A DNA stretch of 64,000 bases from Bradyrhizobium sp. AZCC 1693 (GTDB taxonomy: Bacteria > Pseudomonadota > Alphaproteobacteria > Rhizobiales > Xanthobacteraceae): positions 4,526,001-4,590,000 of the forward strand of contig NZ_JAZHSD010000001.1 of assembly GCF_036924745.1 (NCBI RefSeq), in the 5' to 3' direction. How positions within the stretch are numbered: the stretch's first letter is position 1; every line of letters starts with the position of its first letter. The translations under genes and the position numbers were made by a program. The notes beneath the pieces were generated by a model. The model worked only from the letters and a program-made list of their open reading frames with translations. It was not told the origin of the DNA and did no database searches. Positions 1 through 64,000 of the stretch are shown here, piece after piece.

Positions 1-560
1 ATCGAATAGTCGCGCGCGCCGAAAATCTGGATGTCACCGACGCCGTCGAGCCGCAGCAACTGGTCACGGACCTGAAGCAGCGCGTAGTTGGAGATATAGA
101 GCTGGTCGAACGTGTCGTCCGGCGACAGCATGAACACGACCATCAGGATGTCGGGGCTGTTCTTGCGGGTGACGACGCCGTTGCGCTGCACCTCTTCCGG
201 CAACCGGGGTTGCGCGATCGCGACGCGGTTCTGGACCAGCACCTGGGCCTTGTCGAGATCGGTGCCGAGCTTGAACGTCACCGTGATCGTCAATTGCCCG
301 TTCGAGGTGGCCTGGCTGTAGAGATACAGCATGTCCTCGACGCCATTGATCTCCTGCTCGATCGGAGCGGCGACCGTATCAGACACGGTTTGCGCGGAGG
401 CGCCGGGATACTGCGTGGTGATCACCACCGTCGGCGGCACCACTTGCGGATATTCCGAGACCGGCAGCGTGGTATAGGCGATCGCGCCGACAATCAGCAG
501 CACGATCGACAGCACCATCGCCAGGATGGGCTGGTTGATGGAGAGCCGGCCGAGATTCAT
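1..560 (-). CDS. RND efflux transporter permease (partial, N-terminal part)
   Basis: The minus-strand frame opens at ATG 558-560 (MNLGRLSINQPILAMVLS) and is still open at the window edge, so only about 186 N-terminal residues are visible. These show the first RND membrane helix followed by the porter-domain motifs of AcrB/MexB/MexF-type pumps (TTQYPGASAQTVSDTV, NGVEDMLYLYSQ, and LQVRDQLLRLDGVGDIQIFG near the end). In this family the inner-membrane trimer exports drugs or small molecules using the proton gradient. Its ATG overlaps the stop of the adaptor gene by four bases (ATGA), so the two are translationally coupled. The substrate cannot be inferred, and no outer-membrane factor or regulator is visible. 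Confidence 0.93.
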   Translation of the reverse strand, partial: MNLGRLSINQPILAMVLSIVLLIVGAIAYTTLPVSEYPQVVPPTVVITTQYPGASAQTVSDTVAAPIEQEINGVEDMLYLYSQATSNGQLTITVTFKLGTDLDKAQVLVQNRVAIAQPRLPEEVQRNGVVTRKNSPDILMVVFMLSPDDTFDQLYISNYALLQVRDQLLRLDGVGDIQIFGARDYS

Positions 561-1765
561 GTCTTGCCACCGGCCGGCTTGACCTCGGCCATCTGCGGGG
601 TGACTTTCGCGCCGACGCGCGCCCGCTGCAGGCCGTCAACGATCACCCGGTCTTCAGGCTTCAGCCCCTCGCGGATCACGCGCAGGCCTTCGTCGAGCGG
701 CCCAAGCGTCACCGGCCTCGCCTCGACCGTATTGTCGTCCTTGACGACGAAAACGATCTTGCGCGACTGGTCGGTCGCGACAGCCGTGTCCGGCAGCAGC
801 AACGCCTCATAAGGCGCACTGCCGATGATCCGGACCCGGCCGAACTGGCCGGGAAGAATCGAGAGATCCTTGTTCGGGATGATAGCACGGCTGCGCAGCG
901 TCCCGGTCGAGACGTCCAGGCGATTGTCGAGGAAATCCATCTTGCCCTCGTGCGAGGGCTTGGTTCCGCCGGTCAGCGTCACCTCGACCGGGTTCGGCGT
1001 ATCGCGCGAACTCGGGCGCTTGCCTTCGAACCAGAGCCGGCTGTTTCGCAGGTAGGTCGCCTCGTCGACATCGAAATAGATGTAGATCGGATCAAGCGAG
1101 ACGATCGAGGTAAGCAGCGTCGCGCCGCCCTCGCTGCCCTGCACGAGATTGCCGGGCGTGACCAGATGGCGGCTGACGCGGCCGGTGATCGGCGCCATCA
1201 CATGCGTGAACTCGATATTGAGCTTGGCGGCCTTGAGCGCGCCTTCGGCCTGCATTTCCGCGGCGCGCGCCGCCTGCAAGGTCTGGCGGCGCTGGTCGAC
1301 GATGGAATCGGACACCGCCTGGGTCTGGTTCAGGGTCAGGGCGCGGTCGAGTTCGCGCCTGGCGAGCTCCGCCTTCGCCCGCGCGTCGGACAATTGGCCG
1401 TCGGCCTGCTCGGCCACCGCCTCGAACGGACGGGCGTCGATCACGTAAAGCAGATCGCCCGAGCGCACGATGGCGCCGTCGCGGAATTCGACTGATGTCA
1501 CGAAGCCGCCGACGCGGGCGCGAACCTGAACCTCCTGGATCGCTTCGAACCGTCCGGTGAATTCGTCCCAGTCTGTGACGGTGCGCTTGACCGGCTGCGC
1601 AACCGTGACCGGCGGCGCCGCGGGAGCCGCCTGCTGCGGTGGTTTGTTGTCGCAGGCGGACAGCGCCAGCGCGATCATCGGGGCCAACCATTTGAGGCTA
1701 CGAGGTGAGTGAATGTCGGCCCACGCCAGCAAAGCCGGACGTTTCGATTGCTCAGTTGCGGTCAA
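557..1765 (-). CDS. RND efflux periplasmic adaptor (membrane fusion) lipoprotein
   Basis: This 402-residue protein is the HlyD/AcrA-type adaptor that links an RND permease to an outer-membrane channel. The N-terminus has a hydrophobic stretch ending in a lipobox (LSAC, Cys about residue 38), so it is probably lipid-anchored to the periplasmic face of the inner membrane. The biotinyl/lipoyl-like half motifs, the alpha-helical hairpin (about residues 100-165) and the beta-barrel domain follow in the usual order, and the length is typical. It is the first gene of a two-gene operon with the permease. The long stretch before the hydrophobic segment makes the exact start uncertain, and a later start is possible. 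Confidence 0.92.
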   Translation of the reverse strand: MTATEQSKRPALLAWADIHSPRSLKWLAPMIALALSACDNKPPQQAAPAAPPVTVAQPVKRTVTDWDEFTGRFEAIQEVQVRARVGGFVTSVEFRDGAIVRSGDLLYVIDARPFEAVAEQADGQLSDARAKAELARRELDRALTLNQTQAVSDSIVDQRRQTLQAARAAEMQAEGALKAAKLNIEFTHVMAPITGRVSRHLVTPGNLVQGSEGGATLLTSIVSLDPIYIYFDVDEATYLRNSRLWFEGKRPSSRDTPNPVEVTLTGGTKPSHEGKMDFLDNRLDVSTGTLRSRAIIPNKDLSILPGQFGRVRIIGSAPYEALLLPDTAVATDQSRKIVFVVKDDNTVEARPVTLGPLDEGLRVIREGLKPEDRVIVDGLQRARVGAKVTPQMAEVKPAGGKT

Positions 1766-2143
1766 ACCCCATCTCCCCTCTCGACATCCCTGATGGATGA
1801 AAAGCCGCCGTGGAACTTATGGCGGAGGCCACAGATGTGATCGGTTCCCAGTCTCGTCAAGAAGTCGCTGTTATCAAGCACAATCGTTATGCATTCGCGC
1901 AGCCAACGCTCAGCACCACGCAAATCTCCCGTTTTTCGCAGTGCGATGAGAACGGAACCCGTGGCAACGAACGCTTAGCTAATCGCCGGCTGATGACGAA
2001 AACGTGACTGCATGAGGGCGTCCGCGGTGCAGTCGTAAGATGGCCCAACGGCATCACCTTCGAGCATGACGCCGGGAATTTCCTCCGCTAACCTTGCTGC
2101 CAAGGCCCGCAACAAGGGCCAGGAATGTCCGGGGAGGACAGCC
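1766..2143. other. Intergenic region between divergent efflux and alcohol dehydrogenase genes
   Basis: These 378 bases separate the minus-strand efflux operon from the plus-strand dehydrogenase, so they must hold promoters for both directions. The short open frames here show no ribosome binding site or recognisable protein. I could not assign a specific operator. Confidence 0.6.
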
Positions 2144-3298
2144 GTGCATCAAGGGCGTGTCGTATTCGGCGCGATGGATGAGGTCGTGTTCGGAAGGCCG
2201 GCGTCCGAGGCGCTCGTCGGGCAGTTGAACCGGCTCGGCACCACACGCGCCTTCCTGATGGTCAGCGGCACGCTCAACCGCGAAACCGACACGATCGAAA
2301 CCATCCGCCGCGCGCTGGGCTCGCGCTGTGCCGGCACGTTCGACGCGATGCCACAGCATACGCCCCGCGCCGCGGTCATCGCCGCCAGCGAACAGGCCCG
2401 CGCTGCGAATGCCGATCTCATCGTCACGATCGGCGGCGGTTCGATCACCGACGGCGCCAAGGCGGTGCAGCTTTGCCTTGCCAACAATATCCGCAATCCG
2501 GATGACATCGACAGGATCAGGGCCGGTCGTGGCGGCTCGCCGCAACTCACCGCGCCGAAGGTGCGCCAGATCAGCGTGCCGACGACGATTGCCGGCGGCG
2601 AGTTTTCCGCCACGGCTGGCGTCACCAACGAGAAGACCAGGGTCAAGGAAGCGCTGCGCCATCCGCTGTTGATGCCGCGCGCTGTCATCCTCGATCCCTG
2701 GCTGAGCCAGCACACGCCGGAATGGCTGTGGCTTTCGACCGGCATCCGCGCCGTCGATCATTGCGTCGAGGGCATCTGCTCGCGCGAGGCGCACCCTTAT
2801 GGCGACGCCCAGGCGCTGAAGGGCCTGTCGATGCTGGCGCAGGCGCTGCCGCGGGTGAAAGCCGACGCCAAAGACCTCGACGCGCGGATGGATTGCCAGA
2901 TCGGGACCTGGCTTTCGACCGGGCCGCTGGCTTCCGGCGTGCCGATGGGCGCCAGCCACGGCATCGGCTACGTGCTCGGCGCGGAATTCGGCGTGCCGCA
3001 CGGCTACACTTCCTGCGTGATGCTGCCGTCGGTGATGCGCTGGAACAGATCAATCAATGCCGAGCGGCAGGCGATGGTCGCGGCCGCCATGGGGCGCCCT
3101 GGCGAGGACGCCGGTGACGTGCTCGACGCCTTCATTCGCGGCCTCGGCATGCCGCGCAGCCTGCGCGACGTCAAAGTGGGACCTGAGCATTTCGACCGCA
3201 TCGCGCAGGCCGCGATGGCGACGCCCTGGGTGCCGCGCAATCCGCGCAAGATCGACGGGCCGGCGCAGGTTCGCGAAATTCTTGACATGGCCGCGTAA
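2144..3298 (+). CDS. Iron-containing alcohol dehydrogenase / maleylacetate reductase-like
   Basis: The enzyme belongs to the group III Fe-dependent dehydrogenases, which use NAD(P)H to interconvert alcohols and carbonyls or to reduce maleylacetate. Visible motifs are the nucleotide-binding GGGSITDGAK and the metal-binding histidine region in SGVPMGASHGIGYVLG and GVPHGYTSCVMLPSVMRWN. A GTG at 2144 is preferred over the upstream ATG at 2066 because GGGGAGGA (2131-2138) sits at good spacing; this gives 384 residues, normal for the family. An acyl-CoA ligase follows 16 bases downstream, so the two are probably co-transcribed and may process the same imported carbon source. The substrate is not predictable from sequence alone. 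Confidence 0.88.
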   Translation: MHQGRVVFGAMDEVVFGRPASEALVGQLNRLGTTRAFLMVSGTLNRETDTIETIRRALGSRCAGTFDAMPQHTPRAAVIAASEQARAANADLIVTIGGGSITDGAKAVQLCLANNIRNPDDIDRIRAGRGGSPQLTAPKVRQISVPTTIAGGEFSATAGVTNEKTRVKEALRHPLLMPRAVILDPWLSQHTPEWLWLSTGIRAVDHCVEGICSREAHPYGDAQALKGLSMLAQALPRVKADAKDLDARMDCQIGTWLSTGPLASGVPMGASHGIGYVLGAEFGVPHGYTSCVMLPSVMRWNRSINAERQAMVAAAMGRPGEDAGDVLDAFIRGLGMPRSLRDVKVGPEHFDRIAQAAMATPWVPRNPRKIDGPAQVREILDMAA

Positions 3299-3314
3299 GG
3301 AGACCAAAGCCAAC

Positions 3315-4865
3315 ATGTACACCGGCAAGCATGCTCGTCTTCGTCCGCTTCAGCCCGCCTTCATCATGGCGTCATCAGGCGAAGCGGTGACCTATCGCGA
3401 GCTGGACGCGCGCTCCAACCGGCTGGCGCACCTGTTTCGCAAAAGCGGCCTGAAGCGGCTCGATCATTATTCGATCTTCATGGAGAACAACAGCCGCTAC
3501 TTCGAAGCCTGTGCCGCGGGCGAACGGAGCGGATTGTATTATACCTGCGTCAATTCCTACCTGACGGCGGGCGAGCTCGCCTACATCCTCACCAACAGCC
3601 AGTCGCGCATCCTCATCACCTCGAGAGCAAAACTCGACGTCGCGCGCGAGGCGCTGAAGGAATGCCCAAAGGTCGAACTTTGCATCGTCGCCGACGGCGA
3701 AGGTGAAAGCGAACGCATCGTCGGACTGCAGGCGGCAACCGCGGATATGCCGAATACGCCAATTGCCGATGAATTCATCGGCACCGCGATGCTCTATTCG
3801 TCCGGAACCACCGGTCGACCCAAGGGAATTCTGCGCCCGCTGCCGGATCAGCCGCCGACCCAGCGACTGCCGCTGTTCGATTTCCTGGAAAAGCTCTGGC
3901 AGTATCGCGAGGGCATGATCTATCTGTCGCCGGCGCCGCTCTACCACTCGGCGCCGCAGGCGGCCGTCAACCTCACCATCGGCATCGGCGGCACCGTCGT
4001 GATCATGGAGCATTTCGATCCCGAGCAATACCTGCAGCTCATCCAGAAATGGGGCATCACGCATACCCAGCTGGTGCCGACGATGTTCTCGCGGATGCTG
4101 AAACTGCCGGAGGAGGTGCGCAAGCGCTACGACCTCTCCTCACTCGAGATCGCGATCCATGCCGCCGCGCCCTGCCCGGCGCTGGTCAAGGACGACATGA
4201 TCAAGTGGTGGGGACCGATCATCCATGAATATTACGGCGCCACCGAAGGCCTCGGCTTCACCGCCTGCAATTCGGAGCAGTGGCTGGCGCATCGCGGCAC
4301 CGTAGGCCGAGTGCTGCTCGGCGACCTCCACATCATGGACGAGAACATGAAGCCCTGCCCGAAGGGTACGGCGGGCACGGTGTGGTTCAAGACCGCGAGC
4401 CCGTTCGAATACTTCAACGACCCTGCCAAGACCCAGGAGGCCCGTTCGCCCGACGGCAGCATGAGCACGGTCGGTGACGTCGGCTATGTCGACGACGACG
4501 GCTATCTCTACCTGACCGATCGCGCGACCTTCATGATCATCTCCGGTGGCGTCAATATCTATCCGCAGGAATGCGAGAACCTGTTGATTACCCATCCCAA
4601 GATCGCGGACGCGGCGGTGTTCGGCGTGCCCAATCCGGACCTCGGCGAGGAAGTAAAAGCCGTGGTGCAGCCGATGCCCGGCGTTTCGCCCGGAGCGGAT
4701 CTGGCCGACGAACTGATCGCCTTCTGCAGCCAGTCGCTCTCGCGCCAAAAGGTGCCGCGTTCGATCGACTTCGAGGCCGAATTGCCGCGGCTGCCGACCG
4801 GAAAACTCTACAAGCGGCTGTTGCGCGATCGTTACTGGGGCAACAAGACCTCGCGGATCGTGTGA
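3315..4865 (+). CDS. AMP-dependent acyl-CoA synthetase/ligase
   Basis: This 516-residue member of the ANL superfamily activates a carboxylic acid to its acyl-AMP and then its CoA thioester. The P-loop motif SSGTTGRPKGI, the motif YYGATEGLG and the hinge region (YLTDRATFMIISGGVNIYP) are present. The C-terminus has the catalytic-lysine context LPTGKLYKR. The start at ATG 3315 follows AAGGAG (3297-3302), which overlaps the stop of the upstream dehydrogenase gene. Together with that enzyme and the downstream ABC importer it may form a pathway for an imported acid. The exact acyl substrate is unknown. Confidence 0.93.
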   Translation: MYTGKHARLRPLQPAFIMASSGEAVTYRELDARSNRLAHLFRKSGLKRLDHYSIFMENNSRYFEACAAGERSGLYYTCVNSYLTAGELAYILTNSQSRILITSRAKLDVAREALKECPKVELCIVADGEGESERIVGLQAATADMPNTPIADEFIGTAMLYSSGTTGRPKGILRPLPDQPPTQRLPLFDFLEKLWQYREGMIYLSPAPLYHSAPQAAVNLTIGIGGTVVIMEHFDPEQYLQLIQKWGITHTQLVPTMFSRMLKLPEEVRKRYDLSSLEIAIHAAAPCPALVKDDMIKWWGPIIHEYYGATEGLGFTACNSEQWLAHRGTVGRVLLGDLHIMDENMKPCPKGTAGTVWFKTASPFEYFNDPAKTQEARSPDGSMSTVGDVGYVDDDGYLYLTDRATFMIISGGVNIYPQECENLLITHPKIADAAVFGVPNPDLGEEVKAVVQPMPGVSPGADLADELIAFCSQSLSRQKVPRSIDFEAELPRLPTGKLYKRLLRDRYWGNKTSRIV

Positions 4866-5062
4866 AGCTGGTCCGGACGAGATCATGGGTGTCGAACGCA
4901 GACATGTCGAAGCTCAGTGGTGCAGTGCGTCATTGCCGGGTGAGACATTTTGGCGCGAGCCGCATTGCGACGGCTGAACCGCAACGCAACCGGCGAGCCT
5001 GCTGCGAGTGGCCGAAAACGCGGCGCGCAAGTTCCGCCACGCGGATTACGATTAGTCCGAAT

Positions 5063-5087
5063 TGCCAAGCCTTGCATTGGCTTGGCA
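5063..5087 (+). terminator. Stem-loop downstream of the acyl-CoA ligase
   Basis: A 9-bp perfect stem (TGCCAAGCC / GGCTTGGCA) with a 7-base loop lies about 200 bases after the ligase stop and about 75 bases before the next gene. No clear T-run follows, so it may be a processing or attenuation hairpin rather than an intrinsic terminator. Confidence 0.4.
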
Positions 5088-5108
5088 GGTTGCTCCAAAG
5101 CCATGCCA

Positions 5109-5125
5109 TGGTATCCTCGATACCA
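5109..5125. promoter_or_regulatory. Palindromic operator candidate upstream of the ABC importer
   Basis: TGGTATCCTCGATACCA is a perfect 7-3-7 inverted repeat ending 36 bases before the start of the binding-protein gene. TGGTAT..ATACCA half sites are typical of GntR/FCD-family repressors. No such regulator gene is adjacent, so the assignment is inference. Confidence 0.4.
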
Positions 5126-5161
5126 ATCGGCCAATTGAGACCGAAAAATGTGGAGGGGATC

Positions 5162-6757
5162 ATGCGGAGCGTGCAAGCGCTTGCCGTCGCGGCATTGTTA
5201 TTGCTGCCGGCTGTTGACGTTGCATCGGCCGGCGAGCCGAAACAGGGCGGCATCCTCAGGGTCTATCACCGTGACAGTCCGGGCAGCGCCTCGATCCACG
5301 AAGGCGCGACCTATTCGATCAACATTCCCTTCATGCCGGTTTTCAACAACCTCGTCGTCTTCAAGCAGGACGTGGCGCAGAACAGCGTGGATTCGATTGT
5401 CCCCGATCTCGCGGAGAGCTGGGCCTGGAGCGCCGACAACAAGAAACTGACCTTCAAGCTGCGGCAGGGCGTCAAATGGCATGACGGCAAGCCGTTCACG
5501 TCGGCCGACGTCAAATGCACCTTCGACATGCTGATGGGCAAGTCGCAGCAGAAGTTCCGCCAGAACCCGCGAAAGTCCTGGTACGACCAGGTCAGCGAGG
5601 TGACCGTCAGCGGCGATTTCGAAGCATCGTTCAACCTGAAACGGCCGCAGCCGGCGCTGCTTTCGCTGCTCGCCTCCGGCTACACGCCGGTCTATCCCTG
5701 CCACGTCTCGCCGGGCGAGATGCGCACCCACCCGATAGGCACCGGCCCGTTCAAATTCGTCGAGTTCAAGGCCAACGAGTCGATCAAGCTGACGAAGAAT
5801 CCCGACTACTTCAAGAAGGGCCTGCCGCATCTCGATGGCATCGAATTCACCATCATTACCAACCGTTCGACGGCGATTCTCGGGTTTGTCTCCGGAAAAT
5901 TCGACATGACGTTCCCGACCGAAGTGTCGATTCCGCTGCTCAAGGAGGTCAAGTCGCAGGCGCCGAATGCGGTTTGCGTGGTCGAGCCGATCAACGTCTC
6001 CACCAACATCATCGTCAACTCGTCCTCCCCGCCGTTTGACAATCCGGACATTCGCCGGGCGCTAGCGCTGGCGCTGGATCGCAAGGCGTTCGTGCAGATC
6101 CTGTTCGAGGGGCAGGCCGATATCGGCGGCACCATGCTGCCGGCGCCGGGCGGATTGTGGGCGATGCCGAAGGAAATGCTGGAATCGATCCCCGGCTACG
6201 GCCCCGACATCAACGCCAACCGGGAAGAGGCGCGTAAATTGATGCAGAAGGCGGGTTACGGCCCGGACAAGCGCCTTGCCGTCAAGGTCGCCACGCGCAA
6301 CATTCCGATTTACCGCGATCCCGCCGTGATCCTGATCGACCAGATCAAGAGCATCTACATCGATGGCGAACTCGACGTCGTCGACACCGCGCAATGGTTC
6401 CCGAAGGTCGCGCGCAAGGACTACGCGCTCGGCCTCAACCTCACCGGCAACGCCGTCGACGATCCCGATCAGTCGTTCTACGAGAACTATTCCTGCGGAT
6501 CGGAGCGCAACTACACCAACTACTGCAACAAGGAGATCGAAAAACTGTTCGATCAGCAGTCGGTCGAGAAGGATGTTGCCAAGCGCAAGAAGCTGGTCTG
6601 GGAGATCGACAAGAAGCTTCAGGAAGATGTGGCGAGGCCGATCATATACCATAGCCGGAACGGCTCCTGCTGGCAGCCTTACGTCAAGGGTATCACCATC
6701 ATGGTGAACAGCTCCTATAACGGCTATCGTTACGAAGACGTCTGGATGGACAAGTAA
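5162..6757 (+). CDS. ABC transporter substrate-binding protein (peptide/nickel/opine type, SBP_bac_5)
   Basis: This 531-residue periplasmic binding protein delivers its ligand to the permeases encoded next to it. The Sec signal peptide is clear (MRSVQALAVAALLLLPAVD, then ASAGEP). Family motifs include LAESWAWSADNKKLTFKLRQ, VKWHDGKPFTSADV, HPIGTGPFKF and DIRRALALALDRKAFV. The ATG at 5162 has GGAGGGG just upstream; the longer frame that begins at 4571 is not supported. The gene heads a five-gene importer operon. Cluster 5 proteins bind di/oligopeptides, opines, nickel chelates or plant-derived compounds, and the ligand cannot be told from this sequence. Confidence 0.95.
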   Translation: MRSVQALAVAALLLLPAVDVASAGEPKQGGILRVYHRDSPGSASIHEGATYSINIPFMPVFNNLVVFKQDVAQNSVDSIVPDLAESWAWSADNKKLTFKLRQGVKWHDGKPFTSADVKCTFDMLMGKSQQKFRQNPRKSWYDQVSEVTVSGDFEASFNLKRPQPALLSLLASGYTPVYPCHVSPGEMRTHPIGTGPFKFVEFKANESIKLTKNPDYFKKGLPHLDGIEFTIITNRSTAILGFVSGKFDMTFPTEVSIPLLKEVKSQAPNAVCVVEPINVSTNIIVNSSSPPFDNPDIRRALALALDRKAFVQILFEGQADIGGTMLPAPGGLWAMPKEMLESIPGYGPDINANREEARKLMQKAGYGPDKRLAVKVATRNIPIYRDPAVILIDQIKSIYIDGELDVVDTAQWFPKVARKDYALGLNLTGNAVDDPDQSFYENYSCGSERNYTNYCNKEIEKLFDQQSVEKDVAKRKKLVWEIDKKLQEDVARPIIYHSRNGSCWQPYVKGITIMVNSSYNGYRYEDVWMDK

Positions 6758-6797
6758 TCGTCCAGCCGCGGAATCAGTTCGCCAGTCGAACTCCAAT

Positions 6798-6833
6798 AGC
6801 CGCAAAACCGGTACCCACTTTTGCGGAATACGC
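6798..6833. repeat. Short palindromic rhizobial repeat inside the operon
   Basis: The stem arms CCGCAAAA (6800-6807) and TTTTGCGG (6819-6826) enclose ACCGGTACCC. The element resembles a palindromic repeat common between genes in Rhizobiales (from memory). It sits between the binding-protein gene and the first permease gene, where a hairpin could keep binding-protein transcript levels higher than those of the membrane components. Confidence 0.6.
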
Positions 6834-6852
6834 TGACGGGAGAACCGCTTAG

Positions 6853-7800
6853 GTGTTTGCTTATATCGTGCGACGCCTCGCATTGATGCTCGTGACCCTG
6901 GTGGGGATCTCGATCATCATCTTCGTGCTGCTGCGCGTCGTTCCCGGCAACATCGTCGACATCCTGTTCGACGCCGCCGGCTTCGTCGATCCCACCGACA
7001 AGGCCAATCTCGAAAAGGAGCTGGGCCTCAACCTGCCGATCTACCAGCAATATCTGAACTGGATCGGCGGACTGCTGCATGGCGATCTCGGTTATTCCTA
7101 CGTATCGGAAAAGCCGGCGCTGCAGGAGATCCTGCCGCGGATTCCGATCACCGCGCGGCTGGCGGCGCTGGCGCTGCTGTTCTCCGCTTCCATCGGCATT
7201 CCCCTGGGCGTCATCAGCGCGGTCCACCAGGGCTCGCGGCTCGACTATACCTTGCGCGTCGTCAGCCTGAGCGGCCTGTCGCTGCCTTCGTTCTGGCTCG
7301 GCCTGTTGATCCTGATGGCGTCGGTCTCGCTGTTCGGCAGCATGCCGATCTACAATCCGAACCCAAGGACCTGGACCGAGGCGTTCGCGATCTATGCGGT
7401 GCCTGCGATGGCGGTCGGCTTTCGCAGCGCCGCGCTGACCATGCGCATCACGCGCTCCTCGATGCTGGAAATCCTGCGGCAGGACTACATCCGCACCGCG
7501 CGCGCCAAGGGCGCCTCCGAGGCATCGGTCAATTATCGCCACGCGCTGAAGAACGCCATCCTTCCGGTCATTACGGTGATCGGCATCGAGGCGGCGTTCC
7601 TGATCGGCGGGCTGATCGTCACCGAAACCGTGTTCAATATTCCCGGCGTGGCCCGCTTCCTGGTCGAGGCGCTGCGCTGGCGCGACTACCCGATCGTCCA
7701 GAATCTCGTGATGCTGATCGCCGTGGTCGTGGTGGTCGCAAACTTCACCGTCGACATGCTTTACGCCGCGATCGACCCGCGCATCCGTTATGGGGATTAG
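6853..7800 (+). CDS. ABC transporter permease, DppB/OppB type
   Basis: This 315-residue inner-membrane protein is the first permease subunit of the importer. It begins with the family's N-terminal signature (YIVRRLALMLVTLVGISIII) and has about six membrane helices. The EAA loop, which contacts the ATPases, is visible around ARAKGASEASVNYRHALKNA. The GTG start at 6853 is preceded by GGGAG about 12 bases upstream. The 3' end overlaps the start of the next permease gene by 11 bases, indicating coupled translation. Confidence 0.95.
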   Translation: MFAYIVRRLALMLVTLVGISIIIFVLLRVVPGNIVDILFDAAGFVDPTDKANLEKELGLNLPIYQQYLNWIGGLLHGDLGYSYVSEKPALQEILPRIPITARLAALALLFSASIGIPLGVISAVHQGSRLDYTLRVVSLSGLSLPSFWLGLLILMASVSLFGSMPIYNPNPRTWTEAFAIYAVPAMAVGFRSAALTMRITRSSMLEILRQDYIRTARAKGASEASVNYRHALKNAILPVITVIGIEAAFLIGGLIVTETVFNIPGVARFLVEALRWRDYPIVQNLVMLIAVVVVVANFTVDMLYAAIDPRIRYGD

Positions 7801-8698
7801 CCGCTTGGCCACGATCAACTTCGATAGCGAATTAAGACGGGCCGGCGCCCATTCGACGCAGGGCTGGCGCCGGCTGCTGTTTCTGGCACAGCGCTATCTG
7901 CTCGGCACCATCGGCCTTGTCATCATGGTGATGTTCGTCTGGATGGCGATCTCGGCCGACCTGATCTGCCGCTTCAGCCCGCTCAGCGTCGATTCCGCGC
8001 ACCGGCTGGCGGCGCCCGACGCCTTGCATTGGATGGGGACGGATTCGTTCGGCCGCGACGTCTGGAGCCGCATCGTGCACGGCGCGCGGATCTCGCTGGC
8101 GGTCGGCATCGGCGCCACCGCGCTGGGATCATCGATCGGCGTCATCGTCGGGCTCGCATCGGGCTATCTGTCGGGCTGGGTCGACCTCTTGTTCCAGCGC
8201 ATCACCGATATTCTGCAAGCCCTGCCCTTGCTGGTGCTGGCGCTGGTGATGACGGCGGCGCTGGGGCCGTCATTGCCGAACGTGATCATCGCGATTGCGA
8301 TCCCGCTGATCCCGACGGTCGCCCGCGTGATCCGCGCCAATACGCTGGCGCTGCGCGAGCTGCCGTTCGTCGAAGCCGCCAAATCGATCGGCATGAGCGA
8401 AACCCGCATCGCGCTGCGCCACGTGCTGCCCAACACGCTGGCGCCCCTGATCGTGCTGGCGACCGCGCAGCTCGGCTCCACCATCCTCACCGAAGCCTCG
8501 CTGTCGTTCCTCGGCCTCGGCATCCCCGAACCCTATCCGTCCTGGGGACGCATGCTGTCGGAATCGGCGGCGGAGTATGTCCGCACCGCCCCGTGGCTGG
8601 TGATTTTCCCCGGTGTCGCCATCAGCCTTGCGGTGTTCGGCACCAACCTGTTCGGCGACGCATTGCGCGACATCCTCGACCCGAGGCAGCGCGGCTGA
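7790..8698 (+). CDS. ABC transporter permease, DppC/OppC type
   Basis: This 302-residue second permease of the importer has the family pattern [24 protein letters not shown] after the first membrane helix. An EAA-like loop ([20 protein letters not shown]) and the C-terminal conserved DALRDILDP are also present. The ATG at 7790 lies within the end of the upstream permease gene, and the stop overlaps the ATG of the ATPase gene (TGATG). These overlaps support one operon for the whole transporter. Confidence 0.95.
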
Positions 8699-9711
8699 TG
8701 ACCGAGGCGCAGAAGGATGACACGGTTCTCGATGTGAAGAACCTGCAGACGGTGTTCTTCACCAATTCGGGATTGTTCCGGGCGGTCGACGACGTCTCGT
8801 TCACCGTCCGCCGCGGCGAGACGCTGGCGATCGTCGGCGAGTCCGGCTGCGGCAAGAGCGTGACCGCGCTGTCGGTGATGCGGCTGGTGCCGGACCCGCC
8901 GGGCCGCGTGGTCGGCGGCTCGGTGACGCTGGAAGGCACCGACCTGCTCGGCCTCGACGAGGCCGAGATGCGCAAGATCCGCGGCAACCGGATCTCGATG
9001 ATTTTTCAGGAGCCGATGACCTCGCTCAATCCCGTGATGCGGATCGGCGACCAGATCACCGAGGTGCTGCGCCTGCACCGGGAAATGACCTCCAGGGAGA
9101 CATGGGCCAAGGCGGTCGAAATGCTGCGCCTCGTCCGCATCCCCGAACCGGAACGGCGGGCGCAGGAATATCCGCATCAGCTTTCCGGCGGGATGCGGCA
9201 GCGCGCGATGATCGCGATGGCCTTGGCGTGCCGGCCGGCATTGCTGATCGCGGACGAGCCGACCACCGCGCTCGATGTGACGATCCAGGCGCAGATCCTG
9301 GCGCTGATCGTCGATCTGCAGAAGACGCTTGGCACCGGCCTGATCCTGATCACGCACGACCTCGGCGTCGTGGCGCAGACGGCGCAGCGCGTCATCGTGA
9401 TGTATGCCGGCAAGAAGGTCGAGGAGGCCACCGTCGAAGACCTGTTCGCGAATCCCAGACACCCGTATACGCGCGGGCTGATGGCCTCGATGCCGGCGGT
9501 GATTTCGTTTGGCGCCAAGACCGATGCGCGGCTGAACGAGATTCCCGGCATGGTGCCGTCACTGACGAACTTGCCGCCGGGCTGCGCCTTTGCGCCGCGC
9601 TGCAGCCTCGCCGTCGATCGCTGCCGCGCAGAATACCCGCCGCTGCAGGAAGTCGACGACGATCACTTCGCGGCGTGCTGGCGGGCGGCGGAACTGGTGG
9701 GTGCGCCATGA
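8698..9711 (+). CDS. ABC transporter ATP-binding protein, DppD/OppD type
   Basis: This 337-residue cytoplasmic ATPase powers the importer together with the next gene product. It has Walker [11 protein letters not shown]-loop [12 protein letters not shown], signature LSGGMRQR, Walker [13 protein letters not shown] and the H-loop ([12 protein letters not shown]). The C-terminal oligopeptide-transporter extension has its cysteine motif ([13 protein letters not shown]-like end), which in this family can bind a 4Fe-4S cluster. The ATG overlaps the preceding stop by one base. Confidence 0.95.
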
Positions 9712-10700
9712 CCGAGCAACGCCCGTTGCTTGAAGTCACCGACCTCGTCAAGCATTACGCGGTGCGCGGCGGCATTTTGCGGCGGCGCGTCGGCACCGTG
9801 CATGCTGTCGACGGCGTCAGCTTCTCCGTTGGCAAGGGCGAAACCCTCGGGCTGGTCGGCGAGTCCGGCTGCGGCAAATCGACGGTCGCGCGCAGCGTGC
9901 TGCGGCTGGTGGAGCCGTCCAGCGGCGCCATCAAGCTCAATGGCACCGATATCACCGGCCTGAGCAAGGCCGAGATGCGGCCGCATCGGCGCTCGATGCA
10001 GATCGTGTTCCAGGACCCGTTCGCCTCGCTCAATCCGCGCATGACCGCGGGCGATATCGTCGGCGAGCCGCTCAGCGTGCATGGTCTCGCAACGGGCCGG
10101 GCGCAACAGGAGCGCGTTGCTGAACTGTTCGCTCAGGTAGGCTTGCGGTCCGACCAGATGAAAAACTATCCGCATCAGTTCTCCGGCGGACAACGGCAGC
10201 GTATCTGCATTGCGCGGGCGCTGTCGCTCGGACCGAGTCTTATTGTATGCGACGAGCCGGTATCGGCGCTCGACGTCTCGATCCAGGCGCAGGTGATCAA
10301 CCTGTTGATCGACCTGCAGCGCAAGAATGGTTTCTCCTACCTGTTCATCGCCCATGACCTCGCCGTCGTCGCCCATATCAGCCACCGCGTCGCCGTGATG
10401 TATCTCGGACGCATTGTGGAGATCGCGGGCAAGTCCGAATTGTTCGCAAACCCGCGCCATCCCTATACGCAGGCCCTGCTGGCCTCGGTCCCGATCGCCG
10501 ATCCCAAGGCAAAGCGCCTTGCGCCCGTGGTCGACGGCGACGTCCCAAGCCCGATCAACCCGCCGTCGGGATGCGCCTTCCACACCCGCTGCCGTTACGC
10601 CATGGACCGCTGCAAGGTGGAGCGGCCGGCCCTGGTGGCGGCCGGCGAAGGACATCAGGTGGCGTGCTGGCTGAATGACGGCACGGGGCGGCCGGAGTAA
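9708..10700 (+). CDS. ABC transporter ATP-binding protein, DppF/OppF type
   Basis: This 330-residue second ATPase of the importer has Walker [11 protein letters not shown]-loop [12 protein letters not shown], signature FSGGQRQR, Walker [13 protein letters not shown] and H-loop [12 protein letters not shown]. The C-terminal oligopeptide-transporter motif (GCAFHTRC) is present. The start ATG at 9708 overlaps the previous gene by four bases (ATGA). The operon ends here, followed directly by a palindromic repeat. Confidence 0.95.
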
Positions 10701-10708
10701 ACCTCCAC

Positions 10709-10876
10709 CGTCGTCCCTGCGAACGCAGGGACCCATACCGCGTGATCCATCGAGGAAGCGTGGTGGCCGACGTTTTGCATTCATTGCCGCCGTGAGTTGT
10801 TGAAGTGAAGCCGTCTGCCTTCGTGCCCATTACACCGGCCGCGGTGTATGGGTCCCGGCTCAAGGCCGGGACGACA
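10709..10876. repeat. Palindromic intergenic repeat (GTCGTCCC family) with inverted ends
   Basis: The left end reads CGTCGTCCCTGCGAACGCAG and continues GGACCCATA; the right end is its approximate inverse (TATGGGTCCCGG...CCGGGACGACA). Each end also folds on itself. A second member lies at 38335-38473. The element fills the space between two convergent genes and may act as a bidirectional transcript end. Confidence 0.75.
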
Positions 10877-10878
10877 GT

Positions 10879-12855
10879 TCACACTGCCGCAATCTCCACG
10901 ACGATCTTCCCCGTCGTCACCTGCTCGCCTTCGGCCACATCAATCGACGAAACCGTGCCGGCAACGCCCGCCGTATGCACATGCTCCATCTTCATCGCTT
11001 CCAGCGTCATCACAGGCTGGCCGAGCACCACCTGCTCGCCCGGCTTGACCAGCACGGCCACCACGCGGCCGTTCATTGCCGCGCGCACCTTGCCGTCGCC
11101 GCCGGCCGCCGTAGCGGACTCTGGTGCGGCGAGGGTAAGGTCGCGAATCGCAATCGTGGCGCCGCGATGCAGAACATAGAGCCGGTCGCCATCGCGAAGG
11201 AATTTTGCGGAATCCATGATGCCGTCGGTGTGGAAGCGGACCGTATCGCGGTCGAGTTCGTCGATCTCGAACCGCTGCACGACGCCCGAAAGGCTTGCAA
11301 GATAATTCCCGTCGCGCTCGCGAACGATGTCGACCTCGTGAACGCCGTGACCGAGATCAATTCGTGTCGTCAGCGGGAACGTCACCGCCAGACTGCGTCC
11401 GCTGCGCCATGGCGGTGCATGCGGATTGGTGACGTAAAGCAACAGCGCTGCCAGCGCGGCTTCCGCCTTCTCGTTTGTACGTGACGCAAGCAGTTCGTCG
11501 CGATGATTGCCGATGAAAGCCGTGGTCGCCTCGCCCTTGGCAAAGCCGGGATGACGCAGACAAGAAATCAAAAATCCCTGATTGGTGGTGACACCGAACG
11601 CCGCAGTCTGCTCCAGACCGCAAATCAACCGGCCCCGCGCCTCGTTGCGATCGGCGCCATGGCTGATGATCTTGGCGATCATCGAATCGTAGAACGGCGG
11701 AATCTCCGCACCCGATTGCAGCGCGTGCTCGACACGGACGCCATCCGGCATCTGCCACAGCGCCATTGTGCCGGACTGCGGCATGAAATCGTGATTGGCG
11801 TCCTCCGAGCACAGCCGCACCTCGATGGCATGGCCAGAGAATTTGACATCCTCCTGCTTGAGCCCAAGCGGCTCGCCCGCCGCGATGCGCAACTGCAGTT
11901 CGACCAGATCGAGCCCGGTGATCGCCTCGGTGACGGGGTGCTCGACCTGCAGCCGCGTGTTCATTTCCATGAAATAGAACTCGCCGCTCTGATCGAGCAG
12001 GAATTCCAGCGTGCCCGCGCCCTCGTAGCCAATCGACTTGACCGCGGCGACGGCGACCGCACCCATGCGCGCCCGCAATTCCGGCGTCACCTTGGGCGAG
12101 GGCGCTTCCTCGATCACCTTCTGGTGCCGGCGCTGCACCGAGCAATCGCGCTCGCCGAGATGGATGGCGTTGCCGTAGCGGTCGCCGAACACCTGGATTT
12201 CGATGTGACGGGGATCGACGATGGCGCGCTCGAGGATCACGGTGGGGTCGCCGAACGCACCCTGCGCTTCGGAGCGCGCGCTGCGCAGCGCATCCGGAAA
12301 TGCCGCGGCGTCCGTGACCAGCCGCATGCCGCGTCCGCCGCCGCCCGCGACCGCCTTGATCATGACGGGAAAGCCGATCTTCCTGGCTTCCGCCAGCATC
12401 ACGGCATCGCTCTGGTCCGCGCCCTGATAGCCGGGCACGCAAGGCACGCCGGCCTTTTGCATGATGTCCTTGGCGCCCGCCTTGTTGCCCATGGCCCGGA
12501 TCGATTCAGGCGACGGACCGATGAAAACCAGTCCGGCATCGCGGCAGGCTTGCGCAAAATCCTCGTTCTCGGCGAGGAAACCATAGCCGGGATGAATCGC
12601 ACTGGCGCCGCTGGCCTTGGCGGCGGCGATGATCGCATCGATCCGCAAGTACGACTGCGCCGGCAGCGCTTCCCCGATCCGCACCGCAGAATCGGCTTCG
12701 CGAACATGCAGCGCGTCGCGATCGGCATCGGAATAGACGGCAACCACGCCATAGCCGAGGCGGCGCGCGGTGCGCATGATCCGGAGCGCGATCTCGCCGC
12801 GGTTGGCGACGAGAATCTTGAAGAACGGCGTCCGCTTCATTTCAGTCCCGCTCAT
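10879..12855 (-). CDS. Acyl-CoA carboxylase alpha subunit (biotin carboxylase + BCCP)
   Basis: This 658-residue subunit carboxylates its own biotin with ATP and bicarbonate. The biotin carboxylase domain (KILVANRGEIALRIMRTARR at the N-terminus, then GGGGRGMR, ERDCSVQRRHQKVIEEAPSP and EMNTRLQVEHPVTE) covers roughly residues 1-450. A linker follows, and the C-terminal BCCP domain carries the biotinylation site EAMKMEH. ATG 12855 is chosen because it overlaps the beta-subunit stop (ATGA). The layout fits 3-methylcrotonyl-CoA or geranyl-CoA carboxylase alpha subunits best, but propionyl-CoA-type activity cannot be excluded. Confidence 0.92.
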   Translation of the reverse strand: MSGTEMKRTPFFKILVANRGEIALRIMRTARRLGYGVVAVYSDADRDALHVREADSAVRIGEALPAQSYLRIDAIIAAAKASGASAIHPGYGFLAENEDFAQACRDAGLVFIGPSPESIRAMGNKAGAKDIMQKAGVPCVPGYQGADQSDAVMLAEARKIGFPVMIKAVAGGGGRGMRLVTDAAAFPDALRSARSEAQGAFGDPTVILERAIVDPRHIEIQVFGDRYGNAIHLGERDCSVQRRHQKVIEEAPSPKVTPELRARMGAVAVAAVKSIGYEGAGTLEFLLDQSGEFYFMEMNTRLQVEHPVTEAITGLDLVELQLRIAAGEPLGLKQEDVKFSGHAIEVRLCSEDANHDFMPQSGTMALWQMPDGVRVEHALQSGAEIPPFYDSMIAKIISHGADRNEARGRLICGLEQTAAFGVTTNQGFLISCLRHPGFAKGEATTAFIGNHRDELLASRTNEKAEAALAALLLYVTNPHAPPWRSGRSLAVTFPLTTRIDLGHGVHEVDIVRERDGNYLASLSGVVQRFEIDELDRDTVRFHTDGIMDSAKFLRDGDRLYVLHRGATIAIRDLTLAAPESATAAGGDGKVRAAMNGRVVAVLVKPGEQVVLGQPVMTLEAMKMEHVHTAGVAGTVSSIDVAEGEQVTTGKIVVEIAAV

Positions 12856-14468
12856 GGCCGCGCGACCGAGAACTGCATGCGCTGGGGCGTGCGGGCCTCG
12901 GCCTCGCGGCAGATCGCCAGCACTTCGGAAAGCACGCTGCGGGTATCGCGCGGATCGATCACGCCGTCGTCGAGCACGCGCGCGCTGGTCGAGAACACGT
13001 CCATCTGGCCGTCGAACACGCCGGTGATTTGCGCCTTCATCGCCTCGAGCTTCTCCGTCTCGATCGGCTTGCCGCGCCTGGCGGCTGCGGCCTCGGTCAC
13101 GATCGCCATGGTTTCCGCCGCCTGCTCGCCACCCATCACGGCGGTCTTGGCGTTCGGCCAAGAGAAGCAGAAGCGCGGATGGAAGCCACGGCCGCACATG
13201 CCGTAATTGCCGGCGCCGAACGACGCCCCGCAGTAGATCGTGATCTGCGGCACGGTCGCCGAGGTCACCGCCTGGATCATCTTGGAGCCGTGCTTGATCA
13301 TGCCGGCTTCCTCATAGGCCTTGCCCACCATGTAGCCCGTGGTGTTGTTCATATACAGGATTGGCGTGCGCGACTGGCAGCAGGCCTGGATGAAATGCGT
13401 CGCCTTGTTGGCGCCGGGCACATCGAGCGGGCCGTTGTTGGTGATGATCCCGATCGCCTGCCCCTCGATGCGGGCATGGCCGCACACGGTGGCGGGACCG
13501 TAATTGGCGCCGAACTCGGTGAAATCGGAATCGTCGATGAAGCGGGCGATGGCCTGGCGCATGTCGACGGGCCGCTTGTGGTCCATCGGCATGATGCCGA
13601 GCAGTTCGTCGGCATCGTAGCGCGGCGGCTTGAACGATGCTTCCGCTGGCCTCCGCCGGTCCCATTCCAGATTGGCCATGATGTCGCGCGCGATGCGGAG
13701 CGCATCGCGATCGTCTTCGGCCAGATAGTCGCCGAGACCGGAGATGGACGTGTGCATCTCGGCACCGCCGAGTTCCTCCTCGGTCGCAATCTCGCCCGTT
13801 GCGGCTTTCAACAGTGGCGGCCCGGCGAGAAATGCGCGGGTGCGGCCGCGGACCATCACGATGTAATCCGAGAGACCCGTTTGATACGCGCCGCCAGCGG
13901 TCGACGAGCCATGCGTCACGGTGACGACGGGCAACCCCGCCGCCGACAGCCGCGCCAGGTTGCGAAAGATGTTGCCGCCGCGAATAAAGTCTTCGACGCG
14001 GTAGCGCAGCAGATTGGCGCCGGCGCTTTCGACCAGTTGCACGTAAGGCAGCTTGTTTTCCAGCGCCAGTTCCTGCACCCGCAGCGTCTTGTCGAGGCCG
14101 AACGGCTGCAGTGCGCCGGCATCGATGCCGGAATCACTGGCGCTGACCATGCAGCGGATGCCGGCGACGAAGCCGATGCCCGCGATCACGCCGCCGCCCG
14201 GCACGCTCTTGTCCGCATCCGGCACATCGAACATGTATCCGGCAAGCGTCGACAGTTCGATGAAGGGCGATCCGGGGTCGAGCACCAGCGCGACACGCTC
14301 GCGCGGCAGCAACTGTCCGCGCTTGTGGAAGCGGTCCCTGGCGGCAGCGGATGTTGCCCGGGTGCGATCTTCGAGGGTGCGCATGCGCGTGATCAGCGCC
14401 AGCATGCCGTCGCGATTGGCTTTGTAGCCGGCGCTGGAGGGGGAGATGGTCGATTCGAGGATGGCCAT
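12852..14468 (-). CDS. Acyl-CoA carboxylase beta subunit (carboxyltransferase)
   Basis: The 538-residue carboxyltransferase moves CO2 from biotin to an acyl-CoA. Motifs include SPFIELSTLAGYMF, PGGGVIAGIG, THGSSTAGGAYQ and the C-terminal FGAGNYGMCGRGFHPRF, typical of MccB/AtuC-like subunits, and the length matches that group. The start at ATG 14468 (MAILESTISPSS) is preferred because the longer frame runs into an upstream repeat. It is transcribed first and coupled to the alpha subunit. Leucine or acyclic-terpene catabolism is plausible, but the usual partner genes (enoyl-CoA hydratase, HMG-CoA lyase) are not adjacent. Confidence 0.92.
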   Translation of the reverse strand: MAILESTISPSSAGYKANRDGMLALITRMRTLEDRTRATSAAARDRFHKRGQLLPRERVALVLDPGSPFIELSTLAGYMFDVPDADKSVPGGGVIAGIGFVAGIRCMVSASDSGIDAGALQPFGLDKTLRVQELALENKLPYVQLVESAGANLLRYRVEDFIRGGNIFRNLARLSAAGLPVVTVTHGSSTAGGAYQTGLSDYIVMVRGRTRAFLAGPPLLKAATGEIATEEELGGAEMHTSISGLGDYLAEDDRDALRIARDIMANLEWDRRRPAEASFKPPRYDADELLGIMPMDHKRPVDMRQAIARFIDDSDFTEFGANYGPATVCGHARIEGQAIGIITNNGPLDVPGANKATHFIQACCQSRTPILYMNNTTGYMVGKAYEEAGMIKHGSKMIQAVTSATVPQITIYCGASFGAGNYGMCGRGFHPRFCFSWPNAKTAVMGGEQAAETMAIVTEAAAARRGKPIETEKLEAMKAQITGVFDGQMDVFSTSARVLDDGVIDPRDTRSVLSEVLAICREAEARTPQRMQFSVARP

Positions 14469-14483
14469 AAATTCAACTCTCTC

Positions 14484-14585
14484 CGTCATTCCGGGATGGT
14501 GCGCAACACCAGACCCGGAATCTCGAGATTCTCCGATGTGCATAGCACATCGTAGTTCGATGCTTCGCATCGCCCCGGAATGACG
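14484..14585. repeat. Palindromic intergenic repeat (CGTCATTCCGGG family), copy 1
   Basis: It begins CGTCATTCCGGG and ends CCCCGGAATGACG, with internal palindromes CTCGAG and CGATGTGC..GCACATCG. A second copy in opposite orientation lies at 16432-16520; both share the block CGAACTACGATGTGC in one orientation. It separates the carboxylase beta gene from the BKACE gene. Confidence 0.8.
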
Positions 14586-14588
14586 ACC

Positions 14589-15455
14589 TCAATGCCTGGT
14601 CCCAAATATCTGCCGGGCCTCCGCCGGGCTTGCGATCTCGCGGCCCGCGCGCCGCGCGCAGGCGGCGATGGCGTCGATCAACTGCCCGTTCGAGGTCACC
14701 TTGGTGCCGTCGGCGAGATAGAAGGTGTCCTCCAGCCCGGTGCGCAGATGCCCGCCGAGATCGGCGCAGCGCTGATGCAGCGGCCAGATTTCGCCGCGCC
14801 CGATCGCGGTGACCTGCCAATGCGCTTCCGGCAATTTCAGCTTCAACAGGATCGGCAGCAATTCCGGATCGGCCGGCATGCCCGAGGCGACGCCCATCAC
14901 AAAGTTATATTCGAGCGGGCCGGAATACATCCCGGTCTGCCGGTACATGCCGACGCAGCGCACGATGCCGACGTCGAAGCATTCGAACTCGGGAATCGTG
15001 CCCGCCTCCTTCATCACGTCGAGATAGTCCTGCACTTTCTCGACCGCGTTATCGAACATCATCGGCGGCCACGCCCAGGTGTTGTCGGACTTCACCTTGA
15101 GATAATTCAGCGAACCGGCATTGCAGGCTGCAATCTCAGGCCGGGTCTCGCGCACGCAATCGAGCGCGCCCTGATATTTTGGACCCGAGGTGCCCGTGGT
15201 GTGGTTGATGATGACGCCGGGGCACGCCTCGCGTATCGCCTGCTGAATCTCCCTGGATACGTTGACGTCCCAGGACGGCAGATGGCCCTTGTTCGGCTCC
15301 TGCTGGCGCAGATGGACATGCATGATGCTGGCGCCGGCATTGAACGCGACCCTGGCCTCGCGCGCCATCTGCTCCGGCGTGACAGGCACATTGTGCTGCT
15401 TCGGGTCGGTCAGCACGCCGTTCAGCGCGCAGGTAATGACGGCCTTGTCACCCAT
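14589..15455 (-). CDS. BKACE family beta-keto acid cleavage enzyme (DUF849)
   Basis: This 288-residue protein belongs to the family of 3-keto-5-aminohexanoate cleavage enzyme, Zn-dependent TIM-barrel enzymes. They condense a beta-keto acid with acetyl-CoA and release acetoacetate and a new CoA ester. Family features are the N-terminal VITCALNG, the zinc ligands in SIMHVHLR, the motif IINHTTGTSG and PEFECFDVG. Many subfamilies exist with different side-chain preferences, so the substrate here is open. Its position between an acyl-CoA carboxylase and an AraC regulator suggests a dedicated catabolic route. Confidence 0.9.
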   Translation of the reverse strand: MGDKAVITCALNGVLTDPKQHNVPVTPEQMAREARVAFNAGASIMHVHLRQQEPNKGHLPSWDVNVSREIQQAIREACPGVIINHTTGTSGPKYQGALDCVRETRPEIAACNAGSLNYLKVKSDNTWAWPPMMFDNAVEKVQDYLDVMKEAGTIPEFECFDVGIVRCVGMYRQTGMYSGPLEYNFVMGVASGMPADPELLPILLKLKLPEAHWQVTAIGRGEIWPLHQRCADLGGHLRTGLEDTFYLADGTKVTSNGQLIDAIAACARRAGREIASPAEARQIFGTRH

Positions 15456-15520
15456 GGATCAACCTTCGAAAGCGGGACGCGAGGGATCGCGAAATACCCG
15501 GCGCGATCATGCGTCCGGCA

Positions 15521-16342
15521 TCAGCCGGCTTCTTGCGTCAACCCGCTATTGCCGGCGGCGGCACGGCGGTGGCTATAGATCGCCAGATCGCGCGAACCTG
15601 AAAAGATCGCGCGCGGCTTCAAGCCATAGAAGCGGCGGATCGAATGGCTGAAATGCGTGGAGTCGGGATAGCCGATGTCCTGCGCCAGATGCGCAAGGTT
15701 GATATCCTGGTTGGCGAAATGCAGCAGATGCCGCGCCCGTTTCCATGCGCGGAACGAACGGAAGGAAATGCCCGTCTCTTCCTTGAACAAATGCAGGAAG
15801 CGCGACGGCGACAATCCCGCCTCCGCGGCGCAGCTTGCCGCCGTCACCGGCTCGCCGGAGAATTTTCCGATCTGCACAATGGCGCGTGCCACGCGGGCAT
15901 CGAGTTCGCGCTGCGGCAGGGCCTCGCCGAGGCACAGAGAATCGAACTCGGCGCTGGAAAAATCATTGCCGGCGTGATGCTCACGCAGTTCGCGATAGGC
16001 GTCGCGAATGCGGCTGGTGAAAGCGGTGCCTTCAGGCCCCGAGAGGCGCCTGGCGAGATCTTCGAGCGCGCCGGGACGAACGCTCTCCGGTTCGATCACG
16101 ACGCTGAGCACCGAACGAAAATCGCTGGCGATGGTGTGCCTGATGTTCGGCAACAGGGCGACCATTTCACCATGGGTTTCACGGCCATCGGCGGTGGTGA
16201 GCCAGAGACCGCCCTCGAGCGCGACATAGATGTTGAACCCGCCCGAGCAGCGTTGGCGCGGACGGCCGAGCAGGCCGGCGTAGAACACGCGCTCCGGGGT
16301 GATCAGCATCAGATGGCCGGATTTGTGGCCGACATCGTCCAT
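15521..16342 (-). CDS. AraC family transcriptional regulator
   Basis: This 273-residue regulator has an N-terminal cupin-like sensor domain and a C-terminal double helix-turn-helix. The second helix-turn-helix is obvious in DIGYPDSTHFSHSIRRFYGLKP, and the first in CAAEAGLSPSRFLHLFKEETG. The start at ATG 16342 has an AGGAGG just upstream and is preferred to the longer frame. It lies 65 bases upstream of the BKACE gene on the same strand and is a good candidate for its local activator. Confidence 0.92.
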   Translation of the reverse strand: MDDVGHKSGHLMLITPERVFYAGLLGRPRQRCSGGFNIYVALEGGLWLTTADGRETHGEMVALLPNIRHTIASDFRSVLSVVIEPESVRPGALEDLARRLSGPEGTAFTSRIRDAYRELREHHAGNDFSSAEFDSLCLGEALPQRELDARVARAIVQIGKFSGEPVTAASCAAEAGLSPSRFLHLFKEETGISFRSFRAWKRARHLLHFANQDINLAHLAQDIGYPDSTHFSHSIRRFYGLKPRAIFSGSRDLAIYSHRRAAAGNSGLTQEAG

Positions 16343-16431
16343 GGCTCGTCCTCCTCGCGCGGCTCTCTGGCCGCTGCGACGGGTCAACCATAGCGGAAAT
16401 TCGGTGTCTGTCACCGACAGAAGAGGCCGTC

Positions 16432-16520
16432 CGGGGCGATGCGAAGCATCGAACTACGATGTGCTGTGCACATCGGGGAATCTCGAGATTCCGGGTTCGC
16501 TTCGCGCCCCGGAATGACGG
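16432..16520. repeat. Palindromic intergenic repeat (CGTCATTCCGGG family), copy 2 inverted
   Basis: This element is the reverse-orientation counterpart of the repeat at 14484-14585. It starts CCGGGGCGATGCGAAGCATC, contains TCTCGAGATTCCGGG and ends CCCCGGAATGACGG. The two copies bracket the BKACE and AraC genes. Confidence 0.8.
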
Positions 16521-16527
16521 GGCTCTT

Positions 16528-17184
16528 TCAAGCCCGGATCCGAGGCGCCACGTTCTGCTCGACGCCGGCCTTGCGTTCCGCCGCAATGGCACGCTTGTAC
16601 CCGTCGCGTTCCTGCAACCGGGCCCAATAGGCCGCGACATTGGGGCCGAAATCCTTGGCCAGGCCAATATTGCCAGCCAGACGCAACGCATAGCCGTTGA
16701 CGATATCGGCCGCAGTGAACCGGCCGGCGCACAAGGTTTCAGCATTTGCGGTAGCGGCCTCGACAGCGCGCAGCCGGCCGAGGAACCATTTGGCATAGTC
16801 GCCGGCCACCTGCGGGTTCCGCCGTTCTTCCGGTTCGAGCTGGCTGTATCTCAGCACCAGCGTTTGCGGAAAGGTCAGCGTGGCATCGCTGAAATACATC
16901 CAGTTCAGGAACGCGCCGTAGGCTGGATCATCCTGGCCTACCACCAGCGGGGTCGGGCCGTATTTGGTGCCGAGGTAATAACAGATGCCAGAGGACTCCG
17001 TCATTTTGGTCTCGCCGTCGATCATGAACGGAATAGTGCCGAGCGGATTGATCGCGAGATATTCCTTGGCGAACACCCGCGGCGGGAACGGCAGCATTTT
17101 CAGCTCATACGGAAGGCCCATCTCTTCCAGCATCCAGAGCGGCCGGAACGAGCGTGCGCCGTCGCAGTGATAGAGCGTGATCAT
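16528..17184 (-). CDS. Glutathione S-transferase family protein
   Basis: This 218-residue cytosolic GST fold has an N-terminal thioredoxin-like domain (ITLYHCDGARSFRPLWMLEE, then the glutathione-contact motif MTESSGICYYLGTKYG) and an all-helical C-terminal domain. Such proteins conjugate or isomerise electrophiles with glutathione; the substrate is unknown. It follows an acyl-CoA dehydrogenase gene by 36 bases and is probably in the same transcript. AGGGG lies upstream of ATG 17184. Confidence 0.9.
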   Translation of the reverse strand: MITLYHCDGARSFRPLWMLEEMGLPYELKMLPFPPRVFAKEYLAINPLGTIPFMIDGETKMTESSGICYYLGTKYGPTPLVVGQDDPAYGAFLNWMYFSDATLTFPQTLVLRYSQLEPEERRNPQVAGDYAKWFLGRLRAVEAATANAETLCAGRFTAADIVNGYALRLAGNIGLAKDFGPNVAAYWARLQERDGYKRAIAAERKAGVEQNVAPRIRA

Positions 17185-17220
17185 CAGGCATACCCCTCGT
17201 AAGTTCTGATCGGGCTTTTA

Positions 17221-18372
17221 TTAGTTTTTCGGCAGCGTGCCCATCATCTTGCACAGCACCGTCAGCATCACCTCGTCGGCGCCGCCGCCGATCGAGGTCA
17301 GGCGGCTGTCGCGATAGGCCCGGCTGACCGGCGTCTCGTTCATGAAACCCATGCCGCCCCAGAACTGCAGGCAGGCGTCGGTGAGTTCGCGGCCCAGACG
17401 CCCGGCCTTGAGCTTGGCCATGGTGGCGAGCCGTGTCACGTCTTCGCCCGCAACCAGCGCCTCGGCGGCGCGGTAGATCAGAGCGCGCAGCAATTCGACC
17501 TCGGTCTGCATCTCCGCCAACTTGAAGTGGACGGTCTGGTTGTCGAGGATCGACTTTCCGAACGCTTTCCGGTTCCGGGTATATTCGATCGTCTCTGATA
17601 TGATGAACTCATGCGCCTTGAGGCAGGCGGCCGCGCCCCACAGCCGCTCCTCCTGGAACTGCACCATCTGGTAGGTAAAGCCCTTGCCTTCCTCGCCGAT
17701 CCGGTTGCGCTTGGGCACCCGGACATTGTCGAAGAAGATCTGCGCGGTGTCGGACGAGCGCATGCCCATCTTGTCGAGCTTGCGCGCGACCTGCACGCCC
17801 TTCTCTTTCATGGGCACGCAGATCAGCGACTTGTTGCGATGGACCTGGTCGTCGCTGGTATTGGCGAGCAGGCAGATCCAGTCGGCCTGCACGCCATTGG
17901 TGATCCACATCTTGCCGCCATTGATGACGTAATCGTCGCCATCGGCGCGTGCACTGGTCTTGATCGAGGCAACATCAGAGCCGGCGCCGGGCTCGGAGAC
18001 GCCGATGCAGGCCACCGCGTCACCCGCAATGGCGGGCGCGAGAAACTCGCGGCGCACCTCATCCGAGCCGAACCGCGCCAGCGCGGGAGTAGCCATATCA
18101 GTCTGCACCCCGATCGCCATCGGCACGCCGCCGCAGGTGATGGCGCCGAGTTCTTCGGCCATCATCAGCGCATAGGAGTAATCGAGCCCCTGACCGCCGA
18201 ATTCGACCGGCTTGTTGAGGCCGAGAAAGCCGAGATCGCCGAGCTTCTTGAACAGCTCATGCGCGGGGAAGATGTCCGCCTTCTCCCATTCGTCGACGAA
18301 CGGGTTGATCTCGGCAGCAATGAACTTCTGCAGGATACGGCGGGGTTCGTCGTGGTCGGCGGTGAAGAGCAT
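17221..18372 (-). CDS. Acyl-CoA dehydrogenase (citronellyl/isovaleryl-CoA-like)
   Basis: This FAD-dependent enzyme introduces an alpha-beta double bond into an acyl-CoA. Motifs seen are CIGVSEPGAGSDVASIKT and MWITNG in the middle domain, RKAFGKSI and QFWGGMGFMNE in the C-terminal domain, and the terminal YRDSRLTSIGGGADEVM. The N-terminal pattern INPFVDEWEKADIFPAHELF resembles AtuD-like citronellyl-CoA dehydrogenases (from memory). I use ATG 18372; a TTG at 18390 would add six residues. It is followed by the GST gene. Confidence 0.9.
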   Translation of the reverse strand: MLFTADHDEPRRILQKFIAAEINPFVDEWEKADIFPAHELFKKLGDLGFLGLNKPVEFGGQGLDYSYALMMAEELGAITCGGVPMAIGVQTDMATPALARFGSDEVRREFLAPAIAGDAVACIGVSEPGAGSDVASIKTSARADGDDYVINGGKMWITNGVQADWICLLANTSDDQVHRNKSLICVPMKEKGVQVARKLDKMGMRSSDTAQIFFDNVRVPKRNRIGEEGKGFTYQMVQFQEERLWGAAACLKAHEFIISETIEYTRNRKAFGKSILDNQTVHFKLAEMQTEVELLRALIYRAAEALVAGEDVTRLATMAKLKAGRLGRELTDACLQFWGGMGFMNETPVSRAYRDSRLTSIGGGADEVMLTVLCKMMGTLPKN

Positions 18373-18405
18373 TTCTTGGTCAGGCTCCAATCGGTATTTC
18401 CACTT

Positions 18406-18494
18406 GCGTCATGGCCGGGCTTGTCCCGGCCATCCACGTCCTTCTTCCAGTGCCAGCAAGGCGTGGATGCCCGGGTCAGGCCCGGGCATGACGG
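18406..18494. repeat. Palindromic intergenic repeat (CGTCATGGCCGGG family)
   Basis: The left arm is GTCATGGCCGGGCTTGTCCC and the right arm is CCCGGGTCAGGCCCGGGCATGAC, each self-complementary and together inverted. It separates two acyl-CoA dehydrogenase genes transcribed in the same direction. Confidence 0.75.
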
Positions 18495-18504
18495 AGAGAG
18501 AACA

Positions 18505-19659
18505 TCACAACCCCATCTGCCTCGAGGCGAGATCCTTCATGATCTCCTCGGTGCCGCCGCCGATGGCATTAACCTTCACCTCGCGATAGATGCGCTCGAC
18601 CTTGACGCCGCGCATGAAGCCGGCGCCGCCGAAAATCTGCACCGCTTCACTGGCACAGAACGCCATGGTCTGGGTGGCCTGGTTCTTCATCATGCAGATT
18701 TCGGCGACCGGGCTCTCGCCCTGCCCGAGCCGCCACGCCAGCATTTCCAGCATCGCCTGCGACGCCGCGACCCTCTGCGCCATGTCGACCAGCTTGTGGC
18801 GGATCACCTGGTGCTGCGCGATCGGTTTTCCAAACGTCTTGCGCTCCTTGGCGTAAGCGATCGCCTCATCAAGACAGACGCGGGCATAGGCCGTGCAGCT
18901 CGCCGCCATGCCCATGCGCTCGCTGTTGAAATTATGCATGATGATCTTGAAACCATGGCCCTCCTCGCCGATCAGGTTTTCGGCGGGCACGCGGCACTCG
19001 TCGAAATGCAGCGTCGCGGTATCCGACGCCCACCAGCCCATCTTTTTCAGTTTGGTCCGCGACAGGCCCGGCGTATCGCCTTCGATCAGCAACAGACTGA
19101 CGCCGCCCGGTCCCTCGCGGCCGGTGCGCACCGCGACCGTCAGATAATCGGCCCGCATCCCCGAGGTGATGAAGGTCTTTTCGCCACTGACGACATAATG
19201 GTCGCCGTCGCGCCGCGCCTTGGTTCGGAGGTTGGCAACGTCGGAGCCACCGCTCGGCTCGGTGATCGCGAGCGCCGAAATCTTCTCGCCCGACAGCACC
19301 TGCGGCAGCACCCGGGCCTTGACCTCGGGCCTCGCGGCGCGCGCGATCGGCGGCGAACCGATGGTATGGCTCATCAGGCTCGCACTGATCCCGCCCGCGC
19401 CGGCGCGCGCCAGTTCCTGCGACGCCACGATCTTCATGAACTGATCGGCGGCGACGCCGCCATATTCTTCGGGAAAGCCGAGCCCCAATAGCCCGATCTC
19501 GGAGGCTTTCCGATAAAGCTCGCGCGGAAACTCGCCGGCTTCGTCCCATTCGTGCGCATAGGGTTCGATCTCGCGCGCGACGAAGCGGCGCATTACGTTG
19601 CGAAACGCCTCATGGTCCGCCGTATAGAACGGGCTTTGCACCGTTGTGCGCTCCAGCAT
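18505..19659 (-). CDS. Acyl-CoA dehydrogenase
   Basis: This 384-residue FAD-dependent dehydrogenase is the second in the cluster. It shows ALAITEPSGGSDVANLRT, TFITSGM, the RKTFGKPI region and the C-terminal GGAGFMRGVKVERIYREVKV with the GGGTEEIM ending. A start at ATG 19659 with GGAGGAA five bases upstream is much better supported than the longer frame from 19704. The fatty-acyl preference is unknown. Together with its neighbour, the carboxylase and BKACE it could oxidise a branched or modified acyl chain. Confidence 0.92.
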   Translation of the reverse strand: MLERTTVQSPFYTADHEAFRNVMRRFVAREIEPYAHEWDEAGEFPRELYRKASEIGLLGLGFPEEYGGVAADQFMKIVASQELARAGAGGISASLMSHTIGSPPIARAARPEVKARVLPQVLSGEKISALAITEPSGGSDVANLRTKARRDGDHYVVSGEKTFITSGMRADYLTVAVRTGREGPGGVSLLLIEGDTPGLSRTKLKKMGWWASDTATLHFDECRVPAENLIGEEGHGFKIIMHNFNSERMGMAASCTAYARVCLDEAIAYAKERKTFGKPIAQHQVIRHKLVDMAQRVAASQAMLEMLAWRLGQGESPVAEICMMKNQATQTMAFCASEAVQIFGGAGFMRGVKVERIYREVKVNAIGGGTEEIMKDLASRQMGL

Positions 19660-20004
19660 GGTTTCCTCCGAAAGGATCACGATGCCCCGATTTGGCTCGC
19701 GCAAACTTGCGTTGAGCGGCTGAACGCAAGACCGGTTGCCCGAACATGCCCTAGCCTTGGTTTAAAACCAATAACAACATTGTCGGCCATTCGCCGGGGA
19801 GGATGCCCAGTCAAGGGCGGGTACATGGTCGAGTTTCGCGACAGCCAGTTCAACGTGATCAGTGAATTGCTGCGCGGTTCGTGAAGGCGATGCGCGATGG
19901 CAGGGCGGAGTTTTTCGGCCCTGGCGACGGCGCTTGTTCCAAGCGTGAATTGATCAGCTCGTGAATCCCTGATTGCTGCACCACCACCACCAGGATCTGC
20001 AGGG
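19660..20004. other. Intergenic region upstream of the acyl-CoA dehydrogenase
   Basis: These 345 bases lie between two minus-strand genes. Apart from the palindrome at 19757-19771 and presumed promoter sequence for the dehydrogenase, I see no gene. Confidence 0.6.
19757..19771. promoter_or_regulatory. Perfect palindrome upstream of the acyl-CoA dehydrogenase
   Basis: TTGGTTTAAAACCAA is a perfect 7-1-7 inverted repeat about 100 bases upstream of the start at 19659. The AT-rich symmetric site in GC-rich DNA is a plausible repressor operator. The binding protein is unknown. Confidence 0.35.
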
Positions 20005-20658
20005 TCAGACCTCGCGGTCTCGCCCTTTACCAAGAGAGATGCCCAACCCCGCCAGGTGTGTATCCACGAATTGCGCCAACTGTTGGCGCAGCTTTTCCGG
20101 CGGCACCGCGACCATTCGCTCTTCCAGGCCGAGTGAAATGATGCCGTGCACGGCGGAGAACATCATGCGCGCCAGCAACGCCACCTCGCCCGGATTCCGG
20201 TCGGGCAGGAGCCGGACCATCGGCTCATGCATCAGCGCAAACGCCTGCATCACCATCAGCAGGATGTCTTCGGGGAAAGGCCGGTCGTCCTCCATCCGGT
20301 GTTCGAACAGCGAACGCAAAAGATTGGCGTGATCGGCCGCGAACGTCAGGTAGGTCTCGGCCAAGCCGTGGAGCTGGCGGACCGGGTCTTCGGCAGGGAC
20401 CGCGACCAGGCGGACAGTCAGAGCCCGAACCGTCTCACGATTCACGGTCAGGATCAGGCCGTCGAAGTCTCCGAACTCGTTATAGACGCTTCCGATCGAG
20501 CAATCGGCGGCCTCCGCGACATCCCGAACTTTCAATGATCTCAAACCGTTAGCGGCAATCAAGCGCCGCGCGGTCTCGATCATGAGATGGCGGCGCAAAT
20601 TTTTTTTGCGTTCCCGCAAAGATTCTTCTTGAGCGTTGCTCACGTTTGCCCTACACAT
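20005..20658 (-). CDS. TetR/AcrR family transcriptional regulator
   Basis: This 217-residue repressor has an N-terminal TetR helix-turn-helix (LRSLKVRDVAEAADCSIGSVYNEF) and a helical ligand-binding domain. It is divergent from a small gene and the downstream phospholipid acyltransferase fusion; many TetR proteins beside lipid genes sense acyl-CoA or fatty acids. A symmetric site next to its start (20661-20673) suggests autoregulation. The start may be ATG 20658 or the in-frame GTG at 20643. Confidence 0.92.
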   Translation of the reverse strand: MCRANVSNAQEESLRERKKNLRRHLMIETARRLIAANGLRSLKVRDVAEAADCSIGSVYNEFGDFDGLILTVNRETVRALTVRLVAVPAEDPVRQLHGLAETYLTFAADHANLLRSLFEHRMEDDRPFPEDILLMVMQAFALMHEPMVRLLPDRNPGEVALLARMMFSAVHGIISLGLEERMVAVPPEKLRQQLAQFVDTHLAGLGISLGKGRDREV

Positions 20659-20660
20659 TT

Positions 20661-20673
20661 TGAACGATGTTCA
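20661..20673. promoter_or_regulatory. Probable TetR operator in the divergent promoter
   Basis: TGAACGATGTTCA is a perfect 5-3-5 palindrome located between the TetR gene and the divergent small gene. The position and size fit an autoregulatory TetR-family site. The half site recalls DesT-type fatty-acid regulators, but that likeness is only suggestive. Confidence 0.5.
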
Positions 20674-20696
20674 TTTTTAACCCGGAGGCTACCCCA

Positions 20697-20951
20697 ATGC
20701 AAACCCTTGTTTCCCAGCTGACCACCACTTTCGTCGACGATGCCATCGAACTCGTGAAGGGATTTGGCAAGGTTATCGTCCACACCGCCACCGCGCCGAT
20801 CGAGCGCATTGCCAATGCCTGCGACGTCGGCGGCGTTCTGGCCCGCCGGCAGCCGGCGCGTCGCCTGCGCGCGATGATGAAAGCCCATCGTCCCCGCAGC
20901 CCGTGGAAGCGCTCGCTGTCGCCGTTTGCCTCCCTGCACTACCTGACCTGA
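20697..20951 (+). CDS. Small hypothetical protein
   Basis: This 84-residue protein has no recognised family. The ATG at 20697 follows CCGGAGG at usual spacing and is preferred to the ATG at 20667. The N-terminal half is amphipathic and the C-terminal half is very basic (ARRQPARRLRAMMKAHRPR). There is no signal peptide. Its divergence from the TetR gene with a shared operator-like palindrome implies control by that repressor. It precedes the acyltransferase fusion by 250 bases. Confidence 0.6.
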   Translation: MQTLVSQLTTTFVDDAIELVKGFGKVIVHTATAPIERIANACDVGGVLARRQPARRLRAMMKAHRPRSPWKRSLSPFASLHYLT

Positions 20952-21201
20952 GCCGCCGCCGCTTTCGTTCAAATGTGTCTCCGATCGTAAGAAAGGGATC
21001 ACTATGCCGCGGCAAATCATCCGCCAGCTCACACGACACGATGTCCGGATAACTTTCCGTACAACCTTTCAATGCAACCGTCCCCGGTGACCACCCCGCG
21101 CATTGGCCACGACTTTCGCGCGACTGACGATGCCCAAATTAGCAGCTCACGATTTGTAGACCAGATCCGGGATTGCCCGGCCGAAGTAACAGGAAATAGT
21201 C

Positions 21202-24200
21202 ATGATCAAGGAATTGCTGTCCTCTCGCCGCTTCGCCCCGCTGTTCTGGTCGCAATTCTGTTCGGCATTGAACGACAACGTGCTGAAGAACGCGCTCGTC
21301 ATCATGCTGCTCTATGGCGTAGCCGCCGAAGAGGGCGCTCCGCTGGTGACGCTGGCCGGCGCGGTCTTCATCTTCCCCTTTTTCGTGCTTTCGGCGCTCG
21401 GCGGCGAACTGGCCGACAAATTCGTCAAGATGACCGTCGCGCGACGCCTGAAGTTCGCCGAAATATTTGCCGCCTGCTTTGCGGCCGCCGGCTTCTACAT
21501 GCACTCGATCCCGTTGCTGTTCGTGGCGCTCGCGCTGTTCGGCGTGGTGGCAGCCCTGTTCGGCCCGGTGAAATACGCCATCCTTCCCGACCAGCTATCG
21601 GTTTCCGAACTCGCAACCGGAAACGCCCTTGTCGAGGGCGCGACCTTCATGGCGATCCTGATCGGCACGATCGCCGGCGGTCTGTTTATCGCAGGCGCCT
21701 CGCATATGGGATGGATTTGCCTGGCCGTGGTCGGGCTGTCGATCCTGTCCTGGGCATTTGCGGCCCGTATCCCCGTGAGCCAGCCATCCGCGCCTGATCT
21801 GTCGATCACAGCCAATCCCTGGACCTCCACCGTTCACCTTTTGAAGACGCTCCACGCCGAACCGCGCCTGTGGGACGGCATGCTGATCGTGTCCTGGTTC
21901 TGGATGGTCGGCGCGATCGTGCTGTCGTTGCTGCCCGCGCTGGTCAAAGATGGCGTCGGCGGCACCGAAGGCGTCGTGACGGTCTGCCTCGCCGTGTTCG
22001 CGATCGGTATTGCCGCGGGCTCGCTGCTGGCCGCGCAGCTCAGCCACGTGCGCCCGAATCTCGCGCTGGTGCCGATCGGCGCCATCGTGATGGGCATCGT
22101 CGGTCTCGATCTGGCCTGGGCCATCGGAAGCACGGTGCACGGAACCGACGTAACGGCCACCGCATTCACCACCTCCTTCGCTGGCGTCCGGATGCTGGCC
22201 GACTTCTTCCTGTTCGCGGTTGGCGGCGGCTTGTTCGTGGTACCGTCCTTCGCCGCCGTCCAGGCATGGTCCGCGCCGTCGGAACGAGCCCGCGTGATCG
22301 CCGCCGGCAACGTGCTGCAGGCTGCCTTCATGGTGGTCGGTTCGCTGTTCGTCGCGGCATTGCAGGCGCTTGGTCTTCCGGTCGCCTGGATCTTCTTCGG
22401 CCTTGCGATCGCAAGCTTTGGCTCGGTCTGGTTCGTGCTCGGCAAATGGGGCCGCGAAGGCGTGCGCGACTTCGGCGCGCTGCTGTTTCGTGCGCTGTTC
22501 CGTGTCGAGGTCCGCGGCATGGAGAATCTGCCGCCGGCCGGCACCCGCATGCTGATCGCGCCGAACCATGTCAGCCTGGTCGATGGCCCGCTGCTGCATG
22601 CAACACTGCCGATCGACGCCAGCTTTGCCGTCGACACCGGAATTTCCAAGGCGTGGTGGGCGAAGCCGTTCCTGAAACTGATCAAGCACTACACCATGGA
22701 TCCGACCAAGCCGCTGGCGGCGCGCGACCTGATCAAGCTGGTGGCATCGGGCGAGCCGGTGGTGATTTTTCCCGAGGGTCGCATCACGGTGTCGGGCTCG
22801 CTGATGAAGGTCTATGATGGCACCGCGATGATCGCCGACAAGGCCGATGCGGTCGTTGTGCCCGTCCGCATCGAGGGCGCGCAGCGTTCGCAGCTGAGCT
22901 ACCTGAAGAACGGCGAGATCAAGCGCTCGTGGTTCCCCAAGGTGACGATCTCGATCCTGCCGCCGGTCAAATTGCCGATCGACCCGTCGCTGAAGGGCAA
23001 GACCCGGCGCAATGCGGCAGGCGCGGCGCTGCAGGACGTCATGATCGACGCCACGGTCAAGAACGCCATGCTGGAGCAAACCCTGTTCGAAGCGCTGGCG
23101 CATGCCCATCGCGACCGCGACACCGGCAAGCCGATCATTGAGGACGCGCTCGGCACCAGGCTGACCTATCGCAAGTTGATCCTCGGCGCGCAGATGCTGA
23201 GCCGCAAGCTGGAGAAGGGCACCACAGCCGGCGAGAATGTCGGCGTGCTGCTGCCGAACTCGGCCGGCGTCGCCGTCGTGTTCATGGCGCTGCAGAGCAT
23301 CGGCCGCGTGCCCGCGATGCTCAATTTCTCCGCCGGTCCGGTCAATGTGCTGGCGGCGATGCAGGCCGCGCAAGTCAAGACCGTGCTGACCTCGAAGTCC
23401 TTCATCGAGAAGGGCAAGCTCGACAAGCTCATTGCCGCCATCGCCGGCCAGGCCAGGGTCGTGTATCTCGAGGATGTCCGCGCCTCGATCGGTGCGCTCG
23501 ACAAGGTCCGCGGCCTGCTCGCCGACACTGCCCCCCGCACCACCCGCACGGCGGACGATCCGGCGGTCGTCCTGTTCACATCAGGGTCGGAAGGCACGCC
23601 CAAGGGTGTCGTGCTCTCCCATCGCAACATCCTCGCCAATGCGGCACAGGCGCTGGCGCGGGTCGATGCCAATGCCAATGACAAGGTATTCAACGTGTTG
23701 CCCGTGTTCCACTCCTTCGGCCTGACGGGCGGGATGATGATGCCGATGCTGGCCGGCATTCCGATCTTCATGTATCCGTCGCCGCTGCATTACCGGATCG
23801 TGCCGGAACTGATTTACCAGACCGGCGCCACCATCCTGTTCGGCACGGATACTTTCCTCTCCGGTCATGCGCGCTCGGCCCATGCCTACGACTTCCGTAC
23901 CCTGCGCCTCGTGATCGCCGGCGCGGAAGCGGTGAAGGACAGTACGCGGCAGGTGTATATGGAGCGCTATGGCATCCGCGTCCTCGAAGGCTACGGCGTC
24001 ACCGAGACCGCGCCCGTGCTCGCGATGAACACGCCGATGGCGAATCGTCCGGGCACCGTCGGCCGGCTGTCGCCGCTGATGGAAGCCCGCCTCGATCCGG
24101 TCCCCGGCATCGAGGAAGGCGGACGTCTGTCGGTGCGTGGGCCCAACGTCATGCTGGGATATCTCCGTGCGGAAAACCCCGGCGTGCTGGAGCCGCTCGC

Positions 24201-24633
24201 CGGCGGCTGGCACGACACCGGCGACATCGTCACCATCGATGCGGCGGGCTTCATCGCCATCAAGGGCCGCGCCAAACGCTTCGCCAAGATTGCCGGCGAG
24301 ATGGTCTCGCTGTCGGCGGTCGAAGCCATGGCCGCGGCGCTGTGGCCGCAGGCGATGTCGGTTGCGGTATCGATCCCCGATGCACGCAAGGGCGAACGGA
24401 TCGTGCTCCTCACCACGCAGAAGGATGCCGAGCGCCCGGCGATGCAGCGCCAGGCCAAGACCGTGGGCGCCTCCGAACTGGCGGTGCCGGCAGATATCCG
24501 CGTGGTCGGCAATGTACCGCTGCTGGGCTCCGGCAAGACCGACTATGTAGGCGCGACCAGGCTCGCCAGGGAGCTTGCGACGCCGGCCGAGCCGGTGCGA
24601 CAACAGGAAGCCGCTGAACAGGAAGTCGCATAA
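21202..24633 (+). CDS. Acyl-[ACP]--phospholipid O-acyltransferase, three-domain fusion (LplT-like MFS + PlsC + acyl-ACP/CoA ligase)
   Basis: This 1143-residue protein fuses three functions. Residues about 1-405 form an MFS transporter like lysophospholipid flippase LplT (FAPLFWSQFCSALNDNVLKN). Residues about 430-620 form a PlsC acyltransferase with the NHVSLVDG box near 454 and FPEGR near 522. Residues about 640-1125 form an AMP-forming ligase with TSGSEGTPKGV near 791. In E. coli LplT and Aas are separate; together they import lysophospholipid and re-acylate it. The fusion should repair membrane phospholipid in the inner membrane. The start is supported by AGGAAATAGTC before ATG 21202. Confidence 0.93.
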   Translation: MIKELLSSRRFAPLFWSQFCSALNDNVLKNALVIMLLYGVAAEEGAPLVTLAGAVFIFPFFVLSALGGELADKFVKMTVARRLKFAEIFAACFAAAGFYMHSIPLLFVALALFGVVAALFGPVKYAILPDQLSVSELATGNALVEGATFMAILIGTIAGGLFIAGASHMGWICLAVVGLSILSWAFAARIPVSQPSAPDLSITANPWTSTVHLLKTLHAEPRLWDGMLIVSWFWMVGAIVLSLLPALVKDGVGGTEGVVTVCLAVFAIGIAAGSLLAAQLSHVRPNLALVPIGAIVMGIVGLDLAWAIGSTVHGTDVTATAFTTSFAGVRMLADFFLFAVGGGLFVVPSFAAVQAWSAPSERARVIAAGNVLQAAFMVVGSLFVAALQALGLPVAWIFFGLAIASFGSVWFVLGKWGREGVRDFGALLFRALFRVEVRGMENLPPAGTRMLIAPNHVSLVDGPLLHATLPIDASFAVDTGISKAWWAKPFLKLIKHYTMDPTKPLAARDLIKLVASGEPVVIFPEGRITVSGSLMKVYDGTAMIADKADAVVVPVRIEGAQRSQLSYLKNGEIKRSWFPKVTISILPPVKLPIDPSLKGKTRRNAAGAALQDVMIDATVKNAMLEQTLFEALAHAHRDRDTGKPIIEDALGTRLTYRKLILGAQMLSRKLEKGTTAGENVGVLLPNSAGVAVVFMALQSIGRVPAMLNFSAGPVNVLAAMQAAQVKTVLTSKSFIEKGKLDKLIAAIAGQARVVYLEDVRASIGALDKVRGLLADTAPRTTRTADDPAVVLFTSGSEGTPKGVVLSHRNILANAAQALARVDANANDKVFNVLPVFHSFGLTGGMMMPMLAGIPIFMYPSPLHYRIVPELIYQTGATILFGTDTFLSGHARSAHAYDFRTLRLVIAGAEAVKDSTRQVYMERYGIRVLEGYGVTETAPVLAMNTPMANRPGTVGRLSPLMEARLDPVPGIEEGGRLSVRGPNVMLGYLRAENPGVLEPLAGGWHDTGDIVTIDAAGFIAIKGRAKRFAKIAGEMVSLSAVEAMAAALWPQAMSVAVSIPDARKGERIVLLTTQKDAERPAMQRQAKTVGASELAVPADIRVVGNVPLLGSGKTDYVGATRLARELATPAEPVRQQEAAEQEVA

Positions 24634-24643
24634 ATTTATCGCG

Positions 24644-24675
24644 TCGCCGCGGGATCAATGACGATCCTGCGGCGA
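24644..24675 (+). terminator. Stem-loop after the acyltransferase fusion gene
   Basis: TCGCCGCGGGATC (24644-24656) pairs with GATCCTGCGGCGA (24663-24675) with one mismatch and a six-base loop, starting 11 bases after the stop codon. No long T-run follows, so it may act with Rho or as a 3'-end stabiliser. Confidence 0.55.
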
Positions 24676-24859
24676 GTCGGTCGGGCGAGCCTGGCGAACT
24701 GGCCTTTACCCCTGGCGAGTTCGCTCGCCGCTCATCTATATGAATATGGACGGCCGGTCCTGGAAGCGGTTCGACGATGTCGGTTTACCGAGCTAGCCGT
24801 TATCGGAGCTGCGTGAGATCACCGACAGCGATCTTCGCTTTTGGAACTTCTCGACCTGA

Positions 24860-25090
24860 CGCGATGTCCTCGGTCGCGCCGACCAACTTCTGATTTTTCC
24901 GAAATTTCGACTCGACCATACCGTGACCAAGGACAACAGCGAGAGGGTGCACCGGATCACCGGCATCTATAATCAGTCGAAGCGCATGCAGCAGAAGCGC
25001 GGCATGCTCGACGGCATCGCAGCCGAGCTACGGCGGATCATCGGCAGGCCTGCCGAGCAAGGCGAGACCGAACTGCGCCTCGTTGCCTGA
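24860..25090 (+). pseudogene. Remnant resembling the C-terminus of a tyrosine recombinase/integrase
   Basis: An uninterrupted frame runs from after a TGA (24857-24859) to the TGA at 25088-25090 and lacks a start codon. It contains RITGIYNQSKRMQQKRGMLD followed by a helical end (IAAELRRIIGRP). This resembles the end of P4-type integrases, where G-x-Y-x-R-H and a KR..L..W pattern recur. Upstream sequence in the same direction is broken by stops. The similarity is short and judged by eye, so the family call is tentative. Confidence 0.4.
24885..24909 (+). repeat. Direct repeat, left copy, flanking the KAP NTPase segment
   Basis: AACTTCTGATTTTTCCGAAA and the next bases recur at 27843-27867 in the same orientation with two single-base length differences. 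The left copy lies inside the recombinase-like remnant. The pair brackets the SH3-like and NTPase genes. Confidence 0.6.
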
Positions 25091-25181
25091 GCTACCGGGA
25101 GCCCGATCCCATTAGGCATTGCTGGATCGTGCCGGTGGTGGGAGAATCGTCAAGCCAGATATTCTATGAGGGACAATAACA

Positions 25182-25466
25182 ATGATGAAGTTTCTTCTCG
25201 CCAGTGCCGCTGTCATCGCTCTTTCGGCGCCGGCGAGCGCGTTCTACACCGAGTGCACAGTCTCAAAGGACACCGAGTTTGCGAATCGGCCCGGCGGCCA
25301 GACCGAGCCGCGCTATATGCCGGTCAACAAGGGCGACAAGGTCGCCTTTCGAGATAAGTACCAAGATTGGTGGTTCGTAATGCACTACACCGATGAACGC
25401 ACCGATTACGGCTGGCTCGCGGAGAACGTTTTGACCCGGTGCAAAAAGATGGAAGGAACACCATAG
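25182..25466 (+). CDS. Small secreted SH3-like protein
   Basis: This 94-residue protein has a clear Sec signal peptide (MMKFLLASAAVIALSAPASA) and a mature domain of about 74 residues. The mature domain reads like a single bacterial SH3 module (NRPGGQ..., VNKGDKVAFRDKYQDWWFV, YGWLAENVLTRC). Two cysteines could form a disulfide. The start may be ATG 25182 or 25185 with GAGGGA upstream. A strong hairpin follows 47 bases after the stop. The function is unknown; SH3b modules often bind cell-wall or protein ligands in the periplasm. Confidence 0.8.
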   Translation: MMKFLLASAAVIALSAPASAFYTECTVSKDTEFANRPGGQTEPRYMPVNKGDKVAFRDKYQDWWFVMHYTDERTDYGWLAENVLTRCKKMEGTP

Positions 25467-25513
25467 ATCGCCGCTATCCGGCAGCTCCGGCGAGTTGCGC
25501 CTCGATCTAAGCT

Positions 25514-25534
25514 CGGCCAGCGTATCGCTGGCCG
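25514..25534 (+). terminator. Intrinsic terminator after the SH3-like gene
   Basis: CGGCCAGCG and CGCTGGCCG form a perfect 9-bp stem with a TAT loop, followed by GGGTTTTCCTTT. This is a good Rho-independent terminator that separates the secreted protein from the NTPase gene. Confidence 0.75.
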
Positions 25535-25851
25535 GGGTTTTCCTTTGAAACACGATGAAACGCGCCATTTGGCCGCTGGTGCGTTTGCCCGCCCAACCTA
25601 CCGAATTTGGCCGCGTCCTCAGTTAACGCGCACCCGTAGCCACGGCGGTGCGGATCAAGTGGCAAATTTGCCGGATGATCGGGTCAACCGCGGGCGCAAA
25701 GATGAAACCGCCGCCGCGCGCCGCCATGCGGGCTAGTCCACCCTCGGCCCAGACGACAAGGCTTCGGACAACCAGCAGCTTAATGGATACGAAGCTTCAA
25801 TTTTTCGGGGCAAGTCATGTATGCTGTCGATTATTTGGGAATCACAGCACC
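25535..25851. other. Intergenic region upstream of the KAP NTPase
   Basis: These 317 bases contain no supported gene. The frame of the NTPase remains open back to 25648, but the residues there are low-complexity and unlike the protein that follows. The NTPase promoter is expected here. Confidence 0.55.
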
Positions 25852-27711
25852 ATGGCCAACAAAGGCAACAAGCACGTCTGGGACTATTTGGCCTATTACC
25901 TCAAGCTCACACATGCGCCGGGCTTTGCAGTACTCCTTTCTGGCCCTTGGGGCGTCGGCAAGACCTATCTATTGAAAGCGTTCTTAAAGCAGCAGTTTGG
26001 GGACGATGCGGCTAACTACGTTTACGTGAGCCTCTACGGTCTTTCGACCATTGAAGAAATAGACGACGCGTTATTTCAAGCGGCTTTTCCGGCCTTGACC
26101 GGAAAAGCCGCCAAGGTGGCTGGTCGCGTTGCCAAGGCCGGCCTCAAATTTCTTAGGGTTGATCCTGGGGAATGGAGCATCAAGGAATTCCTCAGCAAGT
26201 TTGAGGCCAACGTCTATGTGTTTGATGATTTAGAGCGGTGCGAAGCACCGATTAACAAGGTGCTCGGCTATATAAATCAGTTTGTTGAGCACGCCGGCGC
26301 CAAGGTGATCATCCTTGCCAACGAGAAGGAAATCGGAGCTGACAACGACTACGCCCGTCGACGAGAAAAGCTGATCGGAAAGACCCTGCAAGTAAGCTCC
26401 GATTTTAATGCAGCGTTTGCGCATTTCGCCTCAAATATCGATCATGAGGGGGCGCGTTCATTTGTTCAGAGTAGCTTGGCCGACATCGCGACTATCTATA
26501 CCCAATCTACGCTAAACAACCTGCGTATTTTGCAGCAGACGATGTGGGACTTTGAGCGTTTGTTCGTCGTGCTGTCTCCTGAGCACCAAGCCAACACGGA
26601 TGCGATGGCGACGCTTCTGCGGCTGCTTGTTGTACTCTCTTTCGAGTACAAAGCGGCCCGCATCACAGAAGACGATATACTTGTGGGCCGCGGAATGGCG
26701 GCGATGATGCGAGCATCGTTCGCTAAAGATGAACCCAAAACGCCAATAGCCCTTTCGAGCGAGAGATATCCATCGGTAGATATTAATGACGATGTTCTCT
26801 CGAACCAACTTTTAGTCGACTACCTCGTGCGAGGAATCGTTGACGCTAATGCAATTCGCGCAGAGCTGGAGGCTAGCCGCTTCTTTGTCAAGGTTGCAGA
26901 CGAACAGCCTTGGCGCACTGTTTGGCATTGGATGGAGCGGTCAGATAGTGAATTTGATGCCGCACTGGCAAAGATGGAGAAGCAATTTGAGGAGCGCGCA
27001 TTGACCCAAGACGGCGAGATCCTTCATGTTCTCGGTCTGCGGCTCTTCCTCTCTGATCGTGGAATCTTGCGTCTGTCGAGAGCCGAAGTTGTCGCGCAGG
27101 GCAAGCAGTACATCGACGATGTTTGTGCAGCGAAGTCGATACAGTATCCGCCCCCCGGCGAGTTCAGCGAACTCCGTTTTCAAGGATGGGGTGGCCTGGG
27201 AATCAGCGAGCACGATACTGCCGAGTATAAAGAGCTGCGTCTGCATCTGACCGCGGCAGTGCAGCGCGCGGTCGAGGAGACATATCCCACGCAGGCGATT
27301 GATCTTCTATCCGAGATGACGTCGGACGTGGAGGGTTTCTACCGACACACCTCTTTGACCCATGCCGACGCCAGCCAATACATCCGCGCTCCTGTCCTCG
27401 CCCAGCTGGGGGTAGATGATTTCGTAAATGTGTTTCTTGCTCTTCATCCCGGCGCGCAGCACGTAGTGATGATGGCGCTTAAAGGCCGTTATGAGTACGG
27501 GCAGCTTGACCGCGATTTGAAAGAGGAAAGGCCTTGGATCACGTCGGTGCGAGACGCTCTTGTCGAACGCTTGCCGAGCTTAAGCCCTATTTCGCGGTAT
27601 CGCCTGCAGAGGCATATCGAATGGTACCTGCAAGCAGTTCATCCTGAGGCGGCTTCCGAGGAGAAGGAAACGGTTTCCGATGAGGAAGATGCTTCCGAGC
27701 CGGAGGCGTAA
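25852..27711 (+). CDS. KAP-type P-loop NTPase, candidate anti-phage protein
   Basis: This 619-residue protein has an N-terminal P-loop NTPase domain. The Walker A motif is GPWGVGKT (residues 31-38), preceded by WDYLAYYLKLTHAPGFAVLL. The Walker B is VYVFDDLER (about 121-129). These match the KAP NTPase group, several members of which sit in defence islands. I see no membrane helices inserted in the NTPase domain, and the C-terminal 300 residues are helical and unassigned, ending in an acidic tail (EEKETVSDEEDASEPEA). The base composition is visibly less GC-rich than its neighbours, which suggests transfer. It stands alone, with no obvious effector partner. Confidence 0.75.
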   Translation: MANKGNKHVWDYLAYYLKLTHAPGFAVLLSGPWGVGKTYLLKAFLKQQFGDDAANYVYVSLYGLSTIEEIDDALFQAAFPALTGKAAKVAGRVAKAGLKFLRVDPGEWSIKEFLSKFEANVYVFDDLERCEAPINKVLGYINQFVEHAGAKVIILANEKEIGADNDYARRREKLIGKTLQVSSDFNAAFAHFASNIDHEGARSFVQSSLADIATIYTQSTLNNLRILQQTMWDFERLFVVLSPEHQANTDAMATLLRLLVVLSFEYKAARITEDDILVGRGMAAMMRASFAKDEPKTPIALSSERYPSVDINDDVLSNQLLVDYLVRGIVDANAIRAELEASRFFVKVADEQPWRTVWHWMERSDSEFDAALAKMEKQFEERALTQDGEILHVLGLRLFLSDRGILRLSRAEVVAQGKQYIDDVCAAKSIQYPPPGEFSELRFQGWGGLGISEHDTAEYKELRLHLTAAVQRAVEETYPTQAIDLLSEMTSDVEGFYRHTSLTHADASQYIRAPVLAQLGVDDFVNVFLALHPGAQHVVMMALKGRYEYGQLDRDLKEERPWITSVRDALVERLPSLSPISRYRLQRHIEWYLQAVHPEAASEEKETVSDEEDASEPEA

Positions 27712-28208
27712 ATCTACGCGATCACGCCGTCCCCTCCATCTGGCCATTGGCGCCACTCGGGGCACCCACGTCAAGGCGTGGGCCACCCCGACAAACGTAT
27801 TCTCACGGCGTCATCGATATCCGGCTGCATCGGCGCTCGATCAACTTCTGTTTTTCCGAAATTTTCGTTGACGCCGGACCCAAATCAGCAATATACCGCT
27901 TTCGTCCCGTCCCGGTACGAGGGGCGTTTCGCGATCGTCACAAGCGCGGGATGGGATGCGGTGGACGCGGATGTGCCTTTGACGAACGGTGCGGATGCGT
28001 ACGGTGAAGTCGTGTGGTCCTGACGCCCCGATGCTGGCGTCAAGTTGGCGAGAAGCAATTCCGCCGGCGACGGTGACAACGAGCCCGGCCCGACCGGGGA
28101 GCAACTGTGTTTTTACACGTAGACCTGTGATCGGCCGGGCTCAAGGCTGGCGCTACGCGCCACCGCCTCCGGCGGCTGACGGCCTTGACCCCGTCCGCTC
28201 ACCGGTCG
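27712..28208. repeat. Genus-type dispersed repeat DNA downstream of the NTPase
   Basis: No intact gene is evident in these 497 bases. A frame in 27870-28022 (RYEGRFAIVTSAGWDAVDAD, then GEVVWS) and the following sequence resemble a non-coding dispersed segment often mis-called as hypothetical protein in Bradyrhizobium genomes (from memory). Several GC-rich inverted repeats follow (around 28140-28256) up to the transposase end. Confidence 0.5.
27843..27867 (+). repeat. Direct repeat, right copy, flanking the KAP NTPase segment
   Basis: AACTTCTGTTTTTCCGAAAT and the next bases match the copy at 24885-24909 apart from two one-base indels. It lies 131 bases after the NTPase stop. Confidence 0.6.
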
Positions 28209-29207
28209 TTAGGCTGGGCATGCGCTCGGCGGAAGCCGAGCGGGGTCGCTCGGTTTGTAACGGTTGGCGTCCCATTTTTGGCGTCGCGCGATCATGGTGT
28301 TGAGGATGACGATGAGCTTGCGCATACAGGCGGTGAGCGCAACCTTCGGCTCCTTTCCCTTGGCGATCAGGCGATCATAGAACGCCTTGAGCACGGGGTT
28401 GTGCTGGGTCGCAGCTCCCATGCAAGGCATGTAGAAGAGGTTGCGGGCCTTGCGGCGCCCGCCCTTGATGTGGCGGTTGCCCCGCCGTTGGCCGCTATCG
28501 TCATCGTAAGGTGCTACCCCCAGCAAGGCCGCGGCGATATTGTCGTTCACCTGGCCCAGTTCCGGCATCGTCGCGATCAGTCCGGCGGACGTGATCTTAC
28601 CAAGTCCCGGCACGCTCTCGATGATCTCGGCGAGCTCGGCAAAATGCGCCGTCGCTTTGACCATGGCGGAGATCGCGGTCTCGAGCTTGGCGACTTCGAC
28701 GGCAATCTTCTTCAAGAGCCGCGCCTGCATTTTCTGCACGACGTCCGGCACAGAATGCTCGCCACTGTTTTTCAAGCTGGTCTGCAGATCGAGCAGTCCC
28801 TGGCGCGCATTGACGATCTTGACCAGCCTCTCGCGTGCCGCGTCGAAGGCCTGGCCCGGCGCGTCGGTGAAGGTCTCGGCGAACCAGGCGATCATCTCCG
28901 CATCGATCGGATCGTTCTTGGCGAGGCGTCCGGCCGAGCGGGCGAAGCTGCGCACCCGCTTCGGGTCAACGATCCGGACTTCGATGCGGGCCTCGCGCAG
29001 CGCCTTGGCCCAGTCCTGCTCATAACCGCCGGAAGCCTCCATGGCTGCCTTGCCGACCTTGTGTTTGCGAAGCCAGCGGATCAATGCGTGCCGCCCCTCT
29101 GCGGTGCTCGGGAACGTCTGCCGTTGAGACAGCGAGCGAATGCATGCATCCACCTTGTCCTTGGCCACATCAACACCGACGACAACGACCTCATTTTGTG
29201 CCATCAT
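28209..29207 (-). CDS. IS110-family transposase (DEDD recombinase)
   Basis: This 332-residue protein has an N-terminal RuvC-like DEDD domain (VVGVDVAKDKVDAC, MEASGGYEQDW, KNDPIDAEMIAWFAE) and the C-terminal Transposase_20 domain (IIESVPGLGKITSAGLIATM, LGVAPYDDDSGQRRGNRHIK). Both domains look complete, so the enzyme may be active. Starts at 29207 or 29204 share the AGGAAGGGAG ribosome binding site; the second ATG has the better spacing. IS110 enzymes are guided by a bridge RNA transcribed from the element's non-coding end. A 407-residue frame on the opposite strand is a shadow. Confidence 0.93.
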   Translation of the reverse strand: MMAQNEVVVVGVDVAKDKVDACIRSLSQRQTFPSTAEGRHALIRWLRKHKVGKAAMEASGGYEQDWAKALREARIEVRIVDPKRVRSFARSAGRLAKNDPIDAEMIAWFAETFTDAPGQAFDAARERLVKIVNARQGLLDLQTSLKNSGEHSVPDVVQKMQARLLKKIAVEVAKLETAISAMVKATAHFAELAEIIESVPGLGKITSAGLIATMPELGQVNDNIAAALLGVAPYDDDSGQRRGNRHIKGGRRKARNLFYMPCMGAATQHNPVLKAFYDRLIAKGKEPKVALTACMRKLIVILNTMIARRQKWDANRYKPSDPARLPPSACPA

Positions 29208-29316
29208 CCACTCCCTTCCTTGCTCGGTTCGGGCTCGCAGCCCATGCAACTGTTCGGGTTGAGGAAGACACCGGATCTGTCCCTCGCTCCCCGACAGGCT
29301 CTCAAGGCCTTTGAGC

Positions 29317-29368
29317 GCGAACGGGCTCAGATCCAGCGACGGGCGGTTGGTCTGAGCCGCCCGTTCGC
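29317..29368 (-). ncRNA. Candidate bridge RNA stem in the IS110 non-coding end
   Basis: GCGAACGGGCTCAGA (29317-29331) is the exact inverse complement of the segment at 29351-29368 apart from a 3-base bulge, giving a 15-bp stem. Inside it GGGCGG and CCGCCC offer a competing shorter hairpin. It lies 110-160 bases upstream of the transposase start, the end where IS110-group bridge RNAs are encoded. The RNA itself and its target-binding loops are not proven. Confidence 0.4.
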
Positions 29369-29602
29369 ATATTCTGGCAGATTTTGCGGACACAAGAGCA
29401 CGATATAAGCCGTAAAGCCATTGCGCAGGGAATGTCGGATGCCTCCGCTGCCCTGTATGCTCGTGTGCGTATTTTTTGTGTCTATTGCACACGAGACCGC
29501 GGGTGCAGCGTGCACCCGGCATTCCCTGCGCCCTCTGACTGGAGGGTTAAGGAAATTCGATAGCAAGCCTCGGGCGCAATGCGTCGCGAGAAGGTGAAGT
29601 TG

Positions 29603-29732
29603 CGTCATCCCCCGCTGTCGTCACCCGCCTTGTGCGCAATTGCGCACTGGAGCGGGTGATCCAGTATTCCAGAGGCGCCAATGATTGAACCGATAAGCCG
29701 CGGCGTACTGGATACCCGCATGCGCGGTATGA
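29603..29732. repeat. Palindromic intergenic repeat with embedded GTGCGCAATTGCGCAC
   Basis: The element starts GCGTCATCCC, contains CACCCGCC...GGCGGGTG-like arms and ends GCGCGGTATGACA. Within the first hairpin a perfect 16-bp palindrome GTGCGCAATTGCGCAC occupies 29632-29647; the identical 16-mer is in the repeat at 38335-38473. Confidence 0.65.
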
Positions 29733-29874
29733 CAACTGAGTGTGGGCGGGCACCAGAGAACGATTCAGCCAGCCACTTTACGCAAGACAGCATCCCTATA
29801 TGCCCCCTCATCTGCCAGGCAGAATGCCATCAAGCAAAACAGGCGGCGCAAGACCGCCGGACGTGGAGGAAACC

Positions 29875-31425
29875 TTGTCCGTTCGTCATTACGACTGGAT
29901 CGCCCATTTCGGCCGCCGTACGCCGGACAAGATCGCGGCCATCGACCTCGCCAGCGAGCGCCGGCTTTCCTACGCACAGTTCGATGCGCGGATCTCGCGG
30001 CTTGCAACCCATCTGCGCGACAAATTTGACGTCAAGCGTGGCGACCGGGTCGCGGTGCTGGCGCTGAACACGACCGATACGCTGGAAGTGCAGTTCGCCT
30101 GTTTCCGGATCGGCGCGGTATTCCTGCCGCTGAATACGCGCCTCACCGTTCCCGAACTGCAATTCATTGTCGGCGATGCCTCGCCGAAAGTGATGATCCA
30201 CGACACTGATCTCGCCGAGGTCGCACTCACGGTCGCAAGGCTCTGCAACGTTTCGTCCGCGCTGCTGCTTGGCCCCGGCGGTTCCTACGAAGCGGCGATA
30301 GCGGCGTCGAAGCCACTCGACCGCTTTGAGCACGTCACGCATGACGACATCTCGACCATCATGTACACGTCGGGCACGACGGGTCAGCCCAAGGGCGCGA
30401 TCATCACCCACGGCATGACGTTCTGGAATTGCGTCAACCTCGGCGGCCCCGCCTATGTCTCGCCGTCGACGGTGCTGCTCACCGTGCTGCCGCTGTTTCA
30501 TACCGGCGGGCTCAATTGCTACACCAACCCGGTGCTGCATGCCGGCGGCACCGTCCTGATCATGCGCGCGTTCGATCCCGGCCTGGCGCTGCAACTGATC
30601 AGCGACCCATCCTGGGGCATTACCCAATTCTTCGGCGTGCCCGCGATCTACCAGTTCATGGCGCAGCATCCTTCGTTCGCGACATCCGATTTCAGCCGCC
30701 TGGTGATCGGCGGCGTCGGCGGCGCGCCGATGCCGGTACCGCTCCTGAAAGTGTGGGAAGAGCGCGGCGTCGCCCTGCAGCAGGGCTACGGCATGACCGA
30801 GACGTCGCCGGCGGTGCTGGCGCTCGACCGCGAGGACGCCGCGCGCAAGGCCGGCTCCTCCGGCAAGCCGGTGCTGCACACGGAAGTGCGGATCGTCCGT
30901 CCCGACGGGACCGACGCTGACGTCGGCGAACTCGGCGAACTCTGGGTCAAGGGGCCGAACGTCACGCCGGGCTACTGGAACAGGCCGGAGGCCAACGCGT
31001 CGTCATTCACCGATGGCTGGCTGCACACCGGCGACGCCACGCGCGTCGACGAGGAAGGGTTCTACTACATCGTCGACCGCTGGAAGGACATGTACATTTC
31101 CGGCGGCGAGAACGTCTATCCGGCCGAAGTCGAGAGCGTGCTGCATCAACTGACAGCTATCGCCGAAGCTGCCGTGATCGGTATCCCGAACGAGCAGTGG
31201 GGTGAGGTCGGCATGGCGATTATTGCCGTGAAGCCGGGCCAGACGCTGACGCCTGCGGAAATTCACGCCCATTGCGCGGCCAATCTGGCGCGATTCAAGT
31301 GCCCGCGGCTGATCGAATTCGTCGATGCCCTGCCGCGCAATGCGACGGGAAAGATTCACAAGCCGACGCTGCGACAGAAATTCAACGCGCCGAAGCCGAC
31401 CGACAAAGCGGCCATTGCTTCATGA
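29875..31425 (+). CDS. Long-chain/medium-chain acyl-CoA ligase (AMP-forming)
   Basis: This 516-residue ANL-family ligase has P-loop TSGTTGQPKGAI, the motif QGYGMTETSP, the hinge YYIVDRWKDMYISGGENVYP and the C-terminal LPRNATGKIHK. The likely start is TTG 29875, because GGAGGAAA sits directly upstream, while the longer ATG frame from 29740 runs into the upstream repeat. It probably activates a fatty or aromatic acid. It is monocistronic and followed by a strong bidirectional terminator. Confidence 0.92.
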   Translation: MSVRHYDWIAHFGRRTPDKIAAIDLASERRLSYAQFDARISRLATHLRDKFDVKRGDRVAVLALNTTDTLEVQFACFRIGAVFLPLNTRLTVPELQFIVGDASPKVMIHDTDLAEVALTVARLCNVSSALLLGPGGSYEAAIAASKPLDRFEHVTHDDISTIMYTSGTTGQPKGAIITHGMTFWNCVNLGGPAYVSPSTVLLTVLPLFHTGGLNCYTNPVLHAGGTVLIMRAFDPGLALQLISDPSWGITQFFGVPAIYQFMAQHPSFATSDFSRLVIGGVGGAPMPVPLLKVWEERGVALQQGYGMTETSPAVLALDREDAARKAGSSGKPVLHTEVRIVRPDGTDADVGELGELWVKGPNVTPGYWNRPEANASSFTDGWLHTGDATRVDEEGFYYIVDRWKDMYISGGENVYPAEVESVLHQLTAIAEAAVIGIPNEQWGEVGMAIIAVKPGQTLTPAEIHAHCAANLARFKCPRLIEFVDALPRNATGKIHKPTLRQKFNAPKPTDKAAIAS

Positions 31426-31453
31426 TCGTGCGCCGGGATGCGACAAACGAAAA

Positions 31454-31478
31454 GCCCGCCGGTTCATCACCGGCGGGC
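31454..31478 (-). terminator. Bidirectional terminator between acyl-CoA ligase and cspA
   Basis: GCCCGCCGG and CCGGCGGGC form a 9-bp stem with a 7-base loop. On the minus strand it is followed by TTTTCGTTTG, a good intrinsic terminator for the cold-shock gene. On the plus strand it can also stop the ligase transcript. Confidence 0.85.
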
Positions 31479-31543
31479 TCTTGTATCAGAAGCCAATTAG
31501 AGGATCCCAGTACATCCGTGGAAATCCTTAAATCGGCAACCTT

Positions 31544-31753
31544 TTAGTCGACGCGAAGGTTCTCGGCGCTGGTCTTGCCGCGCATCGGATCCTTCTTCGC
31601 TTCGAACGAGATCTTCTGACCTTCGTTGAGCGAGCTCAGGCCCGCGCGTTCGACGGCACTGATGTGGACGAAAACGTCGGTGCTGCCATCATCGGGCTGA
31701 ATGAAGCCAAAACCCTTGGTCGCGTTGAACCACTTAACTGTTCCGGTAGCCAT
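31544..31753 (-). CDS. cspA: Cold-shock protein, CspA family
   Basis: This 69-residue single OB-fold protein has both RNA-binding motifs: KGFGFI (RNP1) and VFVHIS (RNP2). It begins [20 protein letters not shown]. Such proteins bind single-stranded nucleic acid and act as RNA chaperones. The 5' leader upstream of 31754 could carry a cold-responsive structure, but I did not resolve one. The gene symbol is used in the family sense only, since several paralogues are usual in these genomes. Confidence 0.95.
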
Positions 31754-31931
31754 GTAACTATCTCCAAGATGCGCGAAAGCGCTTTTGCCTGCACGACCTC
31801 CGCGCAGGCTTGATCCGATTTCAACGATGTCTTGGGGATTAGAGCCGGTTCGGCGTGGTCAACAAGGCAGAGCGATAATTCGAATAGGGGTCATATAGTG
31901 GGTTTCATTGGGAATGCAAGGCTGGAGGGGG

Positions 31932-32696
31932 CTATCCCGGCAGGAATAGCGCGAAGGATTCATCAGTCGTCCGCCGCAAATGCTGGCGGTACAGCGAATA
32001 ATTGGGATCGTCGGACGAAACCCTGCCAAAGGTCGGAAGAGCCACCATTTTGATCGGCAAATACGCGATTGGTGCCGCGATCGGCGTCAGCAACGAGCCG
32101 CGACCCGCGAGCAGCGTCGTGATGATCCCGTACATCTCGCCCGAAATCGCCAGGTGCGCCACTGTGATCAGGCGATGCTGGCCGTGCCGGTTGGTGACGA
32201 GATAGATATGTCTCGACTGGTTCGGCACCGCCACCTCGCCGAACTGGGTGAAGGCCGCGTCCTGCCGCTCGCTTTCGTGAAACACCAGCGAAGACGCCGC
32301 CGGATCCCAGGTGATCTCGGTGCGGTAGGCGAAGATCGCGTCCTTGTCGCCGAACGAGGGACGCACCGTGACGTAGGTTCCCTCGATCCAGGCCACCGCG
32401 CGGCGCGAATAGGCGCCCAAACCATCGGGCGCGACCTCGCCGTTAACGGCGGCGGCGGGCGCCGGCGCCTCCGGTGTCTTGCGCAAGGAGACGCCGAGCG
32501 CCTGCTCGAGCCGGACGGTGGTGGCGAGCGTGAACGGACGGCGGCCACCCAGCACCTTCTCAAGGGTCGAGAGGCTGAGTTTTGCGAGTTCGGCCAGGGA
32601 TTGCCGGGAGATGCGGCGACGCGCGATTTCCTCACGAATGGTGTCGGCGATCTGCCGGCTCTGCTCGGCGGAAAGCTGCTTGTCCGGCGTCGGCAT
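31932..32696 (-). CDS. XRE-like helix-turn-helix regulator with a C-terminal sensor-like domain
   Basis: This 254-residue protein has an N-terminal XRE helix-turn-helix (RRRISRQSLAELAKLSLSTL, then EKVLGGRRPF). A Pro/Ala linker and a 160-residue beta-rich C-terminal domain of no recognised family follow. ATG 32696 with GAGGGG upstream is preferred over GTG 32702. It is divergent from the sortase substrate gene with 188 bases between, so it may control the sortase pair. Nothing in the C-terminal domain reveals its ligand. Confidence 0.8.
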   Translation of the reverse strand: MPTPDKQLSAEQSRQIADTIREEIARRRISRQSLAELAKLSLSTLEKVLGGRRPFTLATTVRLEQALGVSLRKTPEAPAPAAAVNGEVAPDGLGAYSRRAVAWIEGTYVTVRPSFGDKDAIFAYRTEITWDPAASSLVFHESERQDAAFTQFGEVAVPNQSRHIYLVTNRHGQHRLITVAHLAISGEMYGIITTLLAGRGSLLTPIAAPIAYLPIKMVALPTFGRVSSDDPNYSLYRQHLRRTTDESFALFLPG

Positions 32697-32884
32697 CGTC
32701 ACCCCTCGTTTGCGCGCGCCAGTCTAGCAGACGCACAATCCATCACAAACCCGCACAAAGCAGCCTCAGCGGTGGCGTGCCGCGCCGGCCGGCGGCTGAA
32801 CAAGGCCGATCATTCCGCTCGCGCCAAATCTCCGAATTCCGCACGCTTTCATGCGGCGAAAATCGCCTCTCGGGAGTGAGCGAC

Positions 32885-35158
32885 ATGACGACATGCGACG
32901 AAATTGAGGCCGACAAACCCAGCGAACAGCCCAACCTGATCAGGCTGGTGCTGTTCTTTGTGATGCAGGGCGTAGCCGTAATCCTGTTCGGGTTTGCGGC
33001 ATTATTTTTGAGCTTCGAGCCGGTCTGGTCGGCGGAGCGTGTTCAGGCAGCCTTGGTCAAGCCCGGCGAGGCGCGCTCCGGCTCGCTGCTGCTCAAGACG
33101 GACGATGGCTACGCCGATGCCTCGCGCCTCGGTATCGATGTCGATCTCACGGTATCGGGCCCGACGGTGCGCGCCCGCGTCACGCAGATTTTCCGCAACC
33201 CGACGCAAGACTGGGTCGAGGCCGTCTACGTCTATCCGCTGCCCTCGGGCGGTGCGGTCGATACGCTGAAGATGGTGATCGGCGATCGCGTCGTGGTCGG
33301 CGACATCAAGGAACGGCAACAGGCAAAAATCATCTACGACCAGGCGAAGCAGAACGGGCAGAAGGCGGCGCTGACCGAACAGGAACGGCCGAACATCTTC
33401 ACCAATTCGGCCGCCAATATCGGCCCCGGTGAAACCGTGCTGGTGCAGATCGAATATCAGGAACCGGTCCAGCAATCCGGCAACGAGTTCTCGCTGCGGG
33501 TGCCGATGGTGGTCGCCCCGCGCTACAATCCCGCACCCGTCGTGCAGAGCGTCGACTTCCGGCCCGATGGCGGCGGCTGGGGTTCGGCCAAATCCGATCC
33601 CGTGCCGGATCGCGACCGCATCTCGCCCGAAGTGCTCGACCCAGCGACGAACGCGCCGGTCAATCCAACCCGCATCACCGTGCGGCTGCAGGCGGGCTTC
33701 CCCCTCGGTGAAGTCAAGAGCCACCACCACGCAATCAAGACCGAAAAGCCCGACGCCAACACCAGCATTCTGCGCCTTGCCGAAGGTCCGGTGCCGGCCG
33801 ACCGCGATTTCGAGCTGACCTGGAAGCCGGCGGCCGAGAAGGCGCCGTCGGTTGGATTATTCCGCGAGCGCGTCGGCGACAGCGATTACCTGCTCGCCTT
33901 CGTAACGCCACCTTCGGTCGAGCAGGTGCAGCAGAAGCCATTGCCGCGCGAGGTCATCTTCGTGATCGACAATTCCGGCTCGATGGGCGGCGTCTCGATC
34001 ATCCAGGCCAAGGCGAGCCTCACTTATGCGCTCGGACGCCTGCAGCCCGGCGACCGTTTCAACGTGATCCGGTTCGATCACACCATGGATGTGCTGTTTC
34101 CGGCGGCCGTGCCGGCCGACAGGGAGCATATCGGCCGGGCCACCTCCTTTGTCGACGCGCTGCAGGCCAATGGCGGCACCGAAATGGTGCCGGCGATGCG
34201 CGCCGCGCTGTCCGACAATGCCGGCGATGCCAGCTACGTCCGGCAGGTCGTGTTCCTGACCGACGGCGCCATCGGCAACGAACAGCAATTGTTCGAAACC
34301 ATCAATGCGCTGCGTGGCCGCTCGCGCATCTTCATGGTCGGCATCGGTTCGGCGCCGAACACCTATCTGATGACGCGCGCTGCCGAACTCGGCCGCGGCA
34401 CCTTCACCCATATCGGCTCGGTGGAACAGGTCGAGGAGCGCATGCGCGGGCTGTTCTCCAAACTGGAGAATCCCGCGGTGACCAATCTCACCGCCAAATT
34501 TTCCGACGCCACGGCCGATATCACGCCGGTCGCGATCCCCGACGTCTATCGCGACGAGCCGCTGATTCTCGCGGCAAAGCTCGACAAGCTCGCGGGCTCG
34601 GTCGAGATCAAGGGCCGCATCGGCGACCGTCCCTGGGTCGTCACCCTTCCGCTGGCGAACGCCGCTGAAGGCAAGGGCCTTTCCAAACTCTGGGCGCGGC
34701 GCAAGATCGCAGATGCCGAAGTCGCGCGCACCACGCGGCAGGCGAGCCCGGAAGACGCCGACAAGGCCATTCTGGCGCTGGCGATCGAGCATCAACTCGT
34801 CACGCGGCTGACCAGCCTGGTCGCGGTCGACAAGACACCGAGCCGTCCGGAAGGCGCGCAGCTCAAGATCTCGGAACTCCCGATCAACCTGCCGGCGGGT
34901 TGGGATTTTGAAAAAGTGTTCGGCGAGCGCCCACGCGCTCCAGTGACGCCGACGGAACGGCGCGCGGATATCGAGCAGGCGCGGGTTCAGATCGCGGCAC
35001 TGAAACGGGCGCAGCCTGTCGTCACCCAGGCGCCCAGCACGGTCACACTGCCGAGGACGGCCACAGACGCCGAACTGAAGATGATTGCGGGTGTGATCCT
35101 GCTCACGGTCAGCCTGATCCTGTTCGTGTTCACTCGACGTCAGATGTCACTGCGTTGA
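32885..35158 (+). CDS. VIT and VWA domain protein, proteobacterial sortase substrate
   Basis: This 757-residue protein has an N-terminal membrane/signal segment (LVLFFVMQGVAVILFGFAAL). A VIT domain follows at about residues 60-250 (FRNPTQDWVEAVYVYPLPSG). A VWA domain has an intact metal site DNSGSMGG near residue 360. The C-terminus carries a sorting signal: LPRTA at residues 722-726, then a hydrophobic helix (MIAGVILLTVSLILFVF) and TRRQ. This matches the 'marine proteobacterial sortase target' family. The sortase gene follows about 200 bases downstream. The start has GGGAG upstream. The protein is probably envelope-anchored; its biological role is not known. Confidence 0.92.
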   Translation: MTTCDEIEADKPSEQPNLIRLVLFFVMQGVAVILFGFAALFLSFEPVWSAERVQAALVKPGEARSGSLLLKTDDGYADASRLGIDVDLTVSGPTVRARVTQIFRNPTQDWVEAVYVYPLPSGGAVDTLKMVIGDRVVVGDIKERQQAKIIYDQAKQNGQKAALTEQERPNIFTNSAANIGPGETVLVQIEYQEPVQQSGNEFSLRVPMVVAPRYNPAPVVQSVDFRPDGGGWGSAKSDPVPDRDRISPEVLDPATNAPVNPTRITVRLQAGFPLGEVKSHHHAIKTEKPDANTSILRLAEGPVPADRDFELTWKPAAEKAPSVGLFRERVGDSDYLLAFVTPPSVEQVQQKPLPREVIFVIDNSGSMGGVSIIQAKASLTYALGRLQPGDRFNVIRFDHTMDVLFPAAVPADREHIGRATSFVDALQANGGTEMVPAMRAALSDNAGDASYVRQVVFLTDGAIGNEQQLFETINALRGRSRIFMVGIGSAPNTYLMTRAAELGRGTFTHIGSVEQVEERMRGLFSKLENPAVTNLTAKFSDATADITPVAIPDVYRDEPLILAAKLDKLAGSVEIKGRIGDRPWVVTLPLANAAEGKGLSKLWARRKIADAEVARTTRQASPEDADKAILALAIEHQLVTRLTSLVAVDKTPSRPEGAQLKISELPINLPAGWDFEKVFGERPRAPVTPTERRADIEQARVQIAALKRAQPVVTQAPSTVTLPRTATDAELKMIAGVILLTVSLILFVFTRRQMSLR

Positions 35159-35262
35159 CGTCGGCTGAAAAGAGGAGACCTCCCCGACCTCCTCTTTCCA
35201 GAGCGCGCGCGGCTCCACCCGTCCCCCAAGGCCGCGCGCGCCGCTTTTTTTCCTGCGAGCAC

Positions 35263-35341
35263 CGTCATTGCGAGCGAAGCGAAGCAATCCATCCTACCGC
35301 GAAAACAAGGAATGGATTGCTTCGCTTCGCTCGCAATGACG
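35263..35341. repeat. Palindromic intergenic repeat (CGTCATTGCGAGCGAAGCG family)
   Basis: CGTCATTGCGAGCGAAGCGA is inverted as TCGCTTCGCTCGCAATGACG at the other end, with AATCCAT/ATGGATT inner arms, giving an almost perfect 33-bp stem. It lies between the sortase substrate and sortase genes, where it may stabilise or divide the transcript. Confidence 0.85.
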
Positions 35342-35354
35342 GGAGAGCCAACAT

Positions 35355-35933
35355 ATGCCCCGCTTCATCCTCCCGCTCTTACTCGCCCTCATCGGCCTGA
35401 TCCTGTTCGGCCAGGGGGCCTACATCCACGCCAAGGCGCTGGTTGCACAGGTGCTGCTGGAGCGGGCCTTTCAGAAAACCATCGCCACCGGACACGAGAC
35501 AAAGCCGTGGTCATGGGCAGATACATGGCCGGTCGCCCGCATCGAAGTGAAGCGGATCCATGCCCGCGCCATCGCACTCGCCGGCACCAGCGGCCAGGCA
35601 CTCGCCTTCGGCCCGGGCCACGTCGAACGGACGCCCGATGCTGGCGAGCGCGGCGTCGCCGTCTATTCGGCGCATCGCGACACGCATTTCGCCTTCCTGA
35701 AAAACGTCGTCGCCGGCGACGAGATCAACGTGACGCGAAGCGATGGCAAGCAATTCCATTACCGGGTGGATGCCACCTCGGTCGTGCGCTTCGATGCTTC
35801 CGGCATCGATCCGTTCGCAGACGGACATCAACTGGTGCTGTCGACCTGCTGGCCGTTCGACGCGCTGACGCAGGGGCCCGAGCGCTATCTCGTTCACGCC
35901 ACCATGATTGGCCCCGGACCCCATCCGCACTGA
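35355..35933 (+). CDS. Class GN (proteobacterial) sortase
   Basis: This 192-residue transpeptidase has one N-terminal membrane anchor (FILPLLLALIGLILFGQGAY). The sortase catalytic residues are all visible: His107 in SAHRDTHF, Cys165 in LSTCWPF and Arg177 in GPERYLVHA. In this family the enzyme pairs one-to-one with an adjacent VIT/VWA target, as here. The enzyme should cleave the LPRTA signal of the upstream protein at the outer face of the inner membrane. The start is ATG 35355 with GGGAGAG upstream. The acceptor nucleophile in Gram-negative envelopes is not established. Confidence 0.93.
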   Translation: MPRFILPLLLALIGLILFGQGAYIHAKALVAQVLLERAFQKTIATGHETKPWSWADTWPVARIEVKRIHARAIALAGTSGQALAFGPGHVERTPDAGERGVAVYSAHRDTHFAFLKNVVAGDEINVTRSDGKQFHYRVDATSVVRFDASGIDPFADGHQLVLSTCWPFDALTQGPERYLVHATMIGPGPHPH

Positions 35934-36094
35934 ATTCTCCGCGAGCCGGGAAATCGTGCGCGGCGCGAATGGCGCTGCGCGCGCAACGCGTGTTGCCACC
36001 CCCGCCAAGTCTCAATAGAAGGGTATCAATCACAAAAACCCATGGTGGTGATTGCTTTCGTCACGCCACTGGAGACTACGGAGTAGAGGCGTCC

Positions 36095-38314
36095 ATGGAT
36101 CAGGTCAGCACCGCATCGCATCAAGCCGCAAAATGGTCGCCCTCGCCTGAAGCCAGCGACATCGTCAAAAGCATCCATGCGATGCTGCACCCGCGCAACA
36201 TCGTGCTGGTCGGCGCTACCGACAAGCCCGGCAACTATGCCGAGCGCATCTGGAACAATCTGATCAAGTACAAGTACGAAGGCGGGCTGTTTCCGGTCAA
36301 CGCCAAGCGCGAAACGATCTGGGGCGTGCCCTGCTACAAGGATTTCGCCAGCCTGCCGGAAAAGCCCGACCATGTGCTGGTGCTGGTGCCGGCGCGTTTC
36401 GCGGTGCAGGTGATCCGTGACGCCGCAGCGACCGGCGCGCGCTCCGCCACCATCGTCACCTCTGGCTTCAGCGAGTTACAGGACGAGGAAAGCCAGCGGC
36501 TGGCGCTCGAACTGAAGGAAGCGGTGCGCGAGACCGGCCTTGCCGTCACCGGCCCGAACTGCCTCGGCAATCTGAGCGCAGGCGAAAAGCTGTTCACCAA
36601 TATCGACGACCGTATCGTCACCATGGAAGCAGGTCCGGTGGCGATTGCCGGGCAATCCGGCGCGATCGTGATGGCGATCCGCCAGACGCTGGAAGATCGC
36701 GGCGTCGGTGTCGGCTACATGGTCACGACCGGCAATGAGACCGGCCTCGAGACGCCGGACCTGATGGCCTATTTCGCCGCCGATCCCTCGATCCGCGTCA
36801 TCGTGGTCTATCTCGAAGGCGTCCGGAATACGAAGGTGTTTCGCGAGGCATGCAAGGCTGCACGCGCCGCCGGCAAGCCGGTCATCGCGCTGAAACTCGG
36901 CGCCTCCGAGGGCGGCCGCGCCGCCGCGATGGCGCATACCGGCGCGCTCGCTGGCTCCATCGAAACGTTCGACGCGATCTCGACGCGCGAAGGCGTCATA
37001 CGCGTCCGCGGGCTCGACGAGTTGATCGAGACCACCGAATGCTTCGTGCATGCCGATCCGCCGAAAGGTAATCATCTCGCGGCGGTGTCGCTGTCGGGTG
37101 GAAAGCGTGGCCTCTTGATCGACGCGTTCTATTCGGCCGGGCTGAATTTCGCGCCGCTGAGCCCGAATGCGACGGCGCAACTGGCAGAAATGCTCGGCCC
37201 CGGCAGCATCGTCGGCAATCCGCTCGACGCCGGCTTCGCCGCGGTGGTTGATCCGTCCGTCTACATGAACTCGATCAAGATCATGATCGACGATCCCGAT
37301 ACCGACATCGTCATCATCGACGCCGAACTGCCGAAGGCGCCGCATGAACTGCGCGAACGCAATCTTCGGATCGTCAACGAGATGGCCGGCGCCGCAAGCA
37401 AGCCCGTCGTCTACATCAGTGCGATGTCGATCGGGTTCACCGAGTTCACCAAGGCCTTGCGCAAATCGCTGCCGAACATCGCGGTCATGCAGGGCCTCGA
37501 CCGCGCGGTCGGCGCGATCAAATCGCTGATTGAATATTCGTCATTGCGCAAGGAAGTGCCGGATATCAAATCGAGTTCGAAGGCTTCGGCGCGCGCGATG
37601 TTGGAGAAGGCGCTCAAGAACGCCAACGGCGCCGCGGCGCTCGACGAGGTCGCCTCGAAGAAGTTGCTCAAGGCGTACGGCATTCCGGTTTCAAAGGAAG
37701 AGATCGCGCAGACGGCCGCCGAGGCGGTGAAAATCGCCAAGAAGATCGGTTTTCCCGTCGTGGCCAAAGTGGTCAGCGCCGACATCCTGCACAAGTCAGA
37801 CATCGGCGGCGTGGTGCTGAACCTCAACAGCGCCGCCGAAGTGAAAAAGGCGTTCAACGACATCACCGCGCGGGTCAAGAAGATCAAGAGCAGGCCGAAG
37901 CTCGAAGGCATCCTGATCGCGCAGCAGGTCAAGGCCGACCTCGAACTCGTGGTAGGCGCGTCGCTCGACGCCGAGATGGGACCGGTGGTGCTGTTCGGCA
38001 CCGGCGGCGTCGATATCGAACTGATGAAGGATGTCGCGCTCGCCGGCGCCCCGCTGGACGAGGCGGAGGCAAAGCAATTGATCGCCAAGACCAAGGCCGG
38101 CGTGAAGATGAAGGGCTATCGCGGCAAGCCGGCGCTGCACGAGGCTTCCGCCTTGAAGGCGCTGGTCGGCCTCTCCAACCTGATGGCCGACGCCGGCAAC
38201 CGCATCGCCTCGATCGACGTGAACCCATTTTTGATCAACAGCAAGGTCGGCGTCGCCGCCGACGGCCTGATCGTGCTGAACAACGAAGCAGCGAACAAGG
38301 CGGCGAAGCATTAG
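36095..38314 (+). CDS. NDP-forming acyl-CoA ligase (acetate--CoA ligase family)
   Basis: This 739-residue single-chain enzyme has a CoA-binding domain (RNIVLVGATDKPGNYAERIW), a succinyl-CoA-ligase-like domain with the phosphohistidine region MAHTGALAGS, and a C-terminal ATP-grasp domain (GFPVVAKVVSADILHKSDIG). It reversibly couples CoA thioester formation to nucleoside triphosphate. The longer upstream frame overlaps the sortase gene and is rejected in favour of ATG 36095 with AGAGG upstream. The acyl group used is unknown. Related proteins serve in aromatic acid and short-chain acid metabolism. Confidence 0.9.
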   Translation: MDQVSTASHQAAKWSPSPEASDIVKSIHAMLHPRNIVLVGATDKPGNYAERIWNNLIKYKYEGGLFPVNAKRETIWGVPCYKDFASLPEKPDHVLVLVPARFAVQVIRDAAATGARSATIVTSGFSELQDEESQRLALELKEAVRETGLAVTGPNCLGNLSAGEKLFTNIDDRIVTMEAGPVAIAGQSGAIVMAIRQTLEDRGVGVGYMVTTGNETGLETPDLMAYFAADPSIRVIVVYLEGVRNTKVFREACKAARAAGKPVIALKLGASEGGRAAAMAHTGALAGSIETFDAISTREGVIRVRGLDELIETTECFVHADPPKGNHLAAVSLSGGKRGLLIDAFYSAGLNFAPLSPNATAQLAEMLGPGSIVGNPLDAGFAAVVDPSVYMNSIKIMIDDPDTDIVIIDAELPKAPHELRERNLRIVNEMAGAASKPVVYISAMSIGFTEFTKALRKSLPNIAVMQGLDRAVGAIKSLIEYSSLRKEVPDIKSSSKASARAMLEKALKNANGAAALDEVASKKLLKAYGIPVSKEEIAQTAAEAVKIAKKIGFPVVAKVVSADILHKSDIGGVVLNLNSAAEVKKAFNDITARVKKIKSRPKLEGILIAQQVKADLELVVGASLDAEMGPVVLFGTGGVDIELMKDVALAGAPLDEAEAKQLIAKTKAGVKMKGYRGKPALHEASALKALVGLSNLMADAGNRIASIDVNPFLINSKVGVAADGLIVLNNEAANKAAKH

Positions 38315-38334
38315 CGGGTTGGGTCAGTGGTCAT

Positions 38335-38473
38335 TGTCGTCCCTGCCTAGTGCGCAATTGCGCACGGGCGCAGGGACCCATAACCACCGATGCCAGTTGT
38401 TACGAAGACAACTAACACCATCGCCCTGCCGATGGGCCGCGGCGTATGGGTCCCTGCGTTCGCAGGGACGACG
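38335..38473. repeat. Palindromic intergenic repeat (GTCGTCCC family), second member
   Basis: It begins TTGTCGTCCCTGCC and ends GGGTCCCTGCGTTCGCAGGG followed by ACGAC, the same inverted-end design as 10709-10876. Its first hairpin contains GTGCGCAATTGCGCAC at 38350-38365. It separates two convergent genes. Confidence 0.8.
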
Positions 38474-38480
38474 GAAGTAA

Positions 38481-39242
38481 TTACAACCCCGCACCCCACT
38501 TCTGCGCCGTCTGCACGACCCAATCCCGGTGGAGCGTCAGCGGCGTGACACCAGTCATGCTGCCGCAACCAGCCGAGCCGTTCGGCCCGGTCGACCAGCT
38601 CACCACGCCGACGATGACGGGGCCGCTTTCCTTGTCTTCGAACACCGGCCCGCCGGAATCACCGGTGCAGGCGCCGAGCCCGTCTCGCGTGCCTTGGCTG
38701 ACAGGATCGACCAGCCGGATCTGCAGCGTGCCGGGCTTCCCCGTCGCGACCAGGCCGGCGACGCGGATGGTGCCGCCGCTTTTGCCGTCGCCGCGCACGG
38801 TCACGCCGATGCCCGCGATGCTAAAACGGCTGCCGACGTTGATCGGGATATCGGGCGATCCGAGCGCGGCCGGCGTCTTGCCCTTGGGCGGCGCCGCCAA
38901 TAGCAGCAACGCGACATCCGCCGTCGCGCGATGTCCCGACATCGCCTGCATGTTGAAGCCGGGATGAATGGCGACCGCCTTGACGTCCTGCAAAGACGGC
39001 TGCCGGTCCGCGCCATATTCGACGATCTTGTAGTCCGCGCCGGGCTGCACGCAGTGCGCCGCGCTCAGCACCAGTTTCGGCGCGATCAACGCGCCGGTGC
39101 AAAAATTACCGCGCGAGCCGACGATGGTAACGATCGCACGGGCCACGCCGTCCGCCGACGGCGCACCGCCGCCGACGATGGCGTACGCGGGAACGGATAG
39201 CAGCAAAGCAAGGCTGGCAATCATCCGAAGCAGGATTCGCAT
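38481..39242 (-). CDS. Secreted trypsin-like serine protease (S1 family)
   Basis: This 253-residue chymotrypsin-fold protease has a Sec signal peptide (MRILLRMIASLALLLSVPAY) and the mature start IVGGGAPSADG, the classical activated N-terminus. The catalytic triad is present: His in LSAAHC, Asp in TADVALL and Ser in GDSGGP. Six cysteines suggest disulfides. The start at ATG 39242 is preferred to the long upstream frame, which lacks a signal. It is monocistronic. The substrate is unknown. Confidence 0.92.
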   Translation of the reverse strand: MRILLRMIASLALLLSVPAYAIVGGGAPSADGVARAIVTIVGSRGNFCTGALIAPKLVLSAAHCVQPGADYKIVEYGADRQPSLQDVKAVAIHPGFNMQAMSGHRATADVALLLLAAPPKGKTPAALGSPDIPINVGSRFSIAGIGVTVRGDGKSGGTIRVAGLVATGKPGTLQIRLVDPVSQGTRDGLGACTGDSGGPVFEDKESGPVIVGVVSWSTGPNGSAGCGSMTGVTPLTLHRDWVVQTAQKWGAGL

Positions 39243-39597
39243 CGGCGCAGCAACCGCCTGGATCACAAATTTGAGAGGTCGGAATCTTCCGCGATCATTC
39301 CAACGAACGTCCTGGAATTGCTCTCGCAACGCAAATCCCCTCCGCAAGCGTGGCTTTATGTAGTTTCGATCGCACAATCACAGGACATCGGCAATATGTC
39401 TCGCCTTACCTCCATCAACGCGGCAGACGGCTAGTCTTGAACACATGCGACGCGACTTGCGACGATGCGGATTTTAGTCGCGCCACAAATTTCGTTGTGT
39501 CGAACCGCAACCTTAAGTATAGCTATGTTTATTTTGTTTGTTGGCGTCGTGGGCCGAACTGGTGTTCTACGCGCCATGTTCGCGGTGTAAAGCTGTC
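39243..39597. other. Divergent promoter region, protease and LuxR-type regulator
   Basis: These 355 bases separate two divergent genes and include a noticeably AT-rich stretch near 39500-39545 (AAGTATAGCTATGTTTATTT), a likely promoter for the regulator. No gene is supported. Confidence 0.5.
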
Positions 39598-40272
39598 ATG
39601 AAGCTCGTAGTCGTCACGCCTATTAGGCTGTTCGGCGAGGGTCTTGCCTCCTGCTTCTCGCACTGCGCGGACATCTCCTTACAAGCGACCGTCTGCGATC
39701 TGATTTGCCTGCGACAATGCCTTCAGACCAGGGAGGTAGATATTGTCCTGATCGACGTCACGCAGGGCATTGATCTTGATGAGGTTCGCTCGATTGCGTC
39801 CGAACGTACCGACATTGCCTTGGTCGCGCTCGGTCTCCGCGAAGAACGGGGAGATGTGGTCCGCTGCGGTCGAGCGGGGTTCCGCGGTTATGTGGACAGA
39901 AATGCTTCGATCGAGGGACTCTGCCAGGCCCTTTCTGACGTTTCCTCGGGGCGACTGGCGTGCAGCGCCGAGATATCTGGCGGATTGTTGCGCGCGCTGT
40001 TTGGCATCGAACGCACCGCCCATTCGATGGAACTCGGCGAAGCGCTAACCCGCCGCGAGGGAGAGGTCCTCCAATTGATCGGACAAGGCCTGTCGAACAA
40101 GGAGATTGCACGCCATCTGCGCTTGAGCCTCGCGACGGTAAAGCACCACGTTCACCACATTCTTCAGAAGCTCAAGCTGCCGCGCCGCGCCCAGGCGATG
40201 CGCCGCGTGCGCGAGACGCCGTGGATTGCATCGTCTGCGCCGTCGTTGGTCCGGCATCAGGATTTCGACTAG
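39598..40272 (+). CDS. LuxR-type response regulator
   Basis: This 224-residue protein has a receiver-like N-terminal domain (MKLVVVTPIRLFGEGLASCF, Asp in DIVLIDVTQ) and a C-terminal LuxR/NarL helix-turn-helix (TRREGEVLQLIGQGLSNKEI, then VKHHVHHILQKL). The usual acidic pocket after the first beta strand is weak (VVTP), so phosphorylation may be lost. No histidine kinase gene is next to it. It lies 640 bases upstream of the PatA/PatG-like protease gene on the same strand and is a candidate regulator of that cluster. Confidence 0.88.
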   Translation: MKLVVVTPIRLFGEGLASCFSHCADISLQATVCDLICLRQCLQTREVDIVLIDVTQGIDLDEVRSIASERTDIALVALGLREERGDVVRCGRAGFRGYVDRNASIEGLCQALSDVSSGRLACSAEISGGLLRALFGIERTAHSMELGEALTRREGEVLQLIGQGLSNKEIARHLRLSLATVKHHVHHILQKLKLPRRAQAMRRVRETPWIASSAPSLVRHQDFD

Positions 40273-40911
40273 CCGGTTCCACAATCGACCTCATGCACGA
40301 GAACTGGACAAACAGGCTCGTCCCGGCATCAGGCGATGGTCGGACTTTCTCAACCGAATGGTCGATATCACGGCGAGAGCTCCGTCATGCCGCCGACGGG
40401 CGTCGGCGCATGTCACCATTCGCACCGCGGGCATACAATCAATCTTTGATGACATTGAGATTTTTCGTCTCAGGACGCAGGTCGCGCTCGTCCGCACCGC
40501 AGACGAAACGCAGCAACACCCGATCGTCGAGATCGATTCCCCGCTACACCCTTCGATCCATACCGTGACGCCAACCGATGGATCTTCGGGTTTAGCCGGC
40601 AAGTGATCGTCGTCATCGATCCTTTTTGACCCGACGGGAAGAATGGAATCAAGTGTCGGCTTCTGGGATAAATGCCGCAACGCGCGAACCTGTCGATCAC
40701 TTTGGGTCTGTTCGCGGTGTGAGCGGTTTGCAGTTTTTCGATTGCTGAGACTGCCCTCGCAGTTCCGATACGGACTTGGCCTCTCGGCGCCTCCTTGAAA
40801 GGCGGCGGTGCCGGACTCAAAGATCGGTTGAATTCACGCCAGTTACACGAATTTTCGTCGGAAGGCCGACCGGCCGCAGCGAAGCTGCGCCGGCACCGCG
40901 GGGATGCGAGT
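40273..40911. other. Gene-free stretch before the PatA/PatG-like protease
   Basis: The 639 bases contain overlapping short frames on both strands, none with a credible ribosome binding site or family. The promoter of the protease cluster should be here. Confidence 0.5.
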
Positions 40912-43317
40912 ATGAATCCAGTAACGGATATCTCCGGCCTTTCCGCACTGTGGCAGCAGGCCTCGGGCGGTGACCCGGAAATCAGGATTGCGGTCATCGA
41001 CGGGCCCGTCGATCTCAACCACTCCGCGCTGCGGCAGGCGCGTGTCACCGCCGGTGAGCAATTTGTTGCCGCCTCCTCCGTCGTCATGTCCGAACATGGG
41101 ACGCATATCACGAGTGTGATTGCGGGCGCGCCGGCGAGCGGCGTATGCGGCATCGCCCCGAACTGCGCGACGACGGTCTTTTCCATCTACCGGGAAAATG
41201 CTGGCGGCGAACTGGAGCCGTCGTCCCAGGCCACACTCGCGATGGCGATCAATCAGGCCCTGGCCGAGGGTGCAGACGTCATCAACATCAGCAGCGGCCA
41301 GCAGACTCCGACCGGACAGGCCGACCGTATCCTCAGCGATGCGGTTCGAGCCTGCGCGAGTGCCGGCAAACTCATCGTGGCTGCCGCCGGCAATGACGGC
41401 TGCCGATGCGTTCAGGTACCCGGCAGTCTGGCGTCCGTGCTTGCCGTCGGTGCTTGCGACCTGGCAGGTAATCCGCTGCCGTTCAGCAATTTCGGTGACC
41501 CGTATCTCGACAACGGCATTTTGGCCCCGGGTGAGAATGTTCTCGGCGCATCGCCGATCCGGCAGGTCGCGGAGCGGTCCGGGACCAGCTTTGCAGCGCC
41601 GATCGTAACCGGGATTGTCGCTCTCTTGCTTTCCTGTCTCCGCAAAGCCGGACGCGATGCCAGTCCTCAAGCGGTCCGTGCCGCACTTCTGGCCAGCGCG
41701 GCACCTTGCAGTGCCGGAAGCGCCGGCAGCCCTCGCTGTCTCGCCGGGCTGCTCGATGTTTCCGGTGCCGTCGCAGCGTTGCTTGGCGAGAAACACAACC
41801 GGATTACCGGCGCGTCGCCGTCGAGCGTCGCCGCCGGAAGGACCCGCCGCCTCGGTGAGGTCTCGGAAATCGCACGCTCCTCCGTTCAACCACAATCCGC
41901 CGCTCCATCAACTGCAACCAGAGAGGGTTCCATGGGAGAAATAGCAGCCGCCTCCACGTCTTCCACACCGCGTATTCTTGGCCCCGACGGCTCAGTGGTC
42001 AGGAGCGGTGCCGGGCTCATGCCCAGCGAAGTCCAATCCAGCCCGCCGGCAGCGGCTACGCCGCCGTCCGCGGAATACGGCGCCGGCGCACCGTCCGTGC
42101 CGGCTGCCGCGCCGCAGTTCTACGCGCCGTCGGCAGGCAACGACGTTGTCTGGGTACCGATGGCGATGTCGGGCGGAGCCGCCTCGCACGGATGGGCGCC
42201 GGCACAGATGCCCGCAATGACGCCAAGTTCGGTTCCGCTACCCGCGATGCTGCCTTCCGCGCCTGCGCGCTATGAGTTCACACCATCCGCTCAGACAAGC
42301 GAGACCGGTTGCGGCTGCGGCGGCGTACGCCCGTCGGAAGCTCCGGGGACCAGTCGGGGGCAAATGGCGTTCCCGATCGGAAGAATTTTTTACGATTTCG
42401 GCAAGGAAGCGCGCCTCGACTACTTCGTTCAGGCGATCGCCAATTGGCGCGACAGCCTCACCGGACGAGGCGATCCGATCTTCGGACCGGATCGAGACCG
42501 GTCGGGAGACACCGCAGCTCCCTACAATCCGGCAATCATGGCTCGCTACCTCCTGAATCAAGCCGAAGGCGAAATGAGCACGCCGGCCGGTCAGGGCAGC
42601 AATTTCCCGGATGCAGACGCCATAAACTGGACGCTGACCATCGATTCGATACCGATCTATGCCATCAAGCCGCTCGACGTCTTTGGTTTGGGTTTCTTCG
42701 CAGCACTGATCCTGGCGCTATGGCATCAGGAAGTGTCGCATGAGGATCCGGCCCACTACCGAATGGGCGCACCGGACGCCGCGGCGGCTCCCCCCATTCC
42801 ACGCGACGCGTTCCCGCCTCGCGGCGGTGTTGCTCGCGTTTCGATGGCCGGATGGGTCGACAGCACGAATACGACAAAGCTGCTCAACGGCACCATCGTT
42901 CCCACGCTCGTCACCGACTGGCGAGGATTCTACCAATGGGATCTGTACTCATTGTTTGGCCCGGAAGCGGATGAGTGGCCTGCCGGCGCCGAGGGATTCC
43001 TGGAACGCATCTACAACGAATTCCGGAACGTCGGCATTTCCCCGCAGGATCGCGCGCTCAATTACTCGGCGATGAACGCGTACAATACCAAGAAGATCTT
43101 CACGGACGTCGCAACCAAAGAGATGCGTCTGGACACCGTCGAAGTCGACCGGAGCGTCATCTGCCGTCCCGATTCCGACTGCTGGGACGTCACGTATCGG
43201 TTCTTCAATCCGACGGCGGTTCTGACCCAGGCCCGTGAAGTCTATCAGTACACGATCGATGTGAGTGACGTCGTGCCGGTGGCAGTCGGGCCGCTGCGGC
43301 AATGGCAGATCTATTGA
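40912..43317 (+). CDS. PatA/PatG-family subtilisin-like peptide maturation protease
   Basis: This 801-residue protein has an N-terminal S8 protease with a complete triad: Asp30 (AVIDGPVDLNH), His62 (EHGTHITSVIAG) and Ser226 (SGTSFAAPIVTG). Residues about 320-480 are a Pro/Ala/Ser-rich linker with a GCGCGG motif (Cys467, Cys469). Residues 485-801 match the C-terminal domain of cyanobactin PatA/PatG proteases: FPIGRIFYDFGKEARLDYF, IDSIPIYAIKPLD, RVSMAGWVDS, PQDRALNYSAMNAYNTKKIF and ICRPDSDCWDVTYRFFNP. No signal peptide is visible. Three small ORFs and a membrane methyltransferase follow, suggesting cleavage of ribosomal precursor peptides. The start is ATG 40912; its ribosome binding site is modest. 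Confidence 0.9.
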   Translation: MNPVTDISGLSALWQQASGGDPEIRIAVIDGPVDLNHSALRQARVTAGEQFVAASSVVMSEHGTHITSVIAGAPASGVCGIAPNCATTVFSIYRENAGGELEPSSQATLAMAINQALAEGADVINISSGQQTPTGQADRILSDAVRACASAGKLIVAAAGNDGCRCVQVPGSLASVLAVGACDLAGNPLPFSNFGDPYLDNGILAPGENVLGASPIRQVAERSGTSFAAPIVTGIVALLLSCLRKAGRDASPQAVRAALLASAAPCSAGSAGSPRCLAGLLDVSGAVAALLGEKHNRITGASPSSVAAGRTRRLGEVSEIARSSVQPQSAAPSTATREGSMGEIAAASTSSTPRILGPDGSVVRSGAGLMPSEVQSSPPAAATPPSAEYGAGAPSVPAAAPQFYAPSAGNDVVWVPMAMSGGAASHGWAPAQMPAMTPSSVPLPAMLPSAPARYEFTPSAQTSETGCGCGGVRPSEAPGTSRGQMAFPIGRIFYDFGKEARLDYFVQAIANWRDSLTGRGDPIFGPDRDRSGDTAAPYNPAIMARYLLNQAEGEMSTPAGQGSNFPDADAINWTLTIDSIPIYAIKPLDVFGLGFFAALILALWHQEVSHEDPAHYRMGAPDAAAAPPIPRDAFPPRGGVARVSMAGWVDSTNTTKLLNGTIVPTLVTDWRGFYQWDLYSLFGPEADEWPAGAEGFLERIYNEFRNVGISPQDRALNYSAMNAYNTKKIFTDVATKEMRLDTVEVDRSVICRPDSDCWDVTYRFFNPTAVLTQAREVYQYTIDVSDVVPVAVGPLRQWQIY

Positions 43318-43325
43318 GGCGATTG

Positions 43326-43375
43326 CTCCTCCCGGTTCGGAGGAGAGCAGAACGTGGCGCGCAACTGCGCCACGT
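43326..43375 (+). promoter_or_regulatory. Tandem stem-loops between the protease and first small ORF
   Basis: Hairpin 1 is CTCCTCC/GGAGGAG (43326-43345). Hairpin 2 is ACGTGGCGC/GCGCCACGT (43352-43375), a perfect 9-bp stem with a 6-base loop. Neither has a T-run. They may cap the protease mRNA 3' end or stabilise a separate transcript for the small ORFs. Confidence 0.55.
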
Positions 43376-43482
43376 GGTCCAGGGACCAGCAGATCTCTGG
43401 GCGACGTCCGTCGATGGTTGTTCTGGCTGGCGCTGACTTCCGGCAGCAACCGTCAACTCAACCCTAGAACAAGGAGCTGAAT

Positions 43483-43674
43483 ATGTACGCGAGGAATGAT
43501 CTGGAGACCTTCAGCACCGTGCGCAGCCCGATCCAGTGTGAGGGCATCGAGCGCGGTCCGAAGAGAATTGCTGAAGTGGCCAACAGCGGATCGGTCAACC
43601 CGCAAGGCTGGCAGGACATCGTCGGCGCAGCGGCCCAGGCGTTGCCCGGCGTTCTGGGCGCGTTTGGTATCTGA
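43483..43674 (+). CDS. Small ORF, candidate precursor peptide A
   Basis: This 63-residue peptide follows a strong AAGGAG seven bases before its ATG. The N-terminal 35 residues are charged, with a single cysteine (Cys19). The C-terminal part is hydrophobic and Gly/Ala-rich, ending GAAAQALPGVLGAFGI, which looks like a core or amphipathic bioactive segment after a leader. It has no signal peptide, double-glycine leader or cyanobactin recognition sequence that I can see. Its place just after the PatA/PatG-like protease makes it the best substrate candidate. Being a precursor is inference. Confidence 0.65.
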   Translation: MYARNDLETFSTVRSPIQCEGIERGPKRIAEVANSGSVNPQGWQDIVGAAAQALPGVLGAFGI

Positions 43675-43683
43675 TCGACACTC

Positions 43684-43706
43684 GGGGCCCGACTCGGTCG
43701 GGCCCC
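43684..43706 (+). promoter_or_regulatory. Very stable hairpin between small ORFs A and B
   Basis: GGGGCCCGAC and GTCGGGCCCC form a perfect 10-bp GC-rich stem with a TCG loop, starting 10 bases after the stop of ORF A. No T-run follows, so it may be a processing or partial termination structure that raises the amount of ORF A mRNA relative to downstream genes. Confidence 0.6.
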
Positions 43707-43727
43707 ACCCTGCATCGGGAGGTCAAC

Positions 43728-43895
43728 ATGGCGCAAGAGTCGACTGCCGAAAACTCTCCGCAGCACAACGGCAACAAGGTCGTCCAGCCGGCGGGGAAGA
43801 TCGTCGTTTCATCAGTCGTTACCCATCAATCGCTGATCGACGCGATCAAGAAGAGAAATCCCATCATCGCGAGCCGCACCGAAGCGGAACGCTGA
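43728..43895 (+). CDS. Small ORF, candidate precursor peptide B
   Basis: The frame encodes 55 residues, starting MAQESTAENSPQHNGNKVVQ and ending IIASRTEAER. The ribosome binding site GGGAGG lies five bases before the ATG. The peptide has a hydrophilic N-terminus, a Val/Ile-rich middle (GKIVVSSVV) and a basic patch (IKKRN) and lacks cysteine. It belongs to the run of small genes after the protease. No known family was recognised. Coding is supported by the ribosome binding site and the tight gene spacing rather than by homology. Confidence 0.6.
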   Translation: MAQESTAENSPQHNGNKVVQPAGKIVVSSVVTHQSLIDAIKKRNPIIASRTEAER

Positions 43896-43928
43896 TACGT
43901 CATCATCCCAATCAAGGAGCTTCATCCA

Positions 43929-44288
43929 ATGGCAACACCTCCCCGGAAAACTGGTGGCGGCAAAGCCGGCGGTCCACCGCCAGCCGCCCCTCGCCCGCAA
44001 GCGGCCGGTCGACCGCAAGCCGCCGAGCCCCCGCAAGCTGCCGATCGACCGGTCAAGCTGCAAGCTGCGGACGCATCGCGTCCGGAGATTGCAACTTATA
44101 CCGCCCCGACGTCGTCATCCTACGTGGTCCCTCCGCAGGGTCCCGGTGCTCCGACCCAGCTTCGGCATGATGGCGCGCCGCCGTCGGAAGAGCGGCTCAA
44201 TACGGCGATGAAGGCGCTGCTTGATCCAGCGGCGCGAACAAGTTCCAGCCGGGTGTATTCGGGACAAGCCCGCAACTGGCACCGTTGA
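43929..44288 (+). CDS. Small Pro/Ala-rich protein C in the protease cluster
   Basis: This 119-residue protein has AAGGAG 8-10 bases before ATG 43929, in a context similar to that of ORF A (CAAGGAGCT). The N-terminal half is low-complexity with an imperfect repeat RPQAAGRPQAAEPPQAADRP. The C-terminal half is more ordered (ERLNTAMKALLDPAARTSSS) and ends in basic and aromatic residues (ARNWHR). The Pro/Ala region resembles the linker of the protease. It may be a substrate, scaffold or immunity partner; none is proven. Confidence 0.65.
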   Translation: MATPPRKTGGGKAGGPPPAAPRPQAAGRPQAAEPPQAADRPVKLQAADASRPEIATYTAPTSSSYVVPPQGPGAPTQLRHDGAPPSEERLNTAMKALLDPAARTSSSRVYSGQARNWHR

Positions 44289-44320
44289 GCGACGCGCGAA
44301 ACGCTAGCTGCGGATGACAA

Positions 44321-45010
44321 ATGAGTACCGGCAGAAATCCTTCCCACCTCAGCCCCCTGATGCGCGCGATGTCCTCACTCGCCGGCATCGGGGCGCTGCT
44401 GTTTATGACGGCGGGCACGGTGCAATGGTTGGGTGCATGGGTTTTCCTTTTCGAGATCAGCATTGGCGGCCTCGTCACCGAATCGTGGCTGGCAAGGCAT
44501 GATCCCGAACTTCTGGCCGAACGCCGTTCGACGCGCGGTCAGGTAGGCTGGGACAGGATACTGACGACGATCATTTCGCTGCTTTGGCTCGGCTGGCTTC
44601 CCCTGATGGCGCTCGATGCCGCACGGTTTCGATGGTCGTCGGTTCCTGGCTGGCTACAATGCATCGGTGCAATAGTCCTCGCCGCGTCGTTTTTCCTCGT
44701 TTATCTCGCCTATCGGGAGAACAGCTACGCCGCACCCGGTGTGAAGATCCAGCGCCAACGAGGACACACGGCAATCACGACGGGCCCCTACGAATATGTC
44801 CGGCATCCGATCTACGCGAGCGGGCTGCTTTCCTATCTCGGCACGCCGCTGTTACTGGGGTCCTGGTATGGCCTTGCCATCGTGCCGGTCATGGCAGCCC
44901 TGCTTGCTTTTCGTACCGTCATGGAGGAGCGGATGCTCAAGGCCGAGCTTGACGGCTATCTCGAATATTCTGCCCGTGTCCGCTACCGCCTCCTGCCCAT
45001 GGTCTGGTAG
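44321..45010 (+). CDS. Isoprenylcysteine carboxyl methyltransferase-like membrane enzyme
   Basis: This 229-residue integral membrane protein has about five hydrophobic helices. The C-terminal ICMT/PEMT signature is ITTGPYEYVRHPIYASGLLS, followed by EERMLKAELDGYLEYSARVR. In this superfamily a membrane-embedded enzyme transfers a methyl group from SAM to a carboxylate, an amine or a lipid. Bacterial members are mostly uncharacterised. It starts 32 bases after ORF C and likely closes the peptide operon. A C-terminal methyl ester on a peptide is one possibility, but an unrelated lipid substrate is equally open. Confidence 0.85.
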   Translation: MSTGRNPSHLSPLMRAMSSLAGIGALLFMTAGTVQWLGAWVFLFEISIGGLVTESWLARHDPELLAERRSTRGQVGWDRILTTIISLLWLGWLPLMALDAARFRWSSVPGWLQCIGAIVLAASFFLVYLAYRENSYAAPGVKIQRQRGHTAITTGPYEYVRHPIYASGLLSYLGTPLLLGSWYGLAIVPVMAALLAFRTVMEERMLKAELDGYLEYSARVRYRLLPMVW

Positions 45011-45163
45011 GCCGACCCAATCTCTCGCAAATGACGGCGCCGAAGAGCTCCTCGGTGGCTTGCCGCGATCCTGAGAATGCCAATAATGGGAACGTGCGTT
45101 CTCCCTGTTACCGGCAATGCGTCCGGGTACTGAGGCGAAGCCGTCACTTCGCATAGGCAGGGT

Positions 45164-45799
45164 ATGATGATCGAGGCAGTGATCTGGGATTTCGGCGGCG
45201 TGCTGACGACCTCGCCGTTCGAGGCTTTTGCGCGGTATGAGACCGAGCGCGGGCTGCCCGCCGATATCATCCGGCGCACCAACGCGGCCAATCACCTGGA
45301 AAACGCCTGGGCCAAGTTCGAACGCGCCGAAGTCGATATCGAAGCCTTCGACGAGTTGTTCGCGGCCGAGTCGCTGGCGCTGGGCGCGGCGGTTCGTGGC
45401 AAGGACGTGCTGCCGCTGCTGTCGGGCGATCTGCGGCCCGAGATGGTCGAGGCGCTCAAGCGCGTGAAGGCGCGGTTCAAGACCGGCTGCATCACCAATA
45501 ATCTTCCCGCCAACGCCATCGGCAGCCATAGTGGCCGCATGCTCTACGTCGCGGAGGTCATGGCGCTGTTCGACCATGTCATCGAGTCGGCGAAAATCGG
45601 CCTGCGAAAACCCGACCCGCGCATTTACCGCATGATGATCGAGACGCTGCAGGTCGATCCCAAAAACTGCGTCTATCTCGACGACCTCGGCGTTAATCTG
45701 AAACCGGCGCGCGAGATGGGGATGACCACAATCAAGGTGGTCAGTGCAGCGCAGGCGATTGCCGAACTCGAGGCAGCGACCGGGCTGGCATTGCGCTAG
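45164..45799 (+). CDS. HAD-family hydrolase (ACAD10/EPHX2-phosphatase-like)
   Basis: This 211-residue HAD superfamily IA protein has motif I VIWDFGGVL (the second Asp is replaced by glycine, as in the epoxide-hydrolase phosphatase branch), motif II ITNN, motif III KIGLRKPDPRIY and motif IV YLDDLGVN. Such proteins hydrolyse small phosphate esters or halides. Two adjacent ATG codons (45164, 45167) share the purine-rich GGCAGGG. It is not clearly linked in function to its neighbours. Confidence 0.88.
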   Translation: MMIEAVIWDFGGVLTTSPFEAFARYETERGLPADIIRRTNAANHLENAWAKFERAEVDIEAFDELFAAESLALGAAVRGKDVLPLLSGDLRPEMVEALKRVKARFKTGCITNNLPANAIGSHSGRMLYVAEVMALFDHVIESAKIGLRKPDPRIYRMMIETLQVDPKNCVYLDDLGVNLKPAREMGMTTIKVVSAAQAIAELEAATGLALR

Positions 45800-45907
45800 G
45801 TGGAAAATGGCGGAATTTGCCGCCTCCCATGACGAAACGGCGCTTGTCCTTTACGCGGAACGCAGGCAGAACATTCCGAAATCTATCGAATTTCGGAGTT
45901 GAAACCC

Positions 45908-46855
45908 GTGGCTGAAAACCGGCCGTCGGCCTCGATCGAGGCAGTGGAAAGCGGTCTTGCGGCGCAAGGCTATATTGCGAGCCGCCAAATCGCGACCGCG
46001 GTCTATCTGGCGCAGCAGATCGAAAAACCCATCCTGGTCGAAGGCCCCGCCGGCGTTGGCAAGACCGAGCTTGCCAAGGCGATCGCCGCCTGGCGCGGCA
46101 TGAAGATGATCCGCCTGCAGTGCTATGAAGGGCTCGACGAGGCCAAGGCGCTGTACGAGTGGAAATACGCCAAGCAGCTTCTGTATACGCAGATCCTCAA
46201 GGACAAGCTCGGCGAGGTCCTCGGCGGTGCGCCGACGCTCGAAGCGGCGCTCAACCAGCTTCATGATTTCGGCGACGTGTTCTTCTCCAAGGAATTCGTC
46301 GAGCCGCGGCCGCTCTTGCAGGCACTGGAACAACCGGCCGGCTGCGTGCTGCTGATCGACGAAATCGACAAGTCGGACGCGGAGTTCGAGTCGCTATTGC
46401 TGGAAATCCTCAGTGATTTCCAGGTGACCATTCCGGAACTCGGCACCGTTGTCGCGGTCGCGCCGCCGACCGTGATCCTGACATCGAACAGCGAGCGTGA
46501 TCTCGGCGACGCGCTGAAGCGGCGCTGCCTGCATTTGCATATCGGCTTCCCCGAACAGAGACTGGAAGAGCGGATCGTCGAGAGCCGCGTGCCCGGCATT
46601 TCGCAGACGCTGCGCAAGCAGATGGTGAGCTTCATTCATGAAGTCCGCACCCTCGACCTGAAGAAACTGCCGTCGGTCAGCGAGACCATCGACTGGGCGC
46701 GCGTGCTGGTGCTGCTGCAGGCTCCCGAACTCGGCCATGAAGTGGTCAAGGATACGCTGAACGTCCTCCTGAAATACGAGGCGGATATCGAGGCCGCGTC
46801 GCCTCAGGTATCCACCTTCATCGCCAAGGCCACGCGTCAAAACGTCTTCGGATAG
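45908..46855 (+). CDS. MoxR-family AAA+ ATPase (CoxD-like)
   Basis: This 315-residue AAA+ protein has Walker A GPAGVGKTELAKA, Walker B CVLLIDEIDK and sensor 1 TSNSERDL. It closely fits the CoxD branch, which helps mature molybdenum-copper CO dehydrogenase and related hydroxylases. GTG 45908 with GGAG upstream is preferred over TTG 45899. Its gene is followed eight bases later by the VWA protein gene, the standard MoxR-VWA pairing. It faces the Mo-hydroxylase operon, a likely client. Confidence 0.9.
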   Translation: MAENRPSASIEAVESGLAAQGYIASRQIATAVYLAQQIEKPILVEGPAGVGKTELAKAIAAWRGMKMIRLQCYEGLDEAKALYEWKYAKQLLYTQILKDKLGEVLGGAPTLEAALNQLHDFGDVFFSKEFVEPRPLLQALEQPAGCVLLIDEIDKSDAEFESLLLEILSDFQVTIPELGTVVAVAPPTVILTSNSERDLGDALKRRCLHLHIGFPEQRLEERIVESRVPGISQTLRKQMVSFIHEVRTLDLKKLPSVSETIDWARVLVLLQAPELGHEVVKDTLNVLLKYEADIEAASPQVSTFIAKATRQNVFG

Positions 46856-46862
46856 ACAAGGG

Positions 46863-48239
46863 ATGAGAGAGAACCTGCATCGCTTCTTTCGTGCGGCGCG
46901 GGGCGCGGGGGTAAAGCTCTCGCCGGCCGAAAGCATCGACGCGATGCGGGCCGTCTCCAAGGTCGGCTTCACCGACCGCACCATCCTGCGCGACACCTTC
47001 CTGCTCACGCTCGCCAAGACACAGGACGAGAAGAAGGCGCTCGGCGATTGCTTTGACCTGTTCTTCGATCAGCCCGAGCCGCAGTCACCACCCAAGGACG
47101 GCAAGGCCGACGAGCAGGATCCGTCCGGATCCAACGCTGCATCCGATTCGCCCGGCGATTCAAGCGGCGGCGACGAGCAGGCCGAGGGGCTTGGCCAGCT
47201 CGCCCAGATGCTGCTGGCGCAGGACCGTAGCCAGATTTCGGCGGCCATCGCCAATGCGGCGAGTGCAGCCTCACTATCCGACATCCGCTATTTTACGCAG
47301 CGCGGCATCTTCTCCGGCCGCATCCTCGACCAGATGGGCATCCAGCGCCTGCGCGACGATCTCGGCAATCTGGCCGCGACCAACCCGGCAGTGGCGGAAC
47401 GGCTGACCAACGCGCTGGACGGGCTGCGCGGCACGGTTCGCGATACGGTCTCGCAGGCGCTCACGCTGTACGGACGCGAGGAAGCGGAAAACCTGCGCAA
47501 CGAGATTTTGCGCAATGCGCCACTGTCGCGGATCGAGCCGCGGCAGGTCGAGCAGATGCGGCATCTGATCCGGCAGATCGCGCGCCGGCTGCGCGAGCGC
47601 TACTCCAAGCCGCGCAAACGACAGCGCCGCGGCCATCTCGACGTTCGCCGCACCATTCGCCGCAATGCCGCCTGGGGCGGCGTGCCGTTCCTGACAGCGT
47701 GGAAACGACGGCATCGCGACAAGCCGAAGATCGTAGCGCTCTGCGACGTCTCCGGCTCGGTGGCGCGGGTCTCCGATTTCTTCCTGCTGCTGATCCACAG
47801 CCTGCACGAGGTCGTGGACGACGTCCGCTCGTTTGCGTTCTCCGGACATCTGATCGAGGTCAGCGACATCCTGGAATCGAAATCGCCGGAGGAGGCGATG
47901 GCCGAGATCATGTCCAAGGTCGGCTTCGGCTCGTCCGACTACGGCAACTCCTTCGACGATTTCGAGCACGGCTGGATGAGCGCGATCACGCCGCAAACCA
48001 CCGTGATCGTGCTCGGCGATGCCCGCAGCAACGACCTCGATCCCCGTGCCGACATTCTTCGCCGCATCGCCGAGCGGTCGAAGCGGCTGGTCTGGCTCAA
48101 TCCGGAGGGCCGCATGGCCTGGGGCTGGGGCGATTCCGAGATGCCGCGTTACTCCACCTTCTGCACCGTGGTCCGCCAATGCGCCACCGCAAAGCAGCTC
48201 GAACGCGCGGTGTCGGATATCGTGGCGAGCTATCAGTAA
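46863..48239 (+). CDS. VWA-containing CoxE-like protein
   Basis: This 458-residue partner of the MoxR ATPase has an acidic low-complexity segment (about residues 75-115), a helical middle and a C-terminal VWA domain. The VWA metal-site motif CDVSGSVARVSDFF starts near residue 295. CoxE-like proteins work with the ATPase in inserting or activating the cofactor of Mo hydroxylases. The gene ends six bases from the stop of the convergent Mo-subunit gene. Confidence 0.9.
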   Translation: MRENLHRFFRAARGAGVKLSPAESIDAMRAVSKVGFTDRTILRDTFLLTLAKTQDEKKALGDCFDLFFDQPEPQSPPKDGKADEQDPSGSNAASDSPGDSSGGDEQAEGLGQLAQMLLAQDRSQISAAIANAASAASLSDIRYFTQRGIFSGRILDQMGIQRLRDDLGNLAATNPAVAERLTNALDGLRGTVRDTVSQALTLYGREEAENLRNEILRNAPLSRIEPRQVEQMRHLIRQIARRLRERYSKPRKRQRRGHLDVRRTIRRNAAWGGVPFLTAWKRRHRDKPKIVALCDVSGSVARVSDFFLLLIHSLHEVVDDVRSFAFSGHLIEVSDILESKSPEEAMAEIMSKVGFGSSDYGNSFDDFEHGWMSAITPQTTVIVLGDARSNDLDPRADILRRIAERSKRLVWLNPEGRMAWGWGDSEMPRYSTFCTVVRQCATAKQLERAVSDIVASYQ

Positions 48240-48245
48240 ACGCCC

Positions 48246-50495
48246 TCACGCATCGATCGCCTGCTTGATGCGCTTGCGCGTCAGCGGCAAATTCCGCAGC
48301 CGCTTTCCCGTGGCATTGGCAATGGCGTTTGCAATCGATGCCGCCGCCGGCCCCTGCCCGGTTTCGCCACTGCCGAGGAAAGGCTGCCCCGGCCGGTCGA
48401 TGATGTGAACCTCGATGCTGTCAGGCACGGCATCGAAACGCAGGATCGGATAAGTCTGCCAGTCGATGCTGGTTATCCTGGTATCGTCGAAGGTCACGCT
48501 CTCGTACAATGTCCAGCTCATCGACTGCACGATTGCGCCTTCGATCTGGTTGATCAACCCGTCGGGATTGACCACCTGCCCGCTGTCAACCGCCGCCACC
48601 GCGCGGACCAGACGTGGACGGCCGGTCTCCCGATTTACCTCGACCTCTGAAGCAATGGCGCAATAAGCCGCCAGATTCTTGTAGCGCGCAAAGGCAAAGC
48701 CGTAGCCGCGATCCTGCGGCGCTTTCTGGCCGCGCTCCCATCCGAAACCCAGCGCCGCCTTTTCGATCACGGCGCGGCCACGCTGATCCTCAAGATGTTT
48801 CAAACGGAATTCGACGGGGTCGGCATCGGCGAGGGCTGCGAGTTCGTCCATGAAGCTCTCGATCGAAAACACGTTGTGATAGGCGCCGAGCGCGCGCATC
48901 GCCGAAATCCGCAGCGGCATCGCCGGGATGAAGTGATGCACCACCTGCGCGTTGGGGAACGTGTAAATCGGGATTGCGTTGCGGTCGCCGCCGCCTTCCG
49001 GCAGCGGCAGCGGCCTGGGAGCAGGCACGGCAAAGGGTTGCGCCATGTGCTGCGCCGCCAGCATTGCTCCGGCGCCGCCCGGTCGCATCGAGTGCGTATT
49101 GCTCCAGACGTCAAAATGCCAGTCGGCGATCTTGCCATTGCCGTCGAGCGAGGCCTCGAGTTTCGTCACCATCGCCGGGCCAAACGGCTCCCAGGCATGC
49201 TCCTGTTCGCGCATCCATTGCACGCGAACGGGGCGGCCGGGCAATGCGCGGGCGATCAGCGCGGCATCGGCCGCGGCATCGTCGGCGCCATTATGGCCGT
49301 AGCAGCCGGAGCCTTCGACATGGATCAGCCGAACGCTGGCCGGCGGCATGCGCAGCATTTCCGCGATGCCCTGACGATCGGGATAGACGCCTTGCGTATG
49401 CGTCCATACCGTCATCGCACCATCGATCAATTGCGCCACGGCACAGGACGGACCGATCGATCCGTGCGCCTGATAGGGCCGCGTATAGGTCGCTTCGATG
49501 GTCTTCTGGCCCAACCCCTGCGAATTCAAGACCTGCGAATTGCCGCGCTCGAAAATCGTCGAGGTCTGCGCAGGCAGGCTGGTCAACACCGCAAGCAGGT
49601 CGTCCTGCTTTGGCAGGCGCGCGGTCTCCTGCCACTTCGCGGCGCCGGCAAGTGCATTCATCGCCTTGATCGACTGGAACTCCTTTTCCGCGACTACGCC
49701 AAGGAAATTGCCGTCACGCACCACCTTGACGACGCCGGGCAGCTTCTCGACAGCGGCGGTATCGCATTCCGTCAGTTGCGCGCCATAGCTCGGCGGCCGC
49801 ACGATGCGGGCGTGCACCATCCCGGGCAGCCGCATGTCCTGAACATAGGCCGCACCGCCGGTGACCTTGGCGGGGATATCGACGCGCGGCACAGGCCGGC
49901 CAATGACCTTGAATGTCGCCGGGTCCTTCAGTTTCGACTTCGGCTGCGCCTGGATATGCAGCATATCGTCCCGGACGAGTTCACCATACGACAGACGTTC
50001 ACCGTCAGGTGCGATCACCGCACCGTCTGCTGTCCGCAGATTCTCGACCGGTAGGCCAAACCGCCTCGCTGCTTCCGCAAGCAGCAGTTCGCGCGCCTGT
50101 GCCGCGGCATTCTGGATCGCGGTGCCGCTGTCCTTCATGGAGTTGCTGCCTGCCGTATAGCCCTCGTTCGCGGTCAGACGCGTGTCCGCCGTCGTCACCT
50201 TGAGGGATTCGAAGGCAACATCGAGCTCCTCAGCCGCGATTTGCTGAAACGCCGTCTTGAAGCCTTGACCGAGTTCAGCCTTGCCCGTGAACACCTCAAT
50301 ACTGCCATTGGCGTCAATGCGGATCCACGCGTCGAGATAGGGTGAGTTTTTCAAGCTGCCGGGTGGGCTCGGTGCGGGAGCTGCTGTGGGCGCGTCTTGT
50401 TGCTGCGCCAAAGCGCCTGACAACGAGAAGCTGACGATCAGCGCGCCACCGCCTGCCAGCACGCGACGGCGATCGATCATCGCGGGGGCGTTCAT
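48246..50495 (-). CDS. Molybdopterin-binding subunit of a xanthine oxidase-family dehydrogenase (IorB-like)
   Basis: This 749-residue large subunit oxidises an aldehyde or N-heterocycle at a molybdopterin cytosine dinucleotide centre. The N-terminus has a twin-arginine signal (MIDRRRVLAGGGALIVSFSL), so it acts in the periplasm. Motifs such as GKAELGQGFKTAFQQI, VEGSGCYGHNGADDAAADA and the C-terminal FLGSGETGQGPAAASIANAI, with the catalytic Glu region, are present. The start at ATG 50495 overlaps the 2Fe-2S gene stop. With the 2Fe-2S and cytochrome subunits it forms an isoquinoline 1-oxidoreductase or aldehyde dehydrogenase-like complex. Confidence 0.92.
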   Translation of the reverse strand: MNAPAMIDRRRVLAGGGALIVSFSLSGALAQQQDAPTAAPAPSPPGSLKNSPYLDAWIRIDANGSIEVFTGKAELGQGFKTAFQQIAAEELDVAFESLKVTTADTRLTANEGYTAGSNSMKDSGTAIQNAAAQARELLLAEAARRFGLPVENLRTADGAVIAPDGERLSYGELVRDDMLHIQAQPKSKLKDPATFKVIGRPVPRVDIPAKVTGGAAYVQDMRLPGMVHARIVRPPSYGAQLTECDTAAVEKLPGVVKVVRDGNFLGVVAEKEFQSIKAMNALAGAAKWQETARLPKQDDLLAVLTSLPAQTSTIFERGNSQVLNSQGLGQKTIEATYTRPYQAHGSIGPSCAVAQLIDGAMTVWTHTQGVYPDRQGIAEMLRMPPASVRLIHVEGSGCYGHNGADDAAADAALIARALPGRPVRVQWMREQEHAWEPFGPAMVTKLEASLDGNGKIADWHFDVWSNTHSMRPGGAGAMLAAQHMAQPFAVPAPRPLPLPEGGGDRNAIPIYTFPNAQVVHHFIPAMPLRISAMRALGAYHNVFSIESFMDELAALADADPVEFRLKHLEDQRGRAVIEKAALGFGWERGQKAPQDRGYGFAFARYKNLAAYCAIASEVEVNRETGRPRLVRAVAAVDSGQVVNPDGLINQIEGAIVQSMSWTLYESVTFDDTRITSIDWQTYPILRFDAVPDSIEVHIIDRPGQPFLGSGETGQGPAAASIANAIANATGKRLRNLPLTRKRIKQAIDA

Positions 50496-50989
50496 CGCAC
50501 TCTCCCGTCGGCCGTCGACGAAGCATCCGCGGTGTCCATCAGCCTCGCCGCACAATGCACCGCGCGCAGGATGCGCATATGGGTGCCGCAGCGACACAGA
50601 TGAGGCTCAAGCTCGGAACTGATCTGCTCATTGGTCGGCCTGGAATTTCTCTGCAGAAGGGCCTGCGCCCGCATCATGATTCCGGCGATGCAGTAACCGC
50701 ATTGTGCTGCCTGCTCTTCCATAAAGGCGCGCTGGATCGGCGCGGGTTCCGACGCCGTGCCGAGGCCCTCAAGCGTCGTTACCTCCTTGCCTTCAAGCAA
50801 AATCATCGGCGTCACGCAGGAGAGCACGGCCTTGCCGTCGACGATCACCGTGCACGCGCCGCACTGGCCCAGGCCGCAGCCGAATTTGGCGGCGTTGAGC
50901 TTGATGTCTTCGCGCAGCACATAGAGCAGCGGCGTATCCGGATCGGCGTCCACCTGATGCTCCCGACCGTTGACCTTCAATGTCATCAT
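50492..50989 (-). CDS. (2Fe-2S)-binding subunit of the Mo hydroxylase (IorA-like)
   Basis: This 165-residue small subunit carries two 2Fe-2S clusters. The plant-type cluster ligands are Cys38, Cys43, Cys46 and Cys58 (GCGLGQCGACTV). The second cluster uses Cys97, Cys100, Cys132 and Cys134 (QCGYC and CRCG). Electrons pass from the Mo centre to the cytochrome subunit. It has no export signal of its own, so it is probably carried out by the Tat signal on the large subunit. Both ends overlap neighbouring genes by ATGA. Confidence 0.95.
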   Translation of the reverse strand: MMTLKVNGREHQVDADPDTPLLYVLREDIKLNAAKFGCGLGQCGACTVIVDGKAVLSCVTPMILLEGKEVTTLEGLGTASEPAPIQRAFMEEQAAQCGYCIAGIMMRAQALLQRNSRPTNEQISSELEPHLCRCGTHMRILRAVHCAARLMDTADASSTADGRVR

Positions 50990-52353
50990 GGCTTTTCTCG
51001 CTGCTGAGGATCGGCGGGTGCGTTACGCGGCGCGGGCGATGTCAGGAGAAATGCGGCCTGCGCGCGCCGTGCGTCTTGAACGGTCTTTTCAACGCCAGAC
51101 CACGGCGGTTGCTTGCTGAAGCGAGCGCGCACATAATTCAGCAGCGCTGACATCTGCGCGTCGTTGATGCTATCGGCGAAGCCCGGCATAATCGGGCTGC
51201 GTTCGCCTTCGACGGCTGAAACGCCCGCCAGCACGACGTTGGCGAGATTGCGCGGATCGGGGCTGGAGACTGCCGTACTGAGGGCGAGACTGACGCCGCC
51301 ATAGGGTAGGGGCCGGTTCGTCTCATGGCAGGATGCACAGGCGCCGGCATAGATCGTCGCGCCAGCCGTGTCGGTCTGCGAGGCCTGAGACGGTGACCTG
51401 GCTTGCGCGAGCGTGGCCTCGCCTTCTCGTTTGCGGTCTGGCGTCGGTGCGCCTGATATGTCGGCCATATAGACTGCGATGGCGCGGACATCGCCATCCG
51501 GCACCGACGACAGATTGCTGACAACTTGCGCCATCGGCCCGCGCGCTGTGCCGTGATCGGGATGCCAGCCGCTGCGCAAGTACATGTACAGGGCGTCGGC
51601 ATCCCACGGCACCGGTGCATGCGAGCGGTCGTTCAGGGCATAGGCGAGCCAGTTGTCGACATCACCGCCGGCAAACCGGGCGTTCACGCGTTCCGCGCCA
51701 AGCGCGTTGCGTGGCGTGTGGCAAGCGCCGCAATGGGCAAGGCCGGTGACCAGATAGGCACCGCGATTCCATTCGGCGCTCCTTGTCGCGTCGGGCTGAT
51801 AGGTATCGCGACGAAGGAACAACAGTTTCCACCCGGAGATGACTGGCCGCCGATTAAGCGGGAAGGAAATCTGGTTTTGGCGCGAGGGCGCATCGACCGG
51901 TTGTCGCGTCATCAGGAAGGCATAGAGCGCATGGTCGTCCTCATCGGAAACATGGGTGAAATGATCATAGGGAAAGGTCGGATAGAGGTGCTGGCCTTTG
52001 CGGTTGACCCCGTCGCGCATCGCGCGGCGGAATGCGGCTTCCGACCATTGGCCAATGCCGGTCTTGGCATCCGGCGTGATGTTGGAAGAGTAGATCGTTC
52101 CGAACGGTGTCGGCACCGGCAGGCCACCGGCAAAGTTCTTGCCTCCGCGCACGGTGTGGCATTCGTTGCAATTGCCGATTGCCGCGAGATCGCGACCACG
52201 CTTGATCAGGGCCGCATCGAACGCGTGTGGCGCCGGGGGATCGATCGCCGGAATGACCGGTCGCCAAACAATCGCAAAAGCCGTCGCCGTGCCGGCGATC
52301 AGCACGACAGCGATACCGCTTGTGATGAGCCGAGACGATCTGGTCATGCTCAT
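50986..52353 (-). CDS. Tri-heme cytochrome c subunit of the Mo hydroxylase
   Basis: This 455-residue cytochrome has an N-terminal membrane/signal helix (ITSGIAVVLIAGTATAFAIV) and three heme-attachment motifs: CNECH (62-66), CGACH (208-212) and CASCH (339-343). It accepts electrons from the iron-sulfur subunit and passes them to the respiratory chain, as in alcohol/aldehyde dehydrogenase cytochromes. It is the first gene of the three-gene minus-strand operon. The start could be ATG 52353 or ATG 52347. Confidence 0.95.
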   Translation of the reverse strand: MSMTRSSRLITSGIAVVLIAGTATAFAIVWRPVIPAIDPPAPHAFDAALIKRGRDLAAIGNCNECHTVRGGKNFAGGLPVPTPFGTIYSSNITPDAKTGIGQWSEAAFRRAMRDGVNRKGQHLYPTFPYDHFTHVSDEDDHALYAFLMTRQPVDAPSRQNQISFPLNRRPVISGWKLLFLRRDTYQPDATRSAEWNRGAYLVTGLAHCGACHTPRNALGAERVNARFAGGDVDNWLAYALNDRSHAPVPWDADALYMYLRSGWHPDHGTARGPMAQVVSNLSSVPDGDVRAIAVYMADISGAPTPDRKREGEATLAQARSPSQASQTDTAGATIYAGACASCHETNRPLPYGGVSLALSTAVSSPDPRNLANVVLAGVSAVEGERSPIMPGFADSINDAQMSALLNYVRARFSKQPPWSGVEKTVQDARRAQAAFLLTSPAPRNAPADPQQREKP

Positions 52354-52452
52354 GATTTGAGTTTGTTGGTGGACCGTGTTTTAACACGGATATCCCGGCC
52401 TCGTTCGCCCGAGACGGCATCGATCACCGCCTGTTGACCCTTTGAAGCCGAT

Positions 52453-54315
52453 ATGGAAGCGAACGCAGCCCTTAATCGCCATTCGGGAACCGCTCGGGAC
52501 GCGCTTTCCGTCCTCAATTCCGTGTTCGGCCTGCCGGCCTTTCGCGGCGCGCAGGAGGAAATCGTCCGCCACGTGACTGATGGCGGCAATTGCCTGGTGC
52601 TGATGCCGACCGGCGGCGGCAAGTCGCTTTGCTACCAGTTGCCGTCCTTGTTGCGCGAGGGCTGTGGCATCGTGGTGTCGCCGCTGATCGCGCTGATGCG
52701 CGACCAGGTCGCGGGACTGCTGGAGGCCGGCGTCAATGCGGCGGTTCTGAACTCGACGCTGTCGTTTGACGAAGCCTCGGAAGTCGAGCGGCGGCTGCTC
52801 GCCGGCGACCTCGACCTGCTCTACGTCGCGCCGGAACGGCTGCTGACGCCGCGCTGCCTGTCCCTGCTCGGACAAGCCAATATCGCGTTGTTTGCGATCG
52901 ACGAGGCGCATTGCGTGTCGCAATGGGGACACGATTTTCGTCCCGAATATATCGGCCTGTCCGCGATCGCCGAACGCTTTCCGGATGTGCCGCGCATCGC
53001 ACTGACCGCGACCGCCGACGAGATGACGCGCAAGGAGATCATCGCCCGGCTCGGGCTTGCCGGCGCGCCAAGCTTCGTGGCGAGTTTCGACCGCCCGAAT
53101 ATTCGTTATGAGATCGTCGAAAAGCAGAATGCCCCGGCCCAGCTCAAGGCGTTCATCAGCGAGCGCCACGCCGGAGACGCCGGCATCGTCTATTGCCTGT
53201 CGCGCGCCAAGGTCGAGGACACCGCGGCAGCCCTGACCAGCGCCGGTATCCCGGCCCTGCCCTACCACGCCGGACTTGATGCAGGCTTGCGCGCCCGCAA
53301 CCAGGACCGCTTCATCAACGAGGACGGCGTCGTAATCGTCGCCACCATCGCGTTCGGCATGGGCATCGACAAGCCGGACGTGCGCTTCGTGGCGCATCTC
53401 GACCTGCCGAAGAGCATCGAGGCCTATTACCAGGAGACCGGACGCGCCGGGCGCGACGGCAAGCCCTCCAGCGCCTGGATGGCCTATGGCCTGTCCGACA
53501 TCGTGCAGCAGCGCCGCATGATCGACGAATCCACCGGCTCCGACGCCTTCAAGCGCGTGTCGATCGGCAAGCTCGATGCGCTGGTGGCGCTGGCGGAAAC
53601 CGCGGGCTGCCGGCGCGGCCGCCTGCTCGGATATTTCGGCGAGGAAGTCACCGGCATCAGTTGCGGCAATTGCGACAACTGCCTGTCGCCGCCGCAGCTT
53701 CGCGACGGCAAGGTCGCCGCGCAAAAACTGCTGTCCTGCGCCTACCGCACCGGGCAACGTTTTGGCGCCATGCACCTGATCGACGTGCTGGTCGGCCGCA
53801 TGACCGAGCGCGTCACGCAATTCGGCCACGACAAGCTTTCCGTATTCGGGATCGGCGCTGATCACAACGAGAAGCAATGGCGCGCCGTGATCCGCCAGCT
53901 GGTCGCCATGGGGCATCTGCGGGCCGACAGCGAAGCTTTTGGCGCGCTGAAACTGACGGAAAGCGCACGCGGCGTCCTGAAAGGCGAGACCGAGGTGATG
54001 CTGCGCGAGGCGGCGCCCGGAACACGCATTCGCGCCAGCCGCGCCAAATCAAGGCGCGGCGATCTGGCGCCGCGCGCCGAGAGCAAGCCCGGCGATGCTC
54101 CCCTGCAGGCGGCGCTGCGGGCATGGCGCTCAGATATCGCGCGCCAGCGCAGCGTGCCGGCCTATGTCGTGCTGCATGATTCCACCATCGACGGCATCGC
54201 CGCGGCACGGCCTTCGACGCTCAACGAGCTCCGCAACATCCCCGGCATCGGCGACAAGAAGCTCGAACATTACGGCGACGAACTGCTCGCACTGGTGCGG
54301 GCGGCTGACGCGTAA
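52453..54315 (+). CDS. recQ: ATP-dependent DNA helicase RecQ
   Basis: This 620-residue superfamily 2 helicase has Walker [14 protein letters not shown], the DEAH box AIDEAHC with [18 protein letters not shown], and the helicase C domain ([24 protein letters not shown]). The zinc-binding region is intact (SCGNCDNC). The HRDC domain sits at the C-terminus (about residues 540-615). It unwinds duplex DNA in recombination and replication repair. It is divergent from the cytochrome gene. Confidence 0.97.
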
Positions 54316-54360
54316 GCAGTTAGAGCGCGATGAATTTACGACGACGCGGAGGTGCCGACG

Positions 54361-54501
54361 TCTCCCTCGCCCCGCTCTTGCGGGGAGAGGGTCGGGGTGA
54401 GGGGTGCTTCCGCGAAATCGGTGCCAATTGAAAGACCTGTACCCCCTCACCCGGATCGCATCTGCGATGCGATCCGACCTCTCCCCGCAAGCGGGCGAGG
54501 T
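54361..54501. repeat. Composite palindromic repeat (CCTCTCCCCGC family)
   Basis: The left part folds as CTCGCCCCGCTCTTGCGGGG and the right part contains GGATCGCATCTGCGATGCGA plus CCTCTCCCCGCAAGCGGG. CCCTCACCC and GGGTGAGG-like arms pair across the element. It lies between the convergent recQ and acdS genes. Confidence 0.8.
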
Positions 54502-54543
54502 TAAGAGCGCACACCTCGGACTCAAACTAGAATCAGCTCCGCC

Positions 54544-55557
54544 TCAGCCGTTACGGAACGTATAAGCATATCCGTTGATGGCGGGCGCGCCGCCGAGATG
54601 GGCGTAGAGCACCTTCGATCCCTTCGGGAAGTAGCCCTTGTTCACGAGGTCGATCATGCCCTGCATGGATTTTCCCTCGTAGACGGGATCGGTGATCATG
54701 CCTTCGAGGCGCGCACACAGCCGGATCGCCTCCTTGGTCTCCTCTGAGGGAACGCCATAGGCCGGATAGGCATAGTCCTCGATCAGGACGACATCGTCCT
54801 CGGCGATCCCCTGGCCCAATTCAACGAGGCCGGCGGTGCCACGGGCGATATCGAGCACCTGGGCCTTGGTCTGGGCCGGCGTAAAGGAAGCGTCGATGCC
54901 GATCACCTTGCGCGCGCGGCCATCCTTGGCAAATCCCACCAGCATGCCGGCGTGGGTCGAACCGGTGACCGTGCAGACCACGATGTAGTCGAAGGCGAAG
55001 CCGAGCTCCTTCTCCTGCGCCCGAACCTCTTCCGCGAAGCCGACATAGCCGAGCCCGCCATATTTATGCACGGAGGCGCCGGCCGGGATCGCATAGGGCT
55101 TGCCGCCCTTGGCCTTCACATCCGCGATCGCCTCTTCCCAGCTTTGGCGAATGCCGATGTCGAAACCTTCATCGACCATCTGGACATCGGCGCCCATCAC
55201 GCGGCTGAGCAGGATGTTGCCGACGCGGTCGTAGACGGCGTCCTCATGCGGCACCCAGCTTTCCTGCACCAGGCGGCACTTCATCCCGATCTTGGCCGCA
55301 ACGGCTGCGACCATGCGGGTGTGGTTGGACTGCACGCCGCCGATCGAGACCAGCGTGTCCGCATTGGAGGCGATCGCATCGGGGATGATGTATTCGAGCT
55401 TGCGCAGCTTGTTGCCGCCGAAGGCGAGACCCGAATTGCAATCCTCCCGCTTGGCGTAGAGCTCGACCTGGCCGCCGAGATGTTGCGACAGCCGCTCCAG
55501 CTTTTCGATATGGGTGGGCCCGAATGTGAGCGGATATCGTTCAAATTTCTCCAGCAT
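54544..55557 (-). CDS. acdS: 1-aminocyclopropane-1-carboxylate (ACC) deaminase
   Basis: This PLP enzyme splits ACC, the ethylene precursor of plants, into ammonia and 2-oxobutyrate, and so lowers ethylene during root colonisation. With the start at ATG 55557 the protein has 337 residues, the usual rhizobial length. The PLP lysine is Lys50 in FGGNKLRK. Ser77, Tyr293, Glu294 and Leu321 correspond to residues that separate true ACC deaminases from D-cysteine desulfhydrases. An in-frame ATG at 55563 would add two residues. The gene is divergent from acdR, its usual activator. Confidence 0.95.
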
Positions 55558-55718
55558 CGTCATCCCCGTTGATGGTCCTGATCTCCGGGAACGCCCGTAT
55601 CATCGTGGGCTGGAAAGGTGCTCTCTAAGTTATCGCGCATCCTGCAGCAATATTGCATGAATTCCGGACCGAGCTACAATTTCATTCACTATTCCTTGGT
55701 ATTTCGAGAGATTCTCTC
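55558..55718. promoter_or_regulatory. acdS-acdR divergent promoter region
   Basis: These 161 bases separate the divergent genes. They include AT-rich sequence (TTCATTCACTATTCCTTGGT) close to acdR. In other bacteria AcdR binds this interval and activates acdS in response to ACC; a specific Lrp box was not pinned down. Confidence 0.55.
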
Positions 55719-56183
55719 ATGGCCGGCAGACTCGACCGCATCGACCTTAAGATATTGCGTTTGCTGCAGAATAGCGGCCGGTTGACCAATGCCGAGCTGG
55801 CCGAAACGGCCGGTGTCAGCGCCGCGACCTGTCACCGGCGCACCCAGCGCCTGTTCGACGAGGGGTTCATAGCAGGGGTCAGGGCGATGGTGGCGCCGCG
55901 CAAGGTCGGCAAGGGGGCCCTCGTCATGGTCGGCGTCGTGCTCGACCGCTCCACACCGGAAAGCTTCGCCGCCTTCGAGCGGGCGATCGCGCAGCTCAAA
56001 TTTGTGCTCGATTGCCATCTGGTGGCCGGCGATTTCGACTACTTCCTCAAGATCCGCGTCGGCGATATGGAGGATTTCAACCGCATCCATGGCGAACAAT
56101 TGATCGCGCTGCCGGGCGTCCGCCAAACCCGAACCTTCTTCGTCATGAAGGAGGTGGTCGACAACGCGCCGCTCGATTTCTGA
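55719..56183 (+). CDS. acdR: Lrp/AsnC family regulator of ACC deaminase
   Basis: This 154-residue regulator has an N-terminal Lrp helix-turn-helix (RLTNAELAETAGVSAATCHR) and a C-terminal RAM domain (VLDCHLVAGDFDYFLKIRVG). ATG 55719 is the best start, since the upstream extension is not Lrp-like. The divergent arrangement with acdS is the standard arrangement for AcdR, which activates acdS when ACC is present. Confidence 0.93.
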   Translation: MAGRLDRIDLKILRLLQNSGRLTNAELAETAGVSAATCHRRTQRLFDEGFIAGVRAMVAPRKVGKGALVMVGVVLDRSTPESFAAFERAIAQLKFVLDCHLVAGDFDYFLKIRVGDMEDFNRIHGEQLIALPGVRQTRTFFVMKEVVDNAPLDF

Positions 56184-56284
56184 CGGCGTTCGGCATCGCA
56201 ACACCGGACCACCTTGCCCTTATGTTGTTGCCTGAACCTTGCGAGACTCTGGTCACACCGCGCGCCATGTCCTATCAACCGGGC

Positions 56285-56860
56285 ATGACCATGAAGCTTT
56301 GCCGGCAGGCTTTCGCCCTTGCCATCATTTTCATTGCAATGCCGGCCCGCGCCTCGGACGAACTTCAGCGGCAAGAACCCGATACCGTCATCTTTGCGAT
56401 GATGTCCGGCAAGTGCAGCACGCTCAAGGTCGCGGGACGGGACTTGGCCTGTCGGGCCGTTGCCTTCTTCCAGACCGAGGAAGGCAGGGCGAATTTTACC
56501 GTGGCAATCGACGATCCCGGCGACGACAGCCACATCATCACCTTCTCCGGCGACAACGGGCGAAGGCCGGAGGCCAATCTGTACGAATTGCCGATCGACC
56601 GGATGCTGCTGAAATCCAAGGACAGGCCGAAGGCCGACGGCCTGCCGGTGCCGTCAGTCGAATCGAGTGCCGGCCTCTGCAAACAGGTCGGAAATTTCGT
56701 GACGCTCGAACTTTCCAGCATCACCTGCACGGCGACTGACAAGAACGGCAGGAAATACGAACTGCAGTACAAGTCCGATGGCACGCCGATGGCGGTACGC
56801 CGCATCAAGCGGATGCGCGTCGGCAGCCCCGCGGTGTCGCCGTTCGACGATGTGAAATAA
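56285..56860 (+). CDS. Hypothetical secreted protein
   Basis: This protein of about 191 residues has a signal peptide (MTMKLCRQAFALAIIFIAMP, then ARASDE) and a mature part with four cysteines. No family was recognised. The mature domain appears beta-rich and ends in a basic segment (AVRRIKRMRVG). The ATG at 56285 or 56291 is the likely start; earlier starts in the same frame overlap acdR. It may be cotranscribed after acdR, but a functional link is not evident. Confidence 0.7.
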   Translation: MTMKLCRQAFALAIIFIAMPARASDELQRQEPDTVIFAMMSGKCSTLKVAGRDLACRAVAFFQTEEGRANFTVAIDDPGDDSHIITFSGDNGRRPEANLYELPIDRMLLKSKDRPKADGLPVPSVESSAGLCKQVGNFVTLELSSITCTATDKNGRKYELQYKSDGTPMAVRRIKRMRVGSPAVSPFDDVK

Positions 56861-57023
56861 AATGCGGGGCGCGAAATGAAAGGCCGCCGGCGGAAAACCG
56901 ACGGCGGCCAGTGTCGATCCACGCATGGCTCGCGACTGCGTGGACAATCTCATGCTAGGTTGAAATTCCTGCCACGGAGTGGAGGCTAGCAGTCAAAGTC
57001 GAGCGATTGCCTTCATACAGGCT

Positions 57024-57293
57024 TTACCGTGAGCCGCTTCGCTCGCGCCCGCTCCTCGTTGGCAGGATGGAGCTCGCGATATCAAACGCGACGGCCCATC
57101 GCGGCTTTTCTTCCTCCGCGCCGGGCACGTTGATCTGAACGCCGCCGCCGTCGCTGACGGTGTAGGACGCCGCCAGTACGGCAGCTTCGAGGGCCGCGCC
57201 CCGCGAATCGTAGACGCCGCCGATCTTGACGTTGTCGGCAAACACCGACCAGCCCAGCGGCGCCTTCACGATTTCGAACACCGATCGCTCCAT
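57024..57293 (-). CDS. Small hypothetical protein
   Basis: This 89-residue protein begins MERSVFEIVKAPLGWSVFAD and contains SRGAALEAAVLAASYTVSDG, a regular alternation that suggests a small folded domain that may bind a ligand. AGGGTG precedes the ATG. No family was recognised. It follows another small gene by 19 bases, so the two may form a mini-operon. Confidence 0.6.
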   Translation of the reverse strand: MERSVFEIVKAPLGWSVFADNVKIGGVYDSRGAALEAAVLAASYTVSDGGGVQINVPGAEEEKPRWAVAFDIASSILPTRSGRERSGSR

Positions 57294-57312
57294 CAGATCA
57301 CCCTGTATCGCT

Positions 57313-57510
57313 TCACCTGTATCGCTTCCGTCCCTCGCCCACGCGGCGAATCCTGGCGAAGGGAGCGTGGCGCCGGGACGCTGGCTTGTCGCCGGCGGCC
57401 TTCACTCGCCCGTCGAGAAACCGCAACCCGATCAACGAATGTACCGCCGGTGCATGCGCGATTTCCTTCCGCACGGCATCGACAATTCGTTCGAACTCAA
57501 CTTCGCTCAT
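57313..57510 (-). CDS. Small hypothetical protein
   Basis: This 65-residue frame starts MSEVEFERIVDAVRKEIAHA with GGAG six bases upstream of ATG 57510. The C-terminal half is basic. The frame is open further upstream, but that part has no ribosome binding site and looks like non-coding sequence. A 14-base tandem duplication covers its stop codon and the ribosome binding site of the next gene. The support is modest. Confidence 0.45.
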   Translation of the reverse strand: MSEVEFERIVDAVRKEIAHAPAVHSLIGLRFLDGRVKAAGDKPASRRHAPFARIRRVGEGRKRYR

Positions 57511-57763
57511 CGCACGCTCCATTGCGCCAGGCCGGCATTCTGCCGCCAGGACGATAAGAAGGACCGCGCTACGCACAGATCGCCATGCAAGTTTGTTGTT
57601 TGAAGGCTCGCCCGCGGTCGCTTCGATGGCAAAAAATGGTCGAAATCGGGAACGGCCCAGCCGCGCCCGCGTGAAACCGGTGGCCCGCTGCCCTGCTGGC
57701 GTCCCCCCTTGGCCCAACTTGCCCGATGCGTGCTAGATTCGGCAGCGAATCAGGAGGGTTTGC

Positions 57764-58072
57764 ATGCCGGTAGACAGTGACAGCGCCATTGCGTGGCACC
57801 GCGCCCAGCTCAAGAAGCTTCGCGAGACCTTGAAGAACATCGAGACCGCGAGGTTCATGGTGGGCGAGCCCGCCCAAGCGAACAGGACCGGCAAGACGCA
57901 GAAGGCGATTGCCGAACTCGAGCAGAAAATCCGGCAGTCGCAGCACATCATCGCCGCCTATGAGCGGCAGACCCGGCGGCCGCTTGCGACCGACCAGCGA
58001 AGCCTCGCCAGCGTGAGCTGGAGCAGCTGGAATGCCCAGACCGCGCATGGCCGCGGCGGCAATTCGCGGTAG
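57764..58072 (+). CDS. Small hypothetical helical protein
   Basis: This 102-residue protein has a strong AGGAGG seven bases before ATG 57764. Residues about 10-70 are charged and helical with heptad-like spacing (WHRAQLKKLRETLKNIETAR, then KAIAELEQKIRQSQHIIAAY), suggesting a coiled coil. The tail is Ser/Trp/Gly-rich. No membrane segment or signal is seen and no family was recognised. Confidence 0.75.
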   Translation: MPVDSDSAIAWHRAQLKKLRETLKNIETARFMVGEPAQANRTGKTQKAIAELEQKIRQSQHIIAAYERQTRRPLATDQRSLASVSWSSWNAQTAHGRGGNSR

Positions 58073-58368
58073 GCGTTGAACGGCCTGACGGCCGCCGGCC
58101 ATCAGGCGGGATCCGCGCCCAGGTTCGAGCTAGCGGATCGTCATGTTGGCGCGCCGCGGATGCGTTCGCGGCTGAGCGCCGTCAGACGGCTCTAGGACGC
58201 GTACTCACAAATCAAGGTCGATGGTGGGTCTTGACGAATGTCTGCTGTGCCACAGGAACCAAATTCCGTATCGCAGCGAGACTACGCGATGCACACAAGC
58301 GGACCACCGGACGCCTTGAGGTTGGAAGAAGGTGCGCGTGGTGGTCATCATGGCAGCCGAGTGTTTCT

Positions 58369-59259
58369 TCAGCCGACCTCTGCAGCTTCGAATGCCGACC
58401 ACAGAGCTTCAACTTCGTGACTCTGTCGTGCTGCCGGGCGAAAGAGCCGTATCTCGATCGGGATCACGGACTTGGCATCGCCGGCCTCGACTAGCGAACC
58501 CGCCTTGATGTCGTCTTCGGCCAGCGTTCGGGGAAGCCAGGCGACACCGTCTCCGGACCTGACCATCGATAGCAGCGTCGCGGCGAGATGCGAGGTGAAG
58601 ATCTTCTTCAGGTCCCTTTTCGCCAACTGACTTGCGACGATGCGGCCCAGCCCTGACTGCGGGCTGTAGGCCAAGTAGGGGATGGTCTCGTCGCTCTGCA
58701 GCGACCACCGCGGCTTCCGGCCGGCGCCCGCCGCGCTGAGCGGAAGGAGCGTGTCGGTACCCACGACGATGCTCTTGAATTGCCTGGTATCGAGCCGGCT
58801 GCCCATGCTGCGGTGATAGTGGCACAACAGGAACGACACGTCGCCCCGGAGCATCATCCGCTCGCACGCCAGCATGCTATCGGAAACGAGATTGAGATTG
58901 CCCAAGGCGAGGATCTTCTCGCTGCTCCGGACCCACTTCGGAAAGAACGTGAACGACAGTACGTGCGTCGCCGCGATCGACAGCGGTCCCGCGCCCCGTC
59001 CGGCCACTTCGAGGGTCTCGCGGCGCAGTTGATGAAGCGCTCTGGTCAGGATCTCTGCCTGGGTGTGGAAGTGCTCGCCGGCGGGCGTGAGCGTCACGCT
59101 GTGCGTCGTGCGAACGAATAGCGGCGCCCCCACCCAGTCCTCCAATGCCCGGATCCGCCGGCTGAAGGCCGGCTGGGTGACGTGACGGGCTTCGGCCGCC
59201 TTGGAGAAGCTCAAGGTCTCAGAGAGAGCCAGATAGTCCTCGAACCAGATCAGTTCCAT
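58369..59259 (-). CDS. LysR family transcriptional regulator
   Basis: This 296-residue regulator has the LysR winged helix-turn-helix (LSFSKAAEARHVTQPAFSRR, then IRALEDWVGAPLFVR) and a substrate-binding-like effector domain. ATG 59259 (MELIWFEDYLALSE) is the family-typical start. It is divergent from a dicarboxylate symporter and a D-tartrate dehydratase gene, so it probably senses tartrate or a related acid. A symmetric site lies next to its start. Confidence 0.93.
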   Translation of the reverse strand: MELIWFEDYLALSETLSFSKAAEARHVTQPAFSRRIRALEDWVGAPLFVRTTHSVTLTPAGEHFHTQAEILTRALHQLRRETLEVAGRGAGPLSIAATHVLSFTFFPKWVRSSEKILALGNLNLVSDSMLACERMMLRGDVSFLLCHYHRSMGSRLDTRQFKSIVVGTDTLLPLSAAGAGRKPRWSLQSDETIPYLAYSPQSGLGRIVASQLAKRDLKKIFTSHLAATLLSMVRSGDGVAWLPRTLAEDDIKAGSLVEAGDAKSVIPIEIRLFRPAARQSHEVEALWSAFEAAEVG

Positions 59260-59264
59260 CGGTA

Positions 59265-59279
59265 ATGCCGAAACGGCAT
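59265..59279. promoter_or_regulatory. Candidate LysR regulator binding site
   Basis: ATGCCGAAACGGCAT is a perfect 6-3-6 palindrome with the T-N11-A spacing of LysR boxes. It lies six bases upstream of the regulator start, fitting autoregulation and control of the divergent symporter gene. Confidence 0.5.
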
Positions 59280-59455
59280 AACTATTCTCGGCAACAGCAT
59301 TAGCCTTCTCCCCCGCCTGAAGCCTACGGATCACTGCAGGCTACACAACATCGCAGCAGCACGGAAGTCGTTCCGGACACCGGAGCGGCCCTTTCCAAAC
59401 AGCTACAGAGGCCGGCCCAAGGCCCAGCACAGCGCAGCCATCAGGGGAGAAAACA

Positions 59456-60772
59456 TTGAGAAAAGCGCCATCATTCGGATTTTTGAGCGAACTCTATGTG
59501 CAGGTCCTCCTTGCCATCCTGCTCGGCGGTCTGGTCGGCTATCTCTGGCCTCAGGTCGGGACCAGCCTTCAGCCGCTCGCCGACGGCTTCATCAAACTGA
59601 TCAAGATGCTGCTGTCGCCGATCATCTTCGGTACGGTCGTCGTCGGCATAGCCAAGATGAGCGACATCAAGGAAGTCGGCCGGATCGGTGTCAAGTCGCT
59701 GATCTACTTCGAGGCGGTCTCGACCCTTGCCTTGGTGATCGGCCTGATCGTCGTCAACGTGATCAAGCCGGGCGCCGGTATGAACATCGACGCCAGCCAC
59801 ATCGATGCGGGATCGATCTCGGCCTACGTAAAGGCCGCCGACGGCAACCACGGTTTCGTGCAGTTCCTGCTCGACATCATCCCGACCACGATCGTCGACG
59901 CCTTCGCCAGGGGGATGATGCTGCAGGTCATCCTGGTTTCGGTGCTGATCGGCATCGCCATGGTTCAACTCGGCGACTACGGCAAGCCGCTGGTGAACGT
60001 GATCGACATCCTACTGCATGCCCTGTTCCGGATCGTGGCAATGGTGATGCGCCTCGCCCCGCTAGGAGCCGGGGCGGGGGTCGCGTTCACGATCGGGAAG
60101 TACGGGATCGCGACGCTCTGGTCGCTCGGCTATCTGATGCTCGGTGTCTACGTCACCACCATTCTCTTCGTCGTCGTGGTGCTCGGCGGCATCGCGACGT
60201 GGGCCGGCTTTTCGCTGCCGCAGTTCTTCCGTTACTTCAAGGACGAGATCCTCATCGTCCTGGGCACCTGCTCGACCGAAGCGGTGATGCCGCAGATGCT
60301 GGTCAAGCTCGAACGGCTCGGTTGCGACAAGACCGTCGTCGGCATGGTGCTGCCCACCGGCTACACGTTCAATGCCGACGGCACGTCGATCTACCTTTCC
60401 ATGGCCGCCATCTTCGTAGCCCAGGCGACGAACACCGATCTTTCCTTCGGCGACCAGATTATTCTGCTGGGCGTGCTTCTCCTGACGTCGAAGGGATCCG
60501 CTGGCGTCGCTGGCGCCGGCTTCGTGACGCTCGCCGCGACCCTCTCTTCGATCCACACCGTTCCCGTAGCCGGGCTCGTTCTACTACTCGGCGTCGATCG
60601 CTTCATGAACGAAGCCCGTGCCGTGACCAACCTGATCGGCAACGGGATCGCGACGATCGCGATCGCCAAGTGGGACGGCGCGTTCGACCGGAAGCAGGCA
60701 GCGGAGGCCATGCGCCTTCATGGCAAGGAGCCCATCACAGCCGAATACGAACTTCCCGAGACAACCCACTAA
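59456..60772 (+). CDS. Dicarboxylate/cation symporter, DctA family
   Basis: This 438-residue secondary transporter of the glutamate/dicarboxylate family (DAACS) imports an acid with protons or sodium. Hallmarks are the serine-rich-hairpin equivalent (LGTCSTEAVMPQM), GYTFNADGTSIYLSMAA and SKGSAGVAGAGFVTLAAT. About eight membrane helices and two re-entrant loops are expected. The start is TTG 59456 with AGGGGAG upstream. It precedes tarD by 31 bases, which suggests D-tartrate as a substrate. Confidence 0.93.
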   Translation: MRKAPSFGFLSELYVQVLLAILLGGLVGYLWPQVGTSLQPLADGFIKLIKMLLSPIIFGTVVVGIAKMSDIKEVGRIGVKSLIYFEAVSTLALVIGLIVVNVIKPGAGMNIDASHIDAGSISAYVKAADGNHGFVQFLLDIIPTTIVDAFARGMMLQVILVSVLIGIAMVQLGDYGKPLVNVIDILLHALFRIVAMVMRLAPLGAGAGVAFTIGKYGIATLWSLGYLMLGVYVTTILFVVVVLGGIATWAGFSLPQFFRYFKDEILIVLGTCSTEAVMPQMLVKLERLGCDKTVVGMVLPTGYTFNADGTSIYLSMAAIFVAQATNTDLSFGDQIILLGVLLLTSKGSAGVAGAGFVTLAATLSSIHTVPVAGLVLLLGVDRFMNEARAVTNLIGNGIATIAIAKWDGAFDRKQAAEAMRLHGKEPITAEYELPETTH

Positions 60773-60803
60773 CCCGAGTCAGCAACTCAAAACGGAGAAT
60801 GCC

Positions 60804-61967
60804 ATGCGTATCGTAGATGTCGTCGAGGCGACCAAGCCAATCTCGTCGCCGATCCGGAATGCCTACATCGATTTCTCGAAGATGACGTCCAGCCTCGTCG
60901 CCGTCGTAACCGACGTCGTCCGCGACGGGCGGCGAGTGATCGGCTACGGCTTCAATTCGAACGGCCGCTACGGTCAGGGCGGACTGATCCGGGAGCGCTT
61001 TCGCGACCGCATTCTGGAAGCCGAACCCGCCAGCCTGCTCAACGACGAGGGTACCAATCTAGATCCGCATCGCATCTGGGCGAAGATGATGTCGAACGAG
61101 AAGCCCGGCGGTCACGGCGAGCGTTCCGTCGCCGTCGGAACGCTCGATATGGCGATCTGGGATGCGACCGCCAAGATCGCCGGGAAGCCGCTGTTCCGCC
61201 TGCTGGCCGAAATGAAGGGCAAGGAGGCCAACCCGCGGGTCTTCGTCTACGCTGCCGGCGGCTATTACTATCCCGGCAAGGACAACTCCGCATTGCAGGC
61301 GGAAATGCGCGGCTACCTAAACCGCGGCTACAACGTCGTGAAGATGAAGATCGGTGGCGCATCGATCGACGAGGACCGCGGCCGCATCGAGGCCGTGCTC
61401 AAGGAAATCGGGTCGCAGGCCAAGCTCGCCGTCGATGCCAACGGTCGCTTCGATCTCGAGACCGGCATCGCCTATGCCAAAATGCTGCGCCAGTACCCGC
61501 TGTTCTGGTATGAGGAGATCGGCGATCCGCTCGACTACGCCCTCCAGGCCGCCGTCGCCGAATTCTATCCCGGTCCGATGGCCACGGGCGAGAACCTGTT
61601 TTCGCATCAGGACGCTCGCAACCTGCTCCGCTACGGCGGCATGCGCCCGGACCGCGACTGGCTGCAGTTCGACTGTGCTTTGTCATACGGTCTCGTCGAA
61701 TATCTCCGGACCCTGGACGTCCTAGCCCAACACGGTTGGTCGCCGTCGCGCTGCATCCCGCACGGTGGTCACCAGATGTCGTTGAACATCGCCGCCGGTC
61801 TAGGGCTCGGCGGCAACGAGAGCTACCCGGACCTCTTCCAGCCCTACGGTGGATTCCCGGATTCGGTCCGGGTTCAAGACGGTCACATCGTGATGCCGGA
61901 CATTCCGGGCATCGGCTTCGAGGGCAAGTCGGATCTAATCAAGGTCATGCGCGAACTGGCCGAATAG
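60804..61967 (+). CDS. tarD: D(-)-tartrate dehydratase (enolase superfamily)
   Basis: This 387-residue mandelate racemase-type enzyme dehydrates D-tartrate to oxaloacetate. The sequence is nearly identical in pattern to the structurally characterised Bradyrhizobium TarD as I remember it: TKPISSPIRNAYIDF, FNSNGRYGQGGLIRERF, HGERSVAVGTLDMAIWD. Catalytic and metal residues are visible: the KMK lysine in NVVKMKIGG, Asp in DANGRF, Glu in WYEEIGDP, Glu in ATGENLF and His in PHGGHQM. GGAG lies upstream of ATG 60804. It forms an operon with the symporter. Confidence 0.95.
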   Translation: MRIVDVVEATKPISSPIRNAYIDFSKMTSSLVAVVTDVVRDGRRVIGYGFNSNGRYGQGGLIRERFRDRILEAEPASLLNDEGTNLDPHRIWAKMMSNEKPGGHGERSVAVGTLDMAIWDATAKIAGKPLFRLLAEMKGKEANPRVFVYAAGGYYYPGKDNSALQAEMRGYLNRGYNVVKMKIGGASIDEDRGRIEAVLKEIGSQAKLAVDANGRFDLETGIAYAKMLRQYPLFWYEEIGDPLDYALQAAVAEFYPGPMATGENLFSHQDARNLLRYGGMRPDRDWLQFDCALSYGLVEYLRTLDVLAQHGWSPSRCIPHGGHQMSLNIAAGLGLGGNESYPDLFQPYGGFPDSVRVQDGHIVMPDIPGIGFEGKSDLIKVMRELAE

Positions 61968-62310
61968 TCGGCCTAGTTGAGGTAAAGAGCACGATCGGAA
62001 GCGATCCGCGTCGGACAAGATGTCCGTTGTGGGTCGCTGGCGTGCACATCAATTTCGGCTATGGGTCATTCGCGGCGATGTCGCGCGGCCAGCAAGGTCG
62101 GCCATGTATGCTGCCGAAAGCGGAATCAAATTCAGAGCATTAGCCGCTCCGCGACGTACAGACGTGATTCAAGCTCCGAAACCGGATCATCGAATCATGC
62201 GCGATGAACTCAGCGACTTCGAATGGATCGCCATCAGGCCAATGCGGCCGAACACGATACGCGGCGTTCGCATCAATCCGAATTTGGCTGCGTGCTAACG
62301 AGTCCAAGCC
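61968..62310. other. Intergenic region with transposase fragment
   Basis: These 343 bases hold no intact gene. The sequence around 62015-62130 resembles a dispersed non-coding segment of Bradyrhizobium genomes (from memory, low certainty), and 62197-62298 is an insertion-sequence remnant. Confidence 0.45.
62197..62298 (+). pseudogene. N-terminal fragment of an IS5-type transposase
   Basis: The frame reads MRDELSDFEWIAIRPMRPNT followed by IRGVRINPNLAAC and a stop. The first part is the conserved start of IS5-group transposases (L-x-D-x-E-W..I.P.LP). Only about 25 residues remain, so this is a decayed relic. Confidence 0.65.
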
Positions 62311-63570
62311 CTAGTTCTTTGCCGTCTCTTTCTCCTTCGCCTTGGCCTTGCAGGAAATCAGGAACGTGAACGCCCGCGCATTGCGCGCGATGTCGGCCGT
62401 CTTCAACTCGGCCTTGGCATCGGAGATCTGATACGGCACCACGCTGTTATCGAGAAAATCCCGGAGCGCCCCGGTCTTGATGGCGAAATTGATGTTCTCG
62501 GGGATGTTGCCCGTTGCCCGCACGAACTTGATGGCGTTCAGCTTTGCCGCGACCACGCCGACCACGCCGCCGCTCGACGCCAATAGCGGCCCGCCGCTAT
62601 TGCCGGGTTGAACGGCCGCGCTGATCTGCAGAAAGCGCGTGTCGTTCAGGATGCCGCTGAGCGAGCTTACGATCCCGGTCGTCACCGTGAAATCGGATGT
62701 CAGCAGTCCATGAAAGGGATAGCCGATCGCCACCACGCTGTCGCCGGACTGGATCGCCTTGTCCCTGATCCTGGCAACATCCTTGAACGAGCCCGTCGCC
62801 TGCAGCAGCGCGAGATCGTTGGTCTCGTCGCTCGACACCAGGCGCAGTTTGGCGGGCGCCTCGCCGGACAGATTGCCCAGGATGTCGCCGACGCAGCCCT
62901 GCACGACATGCGCATTGGTCACGAGGTGCCCGTTCGGGCTCACCAGAAAGCCAGTGCCGGTCTGGTCGAACATTCTGTCGGGTTTGGCCGGCGCAGAATC
63001 CGGCGCCGCCGCGGCGGCGACCGGCTTGGCGGCGGGGAGCACCGAGAAATCGCCGGCGCTGGCCACACCGGACTGCTTGGTCTTGGCGACGCAGTTCGCC
63101 AGAATGGGCAGCAGTTGTCCGGTCTGATCGAGGCTGAACTGGAAGAGCTGTCCTTGCGTATAGGCCGTCATCCCCTTCGCCTTTCGGAATTGGGTGATGA
63201 GCGCGGAATTGGCCGGCATCGGCACGCGAACCACCTTGTCGCCGATCGGGACGCCATGGACATTGAACGGTTGCTGTCCATCGAATGTCAGGGTCAGCGG
63301 AAAGGCCTGTCCTGCTGTGAGCGTCCATTGCTCATGCATGAACCCCAGACCCCACCCGCCATTGCCGTCGATCGTCACCATGAAGTAGATGCCGCTGGCG
63401 TATCGGGCGCCTGCTGCACAATGCGAGAAAGATCCGGTCTGATCGTTGGTGTAGGCCCCGCCCTGCCAGTTACCGACGCTGATCGAACCGTAAGGCCCGC
63501 GCGCATCCGCATTCGAACCGGCAAAAATCGTACACAACAAAACTGTGACCGCAGCAGCACGGCATTTCAT
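62311..63570 (-). CDS. Secreted trypsin-like serine protease with N-terminal extension
   Basis: This 419-residue protein starts at ATG 63570 with a signal peptide (MKCRAAAVTVLLCTIFAGSN). Residues about 30-170 form an unassigned beta-rich domain with two cysteines. The C-terminal part is a DegP-like trypsin fold with the triad His in VTNAHVVQG, Asp in TNDLALLQ and Ser in QPGNSGGPLL. No PDZ domain follows. It should act in the periplasm; the N-terminal domain may bind substrate. GGGGA precedes the start. Confidence 0.88.
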   Translation of the reverse strand: MKCRAAAVTVLLCTIFAGSNADARGPYGSISVGNWQGGAYTNDQTGSFSHCAAGARYASGIYFMVTIDGNGGWGLGFMHEQWTLTAGQAFPLTLTFDGQQPFNVHGVPIGDKVVRVPMPANSALITQFRKAKGMTAYTQGQLFQFSLDQTGQLLPILANCVAKTKQSGVASAGDFSVLPAAKPVAAAAAPDSAPAKPDRMFDQTGTGFLVSPNGHLVTNAHVVQGCVGDILGNLSGEAPAKLRLVSSDETNDLALLQATGSFKDVARIRDKAIQSGDSVVAIGYPFHGLLTSDFTVTTGIVSSLSGILNDTRFLQISAAVQPGNSGGPLLASSGGVVGVVAAKLNAIKFVRATGNIPENINFAIKTGALRDFLDNSVVPYQISDAKAELKTADIARNARAFTFLISCKAKAKEKETAKN

Positions 63571-63853
63571 AAGTGTATTCCCCACAGACCCAAGGGTGAG
63601 CATATTGATATTTGCAACCGGTGTCCATTTGGAGCGACGCAGGGAAGGCCGAAATATTCTGCCGTGGCAGCGGAAAATCGGCTCGGCGTCGGTTTCATGG
63701 CCGCAAGGACGGTCCAACTGCCGAAGCGCTTTCGTTAAGTTCTTTGCCGGATCATTCGGCACATCGTCTCGATCGTCGTAAGATCGACGCCGATTCGCAT
63801 CCGCCCGCGGCAAAACAGCTCATCGCTTGGCAGAAAAACTGGCAGGACAACGC

Positions 63854-64000
63854 ATGGACTTGGCACACGGCGGAGACAATTTCGGGCAGAGGGACGCACT
63901 GCGTCCACCCGTGGTCGTGCTGATCCCCAGCCTTTTGATGGCATTTTACGTCTGGCTGAATCTGCTCACGACCATTCCATATCCGGGCAAGATCGGGCTC
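63854..64000 (+). CDS. Start of a membrane protein (partial)
   Basis: The frame opens at ATG 63854 (MDLAHGGDNFGQRDALRPPV) and reads into a membrane helix (VVVLIPSLLMAFYVWLNLLT) before the window ends. AGGA precedes it. Only 49 codons are visible, so no family can be named. Confidence 0.5.
   Translation, partial: MDLAHGGDNFGQRDALRPPVVVLIPSLLMAFYVWLNLLTTIPYPGKIGL

Follow-up and report, generated by a model that had tools for sequence, protein, structure and literature searches.

The block described here lies in a window (the whole stretch of DNA that was analysed, 64,000 nucleotides) from Bradyrhizobium sp. AZCC 1693 and comprises six genes on the forward strand. A LuxR/NarL-type regulator with a GerE domain (39598..40272) is followed by an 801-aa PatA-type S8 protease with a C-terminal PatG DUF (40912..43317), ORF1 (63 aa, 43483..43674), ORF2 (55 aa, 43728..43895), ORF3 (119 aa, proline-rich with a conserved C-terminus, 43929..44288), and an ICMT/PEMT-type membrane methyltransferase (44321..45010, starting at 44321 or 44360). 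An earlier note, made from the sequence of this DNA, had reported the protease, three small ORFs and an ICMT-like methyltransferase on one strand; their positions are confirmed. The extent that it gave (40912..45010) holds these genes but is too short on the left, since the regulator also belongs to the inserted unit; the GC3 of this gene (0.707) is similar to that of the rest. Nothing in the unit was recognisable as an exporter or immunity gene. Domain search found no YcaO among its proteins, as the note had said for the locus; the genome has one YcaO, at a distance of about 0.95 Mb. Rfam gave no match at gathering scores anywhere in the window, and promoter and terminator scans performed at about chance level.

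The protease consists of a subtilisin domain (residues 1-294, 40912..41793; mostly high pLDDT), a low-complexity linker with CGCGG (residues 295-480, 41794..42351; pLDDT <50), and the DUF, which is defined by Pfam (PatG_D plus PatG_C), PDB entry 4uvq and the structural model (residues 481-801, 42352..43314). The earlier note had proposed a PatA/PatG-type C-terminal domain and regarded a failed search with PatG profiles as evidence against it. The search succeeded: the protein scores 474.1 bits with TIGR03895 (NCBIfam cut-off 421.05), and PatG_C (119 bits) and PatG_D (32.2 bits) also exceed their Pfam cut-offs, which places it in the PatA/PatG family. The proposed triad holds as well, with Asp30, His62 and Ser226 aligned with D, H and S in 23/24 aligned proteases, the exception being one misaligned Gloeothece G protein. 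Two linker cysteines, C467 and C469, are nearly invariant across 83 rows.

Within this family, the window protease resembles the leader-removing PatA (A type) and not the PatG macrocyclase, because its Asp-His spacing is 32, compared with 71 in 3/3 Bradyrhizobium G types; the range across 20 A-type rows is 29-35. The macrocyclization insert sits between Asp and His, consistent with these values, and a spacing of 32 leaves the window protease without it. The family named in the earlier note was thus right, but the enzyme appears to be of the A type. The top PDB match of the subtilisin domain is the N-terminal cyanobactin protease 4h6w (E 2.3e-70). PDB A-type proteases score 240.7 and 223.2 bits against the window protease, and macrocyclase entries reach about 155 bits in alignments that begin only at its residue 56. 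The DUF matches 4uvq with E 1.4e-29; to our knowledge, no role had been assigned to the PatA/PatG DUF at the time its structure was determined. The DUF of PatG did not bind PatE (PMC4259220). A fused AlphaFold2 model left both leader and core of ORF1 unplaced (pLDDT <50 for residues 804-920), and no leader docking was seen. PMC4663559 describes a macrocyclization insert in the PatG-type macrocyclase and two proteases, A and G, in the cyanobactin gene set; the whole AZCC 1693 genome contains one single PatG_C match.

ORF1 is the likely precursor peptide of the unit. It carries a leader with PIQCEGIER (43528..43554), a form of PQQGQPVIR of PatE (P.Q..PV.R), which is also present in its homologues, then SVNPQ (43591..43605), and then the hypervariable hydrophobic core GWQDIVGAAAQALPGVLGAFGI (43606..43671; GRAVY 0.99). 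ORF1 has 50 homologues. The contrast between leader and tail is evident in two measures: pN is 0.022 in the leader and 0.183 in the tail, and mean entropy is 0.55 bits over 28 leader columns versus 2.17 bits over 22 well-filled columns past residue 41. Within SVNPQ, P40 is invariant in 50 sequences and V38, N39 and Q41 are nearly so. This putative cleavage signal would be a degenerate form of the PatA consensus G(L/V)E(A/P)S (PMC10885120), with strict agreement at only two positions. NCBIfam whole-leader models gave no match to ORF1. The earlier note had seen no classic precursor with a recognition sequence, which is true of AYDG (ORF1 ends in AFGI, and the ends vary among homologues) but overlooks the cyanobactin-type leader motif. 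Its idea of a RiPP-type system is retained in that the leader/core pattern appears RiPP-like, with cleavage and modification predicted, although only ORF1 of the three small ORFs looks like a precursor.

ORF1-ORF3 and the methyltransferase behave as genes, because all are kept in 26/26 further loci and the mean pN / mean pS values of the small ORFs over 19 loci are 0.30-0.36 (ORF1 0.35, ORF2 0.30, and ORF3 0.36, the last being rough, like the ratio for the LuxR-type regulator, as some copies of these two were taken from a wrong start). No PatB or PatC homology was detected among ORF1-3 by NCBIfam, our own profiles or hhalign, and the identification of ORF2 or ORF3 as such a homologue was rejected for want of any signal. 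The methyltransferase exceeds the Pfam cut-offs for PEMT (44.8 bits) and ICMT (36.9 bits) and reaches 56.5 bits with the NCBIfam ICMT equivalog, below its cut-off of 160.

The complete unit was found in 27 genomes having a window-type ORF1, of 265 searched; regulator, protease, ORF1, ORF2, ORF3 and methyltransferase were all kept in the 26 loci besides that of the window. The neighbourhood comparison proposed in the earlier note, in which protease homologues consistently without the small ORFs and methyltransferase nearby would have spoken against a system, did not refute its proposal. At 7/7 checked sites without window-type ORF1 the unit was absent, with the flanking genes adjacent in five, and the regulator matched other regulators there only over short HTH stretches. 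Protease (over cut-off) and ORF1 co-occur in the same four of 60 genomes, own included. PatG_C was found in 2/385 genomes of a class draw and 2/398 of a phylum draw, with the window's own genome counted in each. A search of 297 genomes of the order with the A1 profile, at most 21 candidates being scored per genome, returned nothing beyond the window itself and one match, in a 931-codon frame, that looks like chance. One window-type relative was seen outside Bradyrhizobium (G797, the only one of 17 genomes of its family with PatG_C), where two ORF1 homologues stand side by side. A profile built from Bradyrhizobium sequences only recovered ORF3 there (E 7e-9) and missed ORF2, whose assignment in G797 by position only was not retained. 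Nor is the host as unusual as the earlier note supposed: clusters of cyanobactin type, encoding YcaO, PatB and two PatG-domain proteases, occur in three further genomes of Bradyrhizobium.

The leader motif is also found next to proteases of this kind in other Bradyrhizobium, in Streptomyces and in cyanobacteria. It is visible in the PatE sequence from PDB, and the precursor of one Bradyrhizobium cluster (L091) matches PatE with E 6.5e-7. The strict motif, fixed before 15 held-out loci were examined, was found in eight of them, two of the 15 being Streptomyces relatives of the defining loci. Among small ORFs lying up to 2.5 kb away on the same strand as the protease, 18/492 contain it, versus 3/1479 elsewhere (p 7e-9, with tandem copies and overlapping ORFs that are not independent). 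The relaxed motif was widened after L118 and PatB had been seen, and among its 43 matches are PatB-like ORFs and at least one ORF that looks like a chance match (L091 16395). The motif was absent in every form tried from 4/21 loci with PatG-type proteins, a count that omits L092 (without the strict motif), L134, the window-type repeats, and L086 and L098, which coincide in place with L097 and L125.

Taken together, the block is probably an acquired, protease-only, cyanobactin-like peptide unit, equivalent in its working to the first half of a cyanobactin pathway. The regulator would switch on the block, and ORF1 would be made as a leader-core precursor whose leader is recognised by the PatA-type protease, probably through P.Q..PV.R. 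Cleavage after SVNPQ would set free a hydrophobic, linear peptide, some 22-23 residues long, whose free C-terminal carboxylate may be methylated by the membrane methyltransferase, as in linear cyanobactins. ORF2 and ORF3 would serve as accessory proteins, and the product may be a membrane-active or signalling peptide.

ORF1 could instead be a PatB-like accessory that binds the protease via the motif, with the true substrate elsewhere or in ORF2 or ORF3, which are kept as well as ORF1. PatB of Gloeothece and of the three Bradyrhizobium clusters indeed carries the motif as P.L..PV.R, and we know of no PatB protein that serves as a substrate. However, the presence of a conserved cleavage-like motif followed by a hypervariable tail, the seemingly up to three ORF1 homologues per contig, with the adjacent pair in G797, and the failure of both our PatB profile and TIGR04220 (over cut-off in 4/4 of these PatB proteins) to detect ORF1 make this improbable. 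We consider it similarly improbable that the leader holds a hydrophobic helix harmless until triggering of the protease frees the peptide, which then damages the membrane of the producing cell as part of a stress or anti-phage response. This reading would suit the hydrophobic tail, which a low-confidence model shows as helical, a protease without signal peptide (judged by eye), the missing exporter and the accessory distribution; matches to ponericin, ant antimicrobial and delta-lysin occur in just 1-2/50 ORF1 relatives, near chance. On the other hand, the PADLOC matches were limited to a generic subtilase model, an IetS fragment and, at the HTH part of the regulator, CARF models, and a known anti-phage defence system was accordingly discarded. 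Moreover, Cys-rich cores of other lineages look exported, and a BTAD-type regulator accompanies 4/4 fetched Streptomyces loci in which the protease is whole, which suggests a part in specialised metabolism.

The system might also consist of protease and ORF1 only, with the methyltransferase, ORF2 and ORF3 as passengers. The earlier note had counted the methyltransferase as a part, which its conservation in the Bradyrhizobium loci supports, but none of 14 other PatG-type loci, G797 among them, has a relative of it; ORF2 of G797 is positional only, and in other loci the protease and precursors, often with a regulator, occur without these three genes. Nevertheless, we regard the passenger reading as rather unlikely, given that all six genes occur together or are absent together at the sites described above and that G797 retains ORF3.

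The preferred reading, a protease-only peptide unit, would widen the range of cyanobactin-type processing to include soil rhizobia and, judging by plasmid records, Streptomyces. Such units would be missed by mining keyed to YcaO or AYDG because they have no macrocyclase or heterocyclase, and ORF1-type cores make up a new group of candidates for bioactive peptides. The survival of the motif where the protease is the sole shared tailoring enzyme suggests that the motif is read by the protease or its DUF, which makes the role of the DUF directly testable. A broader proposal, which we advance tentatively and with chances somewhat below even, is that PatA-type protease and P.Q..PV.R leader form an ancient self-sufficient peptide-release module of rhizobia, Streptomyces and cyanobacteria, in which the cores are hydrophobic, Cys-rich or heterocyclisable. 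Cyanobactins would then be one branch with macrocyclase and YcaO added, the DUF would read the motif, and the window's methyltransferase would cap the C-terminus.

Compared with cyanobactin pathways of the patellamide (pat) and anacyclamide/sphaerocyclamide types, the unit shares an A-type protease with DUF, a PatE-type leader motif and a cleavage-like motif ahead of a variable core; the sphaerocyclamide type likewise has no heterocyclase, according to PMC6162287. Unlike these pathways, the unit has a leader without the PatE-type LAELSEE helix and a hydrophobic core of 22-23 residues. Judged by its gene content, it is not a cyanobactin pathway: G macrocyclase, AYDG, local YcaO and any detected PatB or PatC homologue are all lacking. 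Linear cyanobactins (aeruginosamide, viridisamide) are alike in the linear product expected here, and their C-terminus is methylated according to PMC4663559; their cores have 3-5 residues, and they use a bimodular methyltransferase-prenyltransferase where the window has a membrane ICMT/PEMT-type protein. The three Bradyrhizobium clusters (L089, L090 and L091) share genus, protease domain set and leader motif with the window, but have A and G proteases, YcaO (3/3), PatB (3/3) and, in two of three, CAYSG-like tails; L090 also has a PatC-like protein (19.9 bits, below the cut-off of 30). The Streptomyces plasmid loci (L099, L100, L132 and L133) are similar in having one A-type protease (33-36% identity to that of the window) followed by motif-bearing small ORFs, the tails of which are mostly hydrophobic after GVEA-type sites. 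They differ in the BTAD regulator, at least four motif-bearing ORFs and no methyltransferase relative; the suggestion that their last small ORF is PatB was dropped, two such ORFs matching no NCBIfam model. Its small putative precursor joins a leader motif of cyanobactin type to a long hydrophobic tail, and together with a protease of the leader-cutting kind this makes the unit look like a stripped-down relative of cyanobactin pathways with a peptide product.

The protease, the small ORFs and the methyltransferase constitute a real, conserved peptide unit that is gained or lost as a block in Bradyrhizobium. PatG_C was found in 35 of the 265 genomes of the genus searched, and inspection of all 35 showed that 27 (including that of the window) carry ORF1 (43483-43674) or its close kin. 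The LuxR-type regulator (39598-40272 in the window), protease, ORF2, ORF3, methyltransferase and HAD neighbour were each detected by tblastn in 26/26 of the other loci, bearing out an earlier note that had placed the small ORFs and the methyltransferase with the protease. A trypsin-like neighbour is present in 24 of these 26 loci, the remaining two stretches stopping within LuxR. The same gene set was observed in all 18 named loci, which overlap with the 26. We also searched for the HAD gene in 14 genomes outside the 35 PatG_C carriers (10 + 4, from two lists) and retrieved seven regions, none of which had a protease, ORF1-3 or methyltransferase match at E 1e-4. In these regions without the unit, the trypsin-like gene adjoins HAD in five, the two matches lie ~1.1 kb apart in one, and the trypsin-like gene was not found in one. 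DNA similarity to unit-free sites returns at ~45,155 on the right; the left edge lies approximately near the start of the trypsin-like gene. GC3 is 0.71 in the three larger genes of the unit versus 0.79-0.84 in the three larger genes on each side, with low values also outside the unit (0.71 for the gene at 50986 and 0.60 for the gene at 25852). Based on presence/absence, edges and GC3, the unit spans ~39.3-45.15 kb, including the regulator and methyltransferase.

Elsewhere in the window, the gene with GC3 of 0.60 encodes a KAP-type P-loop NTPase near an IS110-family transposase (25852-29204), and this region is perhaps another acquired element. An AAA ATPase and CoxE-type VWA pair (45899-48239) resembles the MadB/MadC families under their cut-offs. 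Far from the unit in the same genome (contig 1, ~3.62 Mb; locus L144, 1999-5510), a YcaO lies beside a 703-aa regulator-like protein.

The protease gene (40912-43317, + strand) encodes 801 aa with Peptidase_S8, PatG_D and PatG_C domains, all above their Pfam cut-offs. TIGR03895, the PatA/PatG family model, also exceeds its cut-off, and the PatA/PatG-like character claimed earlier thus passed the profile check against PatG domains. The nearest named loci by protease are from Bradyrhizobium (top, B. algeriense, 95%). In a PDB search, the closest solved structure was 4h6w, an N-terminal cyanobactin protease (E 2.3e-70), followed by 4h6v and 3zxx, named subtilisin-like protein, which we take to be PatA. 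For 4h6x and 4aks (named thiazoline oxidase/subtilisin-like protease and presumably the PatG macrocyclase), the alignment begins at residue 56 with ~155 bits. The C-terminal DUF (PatG_D and PatG_C) matches 4uvq (E 1.4e-29). A two-helix insert distinguishes the PatG macrocyclase from PatA, according to the available text of PMC4663559. Among 24 aligned proteases, the Asp-His spacing is 71 in three Bradyrhizobium G types (PatG-like) and 29-35 in 20 others, including the window protease (32); one misaligned Gloeothece G protein was left out. A PatG_C search of the whole genome (7.6 Mb, one contig) gave a single match, and therefore no second, macrocyclase-type protein of the PatA/PatG family was found there.

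ORF1 (63 aa), ORF2 (55 aa), ORF3 (119 aa) and the ICMT/PEMT-type membrane protein (to 45010) follow 3' of the protease on the same strand, and the ribosome-binding sites of ORF1-3 appear good by eye, as noted before. ORF1 has 50 homologues at E ≤ 0.1, with P16, Q18, C19, G21, I22, E23, R24, G25 and P40 invariant in the alignment; the tail past Q41 is variable, and hydrophobic in the members inspected. Five pairs of protease and ORF1 homologues have contigs of equal size (P0070/P0025, P0072/P0027, P0060/P0014, P0054/P0009 and P0055/P0007), which suggests that each pair shares a contig; several ORF1 homologues are likewise on contigs equal in size to each other. Across 19 Bradyrhizobium copies, pN is 0.022 in the leader (43483-43605) and 0.183 in the core, and pS is 0.119 versus 0.369. 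As pS is low in the leader as well as pN, the leader DNA is kept beyond the need of its protein; this may reflect a further DNA/RNA signal or tail swapping by recombination.

Three other Bradyrhizobium genomes (G430, G378 and G427) contain cyanobactin-type clusters (L089 5208-12880, L090 6833-14328 and L091 5957-14793, respectively), each with one A-type (PatA-like) and one G-type protease, YcaO and a PatB above the TIGR04220 cut-off, the last two namings being confirmed on checking. A PatC-like protein in L090 is below cut-off (19.9 vs 30). Their precursors carry the leader motifs RPIQTAPVAR, KPVQIAPVSR and IPQQSAPVRR, followed by an L(A/S)ELSEET helix; two of the three also have CAYSG close to their end. 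PatE in the PDB, with LPQQGQPVIR in the alignment, matches the precursors of L091 (E 6.5e-7) and L089 (E 0.021), the latter also matched by TIGR03678 under its cut-off (6e-6). In ORF1, RSPIQCEGIERG has the same frame as this PatE-type motif. L090 has an additional motif-bearing small ORF upstream. The form P.L..PVKR opens PatB at L130 9335-9550 and L090 12271-12486; the common motif suggests that PatB may share a binding partner with the precursor.

Small ORFs with a form of the PatE-type motif, often several, adjoin the protease in Streptomyces plasmids (L099, L100, L132 and L133), and also in Gloeocapsa (L101), Nostoc (L129), Acaryochloris (L135), a member of the same order as the window host (L125) and further Bradyrhizobium (L087, L088 and L118). 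All three domains are present in the proteases checked (L099, L133 and L101). The strict form of the motif matched 8/15 held-out loci and 10/24,775 shuffled ORFs. A relaxed form, widened after the fact, was found in 17/21 loci (the L130 match being PatB, not a precursor) and in 43/687 same-strand small ORFs near the protease vs 12/2,481 others. At some loci with one A-type protease, the motif-bearing small ORFs next to it, as many as four, have Cys-rich rather than hydrophobic tails (L088 9670-10606, L125 8324-9264, L129 6928-7119, L101 7918-8223 and L087 9111-9260). Divergent PatG_C proteins at L093 9819-10790, L094 8302-10173 and L095 8591-10758 (the last apparently split) have no motif-bearing small ORF nearby. 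Naming the Streptomyces end ORF as PatB was dropped on checking.

Outside the genus, G797 (same class, other family) has the protease, two tandem ORF1-like precursors, ORF2 by position and an ORF3 homologue (7e-9), with no methyltransferase relative within 19 kb. A profile built from window-type ORF1 alone finds both G797 precursors (2e-12 and 5e-8) and one L118 precursor (6e-4). It detects no Streptomyces precursor at E 1, and adding G797 to the profile brings in two L133 small ORFs, at 0.19 and 0.36. What links the unit to Streptomyces is therefore the motif, where it lies, and the protease. In the protease tree, whose deep forks are weak and in which L094 is a very long branch, the five window-type rows fall inside a 13-row group (support 99/99). 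This group also includes G797, P0114 and further metagenomic homologues, as well as P0128 (named Cedecea) and P0145 (named Photorhabdus), which sit on a very long branch. The A types of YcaO clusters lie outside this group.

Most likely, the protease would cut the leader off after SVNPQ, releasing a linear hydrophobic peptide of 22-23 residues. SVNPQ fits loosely the PatA consensus G(L/V)E(A/P)S given in the accessible portion of PMC10885120, and GVEAD, GVEAN, GIEPS and GVEPS of other lineages are closer. Binding of the leader by the DUF is less favoured, because the PatG DUF alone showed no PatE binding by NMR and its ITC signal was put down to aggregation (PMC4259220, as far as its available text goes), and because a fused model of protease and ORF1 left the leader unplaced; that NMR work concerned a different, isolated DUF, and the fused model is a weak test. 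Following leader removal by the protease, the methyltransferase might methylate the C-terminus of the released peptide. It retains RHPIY and EE (by eye), which we take to be the motif of its kind. This role is modelled on linear cyanobactins, whose C-termini are methylated (PMC4663559, available text). A CaaX-type role is unlikely, since ORF1 has no C-terminal Cys.

Among the titles and abstract openings listed in searches of open literature, we found no account of such protease-only systems in Bradyrhizobium or Streptomyces; an earlier description is possible in subscription papers, mostly outside this search. A cyanobactin peptidase gene, with a cyanobactin-like peptide expected, is mentioned for Roseomonas oryzae in the accessible part of PMC8776678, and heterocycle-free cyanobactins are already known (PMC4603692 and PMC6162287). 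The unit has no macrocyclase, AYDG or B/C genes and on these grounds falls outside the cyanobactins; what it would share with them, in its proposed working, is the leader-removal step.
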